A stretch of 64,000 nt of DNA from Neofusicoccum parvum. Lineage: Eukaryota; Ascomycota; Dothideomycetes; Botryosphaeriales; Botryosphaeriaceae. Under the pieces are notes generated by a model. The model made no database searches, was not told where the DNA came from, and saw only the letters and a program-made list of their open reading frames with translations. The position numbers were made by a program, and so were the translations under genes. The stretch spans positions 558,001-622,000 of the forward strand of contig CP087215.1 in assembly GCA_020912385.1 (NCBI GenBank), in the 5' to 3' direction. Shown here one piece after another: positions 1 through 64,000 of this stretch (the stretch's first letter is position 1; every line of letters starts with the position of its first letter).

Positions 1-318
1 GAAAAGATCTTAAATTATACTAGATTATTCTAGTTATACCTAAATTAATGCTAGATTTCTCTTTCTAGTAGGTATAGAACGTTTTTAATAGGATATTTTA
101 GGAAAAAGAAGCGGTAATCTCTATAGTTATCTCTATTACTTTTATTCCTAGGGGTAATTATCTTTTTACTACGACCTTAAATTTCAATATAAAATACCTT
201 AAAGAAAATAGAATAATTTAGTAAGATATCCTCCCCTATAATAAGAACCCTATTAAAAATATCTTCTAGTATAAGATTACTATCTATAATATACTAACTA
301 ATCTTAATCTAGGCTTTA
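1..318 (+). repeat. RIP-degraded retroelement fragment (gag-like region)
   Basis: AT-rich sequence with almost no CA or TG dinucleotides and abundant TA, the pattern left by repeat-induced point mutation. Read on this strand it aligns by eye, with many C/T and G/A differences, to the complement of about 9,120-9,433, so both derive from one repeat family. It is cut off at the window edge and interrupted at 321 by an LTR. No open frame survives. Confidence 0.6.
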
Positions 319-320
319 TT

Positions 321-503
321 TATTAGAGTCTAGAGCCTTAGGAGAAGCCTTAGAGGATTATTAATAGGTTATATAATACTAAGACTTTCTTATATTTAAG
401 TTATTTTCTTTTTCTACTTCTTTTTTTTCTCTCCTTAAGTCTTAGCTTAATATATATAGCGTAATAAACCTTTTAGTAATCATCCTAAGGTTAAGCCCTA
501 ATA
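321..503 (+). repeat. Solo LTR, copy 1
   Basis: About 183 bp beginning TATTAGAGTC and ending AAGCCCTAATA. The copy at 6,795 ends in TAACA, which suggests an original TGTTA...TAACA terminus mutated by RIP. It matches 6,795-6,975 and 7,714-7,900 along its length. No second LTR of this copy lies close by, so it looks like a solo LTR inserted in the gag-like fragment. Confidence 0.6.
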
Positions 504-524
504 TAGATAGATACCCTATAAGTA

Positions 525-730
525 CTACTAAAGGGGTGTAGAGGGAGATAACTAGCTAGAATAGAAGTTATTCCTTTCTACTATTATAGCTTAGACTAAA
601 CACACTTAATAGTTTACTTTTTAAGTGGGAAATAAAAATAAAAGAATTAGGATAAGGAAAGGAATATTAGAGTATTTTAGTAGGAAGTTAATAAAGGAAA
701 AGAAGGAGAAAAGAGCCCTAATTCTTACTA
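525..730. repeat. Dispersed repeat, arm inverted relative to 11,380-11,575
   Basis: The reverse complement of this stretch resembles 11,380-11,575, for example the shared words TTTAGTCTAAGCTATAATAG and CTTAAAAAGTAAA. Both copies are RIP-mutated. The two arms bracket most of the repeat block; the element type is unknown. Confidence 0.5.
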
Positions 731-875
731 TTCCTAGATCGAGTAGGGTACCTTAGGTTATTACTAAAATAAGGGGTTTCCTTATTAAGGTTTTTATAAT
801 TAACGTAGTATAGGAGTAAGTACGGGCACTTACCCCTACTATTATAGTAAGTGTAGGAGTACTTTAATATATAGA

Positions 876-1064
876 TAGATAAATTTATTTTCTTCCTAAT
901 ATAGCTCCCTTTTAGATCTATACAGGGTAGGCTATCTGCGATATTTTATATAAGAGGGAAAACTTAGTCTTCTAGGTAAAAAACCTCTTTTTTCTTCTTA
1001 GATTAGTTACTTCTTTATATTCCGTTTTTCCTACTTACTAGTAGAAGCTACTATAGTAGTCAAT
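876..1064 (-). repeat. Inverted copy of the LINE 3' end
   Basis: This 190-bp stretch directly upstream of LINE ORF1 aligns with the reverse complement of the LINE 3' end (5,985-6,178), including the GATA/TATC microsatellite tail at its outer edge. It is more strongly RIP-mutated than the 3' copy. It may be a short 5'-truncated insertion in reverse orientation or a terminal inversion. Confidence 0.6.
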
Positions 1065-2624
1065 ATGACCACGCTAAAAAATCGATCCCAAGCTACGGCG
1101 CCGGGAGAGGGCCCTAGGGACTCTCCTAGGCCCAGCGAGACTTAAAATACCACTCAGAGCAGCTACAGCCACGTTATGGTTGATGTAGAGGCCGCAGGAA
1201 GGGGCGAACAGCCCCCTCTAGCAACCACCTCTACCCAACCACAGCGCACCCCTAATAAACCGCAGGGCATCTAGTATGGCGTAGAATACGTTAAAAGAGC
1301 ATTAAAGACAGTAGACACCCTCCTCTAAGCCCTATAAGCACCCGCTAGCCTCCCTTCAGTCCTCTCCAGCCAGGTAAAAAATTTTCTCGACATTACCAAG
1401 ACAATCTTCCAGGATCATATCTCTATATACCAGGAGGCAACCACCAAGGAGCCCGGCCTTAAGGATATCCTTAAGGAAGTGCAACAAGTCCAGAAGGCAG
1501 TCAGCCGACTCTAGAGTACTCCTACGCCCGTAGTGCCTAGCTGGGCCAACATTACAGCCCGAGCAGCCCTAAAGCCCCCTACCCCCCCGGCCACCACTGA
1601 GCTTACCCTACACTTCCCAGACAAGACTAATAGACAGGAGGTCACAAACCTCTCTAACGAGGCCATTATTAAGAAGATTCAGGCAGGGAAAAGCCTAGTA
1701 TATAAAAAGGTGCTAGCTGCTAAGAAGCTCCCTAGTGGGGACGTTAAGCTCTTTATGCCTAATACTCAGACCAGAGCAGCCCTCCTCCAGGACCAGGAAT
1801 GGACTACAGGACTGGGTAGGGAAGTCCGTCCCAACTAGCAGCTCTACTCAGTGCTAGTCCACAACGTCCCCCTCGAAGGAATTAACATCAAGGATCCCTA
1901 GGCCGCCTAAACCCTTCAGGATCAGAACCTTACCCTACACCCTAGTCTTCGTATCAGCAAGCTAGCCTGGCTAAAAAGGAAGCTCCTAGAGGGGAAAACT
2001 CACTCGGCCATTATCCTTAGCACTATAGACCCCGAGGCAGCCAACCAGATTATTACTAAAGGACTTATTAGTAACTATGCTCTCCACACAGCAGAATACT
2101 ATAGTACAGCCTTTACAGTGACCCAGTGCTTTAAGTGCCAGGACTATGGTCACATCTCCACCCACTGTAGAAGGGAGACCAAGTGTGGCCAGTATGCAGA
2201 GGTACATAACACCCAGGAGTGCCCTAAGGAAAAAATGCAGTGTGCAAACTGCTTACAAAAGCATACGGCCTGGAGCAACGCCTGCCCAGCACGCAGAGCA
2301 TGCCAGGTAAAGGCCACCTAGGCCCGCCTAGTAACTCCAGAGAGGTATAGGGCAGGATCCCCTGTGGCCAAGACACAGCCCCAAACCAACTGGTTGACGG
2401 TCGGGCCAAGGAAGAGGCCTAGAGAGGAGGAGCCGGCCAAGAGAGAGCTAGGTAGGCTAAGGGACCTAAGCCGCCCCCCGCCTCCTAACTAAATACGGTT
2501 TACTAGACTCAACAGCTCCCAGCATGCCTCAGAGGAGGAGCCTACGGGAACCCCCTCCTCCTCGCAGCCTACACCACCAACCCCCCCGCAGCCTGACTCA
2601 GAGATGGAAGGAAGTCAATATTAG
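1065..2624 (+). pseudogene. LINE ORF1 (gag-like, zinc knuckles), RIP-inactivated
   Basis: The frame opens at ATG 1,065 and can be followed to 2,624 through several in-frame TAA/TAG stops. The longest open stretches are 1,533-1,838 and 2,118-2,321. The C-terminal part carries three zinc knuckles. The first is intact (CFKCQDYGHISTHC). The second has Tyr where the second Cys is expected (CGQYAEVHNTQEC), a TGT-to-TAT change of RIP type. The third is CX2CX3HX6C (CANCLQKHTAWSNAC). Such proteins bind the element RNA. The frame ends just where ORF2 begins. Confidence 0.8.
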
Positions 2625-5600
2625 ATATAGGCTCTCTATCTATCGTGTAGTACAACGTCTATAAGAGTAAGAATAGGGTGATGCTCCCGTTCTTCAAGGA
2701 GGTGAACCTAAAGATCCACTATATCCTGGCCATCTAGGAACCGTGGAGGAACCCGAGGGTTAAGATAATAGCAAGACACCCTACCTACCACATAGTTTTC
2801 CCTTAGGAGGGGACGGCAAGAACCTACTTCTTTATAAGCAAGGCCATTGCCCCCGACTCCTAGTAAGTAATAGTCTACTCACCAGACCTTATTACACTAT
2901 CCCTTACCACTAAGACACGTACAATCTATATCTATAACTACTACAATCCCCCGCCAGCCTCTCACACTAGTACAGCTCTAGAAACCCTATCTCTTCTACC
3001 GGAAGCTCTTAGAAAACTAGGGGAGCACATCCTCCTAGGGGACTTTAACCTCTACCATCCTATCTAGGGAGGTATAGCCTCTCTAACACACCATACCCTA
3101 GCGGATAACCTGATTGAGATAGCTACCGCAGCTAATCTTAACCTCGCCCTTCTAAGGGGCACTATTACTAGAAGAGATAGTAGTAGTAAGAGTACTCTAG
3201 ACCTTGTCTTTATATCACGGTGGCTAGAGGAGAGAATCCTTAGCTGTAGAGTTAGCTAGGAGCTTGAATCATCCTCTAACCACCTACCTATCCTCACTAT
3301 ACTTGATTTTTCTCTTACCCCCGCGGAACCACGTCCCCCAAGGCCCCAGTGGAAGAAAGCAGACTGGAAGAGAACCAATGAGGTACTCCAAATAAAGCTC
3401 AAACACCTTAAAGTAGCCCCTCTTAACACTAAAGCAGACCTGGATCACTTCACTAAACTACTCCAGGAGGCCATCGAAAGGACAATCCAGGAGACCATCC
3501 CAGTAGCGAGACCCTCACCCTGGGCCTCTATACAATAGACAAAGGAGTGTTCGGACCTGGTAAACCAGGCTAGAGCAGCCAGAAGGAAGTGGACAGCCAC
3601 AGGGAGGGAGGAGGACTGGGTGGCATACTAAACCACTGCTAATAGCAAGAAGAGGCAGATCAGAAGGGATAGAATAAAAGCATGGCGTAGAATAGTAGCT
3701 GAGATCACCTCAGACCCATCTACACTCTAGAAGCTCTCAAAGTGGGCAAGAACAAAAGCATAAGAACCATAAGCCCTACCCTAGTTCCCACCCCTCCAGG
3801 GAGCAGATGGACAACTGCGCTACGACAATCAGGCCAAGGCAGAAATCCTTACCAACCAGTTCTTCCCCCCTCCTAGGGCCACCGACCTCTCAGACCTGGA
3901 TGGGTGCATATACCCAGTACCAGTAGAGATCCCCTAAGACCTCGCCGAAGAGCAGGTCCTCCATACTATTAAGAAGCTTCCCCCAGATAAGGCACCAGGC
4001 CCAGACAAGATTATCAATAGGTTCCTAAAGCAGTATGCTCAGACACTAAGTGGACCACTCACCAGGCTCTTCTAGAAATGCCTAGCGCTTGTATACCACC
4101 CCAGGCAGTTTAAAAGCTCTATTACCGTAGTCCTCAGGAAACCACAGAGGGATGACTACACTAAAGCCAAGTCATTTAGACCGATTGCCCTACTTAATAC
4201 GCTAGGGAAGCTGCTTAAGAGGGTTGTAGCAGATCGAATCTCCCAGGCTACTGAGGCCTACAAACTGCTCCCCGATACATAGATGGGAGCTAGGAGAAAC
4301 AGGTCAGTAGCAGTAGCTCTTAACCTACTTACGGAATAGATTCATACTATCTAGGCGTAAGATCCTAGGCTGGTAGCCTCAGTCCTCAGTCTGGACATCT
4401 CAGGGGCATACGACCATATATCCCACAAGAGACTCCTCTACAATATAAGGATGGCAAGGCTCCCAGCCTAGATAGAAAGATTCACTCACTCCTTCCTACA
4501 GGACCGCACTACTCAGCTGTCCTTTAGGGACTTTACAAGCCAACCAATCCACACTACAACAGGCATCCCCCAGGGATCCTCACTATCCCCGATCCTCTAT
4601 CTGTTCTTTGCCTCTAACCTACTTACAAAACTCCAAAGGGGCAACACTTTCCCCCTTGGCTTTATAGACGATACCAACATCCTTACATTTAGTAGATCTA
4701 CAGAACAAAACTGTAGGATGCTAGAGGAGGCTAATAGAACCTACGAACACTAGGCAGCTACCCACGGGTCGACCTTCTCGCCTAACAAGTACCATCTCGT
4801 TCACTTCACGAGAAGGCCAAAGAGATTCAATATGGCAGCAGGAATCCGCATCCCGGGATTTACGGGACACCCAGAACCTACAGTTAAGATCCTGGAAGTC
4901 CATGTAGATAACAAGCTAAGATGGGGACCTCACATTAGGGAAACTAGGGCCAGGGCACTCAAGTAGTACACATCCCTCTCTAGACTCGCAGCATCCACCT
5001 GGGGAGCCTCATTCACTAAAGCCCGTCATATCTATACAGCAGTGGTGAGGCCAGTCCTTACCTACGGCTACGGGGTGTGGCATATCCCGGAGGGGATCCC
5101 AGGGTGGAGGAAAATAGCCATCCAGCCACTACAGAAGATTCAAAACCAGTGCCTTCGTACCATCTCAGGGGCGTACAAGTCAACCAGCACACAAACCTTA
5201 GAGCATAAGACGGGGATCCCCCCGCTCTCACTCCACCTAGATGAACTAACACTAGCCCAGACTATTAGGGCTAGGGATGGCCCAGTAGCAGCAGTGGTAG
5301 AGGAAACTTGCCAGAGCATCAAACAGATAGCCCGGGCTACTCTGGGCGCTAGAGGCCCAGCCGGCCCAGCTCGGAGAACCCTACTTAGAGCAAGGGTAAC
5401 CTCCCTTCTCAGCAGCTGCCCCACCCTCCCGGAGCGAACAAGGCTACGCATAGCATATAGGAAGAAGTAGAAGGAGAGATGGACAACGTACACTAGCTAG
5501 GAAAGGCGGCACAGGCCAGTGGCTTAGAGCACACAGTGGAACCCAAAGATTCGATAAATTCACAGCGAACTATCTAAGCCACAGAGCACACTCGCCACTC

Positions 5601-5953
5601 TACTGCGTACTAAGCATATTAGGCTGGAGGACTTCCTCTCTAAGCGCAAGGTGCCAGGACACCCTAGCCCCGCCTACCCATACGGCTAGTATAGGTAAAC
5701 CCCAAAGCACATCCTCCTCTTCTACCCCCACTTCCAACAGGGTAGGGCACAGATGCTCCAAAAGGCGGAAACTATAGACTACCGCTCCCTTCTCTCTACA
5801 AAAAAGGGAGTCAAAGCAGCAACAGACTGGTTCTTACGCCTAGGGCTGCTTAAGCAGTTTAGCCTGGCCAGGGAATTAATCCAGGAGGACAGCCAGGAAG
5901 AGGAACCAGGAGAACCACTAGGACTACTCGGACCCGGACAACTACGAGGATAA
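2615..5953 (+). pseudogene. LINE ORF2 (endonuclease + reverse transcriptase), RIP-inactivated
   Basis: One frame runs from about 2,615 to the stop at 5,951-5,953, broken only by TAG/TAA codons. The N-terminal EEP endonuclease shows EPW, LLGDFNLYHP, LDLVFISRW and SSNHLPI; the last is normally SDHLPI, so a catalytic Asp has become Asn by G-to-A. The RT shows PDKAPGPDKI, RPIALLNTLGKLL, LDISGAYDHI, TGIPQGSSLSPILY and the catalytic FIDDT. The C-terminal region (open at 5,042-5,470 and 5,753-5,953) has no recognised RNase H. About 25 stops make it non-functional. Confidence 0.85.
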
Positions 5954-5984
5954 GGACTGAAGGGATAGGGCTAGTAGGTGAATA

Positions 5985-6178
5985 TAGGGCTGCCATAGCA
6001 GCCGCTACCGGTAAGAAGGGAAAACAGAACCAGAATTAGACATCATACCTAGATCGAGAGGAGGGGTTTTTGCCAGGCGAAAAGGTTTTCCCCCTCGTGT
6101 AAAATAACTACAGATAGCCAACCCCGCATGGACCCGTAAGGGAGCTATATCGGGAAGAAATGAATTTATCTATCTATC
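5985..6178 (+). repeat. LINE 3' UTR with (TATC)n tail
   Basis: Non-coding 3' end after ORF2, ending in ATTTATCTATCTATCTATCT. Its reverse complement reappears at 876-1,064, giving the element long inverted ends. Confidence 0.6.
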
Positions 6179-6184
6179 TATCTA

Positions 6185-6975
6185 CAGTATTAAGTTAAAT
6201 AGGAAGGGTATACTCGGCTAATATAGGAATCCGTATTAGTACTAAAGGATACAGCAGCGCTGGACTCCTACCTAGAATAAAGGAACTAGCAATGAACCCT
6301 ATAGGAACTCTAGCACTAAGATTAGACTAATAGGTAACTAAATAAGAACTAGTAGTAAGTAAAAAGACAAGTAGTTTAGCCCGACTAAAGCTAAGCCTGA
6401 TCTAGGTAATATTAATCCTTCCTATAAACCAGTAGTGAACTGCGAGACGATAGTACTAGGTTACCTAGTCAGGTATTATAGACCACTAGACGGAATCTAC
6501 TAGTACTAGAGAACCCTCTTCCTATTAATAGACAGGCCCTCAATTCGATAGCTAGTTAATAAGCCTATAATAGCCTATTAACTAAGAGATGTTACCACCT
6601 TAATATAACGTACTACCGTCGTATACTACTAGTCAGCTAAGTTTCTAACTACGCTATATAGTCGTTTAATATTAAAGTCCTTTGCTTTTTTACCTTATAT
6701 ACCCCTTTATAATAGAAGAAGATCCGCCCCCACTAAGAATTAAACCCGACATTGTCTAAAAACAGAAAGAGGAGAAGAGAGGGGGGGGAAATAATATTAG
6801 AGTCTAAAGCCTTAGGAGAAGCCTTAGAGGATTATTAGTAGTTATATAATACTAAGTCCTCTTTATATTTAAGTTCTTTTCTTTATTCTTCTTCTTCTTC
6901 TTCTCTTTAAGTCTTAGCTTAACGTATATAGCGTAATAAACCTTTCAGTAATCATCCTAAGGTTAAGCCCTAACA
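6185..6975 (+). repeat. LTR-retroelement 3' end (internal tail + PPT + LTR), copy 1
   Basis: About 610 bp of decayed internal sequence, then a purine run at about 6,766-6,790 (AGAGGAGAAGAGAGGGGGGG) acting as polypurine tract, then the LTR (6,795-6,975). It is repeated in the same orientation 920 bp downstream. The polypurine tract immediately before the LTR marks this as the 3' end of an LTR retrotransposon. No protein can be read. Confidence 0.6.
6795..6975 (+). repeat. LTR, copy 2
   Basis: Begins TATTAGAGTC and ends TTAAGCCCTAACA, retaining the ACA end that the other copies have lost. Preceded by the polypurine tract. Confidence 0.65.
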
Positions 6976-7104
6976 CTACTAAGCTAAGTATAGGACGACT
7001 ATTAACCCCTACTAGTCTAAGTAGACGGCTAGGATGAATAGGTAGTAGAGATAATCCTAGGCGAGAAAATAGTAAAAAGACCGGGTTAATAAAGGCGCTA
7101 GCTA

Positions 7105-7900
7105 TAGTATTAAGTTAAATAGAAAGGATATACTCGACTAATATAGAAACCTATATTAGTACTAAAGGATATAGCAGCGCTAGACTCCTACCTAGAATAA
7201 AGGAACTAGTAATAAACCCTATAGAAACTCTAGTACTAAGATTAAACTGATAGGTAACTAAATAAGAACTAGTAGTAAGTAAAAAGACAAGCGGTTTAGC
7301 CCGGCTAAAGCTAAGCTTAATCTAGGTAATATTAATCCTTCCTATTAACTAGCAGTAAACTATAAGACGACAGTACTAGGTTACCTAGTTAGGTATTATA
7401 GACTACTAGATGGAATCTACTAATACTAGAGAACCCTCTTCCTATTAATAGATAGGCCTTTAATTTAACAGCTAGTTAATAAGCCTATAATAGCCTATTA
7501 ACTAAGAGATATTACCACCTCAACGTAATATACTACTGTTATATACTACCAGTTAGCTAAGTTTCCAACTACGCTATATAGCCGTTTAATATTAAAGTCC
7601 TTTACTTTTTCACCTTATATATCCCTCTATAATAGAAAAAGATCCGCTCTTACTAAGAATTAAACCCGATAACGTCTGAAAACGGAAAGAGGAGAAGGGA
7701 GAAAAGAAAATAATATTAGAGTCTAAAGTCTTAGGAGAAACCTTAGAGAATTATTAGTAGTTACGTAATACTAAGCCCTCTTTATATTTAAGTTTTTTTC
7801 TTTATTCTTCTTCTTCTTCTTCTTCTTCTCTTTAAGTCTTAGCTTAACGTATATAGTGTAATATACCTTTTAGCAATTATCCTAAGGTTAAGCCCTAATA
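7105..7900 (+). repeat. LTR-retroelement 3' end, copy 2
   Basis: Direct repeat of 6,185-6,975 with scattered C/T and G/A differences. A 129-bp unrelated stretch (6,976-7,104) separates the two. Contains the purine run at about 7,684-7,710 and the LTR at 7,714-7,900. The right end abuts a LINE fragment on the opposite strand, so it was inserted into that LINE. Confidence 0.6.
7714..7900 (+). repeat. LTR, copy 3
   Basis: About 187 bp, TATTAGAGTC to AAGCCCTAATA, with an expanded TTC microsatellite at 7,803-7,830. Confidence 0.65.
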
Positions 7901-7904
7901 CTCT

Positions 7905-8800
7905 AGGTTAGTAGTACTAAGAATTACTACTAAGTATATCTTCCCTTTAAGTTACTTCTTCTTTAGCTAGGCTAGCTTAGCGATCTATAGGTTAAGGTAT
8001 AGTATTCTATTCTACTCCTAGAGGGTACTAGTAGCCTATAGCTTAGTAGGATTAATTTCCTTAAGGGGGATATTATATACTAGGACTAAGTATAGCTACT
8101 AATTTAGTTAGATCTTCTAGCCTAGCCTAGCTATCCACTCCTAGTCTCTAAGTAGGTCTACTAGGTAGGATTCTTACCCGCCTAGATTGTCTAGATAATA
8201 GCCTAGTTTAAGAGTAGAGTAACAGCCTCCCTAGTAGCTAGTTTAAAGAGGTGTAGGGTGAGTTTAGTAGTAATAGGGGGTATAGAGGCTTTTAGGGGAG
8301 ACCGGGCTATAATCTATAACTATTTAGGTATAGTAGGCTATAGTAGCTAGTATACTACCTTCTTTACCTACTTAATCTTATCTAGGATGTTCTTAAGGTC
8401 TGGTTCCTTAGCCTTAGCCCTTTAGATAGTAGTAGTATAATCCTAGAAGATTATCTTAGTAATCCTAAAAAAAATTTCTAGTTAGGGAGAGAGAGCTAGA
8501 AGATTACTACCTAGCGTCTATAAGGCTTAGTTAAGGTTGTCTAGTGTCTTAATAGCTCTATTAATATATTCTATACTGGTTTAAGGTCCTCTATTAGTCT
8601 TAGGAAGGTATTATAGGTGATTATTAGGGGTAGTCTAGAAGAGGTTTTCTTCTTCTTCCTAATCTTCTCCTTCTACTACGGCGCTACTACAGCTATTAGG
8701 AGTGCTACTATAAGATTTATAAGGTCTAGAAGAGTTCCTAGGGCCCTCTCCTATTACCGTAGCTTAAGGTTGATTTTTTAGTAAGGTTATATTTTTTCGA
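7905..8800 (-). pseudogene. LINE ORF1 5' fragment, opposite strand, heavily RIPped
   Basis: The reverse complement of this stretch follows LINE ORF1 from its start codon region to about position 2,040 of the intact copy. For example, AAAAAATCAACCTTAAGCTACGG parallels the start of ORF1, and the block equivalent to 1,290-1,620 is easily traced. It is truncated by the LTR at 7,900. Mutation is much heavier than in the plus-strand copy, so this is an older insertion of the same family. Confidence 0.6.
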
Positions 8801-8811
8801 TTTTATTACTT

Positions 8812-8925
8812 TAATATATAGTAGGGGCTAGCGTAATAGTTATATCTAGAGGGTCTAGTATATCTTTTATCTAGGTGCTTAAACCCCTAGTAGCGCTTAT
8901 ATTAGACGGCGTATAGGACCGCCTA
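8812..8925 (+). repeat. Direct repeat, copy 1 (partner 10,297-10,410)
   Basis: Both copies contain TTTAAYRTATAGTRGGGGCYRGCGTAATAGTT and continue through CTAAACCCCTARTARCGCTT. The left edge (CTTTAATATATAG) also occurs at about 860-876. They may be ends of one element. Confidence 0.5.
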
Positions 8926-9672
8926 TATTTTCTTAGCTTTTAGGCTAATTCTAGCTAGAAAAAGTCTTAACTAAATTATACTTTTTTAGTCTACTTGATT
9001 AGTAAAAGCTACGTAGATTAAGCTAGCTTAGTTAGTTTTTCTTTTATCTAGGAAGGATAGCTAGAAGGGGTTCCTAGCTATTTTTAGGTTATTATAGGAC
9101 TGGAGTTCGTTCTTAATAGTATCTAGGTTGAGGTTAGTTAGTACGCTGTAAATAGCGACTTTAAACTAGAGGATATTTTTAACTTAATCCTTATAGGGGA
9201 GAATATCTTACTAAATTATCTTATTTTCTATAAGGTACTTTGCGTTAAAGTTAGAGGTCGTAGTAAGGAGGTAATTACCCCTAGGGGTAAGGGTGATTAA
9301 GGTAACTATAAGGGTAGCCGCCCCTTTTTCCTAGAATGCCCTATTAAAGGCGTCCCTTATCTACTAGGGAGAGAAGTCTAGCGTTAATTTAGGCGTAATT
9401 AGGATAATCTAGCGTGATTTAAGATCTTTTCTAATTACCCTAGTAGGCGTAGGGGCCTCATAGGGGGTTAGGGGGGTATAGGTAGGGGGATCCTAGACCT
9501 AGGATTGGGTGGGGAGGTTAGACCTAGCCGCTTAGGCGTAGGTAAGGCCTCTAGCCGCCTTAGTAACTGTGTTAGCCGCGTGTTCTACGGCTCGTATCGT
9601 AGTTCCTAAGATAGACGAGGCAAAATTAAGCCTTTCCTTTTCTATATATTCGCGAAAGACCTCTGCCTGAAT

Positions 9673-9970
9673 GGCCTATTTCCTAGGACTAGAGGGATTT
9701 TAGTCAGGTTTTATCGCGGAGATTACGTAGGAATAGGCCGGTTTGGCGGATTTTCTGCGCTAGGGGGGGTTTTAGTCGATATTTGGCGCGGGGCGGTCGA
9801 ATTCTGGCTAGAAATTGGCTGGATCGGCCTATTTTCTGGGATTAGAGGGATCTCAGTCGAGGCTTAGCGCACAAATTGGGTCGGAACTAGCTGGTTAGGC
9901 CTAGTTTCTGGGACTAGAGGGGTTTTAGGCGAAATTTGGCCTCTTTGCTGGAGGAATTCCGAAAATAGCA
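9673..9970 (-). repeat. Imperfect ~75-bp tandem repeat, about four units
   Basis: Units begin near 9,673, 9,748, 9,826 and 9,898, each with a core resembling TTTTCTGGGATTAGAGGG followed by TTTTAGTCG. A period near 75 bp is a multiple of three, fitting a former protein repeat of about 25 residues in the gag-like frame. Confidence 0.5.
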
Positions 9971-10296
9971 CGGTTTCGCGCTGGATTCTAGGGGCGAGGC
10001 GGGCGGTAGGGGTCTTAGTAGGTTTTGGCGGGGGCGGCGTAATCTTCCTGGTCCGCTTCTGGCCGCTAGGCCAGGGGTGGCGGTAGGGGGGGCGCTGTCG
10101 AGGTCTATTTCCTAGTTAAGGTCCTGGGAGGTGTCCTAGGGGGATCTTAGGGGGGTTCCTAGGCCTGGGGGGGCCTAGGGGTTGCTAGTAGGGGGTTAGG
10201 GGAGTCGGCGAGGAGTTGGAATCGACTTCCTATCGCCTGGGGGGTTTTAGGTAGTAAATATATATAATTACCCCTACTATTATAGTGTGTATAGAA

Positions 10297-10410
10297 GTAC
10301 TTTAACGTATAGTGGGGGCCGGCGTAATAGTTGTATATAGGGGGTCTTTTATACCTTTTATCAAGGTTACTAAACCCCTAATAACGCTTGTATTGGATAG
10401 CGCTGTATTG
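10297..10410 (+). repeat. Direct repeat, copy 2 (partner 8,812-8,925)
   Basis: Matches 8,812-8,925 in the same orientation and is less mutated. It ends at the sharp boundary with non-RIPped sequence at about 10,411. Confidence 0.5.
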
Positions 10411-11090
10411 ACGTGGAGTCAGCGTAGAAGCAAGATCGCCTCATTGTAGTCGTCGGCAATTAGCCGCTAGAAGCGCTCGACTTGCGGGGCAAGAGACTGG
10501 CAAGTTGCCGTGACGCATGCCTTGCCTTCACTCGCACACATGGAGCGAGGACGGGCCCTGTCATAGCCGAGCCTGCGGGCGATGCACGAGGTACAGTGTA
10601 CACTCATGTTATACTCTATAAACTCTGTGTGAGTTGGTAGAATGCGACCTGTCTCCGTTGGCTGTAGATGTTTGTCCGGTCGTTGTAGCGCCGAGTTTCA
10701 GTCTGAGCACGAGTATGGTTGGTTAAAGACTTGGACTTGTGTCGCCCAGTTTGAAAAGGCTCTCTTCGGAGTCAGGTGCGTTCCTGGGTTGCTCGTGACC
10801 AGCAAATGACGGGGCTGTACTGTGGACAATGGCGCGTAGTTTGCGCGACGATGCTACTAGCTACTGCGGTAGTGGAAGAGGTCGTGTTGTGGCAAAAGCA
10901 GTGAGCCAGAACGAGAGTAAGTAAGATTGGAGGCGCTCACTGCTCATAGGGGAACGCTGACCGCCGAGACGTTGACACAGCAGAAAGCGCGGAATGTAAG
11001 CTCTTCGCCTAAATGAGGAATTCGAATGGAAAAATTACTACGTCTATCTGGTCAAATGCTCCAGCTTCCTATATAAACGCCCTTAATAGG
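10411..11090. other. Non-RIPped unique island, no gene seen
   Basis: Base composition returns to normal (CA and TG common) between two RIPped blocks with abrupt edges. I find no long open frame, RNA gene or repeat partner in the window. It may be a captured unique segment or the original locus interrupted by repeats. Confidence 0.4.
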
Positions 11091-11094
11091 TACT

Positions 11095-11225
11095 ATACTG
11101 CCGACTGACCAGCTGCGGTGCTCCTCAAGCCTCACGCAACCCCTAGTAAGTGCGCTTACACCGTTCTACCAACCGACCTACTACGGTGCTTTAGTCTCAC
11201 TTAACTAGTAGTAATTATAATACTA
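11095..11225 (+). repeat. Two tandem ~65-bp copies, the second RIPped
   Basis: ACCGACTGACCAGCTGCGGTG... at about 11,099 recurs as ACCAACCGACCTACTACGGTG... at about 11,169. Most differences are C/T or G/A, so the second copy has taken RIP-type changes. Confidence 0.5.
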
Positions 11226-12220
11226 GTATAAGTAGAAGAAGAACTATAAGAGTAGAAGTAATTATATATATCTACTTTTAAAATATCTAAATTATAAAAA
11301 CCTAGACTATAAAAAACTCTATTTTGGTAATAACTCTAGCTATAATATCTAGTCTAGAATAGGTAAAAATTAGGGTCCTCTCTCCTCTCTTTCTTTTATT
11401 AATTTCCTACTAAATTACCCTAATACTTCTTTCCCTATTTCCTTAGTTAATTTCCTACTTAAAAAGTAAATAGTTTAGCGTATTTAGTCTAAGCTATAAT
11501 AGTAGAAAGAGATAACCTCTATTCTAGCTAATTAATCTCTCTAAACCCTCTTAGTTAGTGCTTTTAAAATATTTATCTATAATAGTCTTAGACTCTATAT
11601 AGATATTAAATATAAATAAATAAATAAGTAGAAGAAGAGTAGTAGTATTAGTAGTAGTATAATACCCGTACAAGTAGAAGAAGGGTAGAGGCGTTAGTAG
11701 CTATAAAGTAGCTGGGTATAAGCCTACTAGTAGCTAGATAAAGCTAGAATAGTGCCTAGTAAGAGCGTGAAAGGCGTGGATGTCTAGGGGTATTGGGTTA
11801 CTATAAGGCGGCCTGTTAATAGTAAAATTTCTATCTCTTCCTTATAAAAAGATAGTAGCTTAATTAATAATTTTAATCCTTCTTTCTCTTTACTTCTAGA
11901 CCTATTTTACTTCTTCTAGTATATACTATATCTAGGATATAGTAATAAATTATTTATTCTATAGAATTCTTATATAAAAACTATAAACATCTGTTTAAAA
12001 GCCCTCTATTCTTAGGGAATAAAGTCTAAACAACTAGATCTAGTCTAGAATATACCCTAGACTATATAATAAAAATAGACTAAAATCCCTCTAGTTCTAG
12101 GAATTTAACTATTCAGGCCCTAGTTACTAGAATTATCGAATTCCTAAGATACCCTACTAGATATAATACTATAAAAGCTAGTATAAAAATCCACTATTTC
12201 TTTTACTTAGATATATATAG
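11226..12220. repeat. AT-rich RIP-degraded repeats
   Basis: Strongly TA-enriched, CA/TG-poor sequence with short AGTAGT/ATAA simple runs. It includes the arm at 11,380-11,575 inverted relative to 525-730. No coding frame. Confidence 0.5.
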
Positions 12221-12672
12221 TCTAACTATGAAAAACAAGAGGAGATGTGAAAACACTAGAGGGAACAGGGCCGAGGTATCGGCCGGCTTATTAATAACGA
12301 GGAGTACATTAGAGGCAAAAAAGAGCCACACATCATCCTTGGACCAGACCAGCCTTAACCCGCCTGTCCGTGGCGCCGGACCCGCCCGTCGCACCGCACA
12401 GCGCTCCCTAACGCATCCAACTCGACAAACTCGGTGTCCTAGTGGCGCTACGACCGCGTAATCCTGCGCGAGCCGGTCCGGCGAATCCGATTGCGAGCAT
12501 GGTACCGGTGCATAGATGGCGCAGGAGTTTACACACCTTTAGGCCGCAAGTAAGGCTACTTACTCAATAGGTCTTTATCACGGTAAAACTTTTTTACTCT
12601 TGTGTATTATTTTTTCTACATCCTAGTCTTTTTAATTTTGGTGGCTACGTCTCAGACTCAATATTGGTCCAT
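12221..12672. other. Transition from repeat block to genes, no gene supported
   Basis: Composition returns to normal at about 12,230. Short frames on both strands (12,203-12,461) overlap each other and lack any recognisable motif. The rest is 3' flank of the oxidoreductase gene, including T-rich sequence at 12,590-12,640. Confidence 0.4.
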
Positions 12673-14082
12673 TTATGCCACCGCAAGGAATTCTCGACCC
12701 AACTGCATGTAGTTCCAGCAAACTATATCGTCGTTAGCAAGCAACCCCCATTGCACAGAGGATCCAAACTTACTCTGGTGCCCCAAGTCCTGGCCAAAAT
12801 AGCTCTTCAACAGATGCTCTCCATCGTCAGTTCCCTCGTCAGGATCATAGACTACGGCTTTCTTTCCAACAGCGAGCCCGATCATTGGCGGAATCTCGCC
12901 AAGCTCCTTGAACGAGGGCTCGTTTCCATAGACCTCCTTGAGCAGCTGCTGGTGGATGTTCTGCGCCGTGTACTGGCCCATGTGCATCGCCGCACCGCAG
13001 CGCTTGATGCCAGACCACTTCACAATGTCGCCAGCGGCGTAGTGGAACTCGGCGTTGGGCACAAGATCCTGGAACCTCAGGCTGGCGTGGACTTTGACGT
13101 AGCCGTCGGGATCGAGGATGGCGGGCGGAAGATACGAAGAGGTGGGCACGCTCTTGGAGATTGCGTTGATGACCTGGCCGGTCGCCAGGTGCGAGCCGTC
13201 GGACAGCGTGAGATCGAAGCCGGACGGGGTCTCGGCCGTGGCGGTCACTCTGCGGCCCAGAACGGTTTCCACGCCGGCCTCGTGGAGGACGGCAAGAGCA
13301 CGGTCCTTGAAGTCGTCCGGTAGCGGCTCCGAGGAGAGGAGCTTGTCCCGCGAGTGGACAAGCGTGACCTTCTGGGCCGGGTAAACCAGCTTGAGCTCGG
13401 CGGCCATCTCAATGCCCACGGCGCCTGTATGACTCGAGTGTCAGAGAAAAAACGGCGTCCCAGGCCAAGCCGCCCCACATACCTCCGCCGATGACGACAA
13501 CGCCGTCGCGGGCGTCCTTTAGCTTCTGGATGTGGCTGCCGACCTCCGCGAGATACGAGGCCTTGTCCAGCGACTGCGGCACCACCGGCCAGGCGCGCTT
13601 CAGGCCGGAGCCCACGACGAGGTAGTCGTAGCGCTCCTCCACGTGGTCCTTGGACGCCGACGGGGCAATGACCGCCGTCTTCTTCTCGCAGTCGACCGAG
13701 ACGACGCTGCCGTGCAGGTGGCGCACGCCGGGCGCCCTTAGCGCCGTCACGTCGTCGTCAAACCTGGCCCAGGCCTTGGGCGCAAACTCGTCGGACGCGT
13801 GGGCGAGCGGGGTGGAGATCAGATGCACTGGAGGCTGCACGTGAGTACGCTGAGAGCTCGCCGCCGGGCTGGAGACGTACAGAATCCATCGCGCTCGTCG
13901 ACCAGGGTGATCTCGACGGGGATCTTCTGCGCCGGGGGCGGCGTGTCGGGGTAGAAGCGCGCGGGCTTGCCGTGGCACAGGTCCAGCAGGTTGAGCGCAG
14001 CAGAGAGCCCGGCATAGGAGCCGCCGATGACGAGAACGCGGAAGGGCGGGCGGATGCCGTTTGCGCCTGTGCTGGCCGACAT
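12673..14082 (-). CDS. AIF/AMID-like FAD-dependent NAD(P)H oxidoreductase
   Basis: Predicted to transfer electrons from NAD(P)H through FAD to a quinone or similar acceptor, as in the AIF/AMID (FSP1, yeast Aif1) family. Proposed exons on the minus strand: 13,881-14,082, 13,483-13,827 and 12,673-13,424 (432 aa, the usual family length). Introns of 53 and 58 bp have GTACGT and GTATGT donors. The FAD-binding motif is VLVIGGSYAGLSAAL near residue 15. After the first intron the frame continues DGFLHLISTPLAHASDEF, typical of the family. The NAD(P)-binding motif VVIGGGAVGIEMAAEL is formed across the second splice. The C-terminal half has AAGDIVKWSGIKRCGAAMH. No signal peptide or membrane segment is seen, so the protein is cytosolic or membrane-peripheral. 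It is the first gene beyond the repeat block. Confidence 0.85.
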
Positions 14083-14330
14083 GGTAAGCGGGCGAGATCG
14101 AGTATCTGGCGGACGAGCAGGACGCAGCGCACCTCCAGCTCAATACATATGCTCAGACGGCCCCGGTCCGCGGAGCCCACGACAGATCCGCATGGGCTGC
14201 GCGGTGATCCAGCGTGGACGGAGCACCAGTGCCCCGATGTCGGGTGGATGCGAGAGGCCGACACGGGGCGCCATGTGCCCCGGGACGGCAGGATTGTCGG
14301 CTGCAGTGCCAATAAAGTTATCAGATGGTG

Positions 14331-15435
14331 CTACTGCGGGTAATAATCAGATGGAGCCAGGCAAGGGAGAGAGGGCGACTCGGCACTGGAAACGAGCTGG
14401 TGGGGCTGTTGGCCAGCGCAGCCGAGCTGCCACACGCACTGTTTGTCTGCACTGCGCCTCGGCACATGGGCCACGTCTGATCCCTGCGAGATCTCGCTGC
14501 GGGTTGCAAAGGAAGCGGAGGTGTAAGAAACAGTGCTGTCTCGAGCCCGCATTTTTGAGACTGGGCTGCAACAGCGCCGCTCACATGCCGCCGAGTGACA
14601 AATGCGCTCGCCCCAGAAGCAGATTTCGGCCAAGTTCAGCTTGAGGGAGACGACATCTGGCTCAGCAACGCCATCGACCTCCTGCCGAGGCGTGTCCTGG
14701 ATGCTGTTCACGATGAACCCCCACAACACATCATCCGACGTCCTCGCTAAAAGCAAGCCTGCCTTGTACTTTAGCGTGACAGTTGCAGTCTTGTCTTGGC
14801 TGGTGGGCACAGAGACCACAAGCGGCTCTTGGGCCATCATCTTCTCCCTGCGTGCCGGCGCACTGTTGTCACCGAAGCCCACGGTCAACAGCCTCGGAAC
14901 GTTCTCGTAGCCGCCTGCAGGCTTGTTGGTGTGAATGCCATTCTGCAGTGTCTCCTTCCATTCGAACTTCGGATCCTTCGCGATTATGGTGACGATGCCT
15001 GGGCTTCTGCCGGTGGATGGTTGTGTGCCCATGCATGTGAGAAGGCAAAGTGGTTGCCGGTCAGCCAGTACCAAACCGTCATCAAGGAACCAGCTTGGCC
15101 CCATCGATCCTCCAAAAAGGCCATGAGGTCCCTCTTGACAACCGAGTCATTGTTGGAGAGTAGTTCCGCCCGAACAGGGTCAGCATGCTCCCTGGTTCTG
15201 GGTCCGGGTCCATGTGGAAATGGAGCTTCGCTCCGCGGGAAGTACATGTCATGAGAATCATCGACTCCACAGGCACGCAACAACGAATGGGTCGCTGCAA
15301 TCAGAACCGTAAGACCTAGATACCGAACATCACCAGTGCAGGGTACTTCTCACCTTGGTTGGCTTCTTCAACGGTGAACTCTTTTCGCATCACCTCGCGT
15401 GCGTACGCAATCCTGTCTGGTAACGGATGCTCCAT
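14331..15435 (-). CDS. Unknown multi-exon protein
   Basis: I do not recognise the product. The start is the ATG at 15,433-15,435 (MEHPLPDRIAYAREVMRKEF). A clear 59-bp intron at 15,295-15,353 joins EEANQ to ATHSLLRACGVDDSHDMYFP. The second exon runs to about 15,010-15,090. A different frame then continues (IVTIIAKDPKFEWKETLQ... to DVVSLKLNLAEICFWG), so another intron or a frameshift lies near 15,000-15,090; I could not fix its ends. The 3' end is also uncertain: the frame is open to 14,331, but the last 90 codons are low quality and could be UTR. No transmembrane segment or catalytic motif is visible. Confidence 0.45.
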
Positions 15436-15950
15436 CTTGTCCTTGTCGGTGTGCGTCTGTTGTGAGGTGCGGAGTGCTGGCAAAAGCTCGAGTCTTTGGT
15501 ATCGTTGCAACGCACGGGATGATGGCTATGACACGCAGAGTGGGGGTTCGAAGGTAGTGATGATGCCAGACGCTGGTGGAAACGCTGGAGGGTGGAGAAA
15601 TCTCTAATGAGGGCGCTACGTCGGGCGCCGACCGTGGAGTGCTAGGTGCTGATGGAAAGGTCGCGGCGGGCGAGGCTGGCCACGAGACGCAACGCTGGGC
15701 GCTGACGGGAAGGCCGCGGTGGGTGAGGCGGGTGGAGTCGGGTGCTGGCCGGCAGTGCCAGGTGCTGGTAGAGTCGTTGGATGATGGAAGCAAGGTGAGG
15801 CTGGAAAAGCTGACTTGAACGCTGTGCTTGCGAGATTTTGTTAAGGCTGTGCAGCACTACTACCGTAAATTGCCGTGCAACAGACTCTACATCTGTACTG
15901 GACATTTTGAAGCCTCTACGCCCTCTACGGCCTGCTCGTACATTCCAACA

Positions 15951-17276
15951 CTATATTACTATCTCGCACTTAACCTTCTTCATCAGCCAACTCATTTGCT
16001 GTCGGTGTATAGGATTAATCAAAGCATAGATGTTCTCAACAATAGCCTTTCCGAGTCCTTGAAGCCACCAGATGCTGTGTAAACGCTCAAGCAACACACC
16101 AAAATAGGCGAAGACGAGTAACGCGAACGAATTGCGGCCTCGTAATAGACTTACAAAGTCATTGGACACGAGGCTGGGAAAGCAAAATACTGCACGTACG
16201 GCATCTCTCCCCAGACCGAGGTTATTGGCGAGTAGATAGCTTTTTGCTAGCTCGTCTACAGCATCCAAGATGATATTAAGCGTGGTAGGTTCTGTTCCCA
16301 ATTCGTGCACGATATATCTTCGTAGCACACGGAGTGGCTCTTCTTCTGGATACGAAGGATGTAGCCCAGAGCGCCATGTCGGGACACTGTTGGCCTCGTA
16401 CTTGATCATGGGCCAAATGGGGGATTTAACGAGCCACTGGTGCGCAGAACCAAAGATAATACCAACACCCCGGAGATGGGTCAGCCAATCAAACAAGCAG
16501 CTTTTCAGCTCTGGGCCTGTTTCTGGATAGACTTTCCGTGGGAGATCCCCGTGGGATGTCAGGATTGGCGCGCGGGGTCCTAGGCCGAGAGAGATAATCG
16601 TCGTGAACGCGGTGAAACAGTAGAGTGCAGAGCAGTTCTCGTGGTCCATATGCGGCATCATTTGAGCAGAGGCTCGGATTCCGATGTTGTGGTGTTCGAT
16701 AGCCCTGAGAAGAAGGTGACCCCTGCCATGCTGGTAAGAGGCCATGTGCAGTGCGGATGTCGCAAGTACTGCGCGCATCAGGAACTCTTTTCGACAAGCA
16801 AGCCTTAGAACCTCGCCCTCCATGATTCTCAATGCATGCTCATCTCCGCCAGTAACTGTTGAATACGTTACGGAAACAAAATGATGGAGCAGTTCCAGGT
16901 CTTCAAGCTTAAGATGGCTGAATTCCTACACCGTGGAGAGAGATTTATTAGCGAAACTCTACAGACAGCCTGGCTGGATGCTTCGTTACTCACTCCAAGG
17001 TCCGTAGACATACCACTACTGATGGAAGTACTCTGAGTTGTGACCAAAGTCGATTCCGGCGAGGGTCCTACCTGCACGAAGCGGCACGGAAGCGAGCGCT
17101 TGGTACAATTCAGGCAGGTTGGCTTTCTCTCGTCGCACTGTCCACGTCAGCTTCTGTGGAGGGTGTGCCCATCGGATAGCGGCAGCCGCACCTACCTTGA
17201 CCTTCCGCTGCTTACATGTACTACATCCTGTTTTCTTTTTTTGATGTGGCCTCCGAATTCTTGCTGGCGTCTCCAT
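15951..17276 (-). CDS. Zn(2)-Cys(6) fungal transcription factor (UPC2-like type)
   Basis: Nuclear DNA-binding regulator. Proposed exons: 17,196-17,276, 16,994-17,137 and 15,951-16,925 (399 aa). The first intron (58 bp) interrupts the zinc cluster; once joined it reads GCSTCKQRKVK then CDERKPTCLNC...SLPC, giving CX2CX6CX5CX2CX6C. The second intron (68 bp) is followed by EFSHLKLEDLELLHHF, a stretch common in sterol-regulator-like fungal factors. The rest is an all-helical, Leu-rich fungal-specific regulatory domain. A basic N-terminus (RRPHQKKK) serves as nuclear signal. It is transcribed divergently from the tannase gene, with about 620 bp between start codons, so a regulatory link is possible but not shown. 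Confidence 0.88.
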
Positions 17277-17826
17277 GCTGTCGATCGCGGAACGGGATTA
17301 AAACTACGAAAGAGCGGTACGAGTCTCGGGACCGCAGTATTTAACCGATTTTCGAGCTGGCCAAGGTTCTAGCAAGAAATTAATTAATCTGCTGCGCTTC
17401 GCCTCGTATCTTCCCTTACGTGACGCACGGATAGGCTGGGCTTCGTTTAGAAAAGGCGGTACGAAGCAGGAATGTCGGCGCTAGTACCTATTTGTTGAAA
17501 TCGCAAAGACCCACCGAAACGGCTAACCAAATCGGTGTCAAAATTGAGATGACCGTGTGCTTCCCCGCTATACACGACAGGACCGGAGTGGTATACTCAG
17601 CTCTTAGCTTGCAACCAAGCTTCGTGGTGCCCAATAACGCGGCCGGATTTAATAGGCACCTACGTCGAGCCTGCTTTGCCCGTGCTTGGCGTCTTCGTAT
17701 CCCTTGGGAAGAGACGCTTTCGAATGCTTCTTGGACTACGAACACGGGTCACCGTGGCCAAGCTGGCATCTGAGATTCCTATAGACGCACGACTTAGGGG
17801 TGTCGCACCTTGAACCCAGCATCACG

Positions 17827-17833
17827 TATAAAT
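17827..17833 (+). promoter_or_regulatory. TATA box of the tannase gene
   Basis: TATAAAT sits 62 nt before the ATG at 17,895 and overlaps an upstream in-frame ATG at 17,832. If it is the TATA box, transcription starts after 17,832, which favours 17,895 as the real start. Confidence 0.5.
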
Positions 17834-17894
17834 GGCAAGCATGTCCTACTACGACCTAACCATAAAAATCTTCACAAGAATTCTTGCCCACACA

Positions 17895-19484
17895 ATGGCT
17901 CCTATTGTTTCTGTCCTGTTGCTCTTTGCAGGTTTCATTCATTCTACACTCGCAAACGTCCTCCCACAGTGTTCTCACCGTGCTATCAACGAACTCATTC
18001 CACCCACTGCAACCATCAATTACGTCCGCTATGTACCGAGAAACAGCTCATTCGGCGATGCAGCCGCGCTTGGGAATGCGACAGGGCTTCCAGAAGGCTG
18101 TGCCATAGGAATCAACGTACTGTCTTCGAATACCTCGTCCTACAACTTCGCGCTGTTCCTTCCGAACATCTGGAACTCTCGATTCTTGGCGACTGGAAAC
18201 GGTGGTTACGGTGGATTCACGAACTGGGTATACATGGGCATGTTCTCGCAGTACGGGTTTGCTACGTTATCCACGGACACCGGGCATATTTCTGGAATTG
18301 GAGATACCTCTTGGGCCCTCAATGCGCCCGAGCGAGTTGTCGACTGGGGTTATCGCGCCATGCATGGTTCGGTTGATCTTGGCAAGAAGGTGGTCCAGGC
18401 CTATTATGGCAATCGGATCAACTACTCGTACTATGCAGCCTGCTCGACTGGCGGAAGGCAAGGCCTGAAGGAAGTTCAAGAATACCCTGAAGACTTCGAT
18501 GGAGTTCTCGTCGCCGCGCCGGCGTGGCTGCTGACGCGTCTACCTGCGTTGGCCATACAACTCGCCAACCTCAACTTGCCCTCAGATGATCCGAAACATA
18601 TCCCAGCCGACATGTTCTCCACAATCACCAGCGAAATTCTCAAGCAGTGCGATGGCCAGGACGGCGTCGTCGATTCGATAATCATGGATCCAGGAAGCTG
18701 TCGATTCAGGCCAGAATCACTTCTCTGTACAACAAGGAGCAGCGCGGCAGACTGCCTCACTCCACCACAGCTGAAGACGCTTTATCGTTTGCTGGAAGAC
18801 GAAATCCAAGTTGACCAAGTTTCCGTCCTCCCGGCTCTAGCTCTTGGTGCCGATCTTTCCTCGACCGCTGGCGTTACCGATGCACCGATGCCCATGGGGA
18901 TTGGATTCATACAGAACATGGTGATGAACAATACAGACTGGGATTGGGCTACCTACAACCTTGGAGACATCCAGCTCGCCGAGGAGGTCAATCCTGGTAA
19001 TGCCACCTCGGATAATTACGACCTATCAGCTTTTCGTGCCCGAGGTGGCAAACTCATCCATCTCCACGGACTTGCGGACCCAACCATCCCTCCAGGCCTC
19101 AGCGTATACTTCCGCGATCAGGTGCAGCAGACGATGAACTTCTCAGAGGCAGCCCTCAACCAATTTTATCGAATGTTCCTCATACCAGGATTGGAACACT
19201 GCTTTGGAAGCACTGCGGCTCCTTGGTATGTTGGCACGGAGCATCTCGAAGGAGCGAGTCATGGCGTACCTGGATATGAAGACCCAGACCACGATGCTAT
19301 ACTAGCGATGATGCTCTGGGTTGAAGACGGTGTGGCGCCCGATCGAATCATCGCGACCAAGTTTCAGAATGATGACGCGGCAGCGCGCGTAGAGAGACAG
19401 AGACCTCTATGCCCGTACCCACAGCAAGCTCGTTACAATGGTGGCCTGGTTGACGAACCAGCAAGTTGGGATTGTACTTATTAA
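17895..19484 (+). CDS. Secreted tannase/feruloyl esterase family protein
   Basis: Hydrolyses ester bonds of plant phenolics (gallate or ferulate esters) outside the cell. The gene has no intron. I choose ATG 17,895 (529 aa) because it gives a clean signal peptide (MAPIVSVLLLFAGFIHSTLA) and because the in-frame ATG at 17,832 lies inside the TATA box; the longer form would be 550 aa. The family catalytic set is present. The nucleophile motif CSTGGRQG is at about residues 183-190, with the Cys that pairs with a later Cys. The acid lies in HGLADPTIPP, and the His in LEHCFGS, whose Cys completes the CS-D-HC arrangement. Several N-glycosylation sequons are present. Tannases and feruloyl esterases of this family cannot be separated from sequence alone. 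It is divergent from a Zn2Cys6 gene. Confidence 0.9.
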   Translation: MAPIVSVLLLFAGFIHSTLANVLPQCSHRAINELIPPTATINYVRYVPRNSSFGDAAALGNATGLPEGCAIGINVLSSNTSSYNFALFLPNIWNSRFLATGNGGYGGFTNWVYMGMFSQYGFATLSTDTGHISGIGDTSWALNAPERVVDWGYRAMHGSVDLGKKVVQAYYGNRINYSYYAACSTGGRQGLKEVQEYPEDFDGVLVAAPAWLLTRLPALAIQLANLNLPSDDPKHIPADMFSTITSEILKQCDGQDGVVDSIIMDPGSCRFRPESLLCTTRSSAADCLTPPQLKTLYRLLEDEIQVDQVSVLPALALGADLSSTAGVTDAPMPMGIGFIQNMVMNNTDWDWATYNLGDIQLAEEVNPGNATSDNYDLSAFRARGGKLIHLHGLADPTIPPGLSVYFRDQVQQTMNFSEAALNQFYRMFLIPGLEHCFGSTAAPWYVGTEHLEGASHGVPGYEDPDHDAILAMMLWVEDGVAPDRIIATKFQNDDAAARVERQRPLCPYPQQARYNGGLVDEPASWDCTY

Positions 19485-20695
19485 TCACATTAACCTAGGA
19501 AATAGAGGGGAAAGTGCTGGATTAAGGAGAAGGTCGGACCTAGTGCAAGAAACGGCTATGACGAACCGCCCGTGACAACCCCAGTGGCTTAGCGACAACA
19601 ACACGGTCAGGATACCAAGACACTAAACCTGGCTATTAGAATACTAGCGGTTACGGCCTGCGGTCACACCTATTATCTCCTGTGTATATAGATCACACTC
19701 ATTTACAGTAGACAGGACCCCCGTGGTCAATTTTTTAATTGAGTATTGCCGTTCAGGTCATCCACAGTACCAATGATGATGCCGGACGAGTCCGGGACAG
19801 CACTTCGAAGAAGTTGTTCGGTGAACTGGGCATCTACGGCAAATGCTACGCATATGGAAACGTCGGACGACACAATCCTACTAGTATCTCCGAAAGCTCG
19901 TAACCATCTCGGTCTCCGGGGTTTGCCGCTCTGTTTCCCAGAGCATTGGAGTTGAACAGCGCAAGTTCCACATTCGAGTAGTCAACCATTGCTTGGGAAA
20001 GCTGATCCAGACGAATGTTGTCCACATTCAGGATGAGGTCGACTTCGCAGTTATATTTGTGGTGCGTTGAAGGCGTTGTCAAGGCGACGTTGGCCGTTGG
20101 CCATTGGCCATCCTTGGGACTCGTTGGGATCAGCCATGCAGGCAACAAGAGTGCTTGGAAACGCTGAGTCGGGCTTTGCCTCTTCGTCCTCCCTCTATTT
20201 ATCGCCTACACTTGGCGTCTTCGCAAGGTTTAGTAACTCTAGCGTTTGCCTTGCCTCCTCATCTTGGTATCTCTTTGACGCTCCGATCGAGTGCTTCTCG
20301 TCGTATTCTTCTTCCCTCTTTCTGCCCTCTTTCTCGCCTGAACTTGGCGGCAAACCCCCCTCAATAACCATCCACGCATATAGTGACTCACGCTCATGCC
20401 AAGTTATGGTTGGTAGGTCATTTTGTGCTACTATTTGCGATGAGTTCTACCCTCTCTAGGTTGGCGAAGGCGAGTGGGCGCCGCTGAACGCACTCGAATT
20501 TTTCGTAAATGTTCATTTTCACTGAGGTCGTGTATTCAAAGAACGGATTGTCACATTCATGATGCTTTCAAACGTTGGTATTCATGCAGCTGCCGCGTAT
20601 CGGCACGTTCGAGATAGTATCTTTGCCAGGGCTGTCGGAGGTGCTCGAGGCCTTCTGCATTCTTCCTGTACAATTGGCTTGCCAGGTACCGAGTA
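19485..20695. other. Gene-poor interval with possible minus-strand gene relics
   Basis: No convincing gene. On the minus strand, 19,846-20,148 is open and looks coding-like (VDLILNVDNIRLDQLSQAMVDY). A charged stretch lies at 20,200-20,460 (REEEYDEKHSIGASKRYQDEE). Frames are short and broken, so they may be remnants of one decayed gene. Confidence 0.25.
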
Positions 20696-21474
20696 GTGAT
20701 AGATTGCATTGGACCGATCCCGGCCGGCTTGTCGGAACGTGGATCTGCTTACGGTTTTGCCAAATACTTGAAGGGTAGCGCTTACATACACCAAGCGTTG
20801 ATACGTGTTCAAAATGCTCGCACTGTAGCCAGTGTTTTTAGCAAAAACATGAGCCAGCGCTCGAAGGATTGGAGGACCATCAAAAAGCTCCAAAAGGAGA
20901 AGTTTGAACAGCTCGATATCGATCTGGATGAAAAAGCCAAAGGGTGTGGCCAACGTCTGGATAGGATGCATGCCATCATTCGGTCAAGGCTGGAAGGGAA
21001 AAAGGTGGAGCTGGAAACCTCGTTCGAGGACGCATAGAGGCGCATACTGGGGCAGAGGAGACAGTCTGGGTATCAAGCAGCTGAAATTGGCCGGCTCAAG
21101 AATCAGGTTGCGGTACCGGCTGCGACTATTACGGAGCGGGAATCTGAGGGTTGCTGGCTCCAGCAGGAAGTTTGCAATGCAGAGGACGCTACAGTTGCTG
21201 CAGAGAAGCTCGTACAGGAGCTAAGGGACCACGCCCAGATCCAGGCTGAGAAGATCACGGATCAAGAGTCCAACATTCGCCAACTCAAGGAGCAAGTTAC
21301 TGCCCGAGCTGAAAAGCTAAGAATGCTCGACCAGGAGACAACGAGCACTGCTAATACCTAGACTGCGACGATCCAAGAGCAAAAGGCCGGAATTGACCGG
21401 CTCAAGCAGCAGACTGAAGAGGCAGCGAACAAAATCAGGATGGACAGCGGAGGATCTGTGTTGTCAACGTTGTA
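20696..21474 (+). pseudogene. Decayed coiled-coil protein gene
   Basis: A single frame can be followed from about 20,696 to the TAA at 21,472-21,474, broken only by TAG codons at 21,035 and 21,359. The readable protein is coiled-coil: KKLQKEKFEQLDIDLDEKAK, then RLKNQ, LVQELRDHAQIQAEKI, ESNIRQLKEQVTARAEKL and IDRLKQQTEEAANKI. Both stops would be Gln by one C-to-T change. No homologue family can be named. The stops may be RIP-type damage, or the gene may be a spent duplicate of a locus elsewhere. Confidence 0.55.
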
Positions 21475-21771
21475 AGAGTGCGCGGCGCGTAGGAGAATAT
21501 CGCAAAGTAAAATGATGCCTTAGCGAGGCCCGCGGCTTCTCTGTGTAGGTCCTTTGCCGGAAGAAGCCCACCAACGCCATCTCGTCCCTCTCATGCTCAA
21601 GCCTGGCCCTCCAGACACGTTGAGCTGGTGTGCCGTGAAATTTTTTTCTTTTTGTATTCATCTACCTCAGTCAATGACCCAGCTCCCTGCACGCCCCAGA
21701 ATTCACTGCCTACCAACATATGGCTCAACGATTCCTATGAGAATATGACATGCTCCACCGGTTGCTACTAT

Positions 21772-24700
21772 TCACCCGCCACTTCCGAAAAGTGCATCAA
21801 TCCTGGCCTCCCTATCCCAAACCTTCACACCGTCAGACCGACGCTTAAAGTATAGGATCCGATGCTGAGGGATGAACTCCTCGTCTGTCTGCTCCAGTTT
21901 CCAGCGGTCCAGCGGGGTCTCCCGGGTGCCCAGAAAGCGGTCCGTATAGCCCACCACGTAGTCAAGACTATTTAGCTTTGGATCCCAGCGTAGCCGATTG
22001 AGAATGTCCGTTGCCGGACGAAGCTTTCTGCCGGAGACGGGAAGTGTCACCTTGGAGGTAGACGCTCTGCCCTTGCCTTTGACCTCCGAAACACTGGGTA
22101 TCTGAGCTTCGGCGTCTTCTTGCGCAGACATGTCACTGATCTCCTCTTCGTCGTCTTCATCTTCAAAATCCAGGCCGTCCTCCAAATCCGCATTGTCTCC
22201 CCAGTCCCTGCTGTCCACGATGAGGTGCTCTAGCTTGGACCGGCTGACATGCTTGACGTCGATCCACGCCAAGGCAGGGTCGAAGAAACTTTCGTTCCCA
22301 CGGATCTGCTCAGAGAATCTCTCCAGAGCTCCGTCCAGCTTATTCTGAGCCAGCTTCCGGTCAGATTCAGTTTTCACACTCGACTCAACACCCGGCCTTT
22401 TCGCAAGGCCTATTAAGTAGCATCCGTGTTGGTCGCCCTTGTCGTCACCACTGTGCTCGTTCCGTGTGAATCGCATAGGCCACATGCGGGCATGGATCTC
22501 GGGTGTCTTTCTGTGAAGATCTGCAAGCTCACAGGTTAGATGGTAACAAAGGGTTAGCGAGAAGCTGAATACACACCGACGAGCAACATCGGACACCGGC
22601 TTTCTATCCATCCAATCAACTGTCTCCCCTTGACTGGGCTTGTTCCCCAGTATTGAACGTCAACCCGAACATAGCTTTTGTAAGCGGCCAGGAACTGTGC
22701 CGTGCCATGCCCGTTCTCACCCACAATACTCGCCCAAGTCACTCCGCTGCTTGCAACAAGGCTGTCTGCACGCCGGAGCTCTTCAACGAGCACGCTGACG
22801 GCAGGTGCGCTTGCAGCTCTTGCAACGTTCGCACGTGGGACGTGATAGCCAAGAACAACCATTGGTTCTCCTGCATGCCGATGGTAAGCTCTCCCCATCC
22901 CAGGCGAGGAACGTGTAAGCGGGTCCTCGACAATGTCCCGGGCCCAATCAAAATCTGCGTAGTACCTGAAGAAGGTGCAGATAAGATGGGCTGCTGTTAT
23001 GGCCTCGTTGTCGTCTCGTCGGTGGTGGTGCAGTAGCTTTGCAACGCGGTCCAGGAGCAAAGAAATGTGGGTACCGCTGAGAAACCCAAAGCGAGCTGCA
23101 TATATTCCACGGCTTACGGCCCAAGCAACCAGGAAACGGTAAGCAATCCGAAAAGCGGACAGGTCCGGGGTGGTCTGTAGGAGATGCGCGAGATCCCTGA
23201 CTGCCTTGAGTTTGGAAAGGGTCTGGAGGGGCAAGGAGAACAGCGGGTCTGTCGCGGGGAGGGAGAGCGGAGCAGGCCAGCTGGGTCAAATAAGGTTAGT
23301 ATTGAGATGATTTGCAGTTTGGCATCACTTACGAGACGGCGATACGGGCGGCAGCACAGTACTGAAGATCAAACTTGACGCCCTTGACGTCGAGTTCAAG
23401 CATGGTACCTGAGTGTGCCTCTACCTTTCGGAGTATGCGGACACCTTGAACAGCAGCCTTTCTAAGGTGCTTCACAGCGAGAGTGAAGAAGATCTTTGAG
23501 CTAATGGAGCTGATGCAAAGACAATCAATGTCCGAAGAGGAATTCCAGGCACCGAGACCGTACGAGCCGACGGGAACAACGACTAGCGGAATCCTACTAC
23601 CGACGGTTGAGAGTTGCTGGAGAGTAGTCTCCAATAGAGCAAAGGCTTGCTGCCGTTTGTGCGTGTCGTCTGCTGTTGGGAATGCCGGGTGACGCGTGAT
23701 AAAGGTCTGCAGTGCCACCGGGCATAGACTTGCTGGCGGATTGACTGCAGGAATTCCCTGTATTTCCACATCTACCGAAGTAGGCGACTTGGTGAGTTTG
23801 ATGGTTGCGCGGACTCCCCAATGATCGCTTCCACAGCGCTGCTCATCTGGACCAGGGCGTCCAAACGTGTTGAAACTTGCGACCTCCATAGATTCTTCAC
23901 CTTTGAGCAGGATTCTGTCGTATCGCTGGGGTCTGTGAGTTAGGCCATGGCCCACAATCTCAGCGGCTAGCGGATTCGTCCTCGGATCAAACGTTGCGCC
24001 CTGTTCTCCCTCGGCGACGTCGTCATCTTGAACATCTGAGTCAAAACTTCCCCCATGCGACTGAGCGACTGCCCAGGTATCTGAAAGTCCTGCTTCTGAA
24101 AGGAGCTGCTCCAGCCCCTGGAGAGTACGAACTGTCTGAGGTGATATGGATAACGTTTTGAGAGCGTCATCAATGGTGCGGGTCGATGTTGTCATGTTAA
24201 AGTCTCCCGCAACAATCCATGGAGACTCGGAGTAATTCCCAGCCAGGTGGCTGACCAGTGTGCGCAGCTGACTCTTCTTGGCTGCCACAGAGCCATCAGT
24301 CAGGCCGCATGTGAGGTGAAGACCAGCTACGATCAGTGGACAAAAAGTTCCAGAGGGGAGAAGCCTCCCAATGTGGCCCAACCTGACCACGACGGACCCT
24401 TTGTGGCGCCTCTCAAATGCCACCATCTCCCAGTCAAAACTCCAGCGCGAGAGCACAACAATGTTGCGCAGGCTCAGCAAAGGCCCGATTTCTTCCTGAT
24501 TCGGAGGCGCGTGGGATACGTATGGCCACAGCTCTCTGACATCGCTATTTTGAAGAAGGTGAGAGAGAAATTCATCGGACACCTCCTGGAGGACAACCAG
24601 ATCAGCACGGCCGGCGTCAGAGACAAGTGCTTGGACCAGAATGCCGAAGCGCTCGTATGCGGGCGGGAAGATGGAATCCACCAAGACGTTGTAGCTGGAT

Positions 24701-25422
24701 ACGCTGAATGATGGTGGCATGGTCTGCAGTGTACCGGCCGTTGAAGAAGGGATCCAGGAGACCGCAGAGGAGTCAAAACGATATGTCGTCCCCTTCTGGA
24801 CATTGCTTGTCGTCGACGAGGACTCCGTCTTGAGCTGTGGAGACGAGGGTGCTCTGTCGTCTCCCTCTTCTCCATCCGTGGGGATCTCAATGGTACTCCA
24901 TACTCTCATGACATTGTCCTCTCCTCTGACCAGTAATGCCAACTCTTTCAATGGCCAATAAACGGCCGGTAGCAAGCGTGCTTTGGCGTGTAGTGAATCA
25001 CGAAGTTCGTCATTGCCAGCTTGGCCGATGGTAAGGTGTGGGTTGAACTCAGTGGAATGCTGGCCAAACTCGACCAGCAAAACACGGCGAAGCTCTTGCA
25101 GGTCTTCGTCATGTCCGGGGCGGATGTAAATGGTGCTGCTGTGCTTGTGGGTAAAGCAGCCCGTTTCATTGAGCCTCAATCGATCTCCGCGCAAACTGGC
25201 TTTGCTGACGGCCGAGCGCACAAGAGAAGTGGCGGCGGAGAGTGATTCAGGATGTACAAAGGGATAGACCAGATTGATGTGGGCGGGCCATTTGTGGTAT
25301 GCTTTATCGTAGGCGGCGCGTAGTGTGTCGGCATGGCCGATCAAGTGCGCGGGCGGAACAATTGCCAGTGCGGTTTGGTGGCAAGAAAGCTCGGGAACGG
25401 TGTGTGTTGAAGCCTCAGCCAT
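21772..25422 (-). CDS. Multidomain RNA-repair-type enzyme: 2H phosphoesterase, EEP nuclease, PAP/nucleotidyltransferase, MJ1316
   Basis: Proposed exons: 23,333-25,422, 22,577-23,280 and 21,772-22,520 (1,180 aa); introns of 52 and 56 bp, both with GT..AG ends and continuous frame. Domains in order: a LigT-like 2H phosphoesterase (about 1-185; HINLVYPF and HLTIGQ) expected to open 2',3'-cyclic phosphates. Next an endonuclease/exonuclease/phosphatase (about 230-560; SSYNVLVD, LQEVSDEF, VAGDFNM, GSDHWGV). Then a nucleotidyltransferase core (about 575-700; GSYGLGAWNSSSDIDCL, third Asp in VKFDLQYC) and a poly(A)-polymerase-type central domain (about 700-880). An acidic linker (DFEDEDDEEEISD) leads to a C-terminal MJ1316/DUF504 domain (DILNRLRWDPKLNSLDYVVGY, preceding FIPQHRILYFKR). 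MJ1316 is described as recognising RNA cyclic ends. The order suggests sensing, trimming and re-extending RNA 3' ends in one chain. All catalytic residues look intact. Likely cytosolic or nuclear. Confidence 0.85.
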
Positions 25423-26282
25423 GGCCGCTGCAATTGGATCCGTAAGGGGAGAAAATGTTGACTGTCGATTCCATGATGTGGCGGTGGTGTCCAGGACGTG
25501 TTATGTGCGCGTTCGACGAGACGAGAGCGTGGCGCAGTTTCAGCGCAACAGCGGAGGTGAGTCAAGGAAAGAGGATACGAGGGCGTTGGCGGAGTCAGTG
25601 CGATGAGTCAGGCCGCGTGCCGAAAACGGAAAGGCCGGCTGCCGCTTTCCGACACCGTCAAGTTGCCTGTGGCTGGAGCTCCGTGTTCTCTTCAAACACC
25701 GACACTTGGCGACGAAAGCCTGAAACCGGAGATCAGTTGTGACGCGGGCCGACGACTGGATTTTGGTGGCGCCGCTGTTGATCCCAGCGGTACTCCCAAG
25801 GACTGGCATGAAGCACCGTCGCTCCCCTACTCGGATCACCTCAGACTCAACAGCTGGCACAAGAAGATCTTCGGAGATGCCATGACATGTGAATACTGCA
25901 GTGACTGTCATTCTGATCACCAGGCCGGACCAATGTCTTCCTCAACAAGATCTCCGGCGACCCGAGCCCTGCCGACATCGCCTGCAGCAATTTCAATGAG
26001 AACTGCGAATTCTCCATGCCATCTGGAAACGGCTTGGATACCCAGCCGTAATAGAGGATTGATTTCCCGATGCAGCGGGTACATGACGAGTGGTGCAAGG
26101 CATTGTTCGGAATATCGGAAGTGGGAGGGGGATTCCGATGCGCACTGATGCAACACCAGCACCATCTTAGAAACAGCTTAATCTGGCTTCTTTCTATAGA
26201 AACCAATGCTTGGTATCGCTCTTGGCAAAAGTTTGAACGGGCGACTTCCGTGTGGCGAGAGTGTGTGGGGAAAAGACAGGTC
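25423..26282. other. Intergenic interval, no gene supported
   Basis: Overlapping frames on both strands (for example 25,603-26,148 plus, ATG-initiated, 181 codons) lack recognisable motifs and contradict each other. It holds the promoter of the RNA-repair gene on the left and that of the NmrA-like gene on the right. Confidence 0.4.
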
Positions 26283-26290
26283 TATATAAA
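26283..26290 (+). promoter_or_regulatory. TATA box of the NmrA-like gene
   Basis: TATATAAA lies 64 nt upstream of the start codon at 26,354, a good position for a fungal core promoter. Confidence 0.55.
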
Positions 26291-26353
26291 GACGACCTCT
26301 GGCTTTCTCTCGTCACTGTTGGACCAACACACTTTGCTGTTTCGCAGGCTACA

Positions 26354-27386
26354 ATGCATCGTCCGGTTCAGAAAGTCGCTCTCATTGGAGTAAGTTGGCA
26401 AGAAGAGGACGAATTACGAAGGAAACATGCTCATTATGGTCCGCAGGCCACAGGCGCTCTGGGCTCTCACATCCTCAGAGCTCTCACTGATGCGGGATAC
26501 ACAGTCACGGCAGTGCAGCGGAAAGACTCAATGAAGGCTCCCCCGCAGGGCGTGGCTTCCATAAAGGTGGATTTATCCAGCAAGAACCAGCTCGTTTCTG
26601 CGTTTGAAGGGATGGATGCTGTCGTCAGGTAGGGTCGCTGCAGAGCCACCGAATCTCGAAACCCACTGAACAAACTGTAGTGCTGTCCCGAACCCCATCC
26701 TCGCAACCGAGAAGATCGTGATCGACGCCGCAATCCAGGCGGCAGTCAAGCGTATCATACCGTCCGAGTTCAGCACAAACATGGAGTCTGCCGTCGCACG
26801 GAAGCTGCCTATTTTGCGCGGAAAGTCGGATGTTCGCGACTACATCACCTTCGTCTTTCCGACCAGCACGGGCACCACATGGTCGTCTGTCAACAACGGC
26901 CCATTCTTTGAGATGTGCCTCAAATTTGGCTCGTTGGGTCCGAGCATCGCGCAGAAGACGGCAGTGTTCCACAACGGTGGCGACAACGTTGTGGGCACGT
27001 CGAGATTGTCTGACATCGCCATTGCTGTAGCCAGGGTGCTCGATCGCGCTCATTTCGAGGAGACAGCCAACACGCCTATCTACATGTATTCTGCAGCCAT
27101 ATCCGAGCGCTACTTGACCCAGCTTGCCTCCGAAGTCGCCGGTGTAGAATTCAAGGTCTCCCACGTGGATACGGAGGACTTGACGCGCGAAGCCGATGCA
27201 GGACTGGAAAAGGGAGACATGTCCAAGATGTTCTACTACTACTTCCAAATGATGTATGGGAAGGGCTATGGCGGTGATACTCGGCACATGTCCTGGAATG
27301 AGCGGCTTGGCCTGAAGACTATGAGCGAGGATGACATAAAAGACCTGATTAGACAAAGCGCGCAGGGGCTTGGCATGGCCTGCTGA
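26354..27386 (+). CDS. NmrA-like / isoflavone-reductase-like NAD(P)-binding protein
   Basis: Atypical short-chain dehydrogenase. Members are NAD(P)H-dependent reductases or redox-sensing regulators. Exons 26,354-26,389, 26,447-26,628 and 26,681-27,386 (307 aa); introns of 57 and 52 bp. The first exon codes only 12 residues (MHRPVQKVALIG). Splicing completes the dinucleotide motif GATGALGSHIL, so the tiny exon is required. Further marks are AGYTVTAVQRKDS, VDLSSKNQLVSAFEGMDAVVSAVP and RIIPSEFSTN. The last parallels PSEFG in the family. The substrate cannot be told. No signal peptide; cytosolic. Confidence 0.85.
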
Positions 27387-28294
27387 TGTCTGTTTCTGCG
27401 ATTACGTAGTGCGTCAAATCTTCTCTGTCTTTTGCGTCCGAATGAAAGCTCTTCTGCTTCTCCGTACGTGCTCTACCGATCATCGCTGACGTCTCTCGAG
27501 TCGTGCCATGGTGACTTTTTGAACGTGTGGCTGTACAACCGCAAGGCAGTGTATAGCTGTGAAACTGCGGTGCTGCATAGAAGAGCCATTTCCCGAATGT
27601 GTGGCTCGCTGCAGCGGTTTGTCTTTCGTTATGCTGCGGAGAGCCGTCACGAAGGGTTCTGCAAAGTCTGGTTCAGGCAAACCCTCTGTGTCTCCCAGAT
27701 TCTTGCTTTGCCACTGCAATCGGCGTTCTGACTGCAGATGACTGCCATCATACCGAGTTGTTTGGATAGCTGGTGGGGGCTTAGAACTCGTTAGGAACGA
27801 CCAGATGCGCATAGACTGTATACATCATTTGCGGTAGCCAATGACAACAAAGCCGTCTCACGGGGGCGGTCGGGGAAAACCACCGACAACGGGAGACCAT
27901 CAAACGGCCCCATCAGCGTTTTAGCAGGCTCCGGAGACCGCAGCTCGAGACTCTGCGGTCTGCACGCAGAAATTTGGTTTCACATCAGCTCCTGCAAGAC
28001 GCGCACACGATCGTACGTGCTGGATATCCACAGCAGAGCGCGATTGCGGCTGCAACACGGCGGAAGATCGACATGGAGGCGGAGATCCTCGGTGCTGCGC
28101 GACGGTACGGCGAGCTGCAAGGCTTAAGCCGAGATCTGCGGAGGCGTCCCCAAGGAACCGCGGCCTACTTATTGCAACTTTCTGGCGCATCCGGCAAGAA
28201 GCCGTGGCATGTGGGGAGATGAAACAGGCTGACGTTGTGCGGCCAGCAGGGCTGAGCGGCGGCCGGTGTTGGGCTGACTGCCTCGCTGACCGTC
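27387..28294. other. Intergenic interval, nothing recognised
   Basis: Short frames on both strands (27,432-27,812; 27,921-28,346) overlap and show no motif. No tRNA-like B box or other RNA gene was seen. Confidence 0.4.
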
Positions 28295-28648
28295 TTAGTC
28301 TGGCAGGCCGCTGACAAGGACCCCGCGAACGCGTGCCCCGCAACACCGCCGCCTGCTTATTCTGTCTCGGACGGTCGGGGAGGTAGTGTCAAGCATCTCA
28401 GGTAAGCCGCCCGACAAAGCTTGCGTGGCCGTCACAAGTGCTTGAGGCTCAGATGCTCTGACGACAGTCGTCACCCCGCCCGCTCTCTCGTTGGACGGCC
28501 CAAAAATAGACCCCATTTCGCTGTGCGTTGGTACGGTCTCTGCCCGTACTGTCTGTCCCGTAGCTGCTGAAGAAGTATCTTTCTCGTCATAATAAATATC
28601 TGCGGCCATGCTCTCCACAGCGCCAGCAGAACATCCAGCACTTCCCAT
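28295..28648 (-). CDS. Small hypothetical ORF
   Basis: 117 codons from ATG 28,646-28,648 (MGSAGCSAG...), divergent from the ferritin-like gene 85 bp away. The MGSxxC start would allow N-myristoylation and palmitoylation. The middle is Ser/Thr-rich and the end is basic (ISRRRCCGARVRG). No family is recognised and it may be spurious promoter sequence. Confidence 0.2.
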   Translation of the reverse strand: MGSAGCSAGAVESMAADIYYDEKDTSSAATGQTVRAETVPTHSEMGSIFGPSNERAGGVTTVVRASEPQALVTATQALSGGLPEMLDTTSPTVRDRISRRRCCGARVRGVLVSGLPD

Positions 28649-28695
28649 TCGATCAGACACACGGCTTCGTTAATTGTGCCGCACTCGTTTCGGCA

Positions 28696-28700
28696 TATAA
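28696..28700 (+). promoter_or_regulatory. TATA element of the ferritin-like gene
   Basis: CATATAA 37 nt before the start codon at 28,733. It implies a very short 5' leader of C/T-rich sequence (CCCTCTCCTCC), as is common in highly expressed fungal genes. Confidence 0.45.
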
Positions 28701-28732
28701 TTTCTTAATACCCTCTCCTCCAGCCCCCCGAA

Positions 28733-29980
28733 ATGCACTCCAAGGCCTCTGCCGCCGCCCTTCTGGGCCTGGCTGCTTCTTCCCTTGTCGCCGCCGCTCC
28801 CATGGCTGGCACCCCTGCTGCGGGGACCCCCAATGCTCAGTACTCTACGCCGACCCCGCAGTCGTACAATTCCAACAACTATGGATCGGGATCGGATCCT
28901 ACCACCGGAGAGGTCATCACCGTCAGCTACGATGTCTCGCCCATCCCCACCGAGGTCCATCCCGACGGCGACAAATTCCGCTTTCCGCTCTCCAACGACT
29001 TCCCCAATCCTGATCAAAAGGAGATCGATGATATCCAGGAGATTGCTGGTGGCACCCTTCCCAACGGAGGTGGTGGAGCTCCGCCGAGTGCCGACGCGCT
29101 GACGTCGCTGAGGCTGATTGCTTTCAACGAACTGTTCGAGGTTGCCTTCTTCACCAGCCTTCTCCAGAACATCACCCACAACGTCCCTGGCTTCGACGTC
29201 AAGGCTGCGACTGCTCTCAACGTCAACCTGGACGACCTGATAATCATCCTTGCCACCGTGCAGGCGCAGGAAGAGCTCCACGAGCTGAATGCCAACGGTG
29301 CCTTGGCTAAGAACAACGCCGGCCCGATTCAGCCATGCGAGTACGTCTTCCCTACGACCAACCTCAAGGAAGCCATTGCCCTGGCTGCGACCTTCACCGA
29401 TGTGGTTCTCGGCACCCTTCAAGACGTGGAATTCGACTTTGCGGAGAGCGGCGACAACGGGCTGATCCGCGGTGTTGCCTCGGTCATCGGGCAGGAGGGT
29501 GAGCAGAACGGCTTCTACCGCCTGTTCCAGGGCAAGCGTCCCTCTGCCGAGCCGTTCCTCACCGCCAGCACTCGCGAGTTTGCTTTCTCGGCCCTCAACC
29601 AGAACTTCGTCGTCCCCGGCTCCTGCCCCAACATCGACACCATCGATCTTCCCATCTTCGAGCCCCTGAAGCAGATCGGCATGGCCCAGCCCAAGGACAG
29701 CATCGTGACGTTCCAGATCCAGGCCAACAGCACCATCGATGTGGATGATCTGTCGCTCGTCTTGATCAACGGGCAGAACCTCCCCATCATCGAGAAGCTG
29801 CAGAACGTGAAGAAGATGGACCATGGCGTCATCCAGTTCGACGCTGCCTTCCCCTTCGACACTGATCTCCTCTTTGGCCTCACAATTGCTGTGGTTACGA
29901 ACACGGACAAGGGCCTTACCGATGTTGACAAGGTTGCCGATGCCACTATTTTCGGACCTGCCTTGATCGAAGTCAACTAA
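28733..29980 (+). CDS. Secreted ferritin-like protein (LsdA/Rds1 type)
   Basis: 415 aa without introns. An N-terminal signal peptide (MHSKASAAALLGLAASSLVAAAP) is followed by a Ser/Thr/Pro/Asn-rich linker. A ferritin-like helical domain spans about residues 120-290, with Glu-rich helices including FNELFEVAFFTSLL and QAQEELHEL. The first could supply metal ligands. The family includes Aspergillus LsdA, a late sexual development protein, and fission yeast Rds1, a stress-responsive protein; the biochemical role is not known. C-terminal VDKVADATIFGPALIEVN is well ordered. Codon use is strongly C-ending, which with the TATA and pyrimidine leader suggests high expression. Exported to wall or medium. 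Confidence 0.85.
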   Translation: MHSKASAAALLGLAASSLVAAAPMAGTPAAGTPNAQYSTPTPQSYNSNNYGSGSDPTTGEVITVSYDVSPIPTEVHPDGDKFRFPLSNDFPNPDQKEIDDIQEIAGGTLPNGGGGAPPSADALTSLRLIAFNELFEVAFFTSLLQNITHNVPGFDVKAATALNVNLDDLIIILATVQAQEELHELNANGALAKNNAGPIQPCEYVFPTTNLKEAIALAATFTDVVLGTLQDVEFDFAESGDNGLIRGVASVIGQEGEQNGFYRLFQGKRPSAEPFLTASTREFAFSALNQNFVVPGSCPNIDTIDLPIFEPLKQIGMAQPKDSIVTFQIQANSTIDVDDLSLVLINGQNLPIIEKLQNVKKMDHGVIQFDAAFPFDTDLLFGLTIAVVTNTDKGLTDVDKVADATIFGPALIEVN

Positions 29981-30274
29981 ACAGGCCATTCTATCCTTGG
30001 GGACACGAAGCAACCACCTCGAGCACTCCATTCTTGGTCAGATGACTACTTCGATTCAAGCGTCTACACTGCTGTCGCAATCCTATCTCAGCGTCGACTT
30101 CGACACCGTACTTAAGCGGCAGCCCTCCGAAACTTTCACCACTACCTTAGCAACAAGTGTCATCAGTATCGCATCAGCCACTCGCTCAATTGAACCGCAT
30201 TATGATATTGCATAGAGCCTGTTTGTTTGTTCTTTGATTCAATTTCGCATCTCTCTTAGCTACAGTAATTTATC

Positions 30275-33200
30275 CTACGCGTGCGAATGGAGTTCTCGGA
30301 ATAAAGAGTGTTTTCCAAGAAGTGATTCAGGGCTGTCAAACTCAACGAGACGCCCGTCGTCCAATACTGCAACCTTGTCGAATCTGCTAATAGTGTCCAA
30401 TTTGTGTGCAATTGCAACAACAGTCCACCCCGAAAACCAAGTATTGACAAGGTCCATGATGATGCTGCCTGTCTCCTCATCCAAGCTGCTTGACGTTAGA
30501 CAAGTCGTTTCACAGGGTCGCGTGATTCCCAGCTCACCTGCTCGTCGCTTCGTCCAGGACCAAAACCTTGCTCTTGCGCACCATCGCTCGTGCACAGATC
30601 AGTAGCTGAGCTTGGCCTTGTGAGAAGAAGCCGTCGTCGATCACCGCGTCGAGGCCTCCTCTACGCTCAATCATTGGCCAAAGCTTCACCTGCTCAAGGG
30701 CGTGGATGATGGTGTCATCGCCCAAGGAGTTGCTGGAGTCTACGTTGAGTCTGACTGTCCCGTTGAGCATGCAGGCTTCTTGGGGGACGGCGACCAGTCT
30801 GGAGCGCAAGAGCTCGGGAGAGAGCCTGAGGATGTCGACCCCATCGATAAAGATGGACCCGCCGTCTACGTCAAGCATGTGAAACATGCTCAGAGCCAGC
30901 GAGCTTTTTCCGCTGTAAATGATAGTCAGCATGGTGGGGGACCATTATAGTCTCTCTTTCAGTAGATACCTTCCGGTCCTTCCGCAAATCCCAACTTTCT
31001 CTCCGGGCGCAATGGTCATTGTGATGCCTTCCAAGACGGGTCCCGTACTTCTGTAGATGGGTTAACGCTTGGGCTCTGAAGAGGGACGAAAAAACACCCA
31101 CGGATACGAAGCGGACATGTTTCGAAATTCGATAGCGCCTTGATTGGGCCAAAGATCACTGGGACCGATCAATGGCTCGCTACCGTCCTCCTCCGACTTG
31201 ACTTCGGCTACGAAGCTCTTCACACGAGCCACAGCGCCGATGGAGGTCTCGAGTTGAACCCAGCAGCTGACCAAAGTCTTCATAGTCGTGCTGAACATCA
31301 TGATGTTGGTCAGAGCAACACCCATGTATCCAGGACCAATCTCCTCGCGGAGCGTGGTGGTGATGGTGATCAAAATCAGGGCCAAAACCGCGATGATCAT
31401 ATCAACGACAAACACCAACCAAATCTGAAGACAGTATAGGAGGTAGGCGGGTCTCTGCGAGTCATCCAAGATGCGCAGGTTTCTCTCCTTGGCGACTGTT
31501 TCCCAATTGAAGGCCCGAATTGTCGGAAGACCGCTTAGCGTCTCCATGAGCTGAGTGTAGAGAGGCGCTTTGTGCTCAATGTCCAGCAGTCTCATCTGCC
31601 GCGAGGTTCGAAGGTAGCAGTGCTGGAGAAAGTAAAATGCAGCTGCAATAAGGGGAAATGTGGTGGCCAGATACTTGGATGAGATAGCCAACATGGTACT
31701 CTGCGCCACTGCAACCGCAAACACTTGAGTCAAGATCAGCCACAGTGCACTTTGGCAGATTGAAGCTCGAACTTACTTCTGGCAGTACCTATTACGGCAC
31801 CAGAAAATTCCATGTCGATGTATTGCAGATCTTGGCTGAAGCTGCGATAAGGGTGAGCCAGTCTGCCGAGAAACTAAGGAATCACATAACTTACCGATTG
31901 ATGGTTATCCCACTGTCCACTGCGCTGAAGAATGGCATTGGAGCACTGATGAAAGATTAGTGAATGCCTCGGCATGGGAAGATGTAAAATACTGTACCGT
32001 GAGACCGCTCTTGTCAAAAGGGAATGAAAATGGAGGCCCGCTTGGGTAATGACCACAATGAACAACTGCCTGCGACAATATTAACAGAGCTGCGAGAGAC
32101 ACGAGTATTACCAGACGTACCACACTCCTGCAAAGAGGCTCACGAGTTCGCCAAAACCAAACCCGGTGTATCCACCAAGCCACTTGCCCAAATTAGCATT
32201 TGGAGCCCGGCCATTTTCTTCAGCCCACCACTTGAGCCATAGTTCTATGAACCGGAAGTTAAAAAGATATCGTGCCATGATAGGGATGGGAGCCTACGTG
32301 GGAAGGAAGTGAAAAAAGCATAGACGGCCATTGAAACCGCGAAGAACAAAAAAGATGCAGCACTTGCTGATCTTAGGTAGAAGGAATAAACACTCGCATC
32401 CCCAGTTTGACGGGAGAGCTCTGTATGTTCTTTATCTCGCGGGATGTGCCTGCCAGGTTGAGGCTGGACATTGCCGGTATGGTTTTGATCTGACTGAAGT
32501 TCCGGAGATGCCTCCTTACTGCCGATAATTTCATCCAAGTCGTTGGACGAACGGCTTGCTCGGCGATAAACCTCTTCGAAACTGCCTTGCTGCACGATCC
32601 GGCCACTTTTGCCAAGGACAGTGATTTGATCCGCATATGAAGCTACACGAGCTGGTTCCGTTAGCAAAGGTGTGAGGAAATGAGATTGAGAACTTACCGT
32701 CAGATGCGGTGGCCACGACAGTCATGTTAGCGTTTCGAAGAAGGCCGTTGCGTCCCAGGAGACGATGGAAAACCTTGTCGGCAGTGGCTGCATCAAGTCC
32801 GCTGAAGACATCATCAAAGACAAGAAACTCTCTCTTCGAGTAAACTGCCCTGGCAATGGCCTTTGTAGACATGTCAGCTACTATGAATGTTAAGGATTGG
32901 AGCATGCATATACCAGTCTCTGCTTCTGACCTCCACTGAGAGATATGCCCTTGCTTCCCACAATCGACTCAGCCCCGTCCGGCCACTGTCGAATATCCTG
33001 CTCAAGATCACAAGCCTCAATAACCTTGCTGTACCACTTTTCGTCGAATTCGGAATCGCCGACGATGACTTGGCGCACAACTTCATTTGGTATCCACGGG
33101 GTCTGCTCGCAAAACGCAACCCTTGAAAAAGAGGTGCATATTTCCCCCCGAAATTTAGAGAGCTCTCCAAGAAGGGCTTTCAGCAAAGTGGACTTGCCGC

Positions 33201-35353
33201 ATCCCACTGGTCCAAGAAGCAATGTCACGGTGTTGTGCCGAATCTTCCACTTGCTGATATCAAGCAGTGGTTCAGGTTCGTTGGGCCACTGGAAAGTCCC
33301 AACAACGGACGCAACAAGACGCTCATCGCATCGCTTCGGCTCTTCAGGGCCCATGTGTTCGGGGACCCTAACGTCTTTTCTTTCTTCGGTATTTAGGTAA
33401 TCCTGAATGCGGCCGAACGACCCAACTGCTCCGGCAATGTTCGGGAGAGTACGGATGAACGTCGTGAGAGGTCGCTGGAGGAGGTTGAGGATGAAAATAG
33501 AGGAAAATGCCTTTGTGACCCCGAGAGTATCGTTGTTTGCCAATGCTATGCTGGCAAAAGTGGCGAACGTCAGAACCGGATTGAACGCCTCCGCACAGGA
33601 TGCTAGTTACATCGGTGAGTATGGTAGCGTCCAATGGCAGGGGAGATAGGCATACACAAAACAAAACTTGCTCCAAAATAAAGCCGAAACTTCTTGGATA
33701 CCTGGAGCTCATGAGTCCTCAGGGCCTCGAGTGCCGAGAAGGCAACCTTGTTCAACCCGGATAGGCGTAGCCATTTAATGTTGCCGAGAGTCTTTGAGGT
33801 TGCGGCTACACGCTCCTGCGACGCCTGGATCCAAGCCACTTTACTCGACCCCGTAGATTTGGCCAGGAATATGGTGCATGCCATGAGGACTGACAGTTTT
33901 GAGACCATGTCAGATACTGCCGATGTAAATTGACAGGAGAGCAAACAAACCTATAGAAAAGCCAACAGGAACTGCGGACGCAGCACCGACTTGCCTTTGG
34001 AGCAGCCACACACCCAGCCCTATCTCAAGAGCACTTGCCCATATCTCTTGCATGAGAAAGATCCCCACCGTGATAGTTTCGATGTCGGTGGTAGTCAAAG
34101 TCAGGGCGGATGACTGGGCAGCATCTGAGGATTCGATCAGTAGCGTCTTCCTGTAGATCGCAGGCACCAGACAGCCTCTCATCATAATGACCAAACGACG
34201 GACGTGCCAATCGTACTGGCCAGTCGAGATCTCATCTAATATTTAGCGCAGTATTTTAAGTTTTGGAAAGACTACTCACTGCAATACCGCAGTAGACCAA
34301 GGTATATGCACCAATCAAGCCGTAGCCTACATTGTTGTATCTCTCAGTTCCTGGAGAACTGGCAAGCTCAATCGCACGAGGAAGTAGAAACGTTTGCGCC
34401 CAGACGAATCCAATGACGCACAGCTTGAGGGTTGCGGCTGCCATCAATGGCCAGAATTGAACCGACAGCCATGTGTACATAAGAGCTCCGGACCGAGTCT
34501 TGTCGGGAACTTCATTTTAGTATTAGCCAGCCATACTTGTGAGTGTAACCATGGTCAGTACCTTTGTCCCATGCATCATTGAAGCGCTCTTGAAGCGGCT
34601 GCGAGTGCAGGGCAGGATCAAGTGGATTTAAGTCATGCAGTGTGAGCAACTTCCGGTAGCCACTGATGAACAGAGAATTCAACCAGAAGAATACGGATCG
34701 GCTGATGGATCCACTTGTAGTCTCCTTGGAAAGCCCTTGGTACGGGGGTAATAGTATGCTCCGCTTCTCTCTTGACTCCAGGAGCAGCATGATGCACCGA
34801 AGTAAGATGGAGCACGAAAATAAACTCGGGATGACGGAATCAGATCCAAGTATCCATAGCGTGCGGACTCGGGCAGCGTCAAGAAGGGTCGAAAAGAAAA
34901 GATAGGTAGTAAGCAAGAAGGAAGGTCGGATATTGCGATGATGTTCGGTAAATGAAAGAAAACAGAAGCCTGTTGATGTAGTAAAAGAGAGAGCAGCGGT
35001 GGGTATGGAAGTTCGAGAGTGAGGGATTGGCGAAGATTCAGTGGCCCAAAGTACGAGGAGTGAGAGATTGACGGCAGCGAGGCAGACGGCAGCGCACTGG
35101 TATCATCAGAAACCGACAGTTCCTCAGGTGTGAATGAGTGGCGTACCGCCTTGTAAAGAAGCAGATGACTGCTGACGACCTTGACATCTCGAAGTGCTAA
35201 TTGAAGCATGCGGATAGGTATAGCAAGAACGAACAAGCACGAGACAGGCAAGGAAAGGATGCTTTCTTCGAAGAGTAAGGTGAAATCGAAGCCCGAGCGA
35301 CAACTCCCGGCCCATGGACCGAAAGAGTCATCGATAGATTGAGGGCACGACAT
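30275..35353 (-). CDS. ABC-C (MRP-type) full-length transporter
   Basis: Membrane exporter of conjugates or toxic compounds; substrate unknown. Sixteen exons: 35,147-35,353; 34,562-35,096; 34,280-34,509; 33,951-34,230; 33,656-33,889; 32,914-33,602; 32,698-32,860; 32,298-32,642; 32,121-32,244; 31,998-32,069; 31,895-31,945; 31,777-31,841; 31,102-31,723; 30,970-31,050; 30,538-30,912; 30,275-30,485. The sum is 1,427 aa, normal for the family. It starts CPQSIDDSFGPW with an N-terminal membrane domain (TMD0). NBD1 has Walker A GPVGCGKST, signature LSGGQKQRL and Walker B FLVFDDVFSGLD. In NBD2 Walker A GRTGSGKSS is split by an intron, the signature is FSQGQ, and Walker B VLVLDEATSS carries the catalytic Glu. 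NBD1 has Asp there, the usual ABC-C asymmetry. The NRFSQDL motif of TMD2 forms across an intron. Confidence 0.9.
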
Positions 35354-35580
35354 TGCTGGACGCCAGGCAGGAGATTTCGGATGCTGGAAGAGGCACAGGA
35401 AGACAAAGGGCGGCGACGTTTATATGCGGTTGTCTGCAGCTTACGCCGATCAAAATGTCTCTGCCGCTTCCAACGAGGCGGACTCGGGGCACATCAGGCA
35501 GCAACAACGCAAGTGGAAAAGAGCGGCAGAAAGGCTGACCGGCTAAAATTAAGTTGTACAGGTGTTTCTTATGTGCGCGG

Positions 35581-35678
35581 TGTTGGAACGGTCTCGCTGT
35601 GCGGGTGTCGCAACGGTCTCACTGTGCACGATGTCGCAGGTCTTGCTTATCCGCGGTGTTGCAACGGTGTCCCTCTCC
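35581..35678. repeat. Three short direct repeats in the ABC transporter promoter
   Basis: TGTTGGAACGGTCTCGCTGTGC (about 35,581), TGTCGCAACGGTCTCACTGTGC (35,606) and TGTTGCAACGGTGTCCCTC (35,657) are near copies, with a partial ATGTCGCAGG at 35,631. They lie about 230-325 bp upstream of the transporter start and just after the end of the convergent-side oxidoreductase gene. They could be regulator binding sites or a small satellite. Confidence 0.45.
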
Positions 35679-35724
35679 GGAAAGCGGAACAGAGAGATCC
35701 TCCTGCACGCACGATAAGATAACG

Positions 35725-37367
35725 CTACTCAAGCTCACTCGCCAGATCAGCGAGACTGACATTCCGCACACGATCGTAGCTGATGCGGAGCTCCTCCGGC
35801 AGCCATTCCTCTACCCGTCCTCCCGGCTGACCTGGTCGTTCCGGCACGTCTTCATCGTCGGAATTGGCAAGCATAAGACCAAGCGCGGTTCCACACAACC
35901 AAGCATAGATCATACCATCTCCGTGGTAACCGGCAGATATCCACTCACCCGGTGCTGGCTGCTGCTTGGAAGACAAGGCATTGATCCGCCGCCCGGTCAA
36001 GCGCGGGTCAAGACGTCCGACAAAGGGAACGCTGTCAGCCGTGAAGCAGATGGTGCCAGTCCACATGTTTTTGAGCCTCCCCTCGCTGGCATCAGCACCC
36101 CAATGCGGAGAGAACACAGTGGGGAGAATGCCGTTGAGGTGCGTTGCCGTCAAGACATCGATCTTGCTGTCATCCCACACTCCCATCTGATCCAGCCCTT
36201 GCTTCTCAGATCGAAAGAAGCCGCCGCCGATCATGATGTCTCCACCGGAGCCTGAAGATGGCGATGGACGCTGTGTTATGTAATCAAAGCCCGAGCCATA
36301 CATGATGGACCACGAGCGTTCCCCCTTGCTGTCGGATTTGAAGGAGGAACCGGGGCGCTGGGCGGACATGTGAGCACGCAAGCCGGTCATCTTTTCCCGA
36401 AGACCGGGGATGAGATGGCCTGTGAAGGCGTTGGTGGCGTGTACGACATGTCGCGATTTCAGGATGCCCCGCGGGGTGTGGAGCTGGAATGGGTACAGAT
36501 CGGAGTCGGTCGAGGAGATGGATTTGACTGGAGTGGTGGTCTCTATTGACAGGATCGAGGGAAACTGAGTGAGAAGAGACTTCCATACGGAAGAGACCAA
36601 TCTGTATGGCCACAGAGCGCCGGCAGGGTAAGAGATTGCGCCAACGACTTGCGCGCTGACGTGGAAGTTCTGGAGGAATGTGAGCATTGCGTCTTCGCTG
36701 CGGGGAAGCGACTCACCTCCTGGGCTTCTTTGCTGTTGCTGATGGTGTGGGTCGCTTCGGGCACAACGCTGCTGAGCTCTTCAACCTGCTCCGAGTACTT
36801 TGCAAATGTCGGCTCGTCCAGGAAAAGGTCGACAGTCTCGACGTCGCGGCACTCGGCGATGTCAAAGTGTTCGGCGCGGCACAGGTCGGGGATGCGCTGG
36901 AGATGCTGGCGCTGGAAGCGGATGATTGCAGCAGCTCGGTCGGCGCCAAACTTCTTCTTCAGCAGGCCGTAGTCAGCGTAGGATGCAGGCTTGATATGGC
37001 CGCCGTTGCGCCCGGTGGCGCCGCTCGTCAGCTGTCTTGCTTCCAGCACAACCACCCGCCCCAGCGGCGCCTTCTTCCGCTGGGCTTCTAGCAAGAGCGT
37101 GCGTGCGACAGCGGCGGCGGTGATGCCGCTGCCGATGACGGCAACGTCAGCCGACTCGGGGAATTTGTCTGACCTCGCGTCGACCAGCTCGGGGAACGGT
37201 GGGTCATCCAGCCAGTAGGGGTGGGTCGGGGACGGTGCGGGGAGACCCGGATCTTGCGAGGCGCGGGAGAGCACGGCCAGGAAGTCGGCGTTGAGGGCAA
37301 TGAAGGCCTTGATGACAGCAGAGAGCGTTTTCCACGCGTTGCGTACGGTTGACAAGAGGGCCGCCAT
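35725..37367 (-). CDS. FAD-dependent oxidoreductase, DAO family
   Basis: Flavoenzyme related to D-amino-acid and glycine oxidases; it oxidises a C-N bond of an amine or amino acid, substrate unknown. Exons 36,717-37,367 and 35,725-36,669 (531 aa); 47-bp intron with GTGAGT donor. The Rossmann motif VAVIGSGITAAAVARTLL begins near residue 75. It is followed by VVVLEARQLTSGATGRNGGH, the ATGRNGGH signature of the family. Near the C-terminus are FTADSVPFVGRL and ISAGYHGDGMIYAWLCGTALG, the second FAD contact. No signal peptide. Its stop is about 370 bp upstream of the ABC transporter start on the same strand, so the two are adjacent but not known to be co-regulated. Confidence 0.87.
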
Positions 37368-40228
37368 GACACCGGCGGGCTGCTTGGATGGGTCGATGGA
37401 TTGTGGATGGCGCGCTGAGTGCGGGGTGAGCCGCTGCGACAGGCGCTAAGGGCTTACCCGGCGATGGAAGACGTGGCCGCGCGAGCATGGCGCCCCGACA
37501 ACCCGCGAGACCGCACAACAACGCTACCCGGCGTCGGCGTGAGCCCCCGCAACTCTGCCGTCCAAGCGACTGCCACAGCTCGTACTGAATTGCCGATGCG
37601 CATTCAGACAGATTTATTTCACTAGTGGGAGATCATCGGATCTAGTACGTACGCATCGTTGGTCCAAACAGATTCACTGTCTGAGAAGCTCTCCTGGCTC
37701 AACGTAAGATGTCGTTTCACCTTCTCTTCGCATACATACGTACTGCCTTATTTGTATTGGGGGTTGAAGCAGCCATGTTTTGTTTTGATCTGAAAGAGAG
37801 TTGAGGCGGCACGTTGGTTTAAGACCCAAAAGACTACGCTGCAATACGCCGCAGTGCGCTTCCACATTTGGACATCACTAACTCACTGTAGAGAGTCCCC
37901 CATGTTACGATGGTATGGCTCGTCGTATAGACCACTGCGGAAGGAAGGTACAAATGACCCCCACAAAAAGCTCGTTCGGATCAAGTGGCTTTGAGATACT
38001 AACAGATACGAACACTCCGGTCTGGAATGAGGGTAGAGCTTGCTTTTCTGAAGACCCGAAAAGCCTTCCTGCTGGTGTAACGCGGAACACCATTCACAAA
38101 CTGAGCAAAGGTGATTGACAGGAAAGACAAAGTGCTGTTAGACAAGGTGTCACCAGCACGGCCAACCGCATTCGCTCAAGACAATTAGTACGTCTCTTCT
38201 CGAATGTTTCCCGACCTTGAAAGTCTACCAATCGCATGTTGCTGTATAGAAACTCTATGAAAACTTACAAATTTCTTTAGAGCTTGTTTAAGGTCAAGAG
38301 AGCAACCGGTCATGGACGACTAAAAGGCTGTCGATCTACGACTATAGCCATGGCGCTTTGGTACACGATTTCGGCAAGATTGTGAACTTGAAAATTTCGA
38401 GAACATTACACCAGGTGGACATATTTCATCCCCCCAAAAATTAAAATTCTGTGTTATCATTCACAAGTATGCTTCCAAGGGCCTACTCTCATTGCCAGTC
38501 GATCTTAACCGGCTTTCGGAAATGTTCAACCAAAGCTTCGGCTGTCTCGCCCAGGACACACTGCAATTATGTACTCAAACTAAAAGCGGCTCAGATTCTG
38601 GCTAGGCACCTGGGAGCTTTATGGAGGCGTCACTTTACATTTTCATGGTCGGAGACGGAAGGCTACCGCTTGAACACGATCTCGCGGTGTGTACTTCCAA
38701 AAGAACGCTCTCGCCAACTTTCCAAGCAGCAGCTGAGATTTCACTAAGAATGCAGAAAGTGTCATGGCAAGTTCGGGAGTAGTCAGAACATTCAGACATT
38801 TGACAGAGAATGATCCTATACTGCAAATGCTCCTTCGCTTCTAGTAGCCTTATTCGTTCGGAGAACTCGGACGCTTCCTCCGCTTGCACTTCCCAAATCC
38901 TCCTACACCAAACGCCACTTTACTATCTTTTAGAGTACGCAAGTCCGTCTGCTCCGTAATTCCAGCCGGTGATATGCAACGAACTCCGCAATCGCAGGAA
39001 AATGCGGAGCCCCCTCCCGCCCCACCGCTGCTGCCGCTCCGCTCTCCCAGCCACCACGCCAAGCAAAAGAAACCACCGCCCCCAGGAAAAAACCCGCAGA
39101 TCGAATCGGGCACAACCGCGTGAGGAAGCGGAGAAAACCTGCTTGGAGACGTGACACGGAGAGCGAGCTTCCGGGACCCGATGATCGGAAACGCGCGCGC
39201 GCGCGACGAGGGGCACCTTCCGCTCCGAGAAAGGGCTGCGCGCTGTAGCTTCGACTCGAGCGGGTACTTGGTACTCGGTGGCAGGTGTTTGCCCTTTTGT
39301 AATCACTTACGTGAGCGCCCGGCACGGAGGGGTCTCCAGCGCCACAGCCGGTGGGATGCGTCAGCGTGGGCGTGGTGGGCGCTAGCACGACAGCGGCCGT
39401 TCCTGCGCCGCCCGCGACGATCATCCCGCGTCTGCCAGCCCCCGCTGCCGCCCTGCGTCTCCGCTCCGACAGCACGCAGACAAAGCTGCAAAGTAAAAGA
39501 AACTAGATCCTGCAGCAGCGCTGTTGATAGCGGCTGCTGCTCGGTGGTACGACTATGACGGAGTGACGAGCCGGGGTCTTGTGTTTGGGCACTTCTCTTT
39601 CACATGTGGCGGGTACGCCTGCACTTTCGAGTTTCGCTGCTAGCGCTACAATTTGGCCTGCACAGTACGTCTTCCCGGCCCGTCGCCTGCGTCTAAGCGC
39701 TGATGGATTGGAAAGTAACCTGAACCCTCCGTAGAGGGCTGTGATAAGGCGAAGCACCGGGGTCTCGATTGTCGATGGAATTGTGGAGTTTTGTGTCAGT
39801 GGGTATTGCCAAGTCTGCAATCAATCACCACCGCCAAGCCTTGGTTGCTTGCGATCGCTGCAGTGTTTTGCTTGTCGTTGCCGAGGTCGGAGACAAGAGG
39901 TCGCACGCGACGTGGTTGCGGTGGTCACAAGGACGGGCGAGGGCGACGATGTGAGCGCAGCAGGCGCGTACCAAATAGAGCCACTACAGCGCGCCGGGTG
40001 CACTTTCTCATTGCAGAGTTGGGAACGACGGGTTACGTGCGAAGGCAAGCTAAAATAAGCATGTTGTTGTTCACGGGAGCTAGAGCAGGCATGGTGGGCG
40101 TGAGCGGCCATGTACGCGAGGCCATTGGCAGCGCTTAAATGCACAGGAGCAAGCGAAATGGCAGCACAAGCAAAAACAAAGACCGAATGTCATTATGGAA
40201 CGCGCTGCCTATACCATGACCAACCGCT
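37368..40228. other. Long gene-poor interval
   Basis: About 2.9 kb with no gene I can support. 37,600-38,900 is AT-rich non-coding. 38,900-39,500 is GC-rich, with a CG dinucleotide run at 39,190-39,208. A minus-strand frame at 38,930-39,475 contains RRGMIVAGGAGTAAVVLAPT but has no recognisable domain. 39,500-40,228 has overlapping short frames only. Confidence 0.4.
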
Positions 40229-43200
40229 TTAAGAATCCCAAATTGCGCCGTACGCGGGAATGCCGCGACTCTCCATCGCATAGACGACCTTCTGGGTCAA
40301 TTTCTTGTTGGAGATGATGCACACGGCCTCGGCTCCCAACTCCTTATACAGGCGATACGAAATGGCCACCATGTCGGGCTTGCCCATGGTCCTCGTGTTG
40401 TGGATCACGGCGTTGGGGTCCGTGTCGTAGACCTCCTTCACAATCTCCTTGCCAAACGTCTGCTCCGGGTGGGGCGTGGACCAGAAGATGCGGCAGGGCA
40501 CTCGTTTCGCCATAATCACCGGCAGACAGGGCCCGATTCCAGAGCCCGTGGCGACTAATACGATGCTTTTGAATAGGGGGGCAATGCGCAGGACGCCGCA
40601 GGCTGGGATGCCGCGGACCCAGATTTCGGTGGGGCAGCGCTCGATCTGGCGCTTGGTCCAGTCGCCAGCATTTGAAACAACAAGCGAGAATCCCTTCTTG
40701 CCCGGCTCGCTGATGGTCGCAAACGCGTGCCATTCGACCAGAGGCCGTTCCGACAGCCGAACGGCCGTTCCGGGATAAGTGTCCGTGTAGTCGAAGTGAA
40801 GCCGAATCGCGTGGTCAGACAGCTTCTCCGACCGCACCTTGACCTTCCTGAGACGCACCCACGGCAGCACGATGCTGATCGTGATGACCACAATGAGCCA
40901 GAAGCCGGCGCTCGAAGCCAGAGCCTGTCCAAGCGGGGTCGCGCCGCGGAGAGAGTCGACGGTGAGGATAGTCTGGACCCAGATCAAAGCAAGCGCAGTC
41001 CAGCCGGCGAAACGATGCACAAGCTCGAAGTGGTCGTGGTACTTGGCACGGATGGCAGGGTAGGCCATGACGATCATGCCGAGCAGAAGCAGGACCACGA
41101 GGTAGCTCACAACGAGAGCCGCAAGACTGATCGGAACCTCGGGATCGCCGATGGCGTAGTACCTGGTGGCCGCGATGATGAATGCTGTGAACCAGATCGT
41201 GGCCATGACTGCGCAGCCACTGTGCAGCCCGCCGATGTGGAAAACACGGGCACATTGCCGCCGAATCGCCAGAGGCATCCAGGTAGGAACGGCAGTAGCA
41301 AGATTGAACAGCGCATTGATGACGTACTCCTGGCGCATCAGAATGGCAAAAGTCAGGTTCGCTGCGGTAGCCGTGGTCATACTCTCCAGGCGGAACGTGT
41401 GCGTTTTCCAGTATCCGGAAGCGAGGACAATAACCGGCACAATGTTCGCAATCCAAACAATGGAGAAGAACCTCCTGTACAGCGAGAAGAACCGATGACG
41501 AAGCCAGCGCTCGCCGTGGATCCCGTTCTTCTCCGGCAGGGTGAAGTCTTCCTCCACCTCCTTCTCCTTCAAAGAGCCAGTGGAGGATGACGGAATCGAT
41601 GAAACAACCACGACTCCCTTCTCCGGGTCCTTGGAATCCGCGACATGCAAAGACGCGGGTGGCGTGTCCAGCCTCAGAGATTCGGGCGGAGTCTCCGGCG
41701 GAGTCTCGGGAAGCTGGGCCGGGGAGCTTTGGGCAGCCATGCCCTTCAAGCATCTCTTGTCAACCTTGCCATTGGATGTCAGGGGCATTTCAGCCACCGA
41801 AATCCATTTTGTCGGGACGGCATAGTACGGAAGAGATTTCTCCGTGTGCTGAGTCAAGGCGGCCCCGTCAACCTCAGTGTGAGTGGAGTAAAAGGCCCAG
41901 AGGGCGCCGTCAATCAGGATGGCACATGCCTTTTCAACACCGTAAAATTTCTACACAAGTCAGCACTAAACAGCAGGCTTGAATTGGAAAACCTTACCTC
42001 GATGACAGATGCAACACCGTCAAGCTCCACGCGGAAACCCTTGATCTTGACTTGGTCGTCTGCACGTCCAAGGATGTCCAGGGAACCATCCTTTCGCCAT
42101 CTGACGAGGTCGCCGGTGTTGAACATCATGCTGCCATCCTTTTTGAATGAATCGGGTTTGAATCGAGATGCTGTCAGCTCAGGAAGGTTCAGGTAACCGC
42201 GAGTCACTCCCTTTCCGCCCACCCACATGGCACCGACTTCACCGATCGAAACGGGCTGCTCGTCTTCGTTTAGGATGTAGACGGTTGTGTTTGGGATTGG
42301 CTTTCCGATGCTGAGTTCCTGTCCCGGCTTGTGGATGTGAGCAGTGTTGAGAATGGTGATTTCTGTTGGGCCACAGATGTTCACAAAGGTGGTGTCCACC
42401 GCCCACTCATCGGCCAGCCTGAAACCTTTTAGCTACATGAATGCTAAAGCATACTCAAATGAGTGAAAACGTACGATTGAGGGCAGCGTTCTCCCCCGAC
42501 GGCGATGGTTTTTAGATTGGGGTAATCTGCCTTTCTGTACTTTCCCAAGATTGACGGTGTTCCGATGAAGGTGTCGGCCTACAAATCATCAGCGAATCAA
42601 ACCCAAGACCGCAATGTGCACGCAACTTACCTCACGAAGAGCTGCGGCCCAATCTGACGTCCGTAGAATCAGCGTTCCACCGTTCATCAGACATCCAAGA
42701 ATTTCCCATGCCGCTTCTTGTGGTCAGCACAGATCTGCAATGGTTCAATGCTGGAAACTCACCCATATCGAAGGAGATGTTCAACACCTGTGAGACTTTG
42801 GAACCCGGGACGATGTCCAGGTCAGCAGGGGAAAGACACAGAGTGTTGGTGACATTCCCGTGAGCCACATCGACACCTTTCGGCATGCCAGTAGTTCCTT
42901 TGTCTTGTCAGCGCGAGTATTCAAGGATCAAAGGCAGCGGCTTACCTGAAGTGTAGATGATGTAAGCACCGTCCTTCTCAGAAACATCCACGTCGGGTCG
43001 CCCAGTCGAATAATTTTCCGTCTGTGCGGCATCCAACACGTGGATCTGCTGGGTGGGTGCTGTGTTTCGCTTGACCTTGTCCTCAAACTTCGCTAAGCAG
43101 AGGATTACAGGGGCTTGGGTGTCGGAGAAGATGTGGGCCAGCATCTCTTCAGTGACAACTCCACCATCGATGGGGACATACTGGCAGCCAGACTTGAGAA

Positions 43201-43507
43201 CGGCAAGGATGGCTACAAGCATGGAGATAGAGCGCTGAACAACAACACAGACACGCTCCCGGGGCTGCAGCCCAGACTGGATGAGGCTGTTGCTGAGCTG
43301 GTTGGCCTGCCGCTCAAGCTCGCCGTAGGTGATGGTGATGCCATTGTGGCTGGCTGCCACGAGGGTTGGCTCGATGTCTGCAATGTGTTCGAACGCCTTG
43401 TGGACGAGAGTGAATGGTCGAGGCTTGTTTCGCCCACGCCCAAACTCAATGAACTGCCTGCGATCGTGGTAGGGGAGGCTTTCGAGGTTCTGGAAGGCCG
43501 GCTCCAT
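40229..43507 (-). CDS. TmpL-like membrane flavoprotein: AMP-binding domain fused to ferric-reductase-like domain
   Basis: Exons 42,946-43,507; 42,763-42,897; 42,631-42,713; 42,475-42,578; 41,998-42,418; 40,229-41,950 (1,008 aa). The N-terminal half is an NRPS-type adenylation domain. It has YTSGTTGMPKG (A3, built across a splice), NICGPTEITI (A5), GDLVRWRKDGSLDILGRADD (A7) and LTSNGKVDKRCL (A10). No carrier or reductase domain follows. A Pro/Ser linker leads to about six membrane helices (for example IVWIANIVPVIVLASGYW). A C-terminal FAD/NAD(P) module follows (FAD side near VRLSERPLVEWHAF; VLVATGSGIGPCLPVIMA). This order matches TmpL of Alternaria and A. fumigatus, linked to redox balance and virulence, and resembles TmpA of A. 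nidulans. The start at 43,507 is chosen because upstream codons are unlike coding sequence. Confidence 0.88.
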
Positions 43508-44931
43508 TGTGAAGGTATTAATAGGGCATATAGAGGGGTATATGGGAAGAGAGGAAGAGGGAACGAAAGCAATGAGGGCGAAACAAACGGGCACAGTGCA
43601 CGGAGATATATACTGAGGACTGGCAGCCAGATGCTGAGGTACAGCAGCACAGAGCTCATCGGCAGATTTACCGGATGTGATGGATGGCACGAGTGACATG
43701 GAATTGGGGTTGTGCATTGGATACGGCAGCAAATGCAAGGATGAGCAGGCGCTGCATCGGGAAACCTACGAGTCGATATCAAACAGCCAGGAGGCCTCGT
43801 GCGTAAGGGTAGCAAGGAAGCGAGCTGTTCCAGACGGGGCTAGCTGGAAACAGAAATATTGACAAGCCAATCCGCACAGAGCTCCAGCGAGCGACCGGCG
43901 TATCACGGAAGCGGAAGCAGGGCTGGCGGTCTCGATTCCGCCGGAGGGTTTTACACTGGGGCTGTGCGGGCGTCGACGGAGTGACGGTAACGGCGCCTAA
44001 CCAACCAAGGAATCGGCGCAGGGTCCTGGGCTTGGAGATGCGGTTTTGGTCGACGTGTGCCGGCAGAGCTGCCTTGTCCGGTAAGGCATGCTCGTATACG
44101 TCATTGGTCTTGATCGCAACAACAACAGGACGATGGCGGCAACGGTGTAGCAGAATGGCACCATTGACAGGATTTCAAGGAAGCCAGAGCGTAAACAATA
44201 CGCTGGCGGTGGGTGCTAGCCTGGATGCGGCAGGAGCCGTGCTGCTGCATGATCAGCAGGCGAAGGCCCGTACGGGCGCAAAACGAGCTCTATGGCAGGC
44301 GGGAGCAGGCTGGGACGGCAGGCCCACTACTCAATCAAACACATGGGACCTGATCGACGTCCCATGAGGCTCGCCAAAGCGACATCGCAGGCCACGCAGG
44401 AGGAGGCGTGGGGGGACATGGAGCGCACAGTGATCGGGCCGGTGGCTGGCCGGTGATCGGACGGAGCCGAGAGATCGGATCATTGCTGGGGGGCGGAGTC
44501 GCGGTCCGGGGATGCAGGGCAGGGTGGCTGCAGGCGTCGGCCGGAGCGAGTGCCCAAGGCGGGAGCTAGGAGGAGCTCGGGGTAGCAGGGAGGCGCGGCG
44601 GTTTCCAGTGCGGGCGCTGTCGCCGGGCTGAGCTGGACCCTCGCGCCTGCAAATGAGCGGAGCGCCTGATGCAGGCGACACGCACACCGGTGGGTGAAAC
44701 GGCTCTCGTGGTTGCAGGCGCCAAGATCGTTTCACGGGCGGACCGCGAGTCAGTGTCTGGCGAGGCTGCGACTAAACATGGCCGCCAGCGCTTGCCCGCG
44801 CAGATGATTAGTGGAGCAGCGGGAGCTCCTTATAGCTGGCTGCGGACGGGCCATTACGTAGACTCTGGTATACTTCCGGACGGCCTGCCGCGACGAGACG
44901 GCGCCGCGCAGACTCGATTCCATCTTCCACC
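43508..44931. other. Divergent promoter interval, no gene supported
   Basis: Lies between the TmpL-like gene (-) and the enoyl-CoA hydratase gene (+). GC-rich at 44,350-44,930. Short contradictory frames on both strands show no motif. Confidence 0.4.
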
Positions 44932-46039
44932 ATGGCCACCGACACGACGACGACGACGACGTCCGAGGCGCTCCTGCGGGTGACGGCCAGGGACGACGGG
45001 GTGGCGCTGATCGAGTTCAACCGGCCCAGCAAGCGCAACGCCTTCTCGCAGGCGATGATCGACGAGCTTGTTTCCCAGCTGCTCAGGCTCGACCAGAACG
45101 ACCGGGTGCGGGTGGCGGTCATCACCGGATCGCCAGGCGGGCCCTTTTCCGGTAGGTGGAAGAGACGCAGCAGTTTTCCCCGAGGGCCTCATGCTGAGCA
45201 GGCGCAGCGGGCGTGGACCTCAAGGAGCTGGTCCAGATCTCAGAGGCCGAGGCTCACGAACGGAAGTTCCTCCGAGACCTGACCGACGCCTTCGCGGGCT
45301 TCAGCAAGCCAGTCATTGCGGCCGTGGTGGGCTTTGCGGTACGTGCTCGGCGGCATGGATGGAGGTCGCGGCTAACGGGGGCGCGCAGCTGGGCGGCGGG
45401 TTCGAGGTTGCGCTGCTGGTGAGTGGAGAGGTGGCGCTGCACGCCGTGCCGTCTGCGTTCGGCAGGCGGCAACCGGCAACGACTAACCGAAGCGCAGAGT
45501 GACATCATCTACGCCGCCGACAACGCTCTGTTGGGGCTGCCCGAGATCAAAATCGGAACCATCCCGGGCGCTGGCGGGACCCAGTACCTTGCCCGCCTGC
45601 TGGGCAAGCACAAGGTGGGTGTTGCGACTGCCTCTCGTCCTGCCGCTTCGCGCTGACCCCGCCTGCAACAGGCCATGGAGCTCATCCTGACCGGAGCCTC
45701 TGCCACCGCCCAAGACTTCGAGCGGCTTGGCCTTGTCACCAGGACCTTCCCTGCCGACCGCGTGCTGGACGAGGCCCTGCTGCTGGCTGCCCGCATTGCA
45801 TCCATGTCCGGCGCCGTCACCAAGCTGGCGAAGCGCGCCGTCCTCAACGGTGAGCGTCCTCCGTCTCCACCAGGGACACCGACTGACTGCAAACCCTGCC
45901 GCCAGCCTCCGAGAACCCGCTGTCTGCTGGCATGGACCAGGAAAAGAGCCTGTACTATGCGTCCTTCTCCACCCTCGACTGCAAGGAGGGGATGACGGCA
46001 TTCTTGGAGAAGCGCCCTGCGAACTTCCAGCACAAGTGA
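44932..46039 (+). CDS. Enoyl-CoA hydratase/isomerase family protein
   Basis: Crotonase-fold enzyme acting on acyl-CoA thioesters, probably in fatty-acid or amino-acid breakdown. Six exons: 44,932-45,151; 45,208-45,338; 45,389-45,418; 45,498-45,614; 45,672-45,849; 45,906-46,039 (269 aa, the usual length). The third exon is only 30 bp. Marks are [16 protein letters not shown] near the N-terminus, a CoA-site AGVDLKEL, and [15 protein letters not shown] with the first catalytic Glu. [20 protein letters not shown] carries the second Glu and the crotonase signature. The C-terminus (NFQHK) is not a PTS1, and a Thr-rich start could be a weak mitochondrial signal, so the location is open. The start is in a good context (CACCATGGCC). 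Confidence 0.88.
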
Positions 46040-47820
46040 GGCGTTGCGCTGTTTTCCGTGCACCCGCATGGCCGTTGATATTGAAATGATGAATTCTACG
46101 CACCACACCCATTCTCTGCACACGACCGTCCAAGTGACTGCCCAGCACCCACATGCTTCAACATGGACCGTGCACGTCGTGCCGGCGTTTGACGTTGCTC
46201 GTGTCCACGCGAATTGGAAGTTTAGTGATCCGGCACGCCATGTCTCCCTCTAAATTTTAGCTGCCGCCCGCACGACCCTCCGCACCACCGGCCCCCGCTA
46301 TACGCTATCTACACTACGATAGCCGCCCATTACACGTCTACTCTTGGCTGCTTGTCTTTCCGCCAAAGTCCGTGGCTTGACAACGGATCATTCCGCTCGT
46401 ATATAGATTATCGTGCTGACGACACAGAAGGGATCACCATACACTCTCAAATCAAAAGGCCAGACGTCGTCATGAGTGTGGTCTGATTTCCCCACAGCAC
46501 GGCTGTGTTTCGCAGACCATCCTTGCGCTTTGCGGAAACAAGTAGCAACTTCTGTGTACTTGGCGAGCATGTTGTCTCAGCGCTTAGCAGTGCACGGCCC
46601 TCGGCAACGACCGATTCCGGGAGGAGTATTCCCTTCGCTGCTAACAATCTGCAAGCCATCCTCGGCTACGGAACATGTGGCCATACCTCGGAAACGGCAA
46701 ATAAACTCTCAGATAAACTCGAAATTATTATTGCTGATGCTAGACTGGCGAATATGAAATGTGTCAGCGGCATCCCACCGGCTCAGGCACCCGCCGCCAA
46801 CGTTTGCCGGAATATCTGGGCAACCACGTGGATCTGCAGATCGGAATATAGGCTTGTAGTGCCTGGAACATCTTTGATGCGCCTAAATCCCAGCTCATGT
46901 ATAAGATCTGTCAGCCAAGGATTCGGACAGGGTTGTCCGACCGAAAAGAGAAAGTCCATGCAGTCAGCTTCAAGGTTGAGAAGTGGCGAAGTGACCCAGG
47001 AACAAAAAAAATCCCCGAATGATATCGTTAGCATGGGAAAATTCCAGACACTTTAAATCTCAGGATAATCCCCGCGGGAGGCCATTTGGTGTCCGTAGTT
47101 GACTACCTGTCCGGAAGCCACCCGGTGAAGAAGGGATGAAGATGGAAAGAAATTAATCGAAGTTGACGGACGGGAGCGCTTTGCTATACTCCGAAGCCAA
47201 TCAGATAAACAAACGCTCATAATATGTCAAGAATGCTTGCGAATTTACTAAGTCCAGCCCATGGCATGCCGCTTGATTCATGGAACTCCTGCACAGCCAT
47301 TCAATCAGCTGGCCTTAGTAGGGCCGATTCATTGACATTTAAGAGAATCAGGGAATGTGAATGGTGGATGCGGTTGAACCGTGTTCACAAATTGCCCGCC
47401 TTGCAGATTGTATCCTCACGGGCTTGACGCTATCGAGTCAGAATCTCTCACCGTTGAACATGCACACCACTGAAGGAAGGAAATGGTGAGTAGAAGAAAC
47501 TTTGCCAATGAGTTACATCACCCACATGAAACAACATTGATGACGGTTATGTCTGGCGCAGAAGCTTCAAGCTATCAGGCAGTCCAAACTGATAAATTAT
47601 GCAAACCATTGATGAGGCAGATTTAGACCCCTGAGTCCTTCAAAGCGGGAGATGCAGACCAAAGGCGGCCCATCAAGGGCCAACCTGGGTGCGATCACTG
47701 TGAACGGGACTGTAAGATGTTCAACTATTTGTCTAGTAGCATGTTGGAGCTTCGTGTGCCTTTACAGCGAAGGCTCAAGGACGATGGAGCGAAACTCCTC
47801 TGATAGTAACGAGAACCGCC
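46040..47820. other. Gene-poor interval with possible minus-strand relics
   Basis: No supported gene. Minus-strand frames at 46,447-46,659 and 46,783-47,034 (LTDLIHELGFRRIKDVPG) look coding-like but are short and separated by stops. They may be decayed exons of one gene. The remainder, 47,060-47,820, shows nothing. Confidence 0.3.
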
Positions 47821-48585
47821 TTAAACATCTCCAAACGTAGCCGCCGCACCAACGCTTTCAAGAGGAATAACCCTCTCGCGCCCACGAGGACCACAACCTC
47901 GACTCAAAGCAGCGCTCATCATCAATCCGGCGAAAATGCTCCATGAGACGCAATTTCGCAGTATGATCTCCGAATCCCGACCCAAGACTAATGCCGTAGA
48001 AATCACAAGCAACACCACCGCGGCAGTGATAGGATTTTGGTAGCGCCAGTGTCTGTGCTGGCTGTGCCACCACGTCGCGGCCGCCGAGTATGCAAAGCAT
48101 ATTACCAATATCGTTATAGCATAAGGCCTCCAGTAACACCGGTCGCCGTTTCCCATGAGTATCCAAAGGTCCGAGCAGAAAGGCAAAGGGTTGTGTATCC
48201 AAAAGGTGCTGACCATCGAGGACGTGATCATCATGATGGACGCAGCGAAGAGGTACGCCGGAATTGAAGGCTGGTGGAGATGAGATTGTGATCGGGTTGG
48301 GGAGGGCTGAATGAATGATGTGACATCGTGTTCGCGATAGGGAGTTCTGGAAAATGTCAACGTTGTGCCGAAGGATGGAGCATACTGTGAGACGTTTACT
48401 CACATCTCAGGAGAGACTTCTTCGCGTATTGTATGAAGGTGCTCTCTTTTCTCCTGTGCGGCTGACCCTGTACTGACATTCCGAACCGTTTGGGTAAAAT
48501 TCGACAGCAACATAGTTCGATTTGCTTCCATCATATCGATGTTCTCTTTAGCTTCCTTTCTCTGTCCCATGCAGAATTGTGACAT
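47821..48585 (-). CDS. Small four-pass membrane protein, unknown function
   Basis: Exons 48,404-48,585 and 47,821-48,346 (235 aa); the 57-bp intron has GTGAGT and a GTTGACAT-like branch site, and the frame is continuous across it (EVSPEI then TPYREHD). The soluble N-terminal part is charged and helical (GQRKEAKENIDMMEANRTML). Four hydrophobic segments follow: AYLFAASIMMITSSMVSTFW, YAITILVICFAYSAAATWW, AAVVLLVISTALVL and WSIFAGLMMSAAL. The start ATG at 48,583-48,585 is the first in frame after the upstream non-ATG region; an extra 5' exon cannot be excluded. No family is recognised. The layout (cytosolic stalk plus membrane bundle) resembles many fungal orphan membrane proteins. Confidence 0.55.
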
Positions 48586-49627
48586 GAGGAGGCTGCTTAG
48601 GCTACTCAAAGGTTTTCAAGTGGTTTTCGGTGTTGAAGAGGGACCGTGATTGACAAGGCTGATGCTAGAGTCTAGCTGCTCCTGTAGGTTTCATCCGGCT
48701 GGTCCCAGTCTCATCAAGTGGGCCTCGCACTAGGTTTACGTTTCGCAGTGTTCTAGACGACGAGCGAAGAAGTGAGAAGTTGAAAAATAGTTGAACAGTC
48801 CAAGGCCATGTGTTACCGCGCTGCAGCCTGGAGCTGGCTGGTAAACCGTGTGATCACTCATCAGTCTCTCACAGATGTTGCGCATCTCTTGCTTATCTGG
48901 CTGCAAGCCACTCTCGTATTGCGGTGAAGCGGGGCCGCGGGGGCGGCGCCTAACTCTGCGCAGCTCTACGCCGATGCAGAACTGGAGATCTACATCCCAT
49001 CTCACAAATTCGGCAACAGACCCGCGCGAACGAATCTCTTTGGCCCTGACGATCTTGTTCAAGGTATGCATGACGCTATTCTATAGCAGCATATATGCCC
49101 ACAAAAACGGATGAATGTGTATTTAGGAAGCCTCACGTCGTAGTGTAGTGCTTTCAATAACAATTAGCTGGACGCTTGTTGCGTGTACTCCACTGGAGGC
49201 TTGGCCAACTGTACTGCGCAAGCAGCCATCTTCTGGGCTTTCCAACTTAAGGCTTGCATGTTGTCGATAAGGCATTGTGTATCAACATCTTCACCAATTA
49301 GCTTGGTACCCGCTAAATACCATAATTCCCAACAGTGGCAAATGGCTCAGCTGAAGGTGGATTCTGGGTGACACAAACACGCAAGACGCGCGTTTCTTTG
49401 CAGCACCAAAACGCCAGCAATGGCCTCTCCGAATCACAATCCAGATCAACAGTATGGGGGCCAACATCATCCCCGAGCAGGATCTTATTCCCGTTTGATG
49501 AGAAAGGGCGAACGCTTGCTAATGAGGCTGGTATTCATTACTGACGTGGATATATGATCATTGAGGGCCTCATTGTCCATCACCAGCAAACAATGCTGCT
49601 CTATGAATTTTGAGCCTGGCTTTGAAA
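48586..49627. other. Intergenic interval, nothing recognised
   Basis: Divergent promoter region between the four-pass protein (-) and the lectin-like gene (+). Short frames only. Confidence 0.4.
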
Positions 49628-51362
49628 ATGACCACTCCAAACCCGGGCCAAGTAAGTGAGCCGGTCTCTCCTATCGAGTCGGAAGCACCAGATTTCACTC
49701 CCACCAGCCTTGAAGCTTCCCAAAAGGCTACAGATAATGCCGATACGCCATCATTCATCCGAGGCTCCTCCGATAGCCGGATCGGACTGGCTGGTGAGCC
49801 TCAAGTCCAGCAGTCTACCGGCACTCACCCTATCGATACTCGGCCCACCGGGCCCGAATCTACCAACACTGAGCCTACCGTCGACACTGTTACCCAGTTG
49901 GACGAGACACCCGCTGCCGCCAGGACCGACATACATGACAAGCCTCCTCAGTATGAAAGTTATCCCGAAGTCTATTATGCTGAAAATGCCCAAGATAACC
50001 AATTGCCTCAAGTTGTGTACGATCGCAGCTTCCCACAGGTGTCTTACGACAGCCACCCCGAGGCCTACAACCAGGAAGGATCCACATTGGAGGCCTTGAG
50101 ACAACGAAAAGAGAGGAAAACTTGCGGCTTGCCCAAGAAATGGTTCTGGGCCGTCCTCGCCACCGTTATCGGGGTGGTCGTCGTTGCCGCCATCGTCGGA
50201 GGAGTGGTTGGATCGAGATCCAGGAACTCAAAGAAGGGCACCAGCTTCATGCCAACAACTGCACTGGCGGCAGTCAACTACACAGAGACGACCGGAGTAC
50301 AGCACCGTCGTGTTTACTTCCAGGCTGATGACCGCTCTCTCTATCAGTCGGCATGGGACTCGAACTCCCAGAAATGGGACGTGTCACCTCTCAATCCCAA
50401 CAACTCGCCTGGACCTGAGATCAAGCCGGGCACGCCGCTGGCTGCTTATGTCTACAATGACCAGTCGCATGTGAGTAATGTACGCTGAAACATGATGCAA
50501 TTGCGACTAACATTCTATTCTTGAAGAGTACGCTCGAATTCCATGTCTTCTTTCTGGACACTGAGAACAGGATCTGGGAACGTGGCACACCGAATGCTGA
50601 CGACATGTGGGGATCCCAAGTATCCAAAGTTTTGGCGGGGAACTATACTACGAGCAACGATTCAGACATCGCGGTTTACGCAGCTGGCTGCGAGGATTGG
50701 TGTGCTTCAACATCGGTAATCGTGTGGCAGGGTGCTGAGGGTAAGCTTTGGTCCTCCGGCTTCATCACCAACTACGGTTGGTGGGCGTACCAGGCAGGTG
50801 TGGATGCAGACCATCCTCTACTTTCTGGTAGTAGTTTATCCTTGGTGCCGATCTGGGGAAATCAGTCTGACGGCGAACTGCTGTCTGTGTACGCAAACAC
50901 TGGGAATTTGTCGAGGTTTGTTTTCAACACTACGGAAAAGTGGGAAAATGGATGGACCTATGATGGTATGCACTCCTACGAGACTATGAAGAACCGAGAA
51001 GGCCTACTGATCATGTTTGCCTAGGCAACTTCACCGGAGGCCTGGATCCAGATGCAACAATCACGAGCTTCTCGCAGGGGTACAATGGAGGAAACAACAC
51101 GTCGTCTGACATTGAAGCTCTGGCAACTAAGCCTGGTGTACCCGGTGGCGGCGTCTCTTTGTGGGACTCGGAGTTTTCTGCGCACGACCTTTTCAACAAT
51201 ACCAACACGTCTTTGTTGTCATCCATTTCCAATTATTCTTCCATTGCTGCAACAGGTGCTGGAGGAGTATACGCTGTTGAAGGGGACCAGCTAATCGAAT
51301 GGCAATGGCAACATAGTAGTCGATCCTTCAAAAAGATAGGGATCGTAAAAACAGACATCTAG
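49628..51362 (+). CDS. Type II membrane protein with lectin-like (fucose-lectin type) ectodomain
   Basis: Exons 49,628-50,470; 50,527-50,965; 51,025-51,362 (539 aa); introns of 56 and 59 bp. The start is the ATG at 49,628 (MTTPNPGQVSEP). Residues 1-165 are Pro/Thr/Ser/Tyr-rich and predicted cytosolic. A basic KK lies before one membrane helix, FWAVLATVIGVVVVAAIVGG, at about 172-195. The remaining ~340 residues lie outside and carry several N-glycosylation sequons. They have repeating blades with aromatic cores, such as RVYFQADDRSLYQSAWD, NRIWERGTPNADDMW and GKLWSSGFITNYGWW. These resemble AAL-type fucose-binding beta-propellers. I call this lectin-like by pattern only. It may act as a surface sugar-binding or wall-sensing protein. 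Confidence 0.6.
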
Positions 51363-51668
51363 AAATGAAGTTCAGAACGGTAGGAGAAGAGGGGATATAG
51401 GTGTAGCAGTACAATGATCTTATGTAGCAATGACGCTTTCGTGACACTAAACACTATTCACCCACTTCCCGAGTAAAATGTATCCAACCACTCTGCGTAG
51501 TAACATGTTCGTTCCCTTAGAGTGTGAAACCTTCTCGCGGGGTTGGTAACCGAGCAACACGGTAGTGCTCAACTGCAAAAAAAGTATTTCGTATATCATC
51601 GTTATCTACAGGTCGTCTTGGCACCCCGTAACCCTTCGCCGCCCCAAACACCCCCACATCCCACCTAA

Positions 51669-51977
51669 CTAAGCAGGAATCAACCTGACATGCACCCCGT
51701 TATTTATTGTCAGCAATAGTGTGAGCTGCTCCCTCCACTCCGTCCCATCGAGACTCTCAATCCCTTTGAACGCGTGCATTAGCCTCGCAATCGTGTACGA
51801 CGACTCCGTCAGCGCAAACTTCTGGCCCGGGCAAATGCGCGGCCCGCCGTTGAACGGCAGGAATTTCCAGCCGGGCCTGAGGTCCCCCCAGCGCTCCGGA
51901 CGGAAGTCCTCGGCATCGGGGCCGAAGAACTCCGGGCGGCGGTGCATCACGAAGGTGCTGTTGGTGTTCTCACCCAT
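51669..51977 (-). pseudogene. Cytochrome P450 C-terminal remnant (CYP52-like)
   Basis: About 100 residues of a P450. VMHRRPEFFGPDAEDFRPERW covers the PERF region, and FNGGPRICPGQKFAL is the heme loop with its Cys ligand; the stop is at 51,669. The pattern resembles the CYP52 alkane/fatty-acid hydroxylase group. A plausible splice acceptor (CTCCTCTAG) sits just upstream at 51,978. No P450 sequence (I-helix, ExxR) could be found in the next 600 bp, where about 400 aa should lie. The gene is therefore truncated at its 5' side, or the upstream exons were replaced. Confidence 0.65.
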
Positions 51978-52617
51978 CTAGAGGAGACAGCGAACCGACA
52001 TGTCAAAATAAGTGATAGAGACACGACACAGAACGAACTTATTTCCATAGCAAAGATCTTGAAAGAGAAGCACATGAGAGCTGGGCAAAGGGCGATCACA
52101 GCCCGGAAGTGATCGACAAATTCATTAATAGGGCTTTTTTGGGCCCTGGCTGGGGTGGGTTGTTCGAGCAGAAAGACAATGAGCTGCTCGGGATCAAAGG
52201 ACTAGACAGGAACGGCCTAAAGAGCATTGTGCAGACGGCCATGGCGGCGTAGAAACCTGAAAGAATTTGCGAACATTTCTTCCATGTCGTTTCAGTACAG
52301 GAAATTGAGAGGGGGGAGTTTGAAAATTTATTAAGATGGCCACTTGGTGTTCCAGAGACATCTGGATGAATTTTCACTCCCATGGAAAACTGACGCAGTA
52401 AAGGTGGTCTTCAATAGCCTATCACATTTCAAGCTCACTACCTTGAAACCTATTAAAACCTCCACCAAATCCATACAAAAAAAGCAAAGGGGGGATCTTG
52501 GGGAATGCAGGGCAATATTATTAGTGAGGTGGAAAGGGGGGAAAATCAAGAAAACAAAAACCGCATGGGAGTATGCATCCGCTCATTCAACCAGGAGATC
52601 ACCAAATATGAGCCCAA
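51978..52617. other. Interval that should hold the missing P450 exons; no gene seen
   Basis: Minus-strand frames (for example LIVFLLEQPTPARAQKSPIN around 52,120-52,200) do not resemble P450 sequence. It also holds the 3' flank of the next gene. Confidence 0.35.
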
Positions 52618-55449
52618 TCAGTTGCCACCCTGCTGGCCATTCTGCAAAAAGGCCTGAACATGCTGGCCACCCTGCTGACCAACGACAGATCCAGATACAC
52701 TGGGGAACGCGAGACCCGGGTGGGCAAACTGCGGGTAAACCTGATGTTGTTGCTGGTGAATGATATGCTGCTGCTGCTGACGATAGGCCTGCTGATGGTA
52801 CCAGGCATGCTGCTGGTGATAAGCCTGTTGGTAGTAGTAGGCCTGCTGCTGCTGGTGATAGGCCTCCATGTACGTCTGTTGATAACGCTGATCCGGACGA
52901 TAGCGACGGCGTGCCTCGGCCCTCTTCGTGGCAGTGGCCCTCACGTCCCGCAGATGCTCGTATGGGCCGAGCAGCATCTCGTTCTGCCTCAGCCGCGCTC
53001 GCTCCTCCTCCTCATTCAACCCTCCGCTCCGGAACTTTGCGGCCACCTTCTTTTCAACCCTATTCAGCTCACGCTCCGCTCCCTTGAAGTAATCAGCGAC
53101 TATGGTTCCATCGTCTCGGCACGCGCGAGGCTCGGCATGGAGGATGTATCGCGCCCTGTCCTTTGAGTGTACAGCCCACTCGATCTGCTGCTTCTCCCAC
53201 TTCTCGGTCGTGTTCTTCCGCTCAAGATAGAGAGGCGAGCGGTCAGTCCAGCCTGCCCATTTGGGGTTGCGTTCCTGGCCGAGAGCCGAGAGCATTTCAG
53301 CCTGCCAGCCATGCATCACCGCCACCTTCCGACGGGGCAGCTGACGGTAAGGATACGGATTATTTCCAGCACTGCGAGATCTCGGGAGGACCTGGTAAGC
53401 AACGGCGGACCCGAAGTGCGGCAGGGAATTGGTGCGAAGATGTAGCGCCGGTGCCATCGGCAGCAGCGAGACTCCAATATTGCCCGTTGGGGTAGGCGTG
53501 TTAGCAGTATGGCCAGTTTGGCTCGCTCCAGTGTGCCTGTAATTGTTGTTCGCCTTCGCATGGTTGGTCTTACCCTTGCCTCTGCGCCGCAACTGCTCTT
53601 CTTCGGACAGAATGATCGGCTCAGCACGATCTGGGCAAAGGAACTCCAACTGGAGTTCACCTTTGCTGAAGTAATCGCAGAAGGTCTTCCAGTAAGTCAA
53701 GTCCACGCCTTTACCAGCCAGGAGTGGGATCTTGCCGCCGCGGTAGAAGCGGAGGCAAGTTAAGCGCTGACCTTCGTGGACAGACACGGTGTCGTTGTCG
53801 GAATTGCCGACTTCAATGTCTTGATTGTCAAAGTAACAAACCTTCCAGTGGCCTTCGGTGGTGTTCACCTTGGTGGATAGACGTTGGGGCTGTGGACGAA
53901 CGCCGAAATTCTCCTGGCCGGTAACCTGTATATCACGGTAACCGCAAATCTGCCTTTTTGTGCGCAACCGACCGCGTGCCTTATACTTGGCGTACGCTCT
54001 GGAATCACTCAAGTGGAACCGCACGTTCCGAGGAGGCTGCAGACGTACCTGATATATGGGAGCCAGCGGCTTGCGGCCAAGACCGGGCCTGCTTCGCGAC
54101 ATCTTGTCAACCTTGTCATTGGAAAGCGCCTCTCTCTCTGGTCCCAGAGTTTCCTTGAATTTGGTCACATGAGCAGAAGGCCATGCGATGATCTGCCACG
54201 GATGTTGAACCGTCGCACCGCCCGTCGCCGTCCCAACATCTGGGCCCTGGCCGCGCCGCTTCTTCGCCACGTGGGGCCCACCTCCATGCGTCATACCGTT
54301 CGGCATATCTGGGCCGCGCACATTGCCAGTCGGGACCAGCTGCGGCTTCTCGCGAATGAACAGGACCGTCCAGATGTTAGGGTTAGAGGTCGAGGTCTCG
54401 TGGTATATGCCGTGGTCGATGTCCAAACCCTTGCCGGAGTTCGTCGCGATCTCGGCCTCGAACATCTTAATCTCCGCGACATCGTAACCAGAACAAATGG
54501 TGAGCAGCACCGTTGACTTCTCAAGCCCAGGGGGACTGATGGTGCCACAAGGCAATGTACGCGCAGTGACAGAGTTGATGGGGATCTCGCGGGGTTGCAA
54601 CAGGCGAAGACCCTGATAGTACATGTTGCCATACAGAAACCACTGCTCAAACAGCTGCTCGAGATTTGGGATAACATTGCGTGGCGCGGTATTTTTTTGA
54701 TGAGTAGTGACGTTGTGCTGGCCTGCTTTGATGAAAGGAACAATGTTGTGAAAAGGCGTAAAGTCTGGATCATCTTCGCCCTCTGCATCTGTGTCATGGC
54801 TAATCTCGCGGCGATGAAGGTTGAAGTCCCTGCTCTTTGCTCTGGGAGTGGGACTGTCGTCCTCGGCGCCCGACCTATCGCCTGTCAGGTCCACCAACTC
54901 AATTCCATTGGCACATGTGGCCTGAGATGCTTGCGGGACTGGCGCTGGCGCCTGCGGAAACCTGAAGCCCGGAAGGTTCGGGTGGTATGTTCCACCCAGA
55001 CAGAGTCTGTCATGCACCTTACGTCTCTTGCCCGTAAACTTCTGGTTAGGTAGCGCGCGGGGCGGATGGATTGCCTTGGATGAAGAACCCTCACTCATCG
55101 GCAGGGCTGCTGACGTCGCCGGATTAGGAAAGTTCAGGCAACCAGGTGAAGTTTCATTGGTGTGGCCATGGTGAACATTGCGGTTTTCGGGTACACAATA
55201 CATCTGGTTGGTGACTACAGGTTGAGGCTGCATCTGTGAAGGAACAGGGCCGTTACGCTGTTCAGCTGGTGCTGGAGGAGCTGCGGCGCGCGGCGGGAGC
55301 GGAGGCGCATCGAAGGGCGTGCTTGCGTCGCCGGCCAGGACATCTTGTAAAGCCCAAGAACGCTCTTCGACGCGTGGTCTGCGGTGATTGAGGCGCTTCT
55401 GGTCGGCGGCCCTCTGCCTCCACAAGCTGACGCGGTCGAGCTTCGGCAT
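52618..55449 (-). CDS. Large low-complexity protein with SUMO-interaction-like motif and Q/Y/H-rich tail
   Basis: 943 aa, uninterrupted. The start at 55,449 (MPKLDRVSLWRQ) is preferred over upstream in-frame codons that read as basic low-complexity sequence. Residues 1-180 are Pro/Gln/Asn-rich with a possible nuclear signal (GKRRKVH, about 140). At about 183-190 IELVDLTGD fits a SUMO-interacting motif followed by acidic residues. The middle is better ordered, with LEQLFEQWFLYGNMYYQG and VHEGQRLTCLRFYRGGKI. Around 600-680 is WKTFCDYFSKGELQLEFLCP. A charged helical stretch (AERELNRVEKKVAAKF) precedes a tail of about 80 residues rich in Gln, Tyr and His, prion-like. No enzyme domain is recognised. 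A nuclear scaffold role is a guess. Confidence 0.7.
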   Translation of the reverse strand: MPKLDRVSLWRQRAADQKRLNHRRPRVEERSWALQDVLAGDASTPFDAPPLPPRAAAPPAPAEQRNGPVPSQMQPQPVVTNQMYCVPENRNVHHGHTNETSPGCLNFPNPATSAALPMSEGSSSKAIHPPRALPNQKFTGKRRKVHDRLCLGGTYHPNLPGFRFPQAPAPVPQASQATCANGIELVDLTGDRSGAEDDSPTPRAKSRDFNLHRREISHDTDAEGEDDPDFTPFHNIVPFIKAGQHNVTTHQKNTAPRNVIPNLEQLFEQWFLYGNMYYQGLRLLQPREIPINSVTARTLPCGTISPPGLEKSTVLLTICSGYDVAEIKMFEAEIATNSGKGLDIDHGIYHETSTSNPNIWTVLFIREKPQLVPTGNVRGPDMPNGMTHGGGPHVAKKRRGQGPDVGTATGGATVQHPWQIIAWPSAHVTKFKETLGPEREALSNDKVDKMSRSRPGLGRKPLAPIYQVRLQPPRNVRFHLSDSRAYAKYKARGRLRTKRQICGYRDIQVTGQENFGVRPQPQRLSTKVNTTEGHWKVCYFDNQDIEVGNSDNDTVSVHEGQRLTCLRFYRGGKIPLLAGKGVDLTYWKTFCDYFSKGELQLEFLCPDRAEPIILSEEEQLRRRGKGKTNHAKANNNYRHTGASQTGHTANTPTPTGNIGVSLLPMAPALHLRTNSLPHFGSAVAYQVLPRSRSAGNNPYPYRQLPRRKVAVMHGWQAEMLSALGQERNPKWAGWTDRSPLYLERKNTTEKWEKQQIEWAVHSKDRARYILHAEPRACRDDGTIVADYFKGAERELNRVEKKVAAKFRSGGLNEEEERARLRQNEMLLGPYEHLRDVRATATKRAEARRRYRPDQRYQQTYMEAYHQQQQAYYYQQAYHQQHAWYHQQAYRQQQQHIIHQQQHQVYPQFAHPGLAFPSVSGSVVGQQGGQHVQAFLQNGQQGGN

Positions 55450-56404
55450 GGCGAAGGGAGCGCGGCGGACCGAGCGGCGTCGTTGTTGGTTGAGGAAACG
55501 AATGTGTTGGACGGTTGGAGGGCGCCGATGAGTTTTTCGGAGTAGAAGAAGGGAAAGTGGCGCGCGGCGGCGCGGTCGTTTTGCGGCGAAGAAAGCTAAA
55601 GAAACGTTTGCAAGAAGTGCGTAGCTGACGTCCAAGGTGAGGCTCCGGGCTTCACTTCAGACGCACGGCCCTTCGACCGCAGCAACGGCAGGCATGAGGC
55701 CGCGCCAAAGTCTTCAGGGTCCAGAGTGAGGTAGAGATGCTGTGATGATCTTCATACGGCTGCTCTAAGGCCTCTCTGTCGTAGTGGAGACCCTACGTGT
55801 GGGCGGTCATGGGACCCTACCATCCAGGGACGTCGCCTAATCTGAGCGCGACCCCGTTTACCACATATACAGTTCGCCTTAGGCTGCACTACCAGTCCAG
55901 TCGGACTTGCGACCCCCGACTGCTTGCGTCGGAACAGCTGCACAGTACTTCAACGGTCGGATACCCTATACACTGGGAGTTGCAGCACTCATGCAGCCAC
56001 AAAGGGCAGCGGACGACAAAAGCCCAATTCGCATGAGCAGTGTAGTCTCTCTTGTGACTTTGGCTTTCTACAGGACGTACTGCTAGCTGAGAAAGGCCAT
56101 GAACGCGTCCTTGTCGTGCGGCAACGTTGAACGAGGTCACATGACTTGAACACTCCCAGAAATCTCATCATTTACGGGATTGACATACCTGTGCGGCAAC
56201 GCATCATGTTCTCCAAGCCTTCAAGTACAGTGCACACCCACACATCTCGGAATCAACCGAAGCTAGCTAGCATCCGTCACACGGGCGCAAGAAGCATTCA
56301 TAAGTCATGACGCTGAACGTCAGCATTACTATTTCAGACCATTTTGAGCGGCTCTGGCCAGATTTTCCGAGATATCTTCATCAAAAATTACTCCTCCCAT
56401 GTCT
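55450..56404. other. Intergenic interval, nothing recognised
   Basis: Promoter of the low-complexity protein gene (-) and 3' flank of the epimerase gene (-). Overlapping short frames at 55,752-56,171 have no motif. Confidence 0.4.
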
Positions 56405-57879
56405 CTACAACTCCGACTTGTAGTCGTTGCCCGAGTCGGCGACCGAGAACTTGTAAATGGCCTCCAAGACATACGGCGGATCCTCGGGGCCGAAGATTTG
56501 CTTCTTGTTGCGCTGCCATTCGGGCTGGTTGATGCCGTCGATCCAGTCCTCCACTTCCATGACGATGCAGCCGTACTTCTCAACAACGCGAGGGCGGCTC
56601 TCGTCATCGAAGAATCCTTGGGTGTTTTTGAGGGTCAGAGTGCCTGGTAAAGTCAGCGAAGCCCATCAGTGAGTTTCAAGCTCGAGAAGATCCAGGAAAG
56701 CCTACCGTTCTGGCCGCCGCAAGAGTACATCTGGAAAGCGTCCTGGTCCGTGTAGACATCCACCGTGATACCGGTGAAATCGCTCGAGAGACTGGCCACA
56801 GGGCCGGTGGTGCGCCAGTCATAAGGCCCGTTCTGCGCACGATTGACAATGAATGCATTGTCGTAACCCGTGCAGTTGGTTCCGCAGTTGCCGAGAATCT
56901 CGGGGTCGTCGAAACTCGCACCGATTTGCTTGGGTGCACTCCAGAAGTCATTGACCGAACCCTGCAGATTGGGGAGGATGGTGCCATCGGGAATCAGGAT
57001 GCCGTCTACGCCTATGCGCTGGCCGGAGTAGGGCAAGGAGAAGGTATGATTGAGAGCCGTTGCCGTGTCGTTGTTCTGAAACGCGTCCAGGTTCCAGTAC
57101 GTCTTGGAGAAGGTCAGAAAAAACCCGCAGACTACCGCAATACTCTTCTTCCGCGGTGACCTAAACAACTTACATGAGAGCTCAGCATAATGGGCGTCTT
57201 CTTGGTGAGCGCGGTGGCAATCATCTTCAGGTGCCATGTGTAGGGGGTCACGGTGTATGTGATGTAGCTCACGACGTCTCCGGGGAAGCCCATCTCTCCA
57301 TCGGGATCGAGGATGGAGAAGGTGATGGAGCTGTCGGTGTGAGACTCAACGGTGAAATTGCGCTGCAGGACGGGTCAGCATCCTTGCGGCCCAAGGAACG
57401 CGGAACGGGAACCCACGAAATCCCAGCCATTCGAGCCGCCATGGAGCGTGTCAAGCCCACCGTTTTCGTTGGCATCGACCTTGTACTCGGTACCATCGAT
57501 CACGAAGGAGCTGTTCTTGATGCGGTTCGCGTAGCGTCCTGGATTGTGTCAGCCACACCCGCCCGCCATGCTGAGTGGCTTGAAACAAAGTGGATGAAAA
57601 AAAAAAGCCAGCGGCGGACAACGTACCAGGCACACCGCCCAGATGCGGGTGCAATTTGTCGACAGAATAGTAGCTTGCGTTGTCGAATCCCAGCACGATG
57701 TCGCGCTCAACGCCGTTGGTGTCGTTGATGAAGAGATTGGAAATGGAGGCGCCGTAGGGGATGAACTTGGCACGGATGCCCTCGGCGGAAATGGTGTACT
57801 TGCCGTCGGCGTCCTGGGCACGGGCAGCGGAGAGCAGCAGCGAGGAGGCGGCGGCGGCCAGAACGCTGAACGAGACCAT
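56405..57879 (-). CDS. Secreted aldose 1-epimerase (mutarotase)
   Basis: Interconverts alpha and beta anomers of aldoses. Exons 57,627-57,879; 57,417-57,538; 57,174-57,362; 56,706-57,102; 56,405-56,643 (399 aa); introns of 88, 54, 71 and 62 bp. A signal peptide (MVSFSVLAAAASSLLLSAARAQ) marks it as extracellular. The family pattern is clear. It starts with IPYGASISNLFI and IVLGFDNASYY. The sugar-site GRYANRI is completed over the first splice. DTLHGGSNGWDFRNFTV includes the His of the active site. Next comes LSSHTYWNLDAF. The C-terminal VMEVEDWIDGINQPEWQ and GPEDPPYVLEAIYKF fall where the catalytic Glu is expected. An in-frame ATG lies 33 nt upstream (57,912), but the shorter start gives a better signal peptide. 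Confidence 0.9.
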
Positions 57880-58817
57880 GATGGCGGTGCTTCCGTGGGC
57901 GACGAGCGTCAATGGCAGGAGTGTCCGGTCGGCGCGAGTCTGAGCACACTGGGCAGGCGCGAGGACGGAGAGGGGGCGGAAGCGGTGGCTCTCGAGCGAC
58001 GCGGGCAGCGGTGGGCCTTATACGGTGACGGTAGGCAGAAGCTACCCAAGCCTGGACACACGCGCATGACCGGTAAGCTGGTAAGATGCGAGCGAATTTG
58101 TGCGCCAGTTCCGGGGACAGGGCAGGCTCCCTGCGGGGAGAGAGTGAAGGCAGGAAGGATCATCAGGCACGCGGCGACAAAGCGGCCAACGCGCTGGGAT
58201 CAAGCTTTGGTGCAACCCTGTCACGCAAGCGTGTCGGTGAGCCAAGGCGCCCAAAGACCGGTGGGCGAATGCGGCGCGAAGGATCCGGCGGGCGGACCAC
58301 GGCCATTGCGGATAAACACGCGGTGCGACATGAGGAGACGCGGCACAGCGAGCAGCCGTCAATGTCATTGTTTGCTGGGGGAGCTTGGCTAGGCCGGCAG
58401 GGCGTGAAGCTTGACCGGCCCGCTGCGGGGGAGCGGCGGGGGATGCGAGCAGCCCCCATGCCCGCAAAACGCCGCTTCATCTCCGCCGCCCGCAAGCCTG
58501 CCGCGAGTAGACAGCTCGAGCCGGGTCCTTGAGTCTGGCTGATTTTACCCGCGCACCGCCCGACACGAGCTGCAAAAGCTGCATGTTTTGAGGAATCTGT
58601 GTTTGTCTTGCTGTCTGAGCCGCCGCCCACCAACCGGGCCTGCACCCATGCTGCTCGCCCACGCTGCAGCTTTCCCCGCATCCCCAACTCCGACGGCGCT
58701 GACAGCTACCCCAAAATCCTGCTGACGCAATGCGCTGCGCCGCGTCGGCCTTTAGCAGTTCCCTGCACCTGCATGTAACGTCACGTTGCGCATCCTACGA
58801 CTCTGATCGGCAGTCCC
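57880..58817. other. Intergenic interval, nothing recognised
   Basis: GC-rich sequence between the epimerase start and the resolvase stop. Long frames on both strands (for example 58,163-58,687 minus) overlap and carry no motif; GC-rich fungal DNA often leaves such frames by chance. Confidence 0.4.
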
Positions 58818-61800
58818 TTAACCGTTGGTCAAGTCGAGTACCTCGACCTCGCTCTGCCTCCACGCTCTCCGCCTGCTCCTGCCATCTGCCTTCTGCCCGC
58901 CACCCCGATTCTGACTGGGCCCATCGCCTGTCATGTCTGAGTCGTCCACGCTGGACGCATCAACCAATTTCCAGCCTCCTTCGAGGCTCTGGCGCACCTT
59001 GATCATCTGCTTTTTGTCTATCTTGGTCGCAGTGTTACGAAAGATCCCACCCGCCGTAGAGCTCTGCCAAGGTGGAGATATGAGATTCGTAACTGTGCTA
59101 ATTGGGACCTCTCCTTCTGCGATCGAGGTGCAGCGGTGCCGTGGGGAGCGTCGCAGTTCTGGCGCCGTCTCGCCCGTTCTCAGCGGTATCGGGCTTGGTG
59201 AAGTGCGATGTTGGCGTGGTGAGCGTCGCAGCCGTGGAGACATCTCGAGCGATGCTAGTCTGGATGCTGTCGTGGAAGACGCCTTCTCAGACCTTCGTGT
59301 TACTTCCGTCGCCTTTGCACATCTAGCCCTGTTCCCGGACGTGGCCTGAAGTGCCCTATCGCCCGAACTCCTTGCTCCTGTGCGAGTTGCGCGTCCTGAT
59401 ACTTCCTCGCTTGGCCGCCGCGAAAGCTGCGACGATGTCTGAGCTCTTGAACTGAGTAGTTCTTGGGCTGCCTTACCCCGAATCACCGGTGGGGAAGAGT
59501 GACTGAGATCTAGCTCTTCTACTTCCTCAACTGAGTGCACGAAGGCAGACACCTCCTTCTCGGGCGCTTCTAGAGAATTTTCTCGTCGCGTCTTTGAAGG
59601 AGTGCCGCTCTTCAAGAACCCGAAAGACTCCTCGAGCGTAGTCTGTCTCTTCGAGGGCGACACATCGTTGGATGCCCTGTGCCGCTGTTGTCGTTTTGAT
59701 GGGGTGCTCGGTCGCCTTGCTTGCGAGAGACCACCTCTTGTTCCGGTTGGTTTCTGCACCTGAGATAGTTGTGGCAGTGATTCTAGTTCGCGTATCGGAT
59801 CGAGCACTGATGATGTGAGAAGATCTCCTGCCATTGGAGAGGTCTGAGATCCATCGGGAATTGCTGCAGATTGGCTTGGCACAGCATCTGCGCAACCGCC
59901 GGGGGCGGTCTGTGAGCGTCTCAGAGTGCGGGCACGCTTAGTAACGTTCGGCGAGAGGTAGTGCTCATCTAGCGTCTCTGACTGTGGTCCCAGTTCCTTG
60001 CGTGGTGCAACAGGTGACGAGGACAGAATATCGATGTGGACAGGCTCCTTCGTGGTCTGTGGAGGTAATTTCGGCGCGACGGAAGGCTTCCGTCTTCCTT
60101 GATCCGATGAGGCCGTAGGAAAATCACTGGGCGTCTTGCGTGTCTCGGACGGCGCAGAAAGATCCAGTCTGTCAACACTTGGAGATCGACGCTTTGCTGA
60201 TGGAGGCGCAACGCCGGCTTTTGTAATCTTTGCAAATTGGTTCAGAGTTCCTCTTTGCATGCCACCAGCAGCCTTCTTGGCGGCTCGAGGCTTCGTGACT
60301 TTGGCTGGTTTTGGGGCTGTCTTCTTACGCTGAGCCTCTTCCCAATCTTGCACAGTGAGTGGCGTGCCGACTTTGACAAAAGTCTCGCATATCCAGATCT
60401 TTTCCAGCTTGGTAGGATCGTACAAGTACGGCCCACGTTTTTTCGGCGCCTCGCCGTCGCCATCGCCGAGCACCTCATCTTCGTCCTCATCTTCGCCCTC
60501 CTCCGGCTCATCATCGGGTTCTTCAGCATCCAAATCAATATTTACAATACCAATGGGGGAAAAAGCGATACGGAGTTCGGTGGTGTTATCAGTAGACGGA
60601 TGCTGGCGCTTGCCATGGATGCTCGTCACCAGTTTTGCTTCTTCAGCTTCGGCAATCTCAGGCTCGTCTGGAAGAGAACCATCCGCGGCGGCTTGCCCAC
60701 GCATGCGGAGATTCCGGACGAGGAGAGCAGGTGCGAGATTCCGAATAAACTTCTTCGCTCCTGTTACCTTCACCCAATCAAAGGCATCGGCTGTGAAGGT
60801 TCGTAACTCGGGGAAGTTCAAGTCCTGATCCCAGCGCAGGTTTCGCCTTAGCCGTTCTAGGCCATCGCGGGACGAGATTGCTGGATTGATGTAGTAGTTT
60901 AAGATGTCTGCACGAGGGAAATCCTCCGGAATGGCGAGGGCTCCATGCTTCCGTTTGAAGAACTTGCTCTCGTTCGTGCGCAGTTCACGAGCAAGATCCT
61001 CTCGCCACTCCTGGATGGCGGCCGTGTCTCTCTTGGCAATCGCGCAGAGCCTGCTGCCAAATCCAGCACGAGCAGCTTCGCAGGCGATTTTCGGTCCACA
61101 ACCTGGAATACCTTCGGGCAGATAGTCCCCTCCACTCATCAGCGCAACGAGTATCATTCCCTCCCGATCCAACCCTGATGGCCCCGCCTTGGTCCTCTCA
61201 GCGTCGTACACGTTGACGTGTGTAGGTACTTTGCTCGACTTTTGGTTGGGCGACCAATTGCGCAACGAGATGCGGCTCCCAAACATGAGGGTATCGACAT
61301 CCTCGCTCAATACGGCATCCACAATGCCCTCTCTTTGTAACAATGCGCATTCAGCCTCGGCCTCACCCGGCGCAATGTGAAATGGAAAGCCGAACTGCTT
61401 CAGCAGCTGCTTTGCGAGAAATTCTGGGATAGAGGCGACATTGGGACCGGTTCGCTTGTTTCGCTTGAACGGAGGCTTGTTGGGTCCATCAAAGACGAAT
61501 AGCGGATTTATGGAGTGCGAGAGGAGTCGTAGGAGCCGATAGTAGAAGGTGCGGAGTGCAGGGTTCGTTCCACCTGGAAGACCGGGGTTAGTAGAGGGAC
61601 CGCAGAGGGAGATGAGCAGTGTACCTTTGCTCGACTGGATCTGGAACAGCCAGATGGAGGTGTCGATCGCGATGCGCAGCGGACGGCCGGTTTGCTCAAA
61701 CTTTTCGACAGCGAGCTTCAAGAGCGCTATGCGGTCTCCGGGCCCGATTTCTTTGTAGATGCTGCGACGTCGTCAGCGGCGGCCAAAGGGCGAGATGTGC

Positions 61801-61829
61801 GGGGGCGGGACTCACCCATGGATGCCCAT
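58818..61829 (-). CDS. Holliday-junction resolvase, GEN1/Yen1 type (XPG/Rad2 family)
   Basis: Structure-specific nuclease that cuts four-way junctions in late homologous recombination. Exons 61,816-61,829 (14 bp), 61,625-61,761 and 58,818-61,573 (968 aa). The short first exon gives MGIHG; splicing joins it to IYKEIGPGDRIALLKLAVEKF. XPG-N has RIAIDTSIWLFQIQ and LFVFDGPNKPPFKR. XPG-I has APGEAEAECALLQ and VLSEDVDTLMFG, and the H2TH region starts with LMSGGDYLPEGIPGCG. All acidic metal ligands are present. An acidic stretch near 400-420 precedes a chromodomain-like segment (IWICETFVKVGTPLTVQDW). The long Ser/Pro-rich tail has many SP/TP sites, fitting the cell-cycle control known for Yen1. It also has a PIP-like QTTLEESFGFL and a SUMO-interaction-like VEVLDLTNG at the very end. 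Confidence 0.9.
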
Positions 61830-62333
61830 GGCTATGGCATTGTGCAGTAAGAAAGCAAGAAAGAAATAGGACAGCAGCAAGAGACGCAGGAGGAGCGAGT
61901 GGGCGGCGGCGCTGGAGGTGCGGGCGGGCTGAGGGCGGCGATGATGCGGCGATCTGGCGGGGGATCCGTGCGCAGAGGTTTGTTTACACCAAAACACAGC
62001 GCGCCCGCCGAACTGCCTCCCCAGCTCCGCCCGCCGCGCTGCCTCTTTCACTAGCGACCACCACAACGGCGACGGTCGCGACCTCCTTCGCTCACTTGCT
62101 CTTACTAACAAGCAGCCACGCGCTCCACGCCTCCTTCCGCCTCTCCGACGGCCTGCATGCTAGGCACGTGGCGCCCAGCACAATTCATCGTCGGATTTAG
62201 CACCCACCGTGCGTGAGCTCTTTGTCTGATTTCTGCTAGCTTTGTCCTTCACGAATGAGCCGACATTTTTTTTACTGACCGGTCGCAGCTTGTCCTCGCC
62301 TGTTGTTTCTAGGGAAAACAAAGAACCGTCGCC
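61830..62333. promoter_or_regulatory. Bidirectional promoter interval
   Basis: 504 bp between the divergent starts of the resolvase gene (-) and the AT-hook gene (+). GC-rich on the left, with pyrimidine-rich stretches (CCTTCCGCCTCTCC) and no clear TATA box, as is common for constitutive genes. Confidence 0.4.
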
Positions 62334-64000
62334 ATGTCTTCTTCTCCGGACCCGCTGTCCTTCGTCACAAGCTCGCCCTCTAAGAGCGCTGCCATGCGCC
62401 GCTCCGCCAAGAGAGCAACACCCCAGCCTCTGGCCCGACTATCTCCCAATGTCCAGCGATCCGATCCATTCCTCGAGATTCCAGACCTCGGTCATGTCTC
62501 GCCGTCCAAGTCCATCACCATGACCACTCCCAGGGCCGCCGGCTCGTCTCCCTGGCGCATCAAGGTCACCGTTGAAGCCCAACCGCACGATGAATACTCG
62601 CAGGACGAGAACAGTCTGACCTCGCCCACGGGCGCGCGTGCGGCTCGAATTGCTACTCAGACAACCACCATTCCATTGAACGATGCCAATGGATCCTCGC
62701 CGCTAAAGAGGAGAGGACGGCCAAGAAAGTCCGACACTCTTCCTGCAACTCAGACGACGACGATCCAGCTGAACGACGCGAACGGTTCCTCCCCGACCAA
62801 GAAGAGAGGAAGGCCGAGGAAGTCGGACACGACTCCTGCTATTGCTACTCAAACGACCACCGTACCGCTCAACGATGTCAATGGCTCGTCTCCGGTCAAG
62901 CGGAACGGTAGGGTCAAGAAGGGCACACCCGTCCGCAAGCCGAGAAAATCCATTACCAGGAGCCCCGAGGATAGTGAAGTCAACTCCTCTCTAAGCGACG
63001 CTTCATACCACCCGTCAATGCGAGCCCCTGTCAGAACCCGTAGGAGTTTATCTAAGGATGTCAATGTTCCGGAGCCTATTCGCGCTGCTGCCATGTACGG
63101 CCCCAGGTCACCCGAACAACTCCAAGAAGAGGCTGAAGACGAGCAGCCCATTACCTCCAGCTCTTCCATCGGGCAACGACGGAGGTCGGCACGCGCAAGC
63201 TCGGGCGTTGGCGACATTGCTTCAGATACTGTCTTCAAGCAGATGGAGGACAACGAGCAGACTCCAAAAGCGTCATCTTCGAGACACGTCGGCAACGATG
63301 AAGACATGTGGAAGTCCATGATCAGCCACCACGAGTATGAGAGTGACCCGACCGCCGAGGAAGAGTCTAACTCGTCCGACGACGAGCTTGACATTGTCAT
63401 GCCGGATCAAACCATTGGCGAAACCACCATGCTACACAGTGAAGAATTCAGCATGGTGTCTTTGGACTCCCTACCAAGTATGAAGATTGCGCAAAATGGC
63501 ACATCTCCCGCAGGTGTATCTCAAGCAGCCAGTAGGCTTCCATCTCTTCGAACAGATCCAATCCCACAGGCACGCAGACAGACCTATAATCGACACGCCC
63601 TCTCGTCGCCGTTGCCCGAAATCAACGATTCTATCGCTTCAGTTTCCTTCATGCCTTCTTCGCCGCCGATCCGATTCGCCGCACACACTCCGCCCAGACG
63701 CCATAACACCAAGTCGCCATCAGCACCACCGGCTATTCAACAGGTGGAGATGTCGCCTTCTAAGGCGGAGACTCCTAAGCTGGTAAATGTTGTCAAGGCT
63801 GGAATTGCATTGCAAGGCGTTGTTAACGGAAACAATCGGGGTACACAGGATAGGAGACCGTCGGATGATTTCAGGGAAGAGGCCCAGCGCGCGAGGCTCG
63901 ACGATATGTTCAGCGACTTCGGATCCGGGACGAAACGAGAGCTCCAGGCAGGCCTTCGTCTTGGCCAGCAGCTTGCCGAACGTGCACGCTCGCGCCCCAC
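62334..64000 (+). CDS. AT-hook protein with tandem repeats (3' end beyond window)
   Basis: Open from ATG 62,334 (MSSSPDPLSFVTSSPSKS) to the window end, at least 555 aa. Residues 100-200 hold three imperfect repeats of about 35 aa. Each has TQTTTIPLNDANGSSP followed by a basic patch. Patches 1 and 2 are canonical AT-hooks (KRRGRPRKSD, KKRGRPRKSD); the third is degenerate (KRNGRVKKG). The hooks bind the minor groove of AT-rich DNA. SPWRIKVTVEAQ lies before the repeats. Much of the rest is disordered, Ser/Pro/acidic, with many SP sites; near the end a helical part appears (AQRARLDDMFSDFG...ELQAGLRLGQQLAERA). It is a nuclear chromatin protein by motif; the specific role is unknown. Confidence 0.75.
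   Translation, partial: MSSSPDPLSFVTSSPSKSAAMRRSAKRATPQPLARLSPNVQRSDPFLEIPDLGHVSPSKSITMTTPRAAGSSPWRIKVTVEAQPHDEYSQDENSLTSPTGARAARIATQTTTIPLNDANGSSPLKRRGRPRKSDTLPATQTTTIQLNDANGSSPTKKRGRPRKSDTTPAIATQTTTVPLNDVNGSSPVKRNGRVKKGTPVRKPRKSITRSPEDSEVNSSLSDASYHPSMRAPVRTRRSLSKDVNVPEPIRAAAMYGPRSPEQLQEEAEDEQPITSSSSIGQRRRSARASSGVGDIASDTVFKQMEDNEQTPKASSSRHVGNDEDMWKSMISHHEYESDPTAEEESNSSDDELDIVMPDQTIGETTMLHSEEFSMVSLDSLPSMKIAQNGTSPAGVSQAASRLPSLRTDPIPQARRQTYNRHALSSPLPEINDSIASVSFMPSSPPIRFAAHTPPRRHNTKSPSAPPAIQQVEMSPSKAETPKLVNVVKAGIALQGVVNGNNRGTQDRRPSDDFREEAQRARLDDMFSDFGSGTKRELQAGLRLGQQLAERARSRP

What the first reader, a model, noticed from the sequence alone, without database searches (positions are those of the whole stretch)
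21772..25422. Four RNA-end-processing domains fused in one fungal protein
One 1,180-aa chain joins a 2H (LigT-like) phosphoesterase, an EEP nuclease, a PAP-type nucleotidyltransferase and an MJ1316 domain. Motifs seen: HINLVYPF, HLTIGQ, VAGDFNM, GSYGLG...SDIDCL, and DILNRLRWDPKLNSLDYVVG. MJ1316 and 2H domains have been linked in comparative genomics to RNA cyclic ends, and the PAP core implies nucleotide addition. The order suggests a self-contained 3'-end repair or maturation enzyme. The combined activity is inference; as far as I know it is biochemically undescribed in fungi.
Basis: partly seen in the sequence, partly recalled or inferred. Interest (0 to 1): 0.75.

Follow-up and report, generated by a model that had tools for sequence, protein, structure and literature searches.

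The report
Fungal four-enzyme RNA-end processing protein
A fungal gene encodes one long protein that joins a cyclic-phosphate-type phosphoesterase, a metal-dependent phosphodiesterase, a full poly(A)-polymerase module and a predicted RNA-end-recognition domain; many moulds carry the same protein with its active sites kept, but I found no report of anyone testing what it does.

Summary
Three minus-strand exons (25422-21772, two short GT-AG introns) encode exactly 1,180 aa: 2H phosphoesterase, EEP domain, poly(A)-polymerase (PAP) module and MJ1316. Of the 120 homologues listed, 112 carry all four Pfam domains. Relatives' frames break at or next to both predicted splice positions. Both introns fall inside the PAP fold, which argues strongly against separate genes. 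The host is close to Neofusicoccum parvum.

Best reading: a heal-then-tail enzyme for RNA 3' ends bearing a 2',3'-cyclic phosphate. All of the chemistry is inferred. The architecture is in databases and the kind is known; this is a member of an uncharacterised family.

The parts
23333..25422 (-). exon 1 (ATG at 25422): 2H domain, EEP domain and the catalytic palm of the nucleotidyltransferase in one uninterrupted frame
   Evidence: 723-codon open frame
23281..23332 (-). intron 1, 52 nt, GTAAGT...CAG with branch-like CTAAC; falls at aa 697, between NTase palm and PAP central domain
   Evidence: 17 of 79 listed relatives' frames end their match at aa 694-698
22577..23280 (-). exon 2: PAP central domain and first part of the RRM-like domain
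22521..22576 (-). intron 2, 56 nt, GTGTGT...TTGCAG with branch-like CTAAC; phase 1 inside codon 932, within the RRM-like domain
   Evidence: 9 of 79 listed relatives' frames end their match at aa 931-940, five of them at 931 exactly; same position and phase in the C5 paralogue
21772..22520 (-). exon 3: rest of the RRM-like domain, acidic linker, MJ1316 domain, stop codon
24913..25356 (-). 2H phosphoesterase domain (PF13563), aa 23-170; motifs HINL (aa 48-51) and HLTI (aa 129-132)
   Evidence: nearest solved structure 2d4g, E 1.3e-4
23821..24696 (-). EEP (Exo_endo_phos, PF03372) domain, aa 243-534, TDP2-like fold
23518..23568 (-). nucleotidyltransferase catalytic motif GSYGLGAWNSSSDIDCL, aa 619-635; third Asp is D685
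22752..23153 (-). PAP central domain (PF04928), aa 740-873; holds the changed nucleotide-pocket positions aa 748, 759 and 760
22195..22700 (-). RRM-like C-terminal domain of the PAP fold, about aa 891-1040 (interrupted by intron 2)
21811..22020 (-). MJ1316 domain (PF04457), aa 1099-1168, the most conserved domain of the chain

Best explanation
The gene encodes a single-chain heal-then-tail enzyme for broken or processed RNA 3' ends. Proposed steps: (1) MJ1316 and the RRM-like domain dock an RNA whose 3' end carries a 2',3'-cyclic phosphate (MJ1316 role from the literature, not tested). (2) The 2H domain opens the ring to a terminal phosphate, most likely 2' (inferred from the superfamily). (3) The metal-dependent EEP domain removes that phosphate or the blocked terminal nucleotide, leaving a 2'-OH/3'-OH (inferred; ANGEL2, an EEP protein, is a precedent for terminal phosphatase activity). 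(4) The PAP module adds one or more nucleotides to the fresh 3'-OH, possibly not only A (inferred from the changed pocket). The tail then either rescues the RNA or marks it for decay. Shown: the fusion, its conservation, intact catalytic residues, PAP and TDP2-like folds. Inferred: every chemical step, their order, and the RNA substrate.
Against: No activity, substrate or expression datum for any member. The EEP is nearest in fold to TDP2, a 5'-end phosphodiesterase in the complexes listed, rather than to the CCR4-type rows (Nocturnin 22.6, PDE12 22.0, CNOT6L 22.0 against 27.1); that weakens step 3 as a 3' phosphatase. By single sequence the EEP matches no solved structure at E<0.05. The first 2H motif is H-x-N in 114 of 117, not the H-x-S/T given as defining. 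In the window and its four Botryosphaeriaceae relatives the pocket Lys/Arg (aa 748) is Val, so tailing may be weak there. Some annotated relatives have only PAP-MJ1316 (about 635 aa), so the two halves may be separable. The full-length model has pTM 0.52: the arrangement of domains is not known.
Confidence: 0.5

Rival explanations
1. Two-ended RNA repair: the TDP2-like EEP works on a blocked 5' end (an adduct, protein or cap-like group), while 2H, PAP and MJ1316 work on the 3' end of the same or another fragment.
Against: Fold likeness at 21% identity does not fix the end acted on; no 5'-end recognition domain is present; TDP2 subfamily residues were not compared.
Confidence: 0.2
2. Decay tagging rather than repair: RNA fragments with cyclic-phosphate ends made by metal-independent RNases are opened and tailed so that 3' exonucleases can degrade them.
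For: Same domains and the same first steps; no RNA ligase domain is in the chain, so rejoining is not built in; PAP-type tails can mark RNA for decay (established knowledge, recalled).
Against: No decay-factor interaction or tail data; ligase activity could be supplied by another protein.
Confidence: 0.2
3. Oligonucleotide signalling: the NTase makes, and the 2H and EEP domains degrade, a 2'-5'-type or cyclic oligonucleotide.
For: 2H domains can also cleave 2'-5' oligoadenylate and cyclic oligonucleotides (PMC9503650 passage); the EEP protein PDE12 is called a 2',5'-phosphodiesterase in PMC9525292 (passage).
Against: The NTase is a canonical RNA-tailing PAP with the RRM-like RNA-binding domain, and MJ1316 is tied to RNA ends.
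Confidence: 0.05
4. Annotation artefact: separate neighbouring genes read together.
For: Some annotated relatives are only PAP-MJ1316 (P0138, P0146, P0148, P0152, P0153, P0155).
Against: Exon 1 alone holds 2H, EEP and NTase palm in one frame. The PAP fold spans both introns. 112 of 120 listed homologues are joined. In L023, a distant relative, two frames cover aa 1-705 and 712-1179 and intron 2 is absent. In the tree the short forms fall in several places, P0148 with full-length Talaromyces sequences, so they look like repeated splits, losses or model errors, not an ancestral two-gene state.
Confidence: 0.02

Closest known systems
Orthologues in other moulds, e.g. Diplodia seriata P0001, Lasiodiplodia theobromae P0002, Aspergillus flavus P0016 (named 'poly(A) polymerase pla1' by its source)
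   Same: same four Pfam domains, same order, 43-69% identity over nearly the whole length
   Different: none in architecture; Botryosphaeriaceae have Val at aa 748 where 110 of 117 have Lys/Arg
Canonical eukaryotic poly(A) polymerase (PAP alpha, PAP gamma, yeast Pap1, Pla1)
   Same: complete fold: NTase, central and RRM-like domains; three metal-binding Asp
   Different: fused to 2H, EEP and MJ1316; the pocket Asn is replaced by A/S/G/T/L in 117 of 117, followed by K/R in 117 of 117; the genome's own separate PAP keeps the Asn
TDP2 (tyrosyl-DNA phosphodiesterase 2)
   Different: no TDP2-level sequence match (profile E 0.02 over a short C-terminal stretch; single sequence none); different partner domains
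ANGEL2 and other CCR4-type EEP enzymes
   Same: PF03372 domain; ANGEL2 is a terminal 2'-, 3'- and 2',3'-cyclic phosphatase on RNA (PMC9525292 passages), the activity proposed here for the EEP
   Different: CCR4-type structures score lower than TDP2; ANGEL2 itself was not seen in the list, so it was not compared
MJ1316-domain fusions of RNA repair (LENG9, C12orf65-MJ1316; Burroughs and Aravind 2016)
   Same: MJ1316 joined to RNA-repair-type domains in eukaryotes (PMC6514570 passage; LENG9 as 2H-MJ1316 is recalled)
   Different: whether the 2016 paper shows this fungal four-domain form could not be checked: it is not held

Membership tests
2H phosphoesterase superfamily | PF13563-type 2H domain | tested here: met
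   PF13563 E 7.5e-30, whole profile 1-152
[quoted passage not shown]
   second motif H-x-T: T in 115 of 117; first motif is H-x-N: H 115, N 114 of 117. Both His are kept; the first Ser/Thr is not.
2H phosphoesterase superfamily | 2',3'-cyclic phosphodiesterase activity | not testable with these tools
   needs assay
EEP (Exo_endo_phos) superfamily | PF03372 over cut-off and catalytic Asn, Glu, Asp-x-Asn, Ser-Asp-His | tested here: met
   33.2 bits against 24.5; N245 117, E280 117, D407 115, N409 116, S532 117, D533 117, H534 117 of 117
TDP2 | TDP2 fold as nearest relative | tested here: inconclusive
TDP2 | 5'-tyrosyl phosphodiesterase activity | not testable with these tools
   needs assay
canonical poly(A) polymerase | NTase, central and RRM-like domains in that order | tested here: met
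canonical poly(A) polymerase | catalytic GS...DxD and third Asp | tested here: met
   G619, S620, D631 and D633 in 116 of 117; D685 in 112 of 117
canonical poly(A) polymerase | nucleotide-pocket Lys, Tyr and Asn (bovine K228, Y237, N239; numbers and role recalled) | tested here: not met
   Tyr kept, 116 of 117; Lys/Arg in 110 of 117 but Val in the window; Asn in 0 of 117. PAP-like fold stands; adenylate specificity is not to be assumed.
MJ1316 (PF04457) | domain over curated cut-off with conserved core | tested here: met
   67.9 bits against 26.3; 29 of 80 columns at least 95% identical in 117 rows
MJ1316 (PF04457) | binding of 2',3'-cyclic RNA ends | not testable with these tools
   literature statement only (PMC6514570); no solved structure found by sequence

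The most novel reading that the evidence does not exclude
A fungal single-polypeptide heal-and-tail machine: it senses 2',3'-cyclic-phosphate RNA ends, clears them with two successive phosphoesterases and tails them with a PAP whose lost pocket Asn and added invariant Lys/Arg give it a nucleotide preference other than canonical poly(A) addition. In Botryosphaeriales it is accompanied by a catalytically empty RRM-MJ1316 paralogue that competes for or guards the same RNA ends. This would be an RNA-end pathway in moulds parallel to the Trl1/Tpt1 healing route.
Probability: 0.25. Interest if true: 0.75.

Novelty: new member of a known kind. Interest (0 to 1): 0.5.

Why it matters
If the inferred chemistry is right, moulds carry one protein that can take a cyclic-phosphate RNA end, which most sequencing protocols and most RNA enzymes cannot use, and turn it into a tailed end. 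That would give a direct handle on what happens to RNAs cut by ribotoxins and other metal-independent RNases in fungi, and would be a test of the proposed function of MJ1316, which rests on comparative genomics in the passages seen here. The protein is often auto-named polynucleotide adenylyltransferase or even Pla1, which hides it and may mislead studies of fungal polyadenylation.

Tried and rejected
Artefact of exon joining: rejected (see rivals).

CCR4/ANGEL-type EEP, my first guess: not favoured after the fold search, though ANGEL2 itself was not among the rows shown and the lead over other EEP families is modest.

Placing the EEP by sequence alone: led nowhere. The single-sequence search gave only a sphingomyelinase at E 0.099, and the profile gave TDP2 at E 0.02 over about 46 residues.

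MJ1316 against solved structures: nothing (best E 0.31, chance). 2H and MJ1316 folds were barely tested by the fold searches, because PAP and EEP fill the list.

Viral relatives: two scans of viral contigs with A1 and A3 found none confirmed. One scan of prokaryote genome contigs with A3 gave 2 loci. L023 was read and is fungal in content; L024 was not examined.

Wider taxonomic reach: not settled. The homologue lists are capped or word-limited (120 of 690 shown; 79). Absence elsewhere is not shown.

Literature: searches showed, in their listings, no paper on this fused protein. The key 2016 paper (10.1093/nar/gkw722) and the 2002 2H paper (PMC137960) are not held. I recall that the 2016 paper catalogues eukaryotic MJ1316 fusions; I could not check whether this one is among them.

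Full report
Gene model. The finding's coordinates are exact. On the minus strand, exon 1 (25422-23333), exon 2 (23280-22577) and exon 3 (22520-21772, stop included) give 1,180 aa. Both introns are short GT-AG introns with a branch-like CTAAC. At intron 2 other GT-AG pairs also keep the frame open. Relatives decide the matter: among the 79 proteins, mapped on the window protein, 17 end their match at aa 694-698 (intron 1 is at 697) and 9 at aa 931-940, five of them at 931 (intron 2 is in codon 932). I read these as unspliced frames that run into the same introns; that reading is inference, since the gene callers used by the sources are not shown.

One protein, not several. Exon 1 alone carries 2H, EEP and the NTase palm in a single 723-codon frame. 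The PAP fold, 544-1031 in the orthologue model, straddles intron 1 (palm / central domain) and intron 2 (inside the RRM-like domain), so splitting at either intron would break the PAP. Of the 120 listed homologues (690 at E<=0.001, of 7,984 candidates scored), 112 carry PF13563, PF03372, PF04928 and PF04457 together; the eight that do not are P0006, P0008, P0011, P0046, P0062, P0071, P0076 and P0088 (read from its table). A distant relative on locus L023 has two frames covering aa 1-705 (31.7% identity) and 712-1179 (29.3%) and no intron 2; its EEP match is below Pfam's cut-off.

Host. The C5 paralogue of this genome reproduces, from its DNA, a protein deposited from Neofusicoccum parvum letter for letter (P0121). 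The genome is 43,992,428 bases in 18 contigs. N. parvum or a very close relative is the likely source.

Domains and active sites. Pfam finds all four named domains over their cut-offs; the NTase palm model is just under its own (20.4 against 21 bits). In an alignment of the window protein with 116 of the 120 listed homologues (those of 1,100-1,320 aa; P0006, P0011, P0062 and P0115 dropped by length), the catalytic positions are near-invariant: 2H His48 115, His129 117; EEP Asn245 117, Glu280 117, His369 116, Asp407 115, Asn409 116, Asp533 117, His534 117; NTase Asp631 and Asp633 116 each, Asp685 112. Domains have mean pairwise identities of 0.47 (2H), 0.55 (EEP), 0.56 (NTase), 0.53 (PAP central), 0.52 (RRM-like) and 0.69 (MJ1316), against 0.20-0.27 for the three linkers. 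Each domain is therefore under constraint, and MJ1316 most of all.

A changed nucleotide pocket. The profile alignment to solved PAPs puts the family's IYSxK at the canonical IYSN (bovine, human) or VYAN (yeast). The Asn is found in 0 of 117 sequences (A 63, S 44, G 8, T 1, L 1), and the next position is Lys or Arg in 117 of 117. The genome's own separate PAP keeps the Asn (IYAN). The nearby pocket Lys is Lys/Arg in 110 of 117, but Val in the window and its four Botryosphaeriaceae relatives, and Ala or Thr in P0080 and P0118. That these residues contact the incoming nucleotide is recalled; a paper search for it found nothing. The consequence, an altered specificity or, in Botryosphaeriaceae, weaker activity, is inference.

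First 2H motif. It is H-x-N in 114 of 117, whereas the superfamily is defined by two H-x-S/T motifs (PMC5283653 abstract). Both His are present, so I treat catalysis as likely but membership by motif as inconclusive.

Genome complement. There are two MJ1316 matches (this gene and C5), two PAP_central matches (this gene at 40.2 bits and a canonical-like one on C4 at 203.8) and two PF13563 matches (this gene and C9). A search with the EEP piece found only this gene at E<=1. So the protein is an addition to, not a replacement for, the canonical PAP.

The short paralogue. The C5 gene encodes a 328-aa protein (P0121) that aligns to aa 892-1180 of the window protein at 29% identity, E 9e-33: RRM-like domain plus MJ1316, no catalytic domain. 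Its single intron (482 nt) lies at exactly the corresponding codon and in the same phase as intron 2 of the window gene (residue 56 against 932, phase 1), which points to descent from the fused gene. It is listed in Neofusicoccum, Botryosphaeria, Diplodia, Aplosporella and Saccharata, which I recall as Botryosphaeriales. A hit labelled Cladochytrium tenue (P0128, 45%) is likely contamination or transfer; not followed up.

Shorter relatives. Proteins of about 635 aa with only PAP-MJ1316 are annotated in several species (P0138, P0146, P0148, P0152, P0153, P0155), with N-termini not matching the EEP. In a tree of 75 rows (58 of the 116 full-length ones, 16 shorter ones, the window) they fall in several places, P0148 with full-length Talaromyces sequences at support 100. 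This suggests repeated loss, fission or split gene models rather than an ancestral separate gene. The quick method and SH-aLRT support only were used.

Mechanism. From these parts the most likely role is healing and tailing of RNA 3' ends with 2',3'-cyclic phosphate. MJ1316 is said to recognise such ends and to be fused in eukaryotes to RNA-repair domains (PMC6514570, one passage). 2H enzymes are a widespread way to open them, leaving a 2' phosphate (PMC9503650, passages), although Usb1 enzymes show the product can be 3' phosphate or cyclic (PMC5591277, passages). An EEP enzyme, ANGEL2, removes 2'-, 3'- and cyclic terminal phosphates (PMC9525292, passages). The PAP would then extend the 3'-OH. 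The weak link is the EEP: its nearest fold is TDP2, whose listed complexes are with 5'-phosphorylated products, so it may act on 5' ends. I put the heal-then-tail reading at 0.5, two-ended repair at 0.2 and decay tagging at 0.2. The last differs in outcome, not in the first steps.

Novelty. The architecture is annotated in well over a hundred database entries, and the kind, MJ1316 fused to RNA-repair domains in eukaryotes, is in print. No paper on this protein appeared in the listings. So it is a new member of a known kind whose biochemistry is open. What I believe is not described, by the same searches, is the TDP2-like nature of the EEP, the family-wide pocket change, and the empty RRM-MJ1316 paralogue.

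Noticed in passing
L003 3124-4592 (contig C5 of the window's genome): Two-exon gene for a 328-aa protein with only the PAP RRM-like domain and MJ1316; aligns to aa 892-1180 of the window protein and shares intron 2's position and phase; homologues listed in Neofusicoccum, Botryosphaeria, Diplodia, Aplosporella and Saccharata.
   Followed up: yes
L023 1412-5366: A contig filed under a Deltaproteobacteria MAG (NYXK01000179.1) carries a divergent copy of this fungal gene in two frames; the contig looks like a mis-binned fungal one.
   Followed up: partly
P0128: A protein labelled Cladochytrium tenue (a chytrid) is closer to the Neofusicoccum short paralogue (45%) than Saccharata's is (40%): contamination or transfer.
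   Followed up: no
P0102: A protein labelled Lasiodiplodia mahajangana groups inside Xylaria-like sequences and is only 44% identical to the window protein, unlike the other Botryosphaeriaceae (65-69%): the label or assembly looks wrong.
   Followed up: no
P0016, P0086, P0101: Source names such as 'poly(A) polymerase pla1' and 'Nuclear poly(A) polymerase 1' are given to this fused protein, although it is distinct from the canonical PAP.
   Followed up: partly
window 58818-61772 (-): Gene with XPG_N, XPG_I and GEN1_C domains, a Holliday-junction resolvase of the Yen1/GEN1 type.
   Followed up: no
window 17832-19484 (+): Tannase/feruloyl esterase family gene; the neighbours scanned show no link to RNA metabolism.
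   Followed up: no
window 40229-43765 (-): Frames that read like an AMP-binding adenylation domain followed by a membrane and reductase-like region, possibly one fused gene (by eye; the 40232-41950 piece matched no Pfam family).
   Followed up: no
G000, 81 PF03372 matches: Many EEP matches lie in frames of over 1,000 aa in near-identical copies across contigs, probably LINE-type retrotransposons (inference from copy number and length).
   Followed up: no
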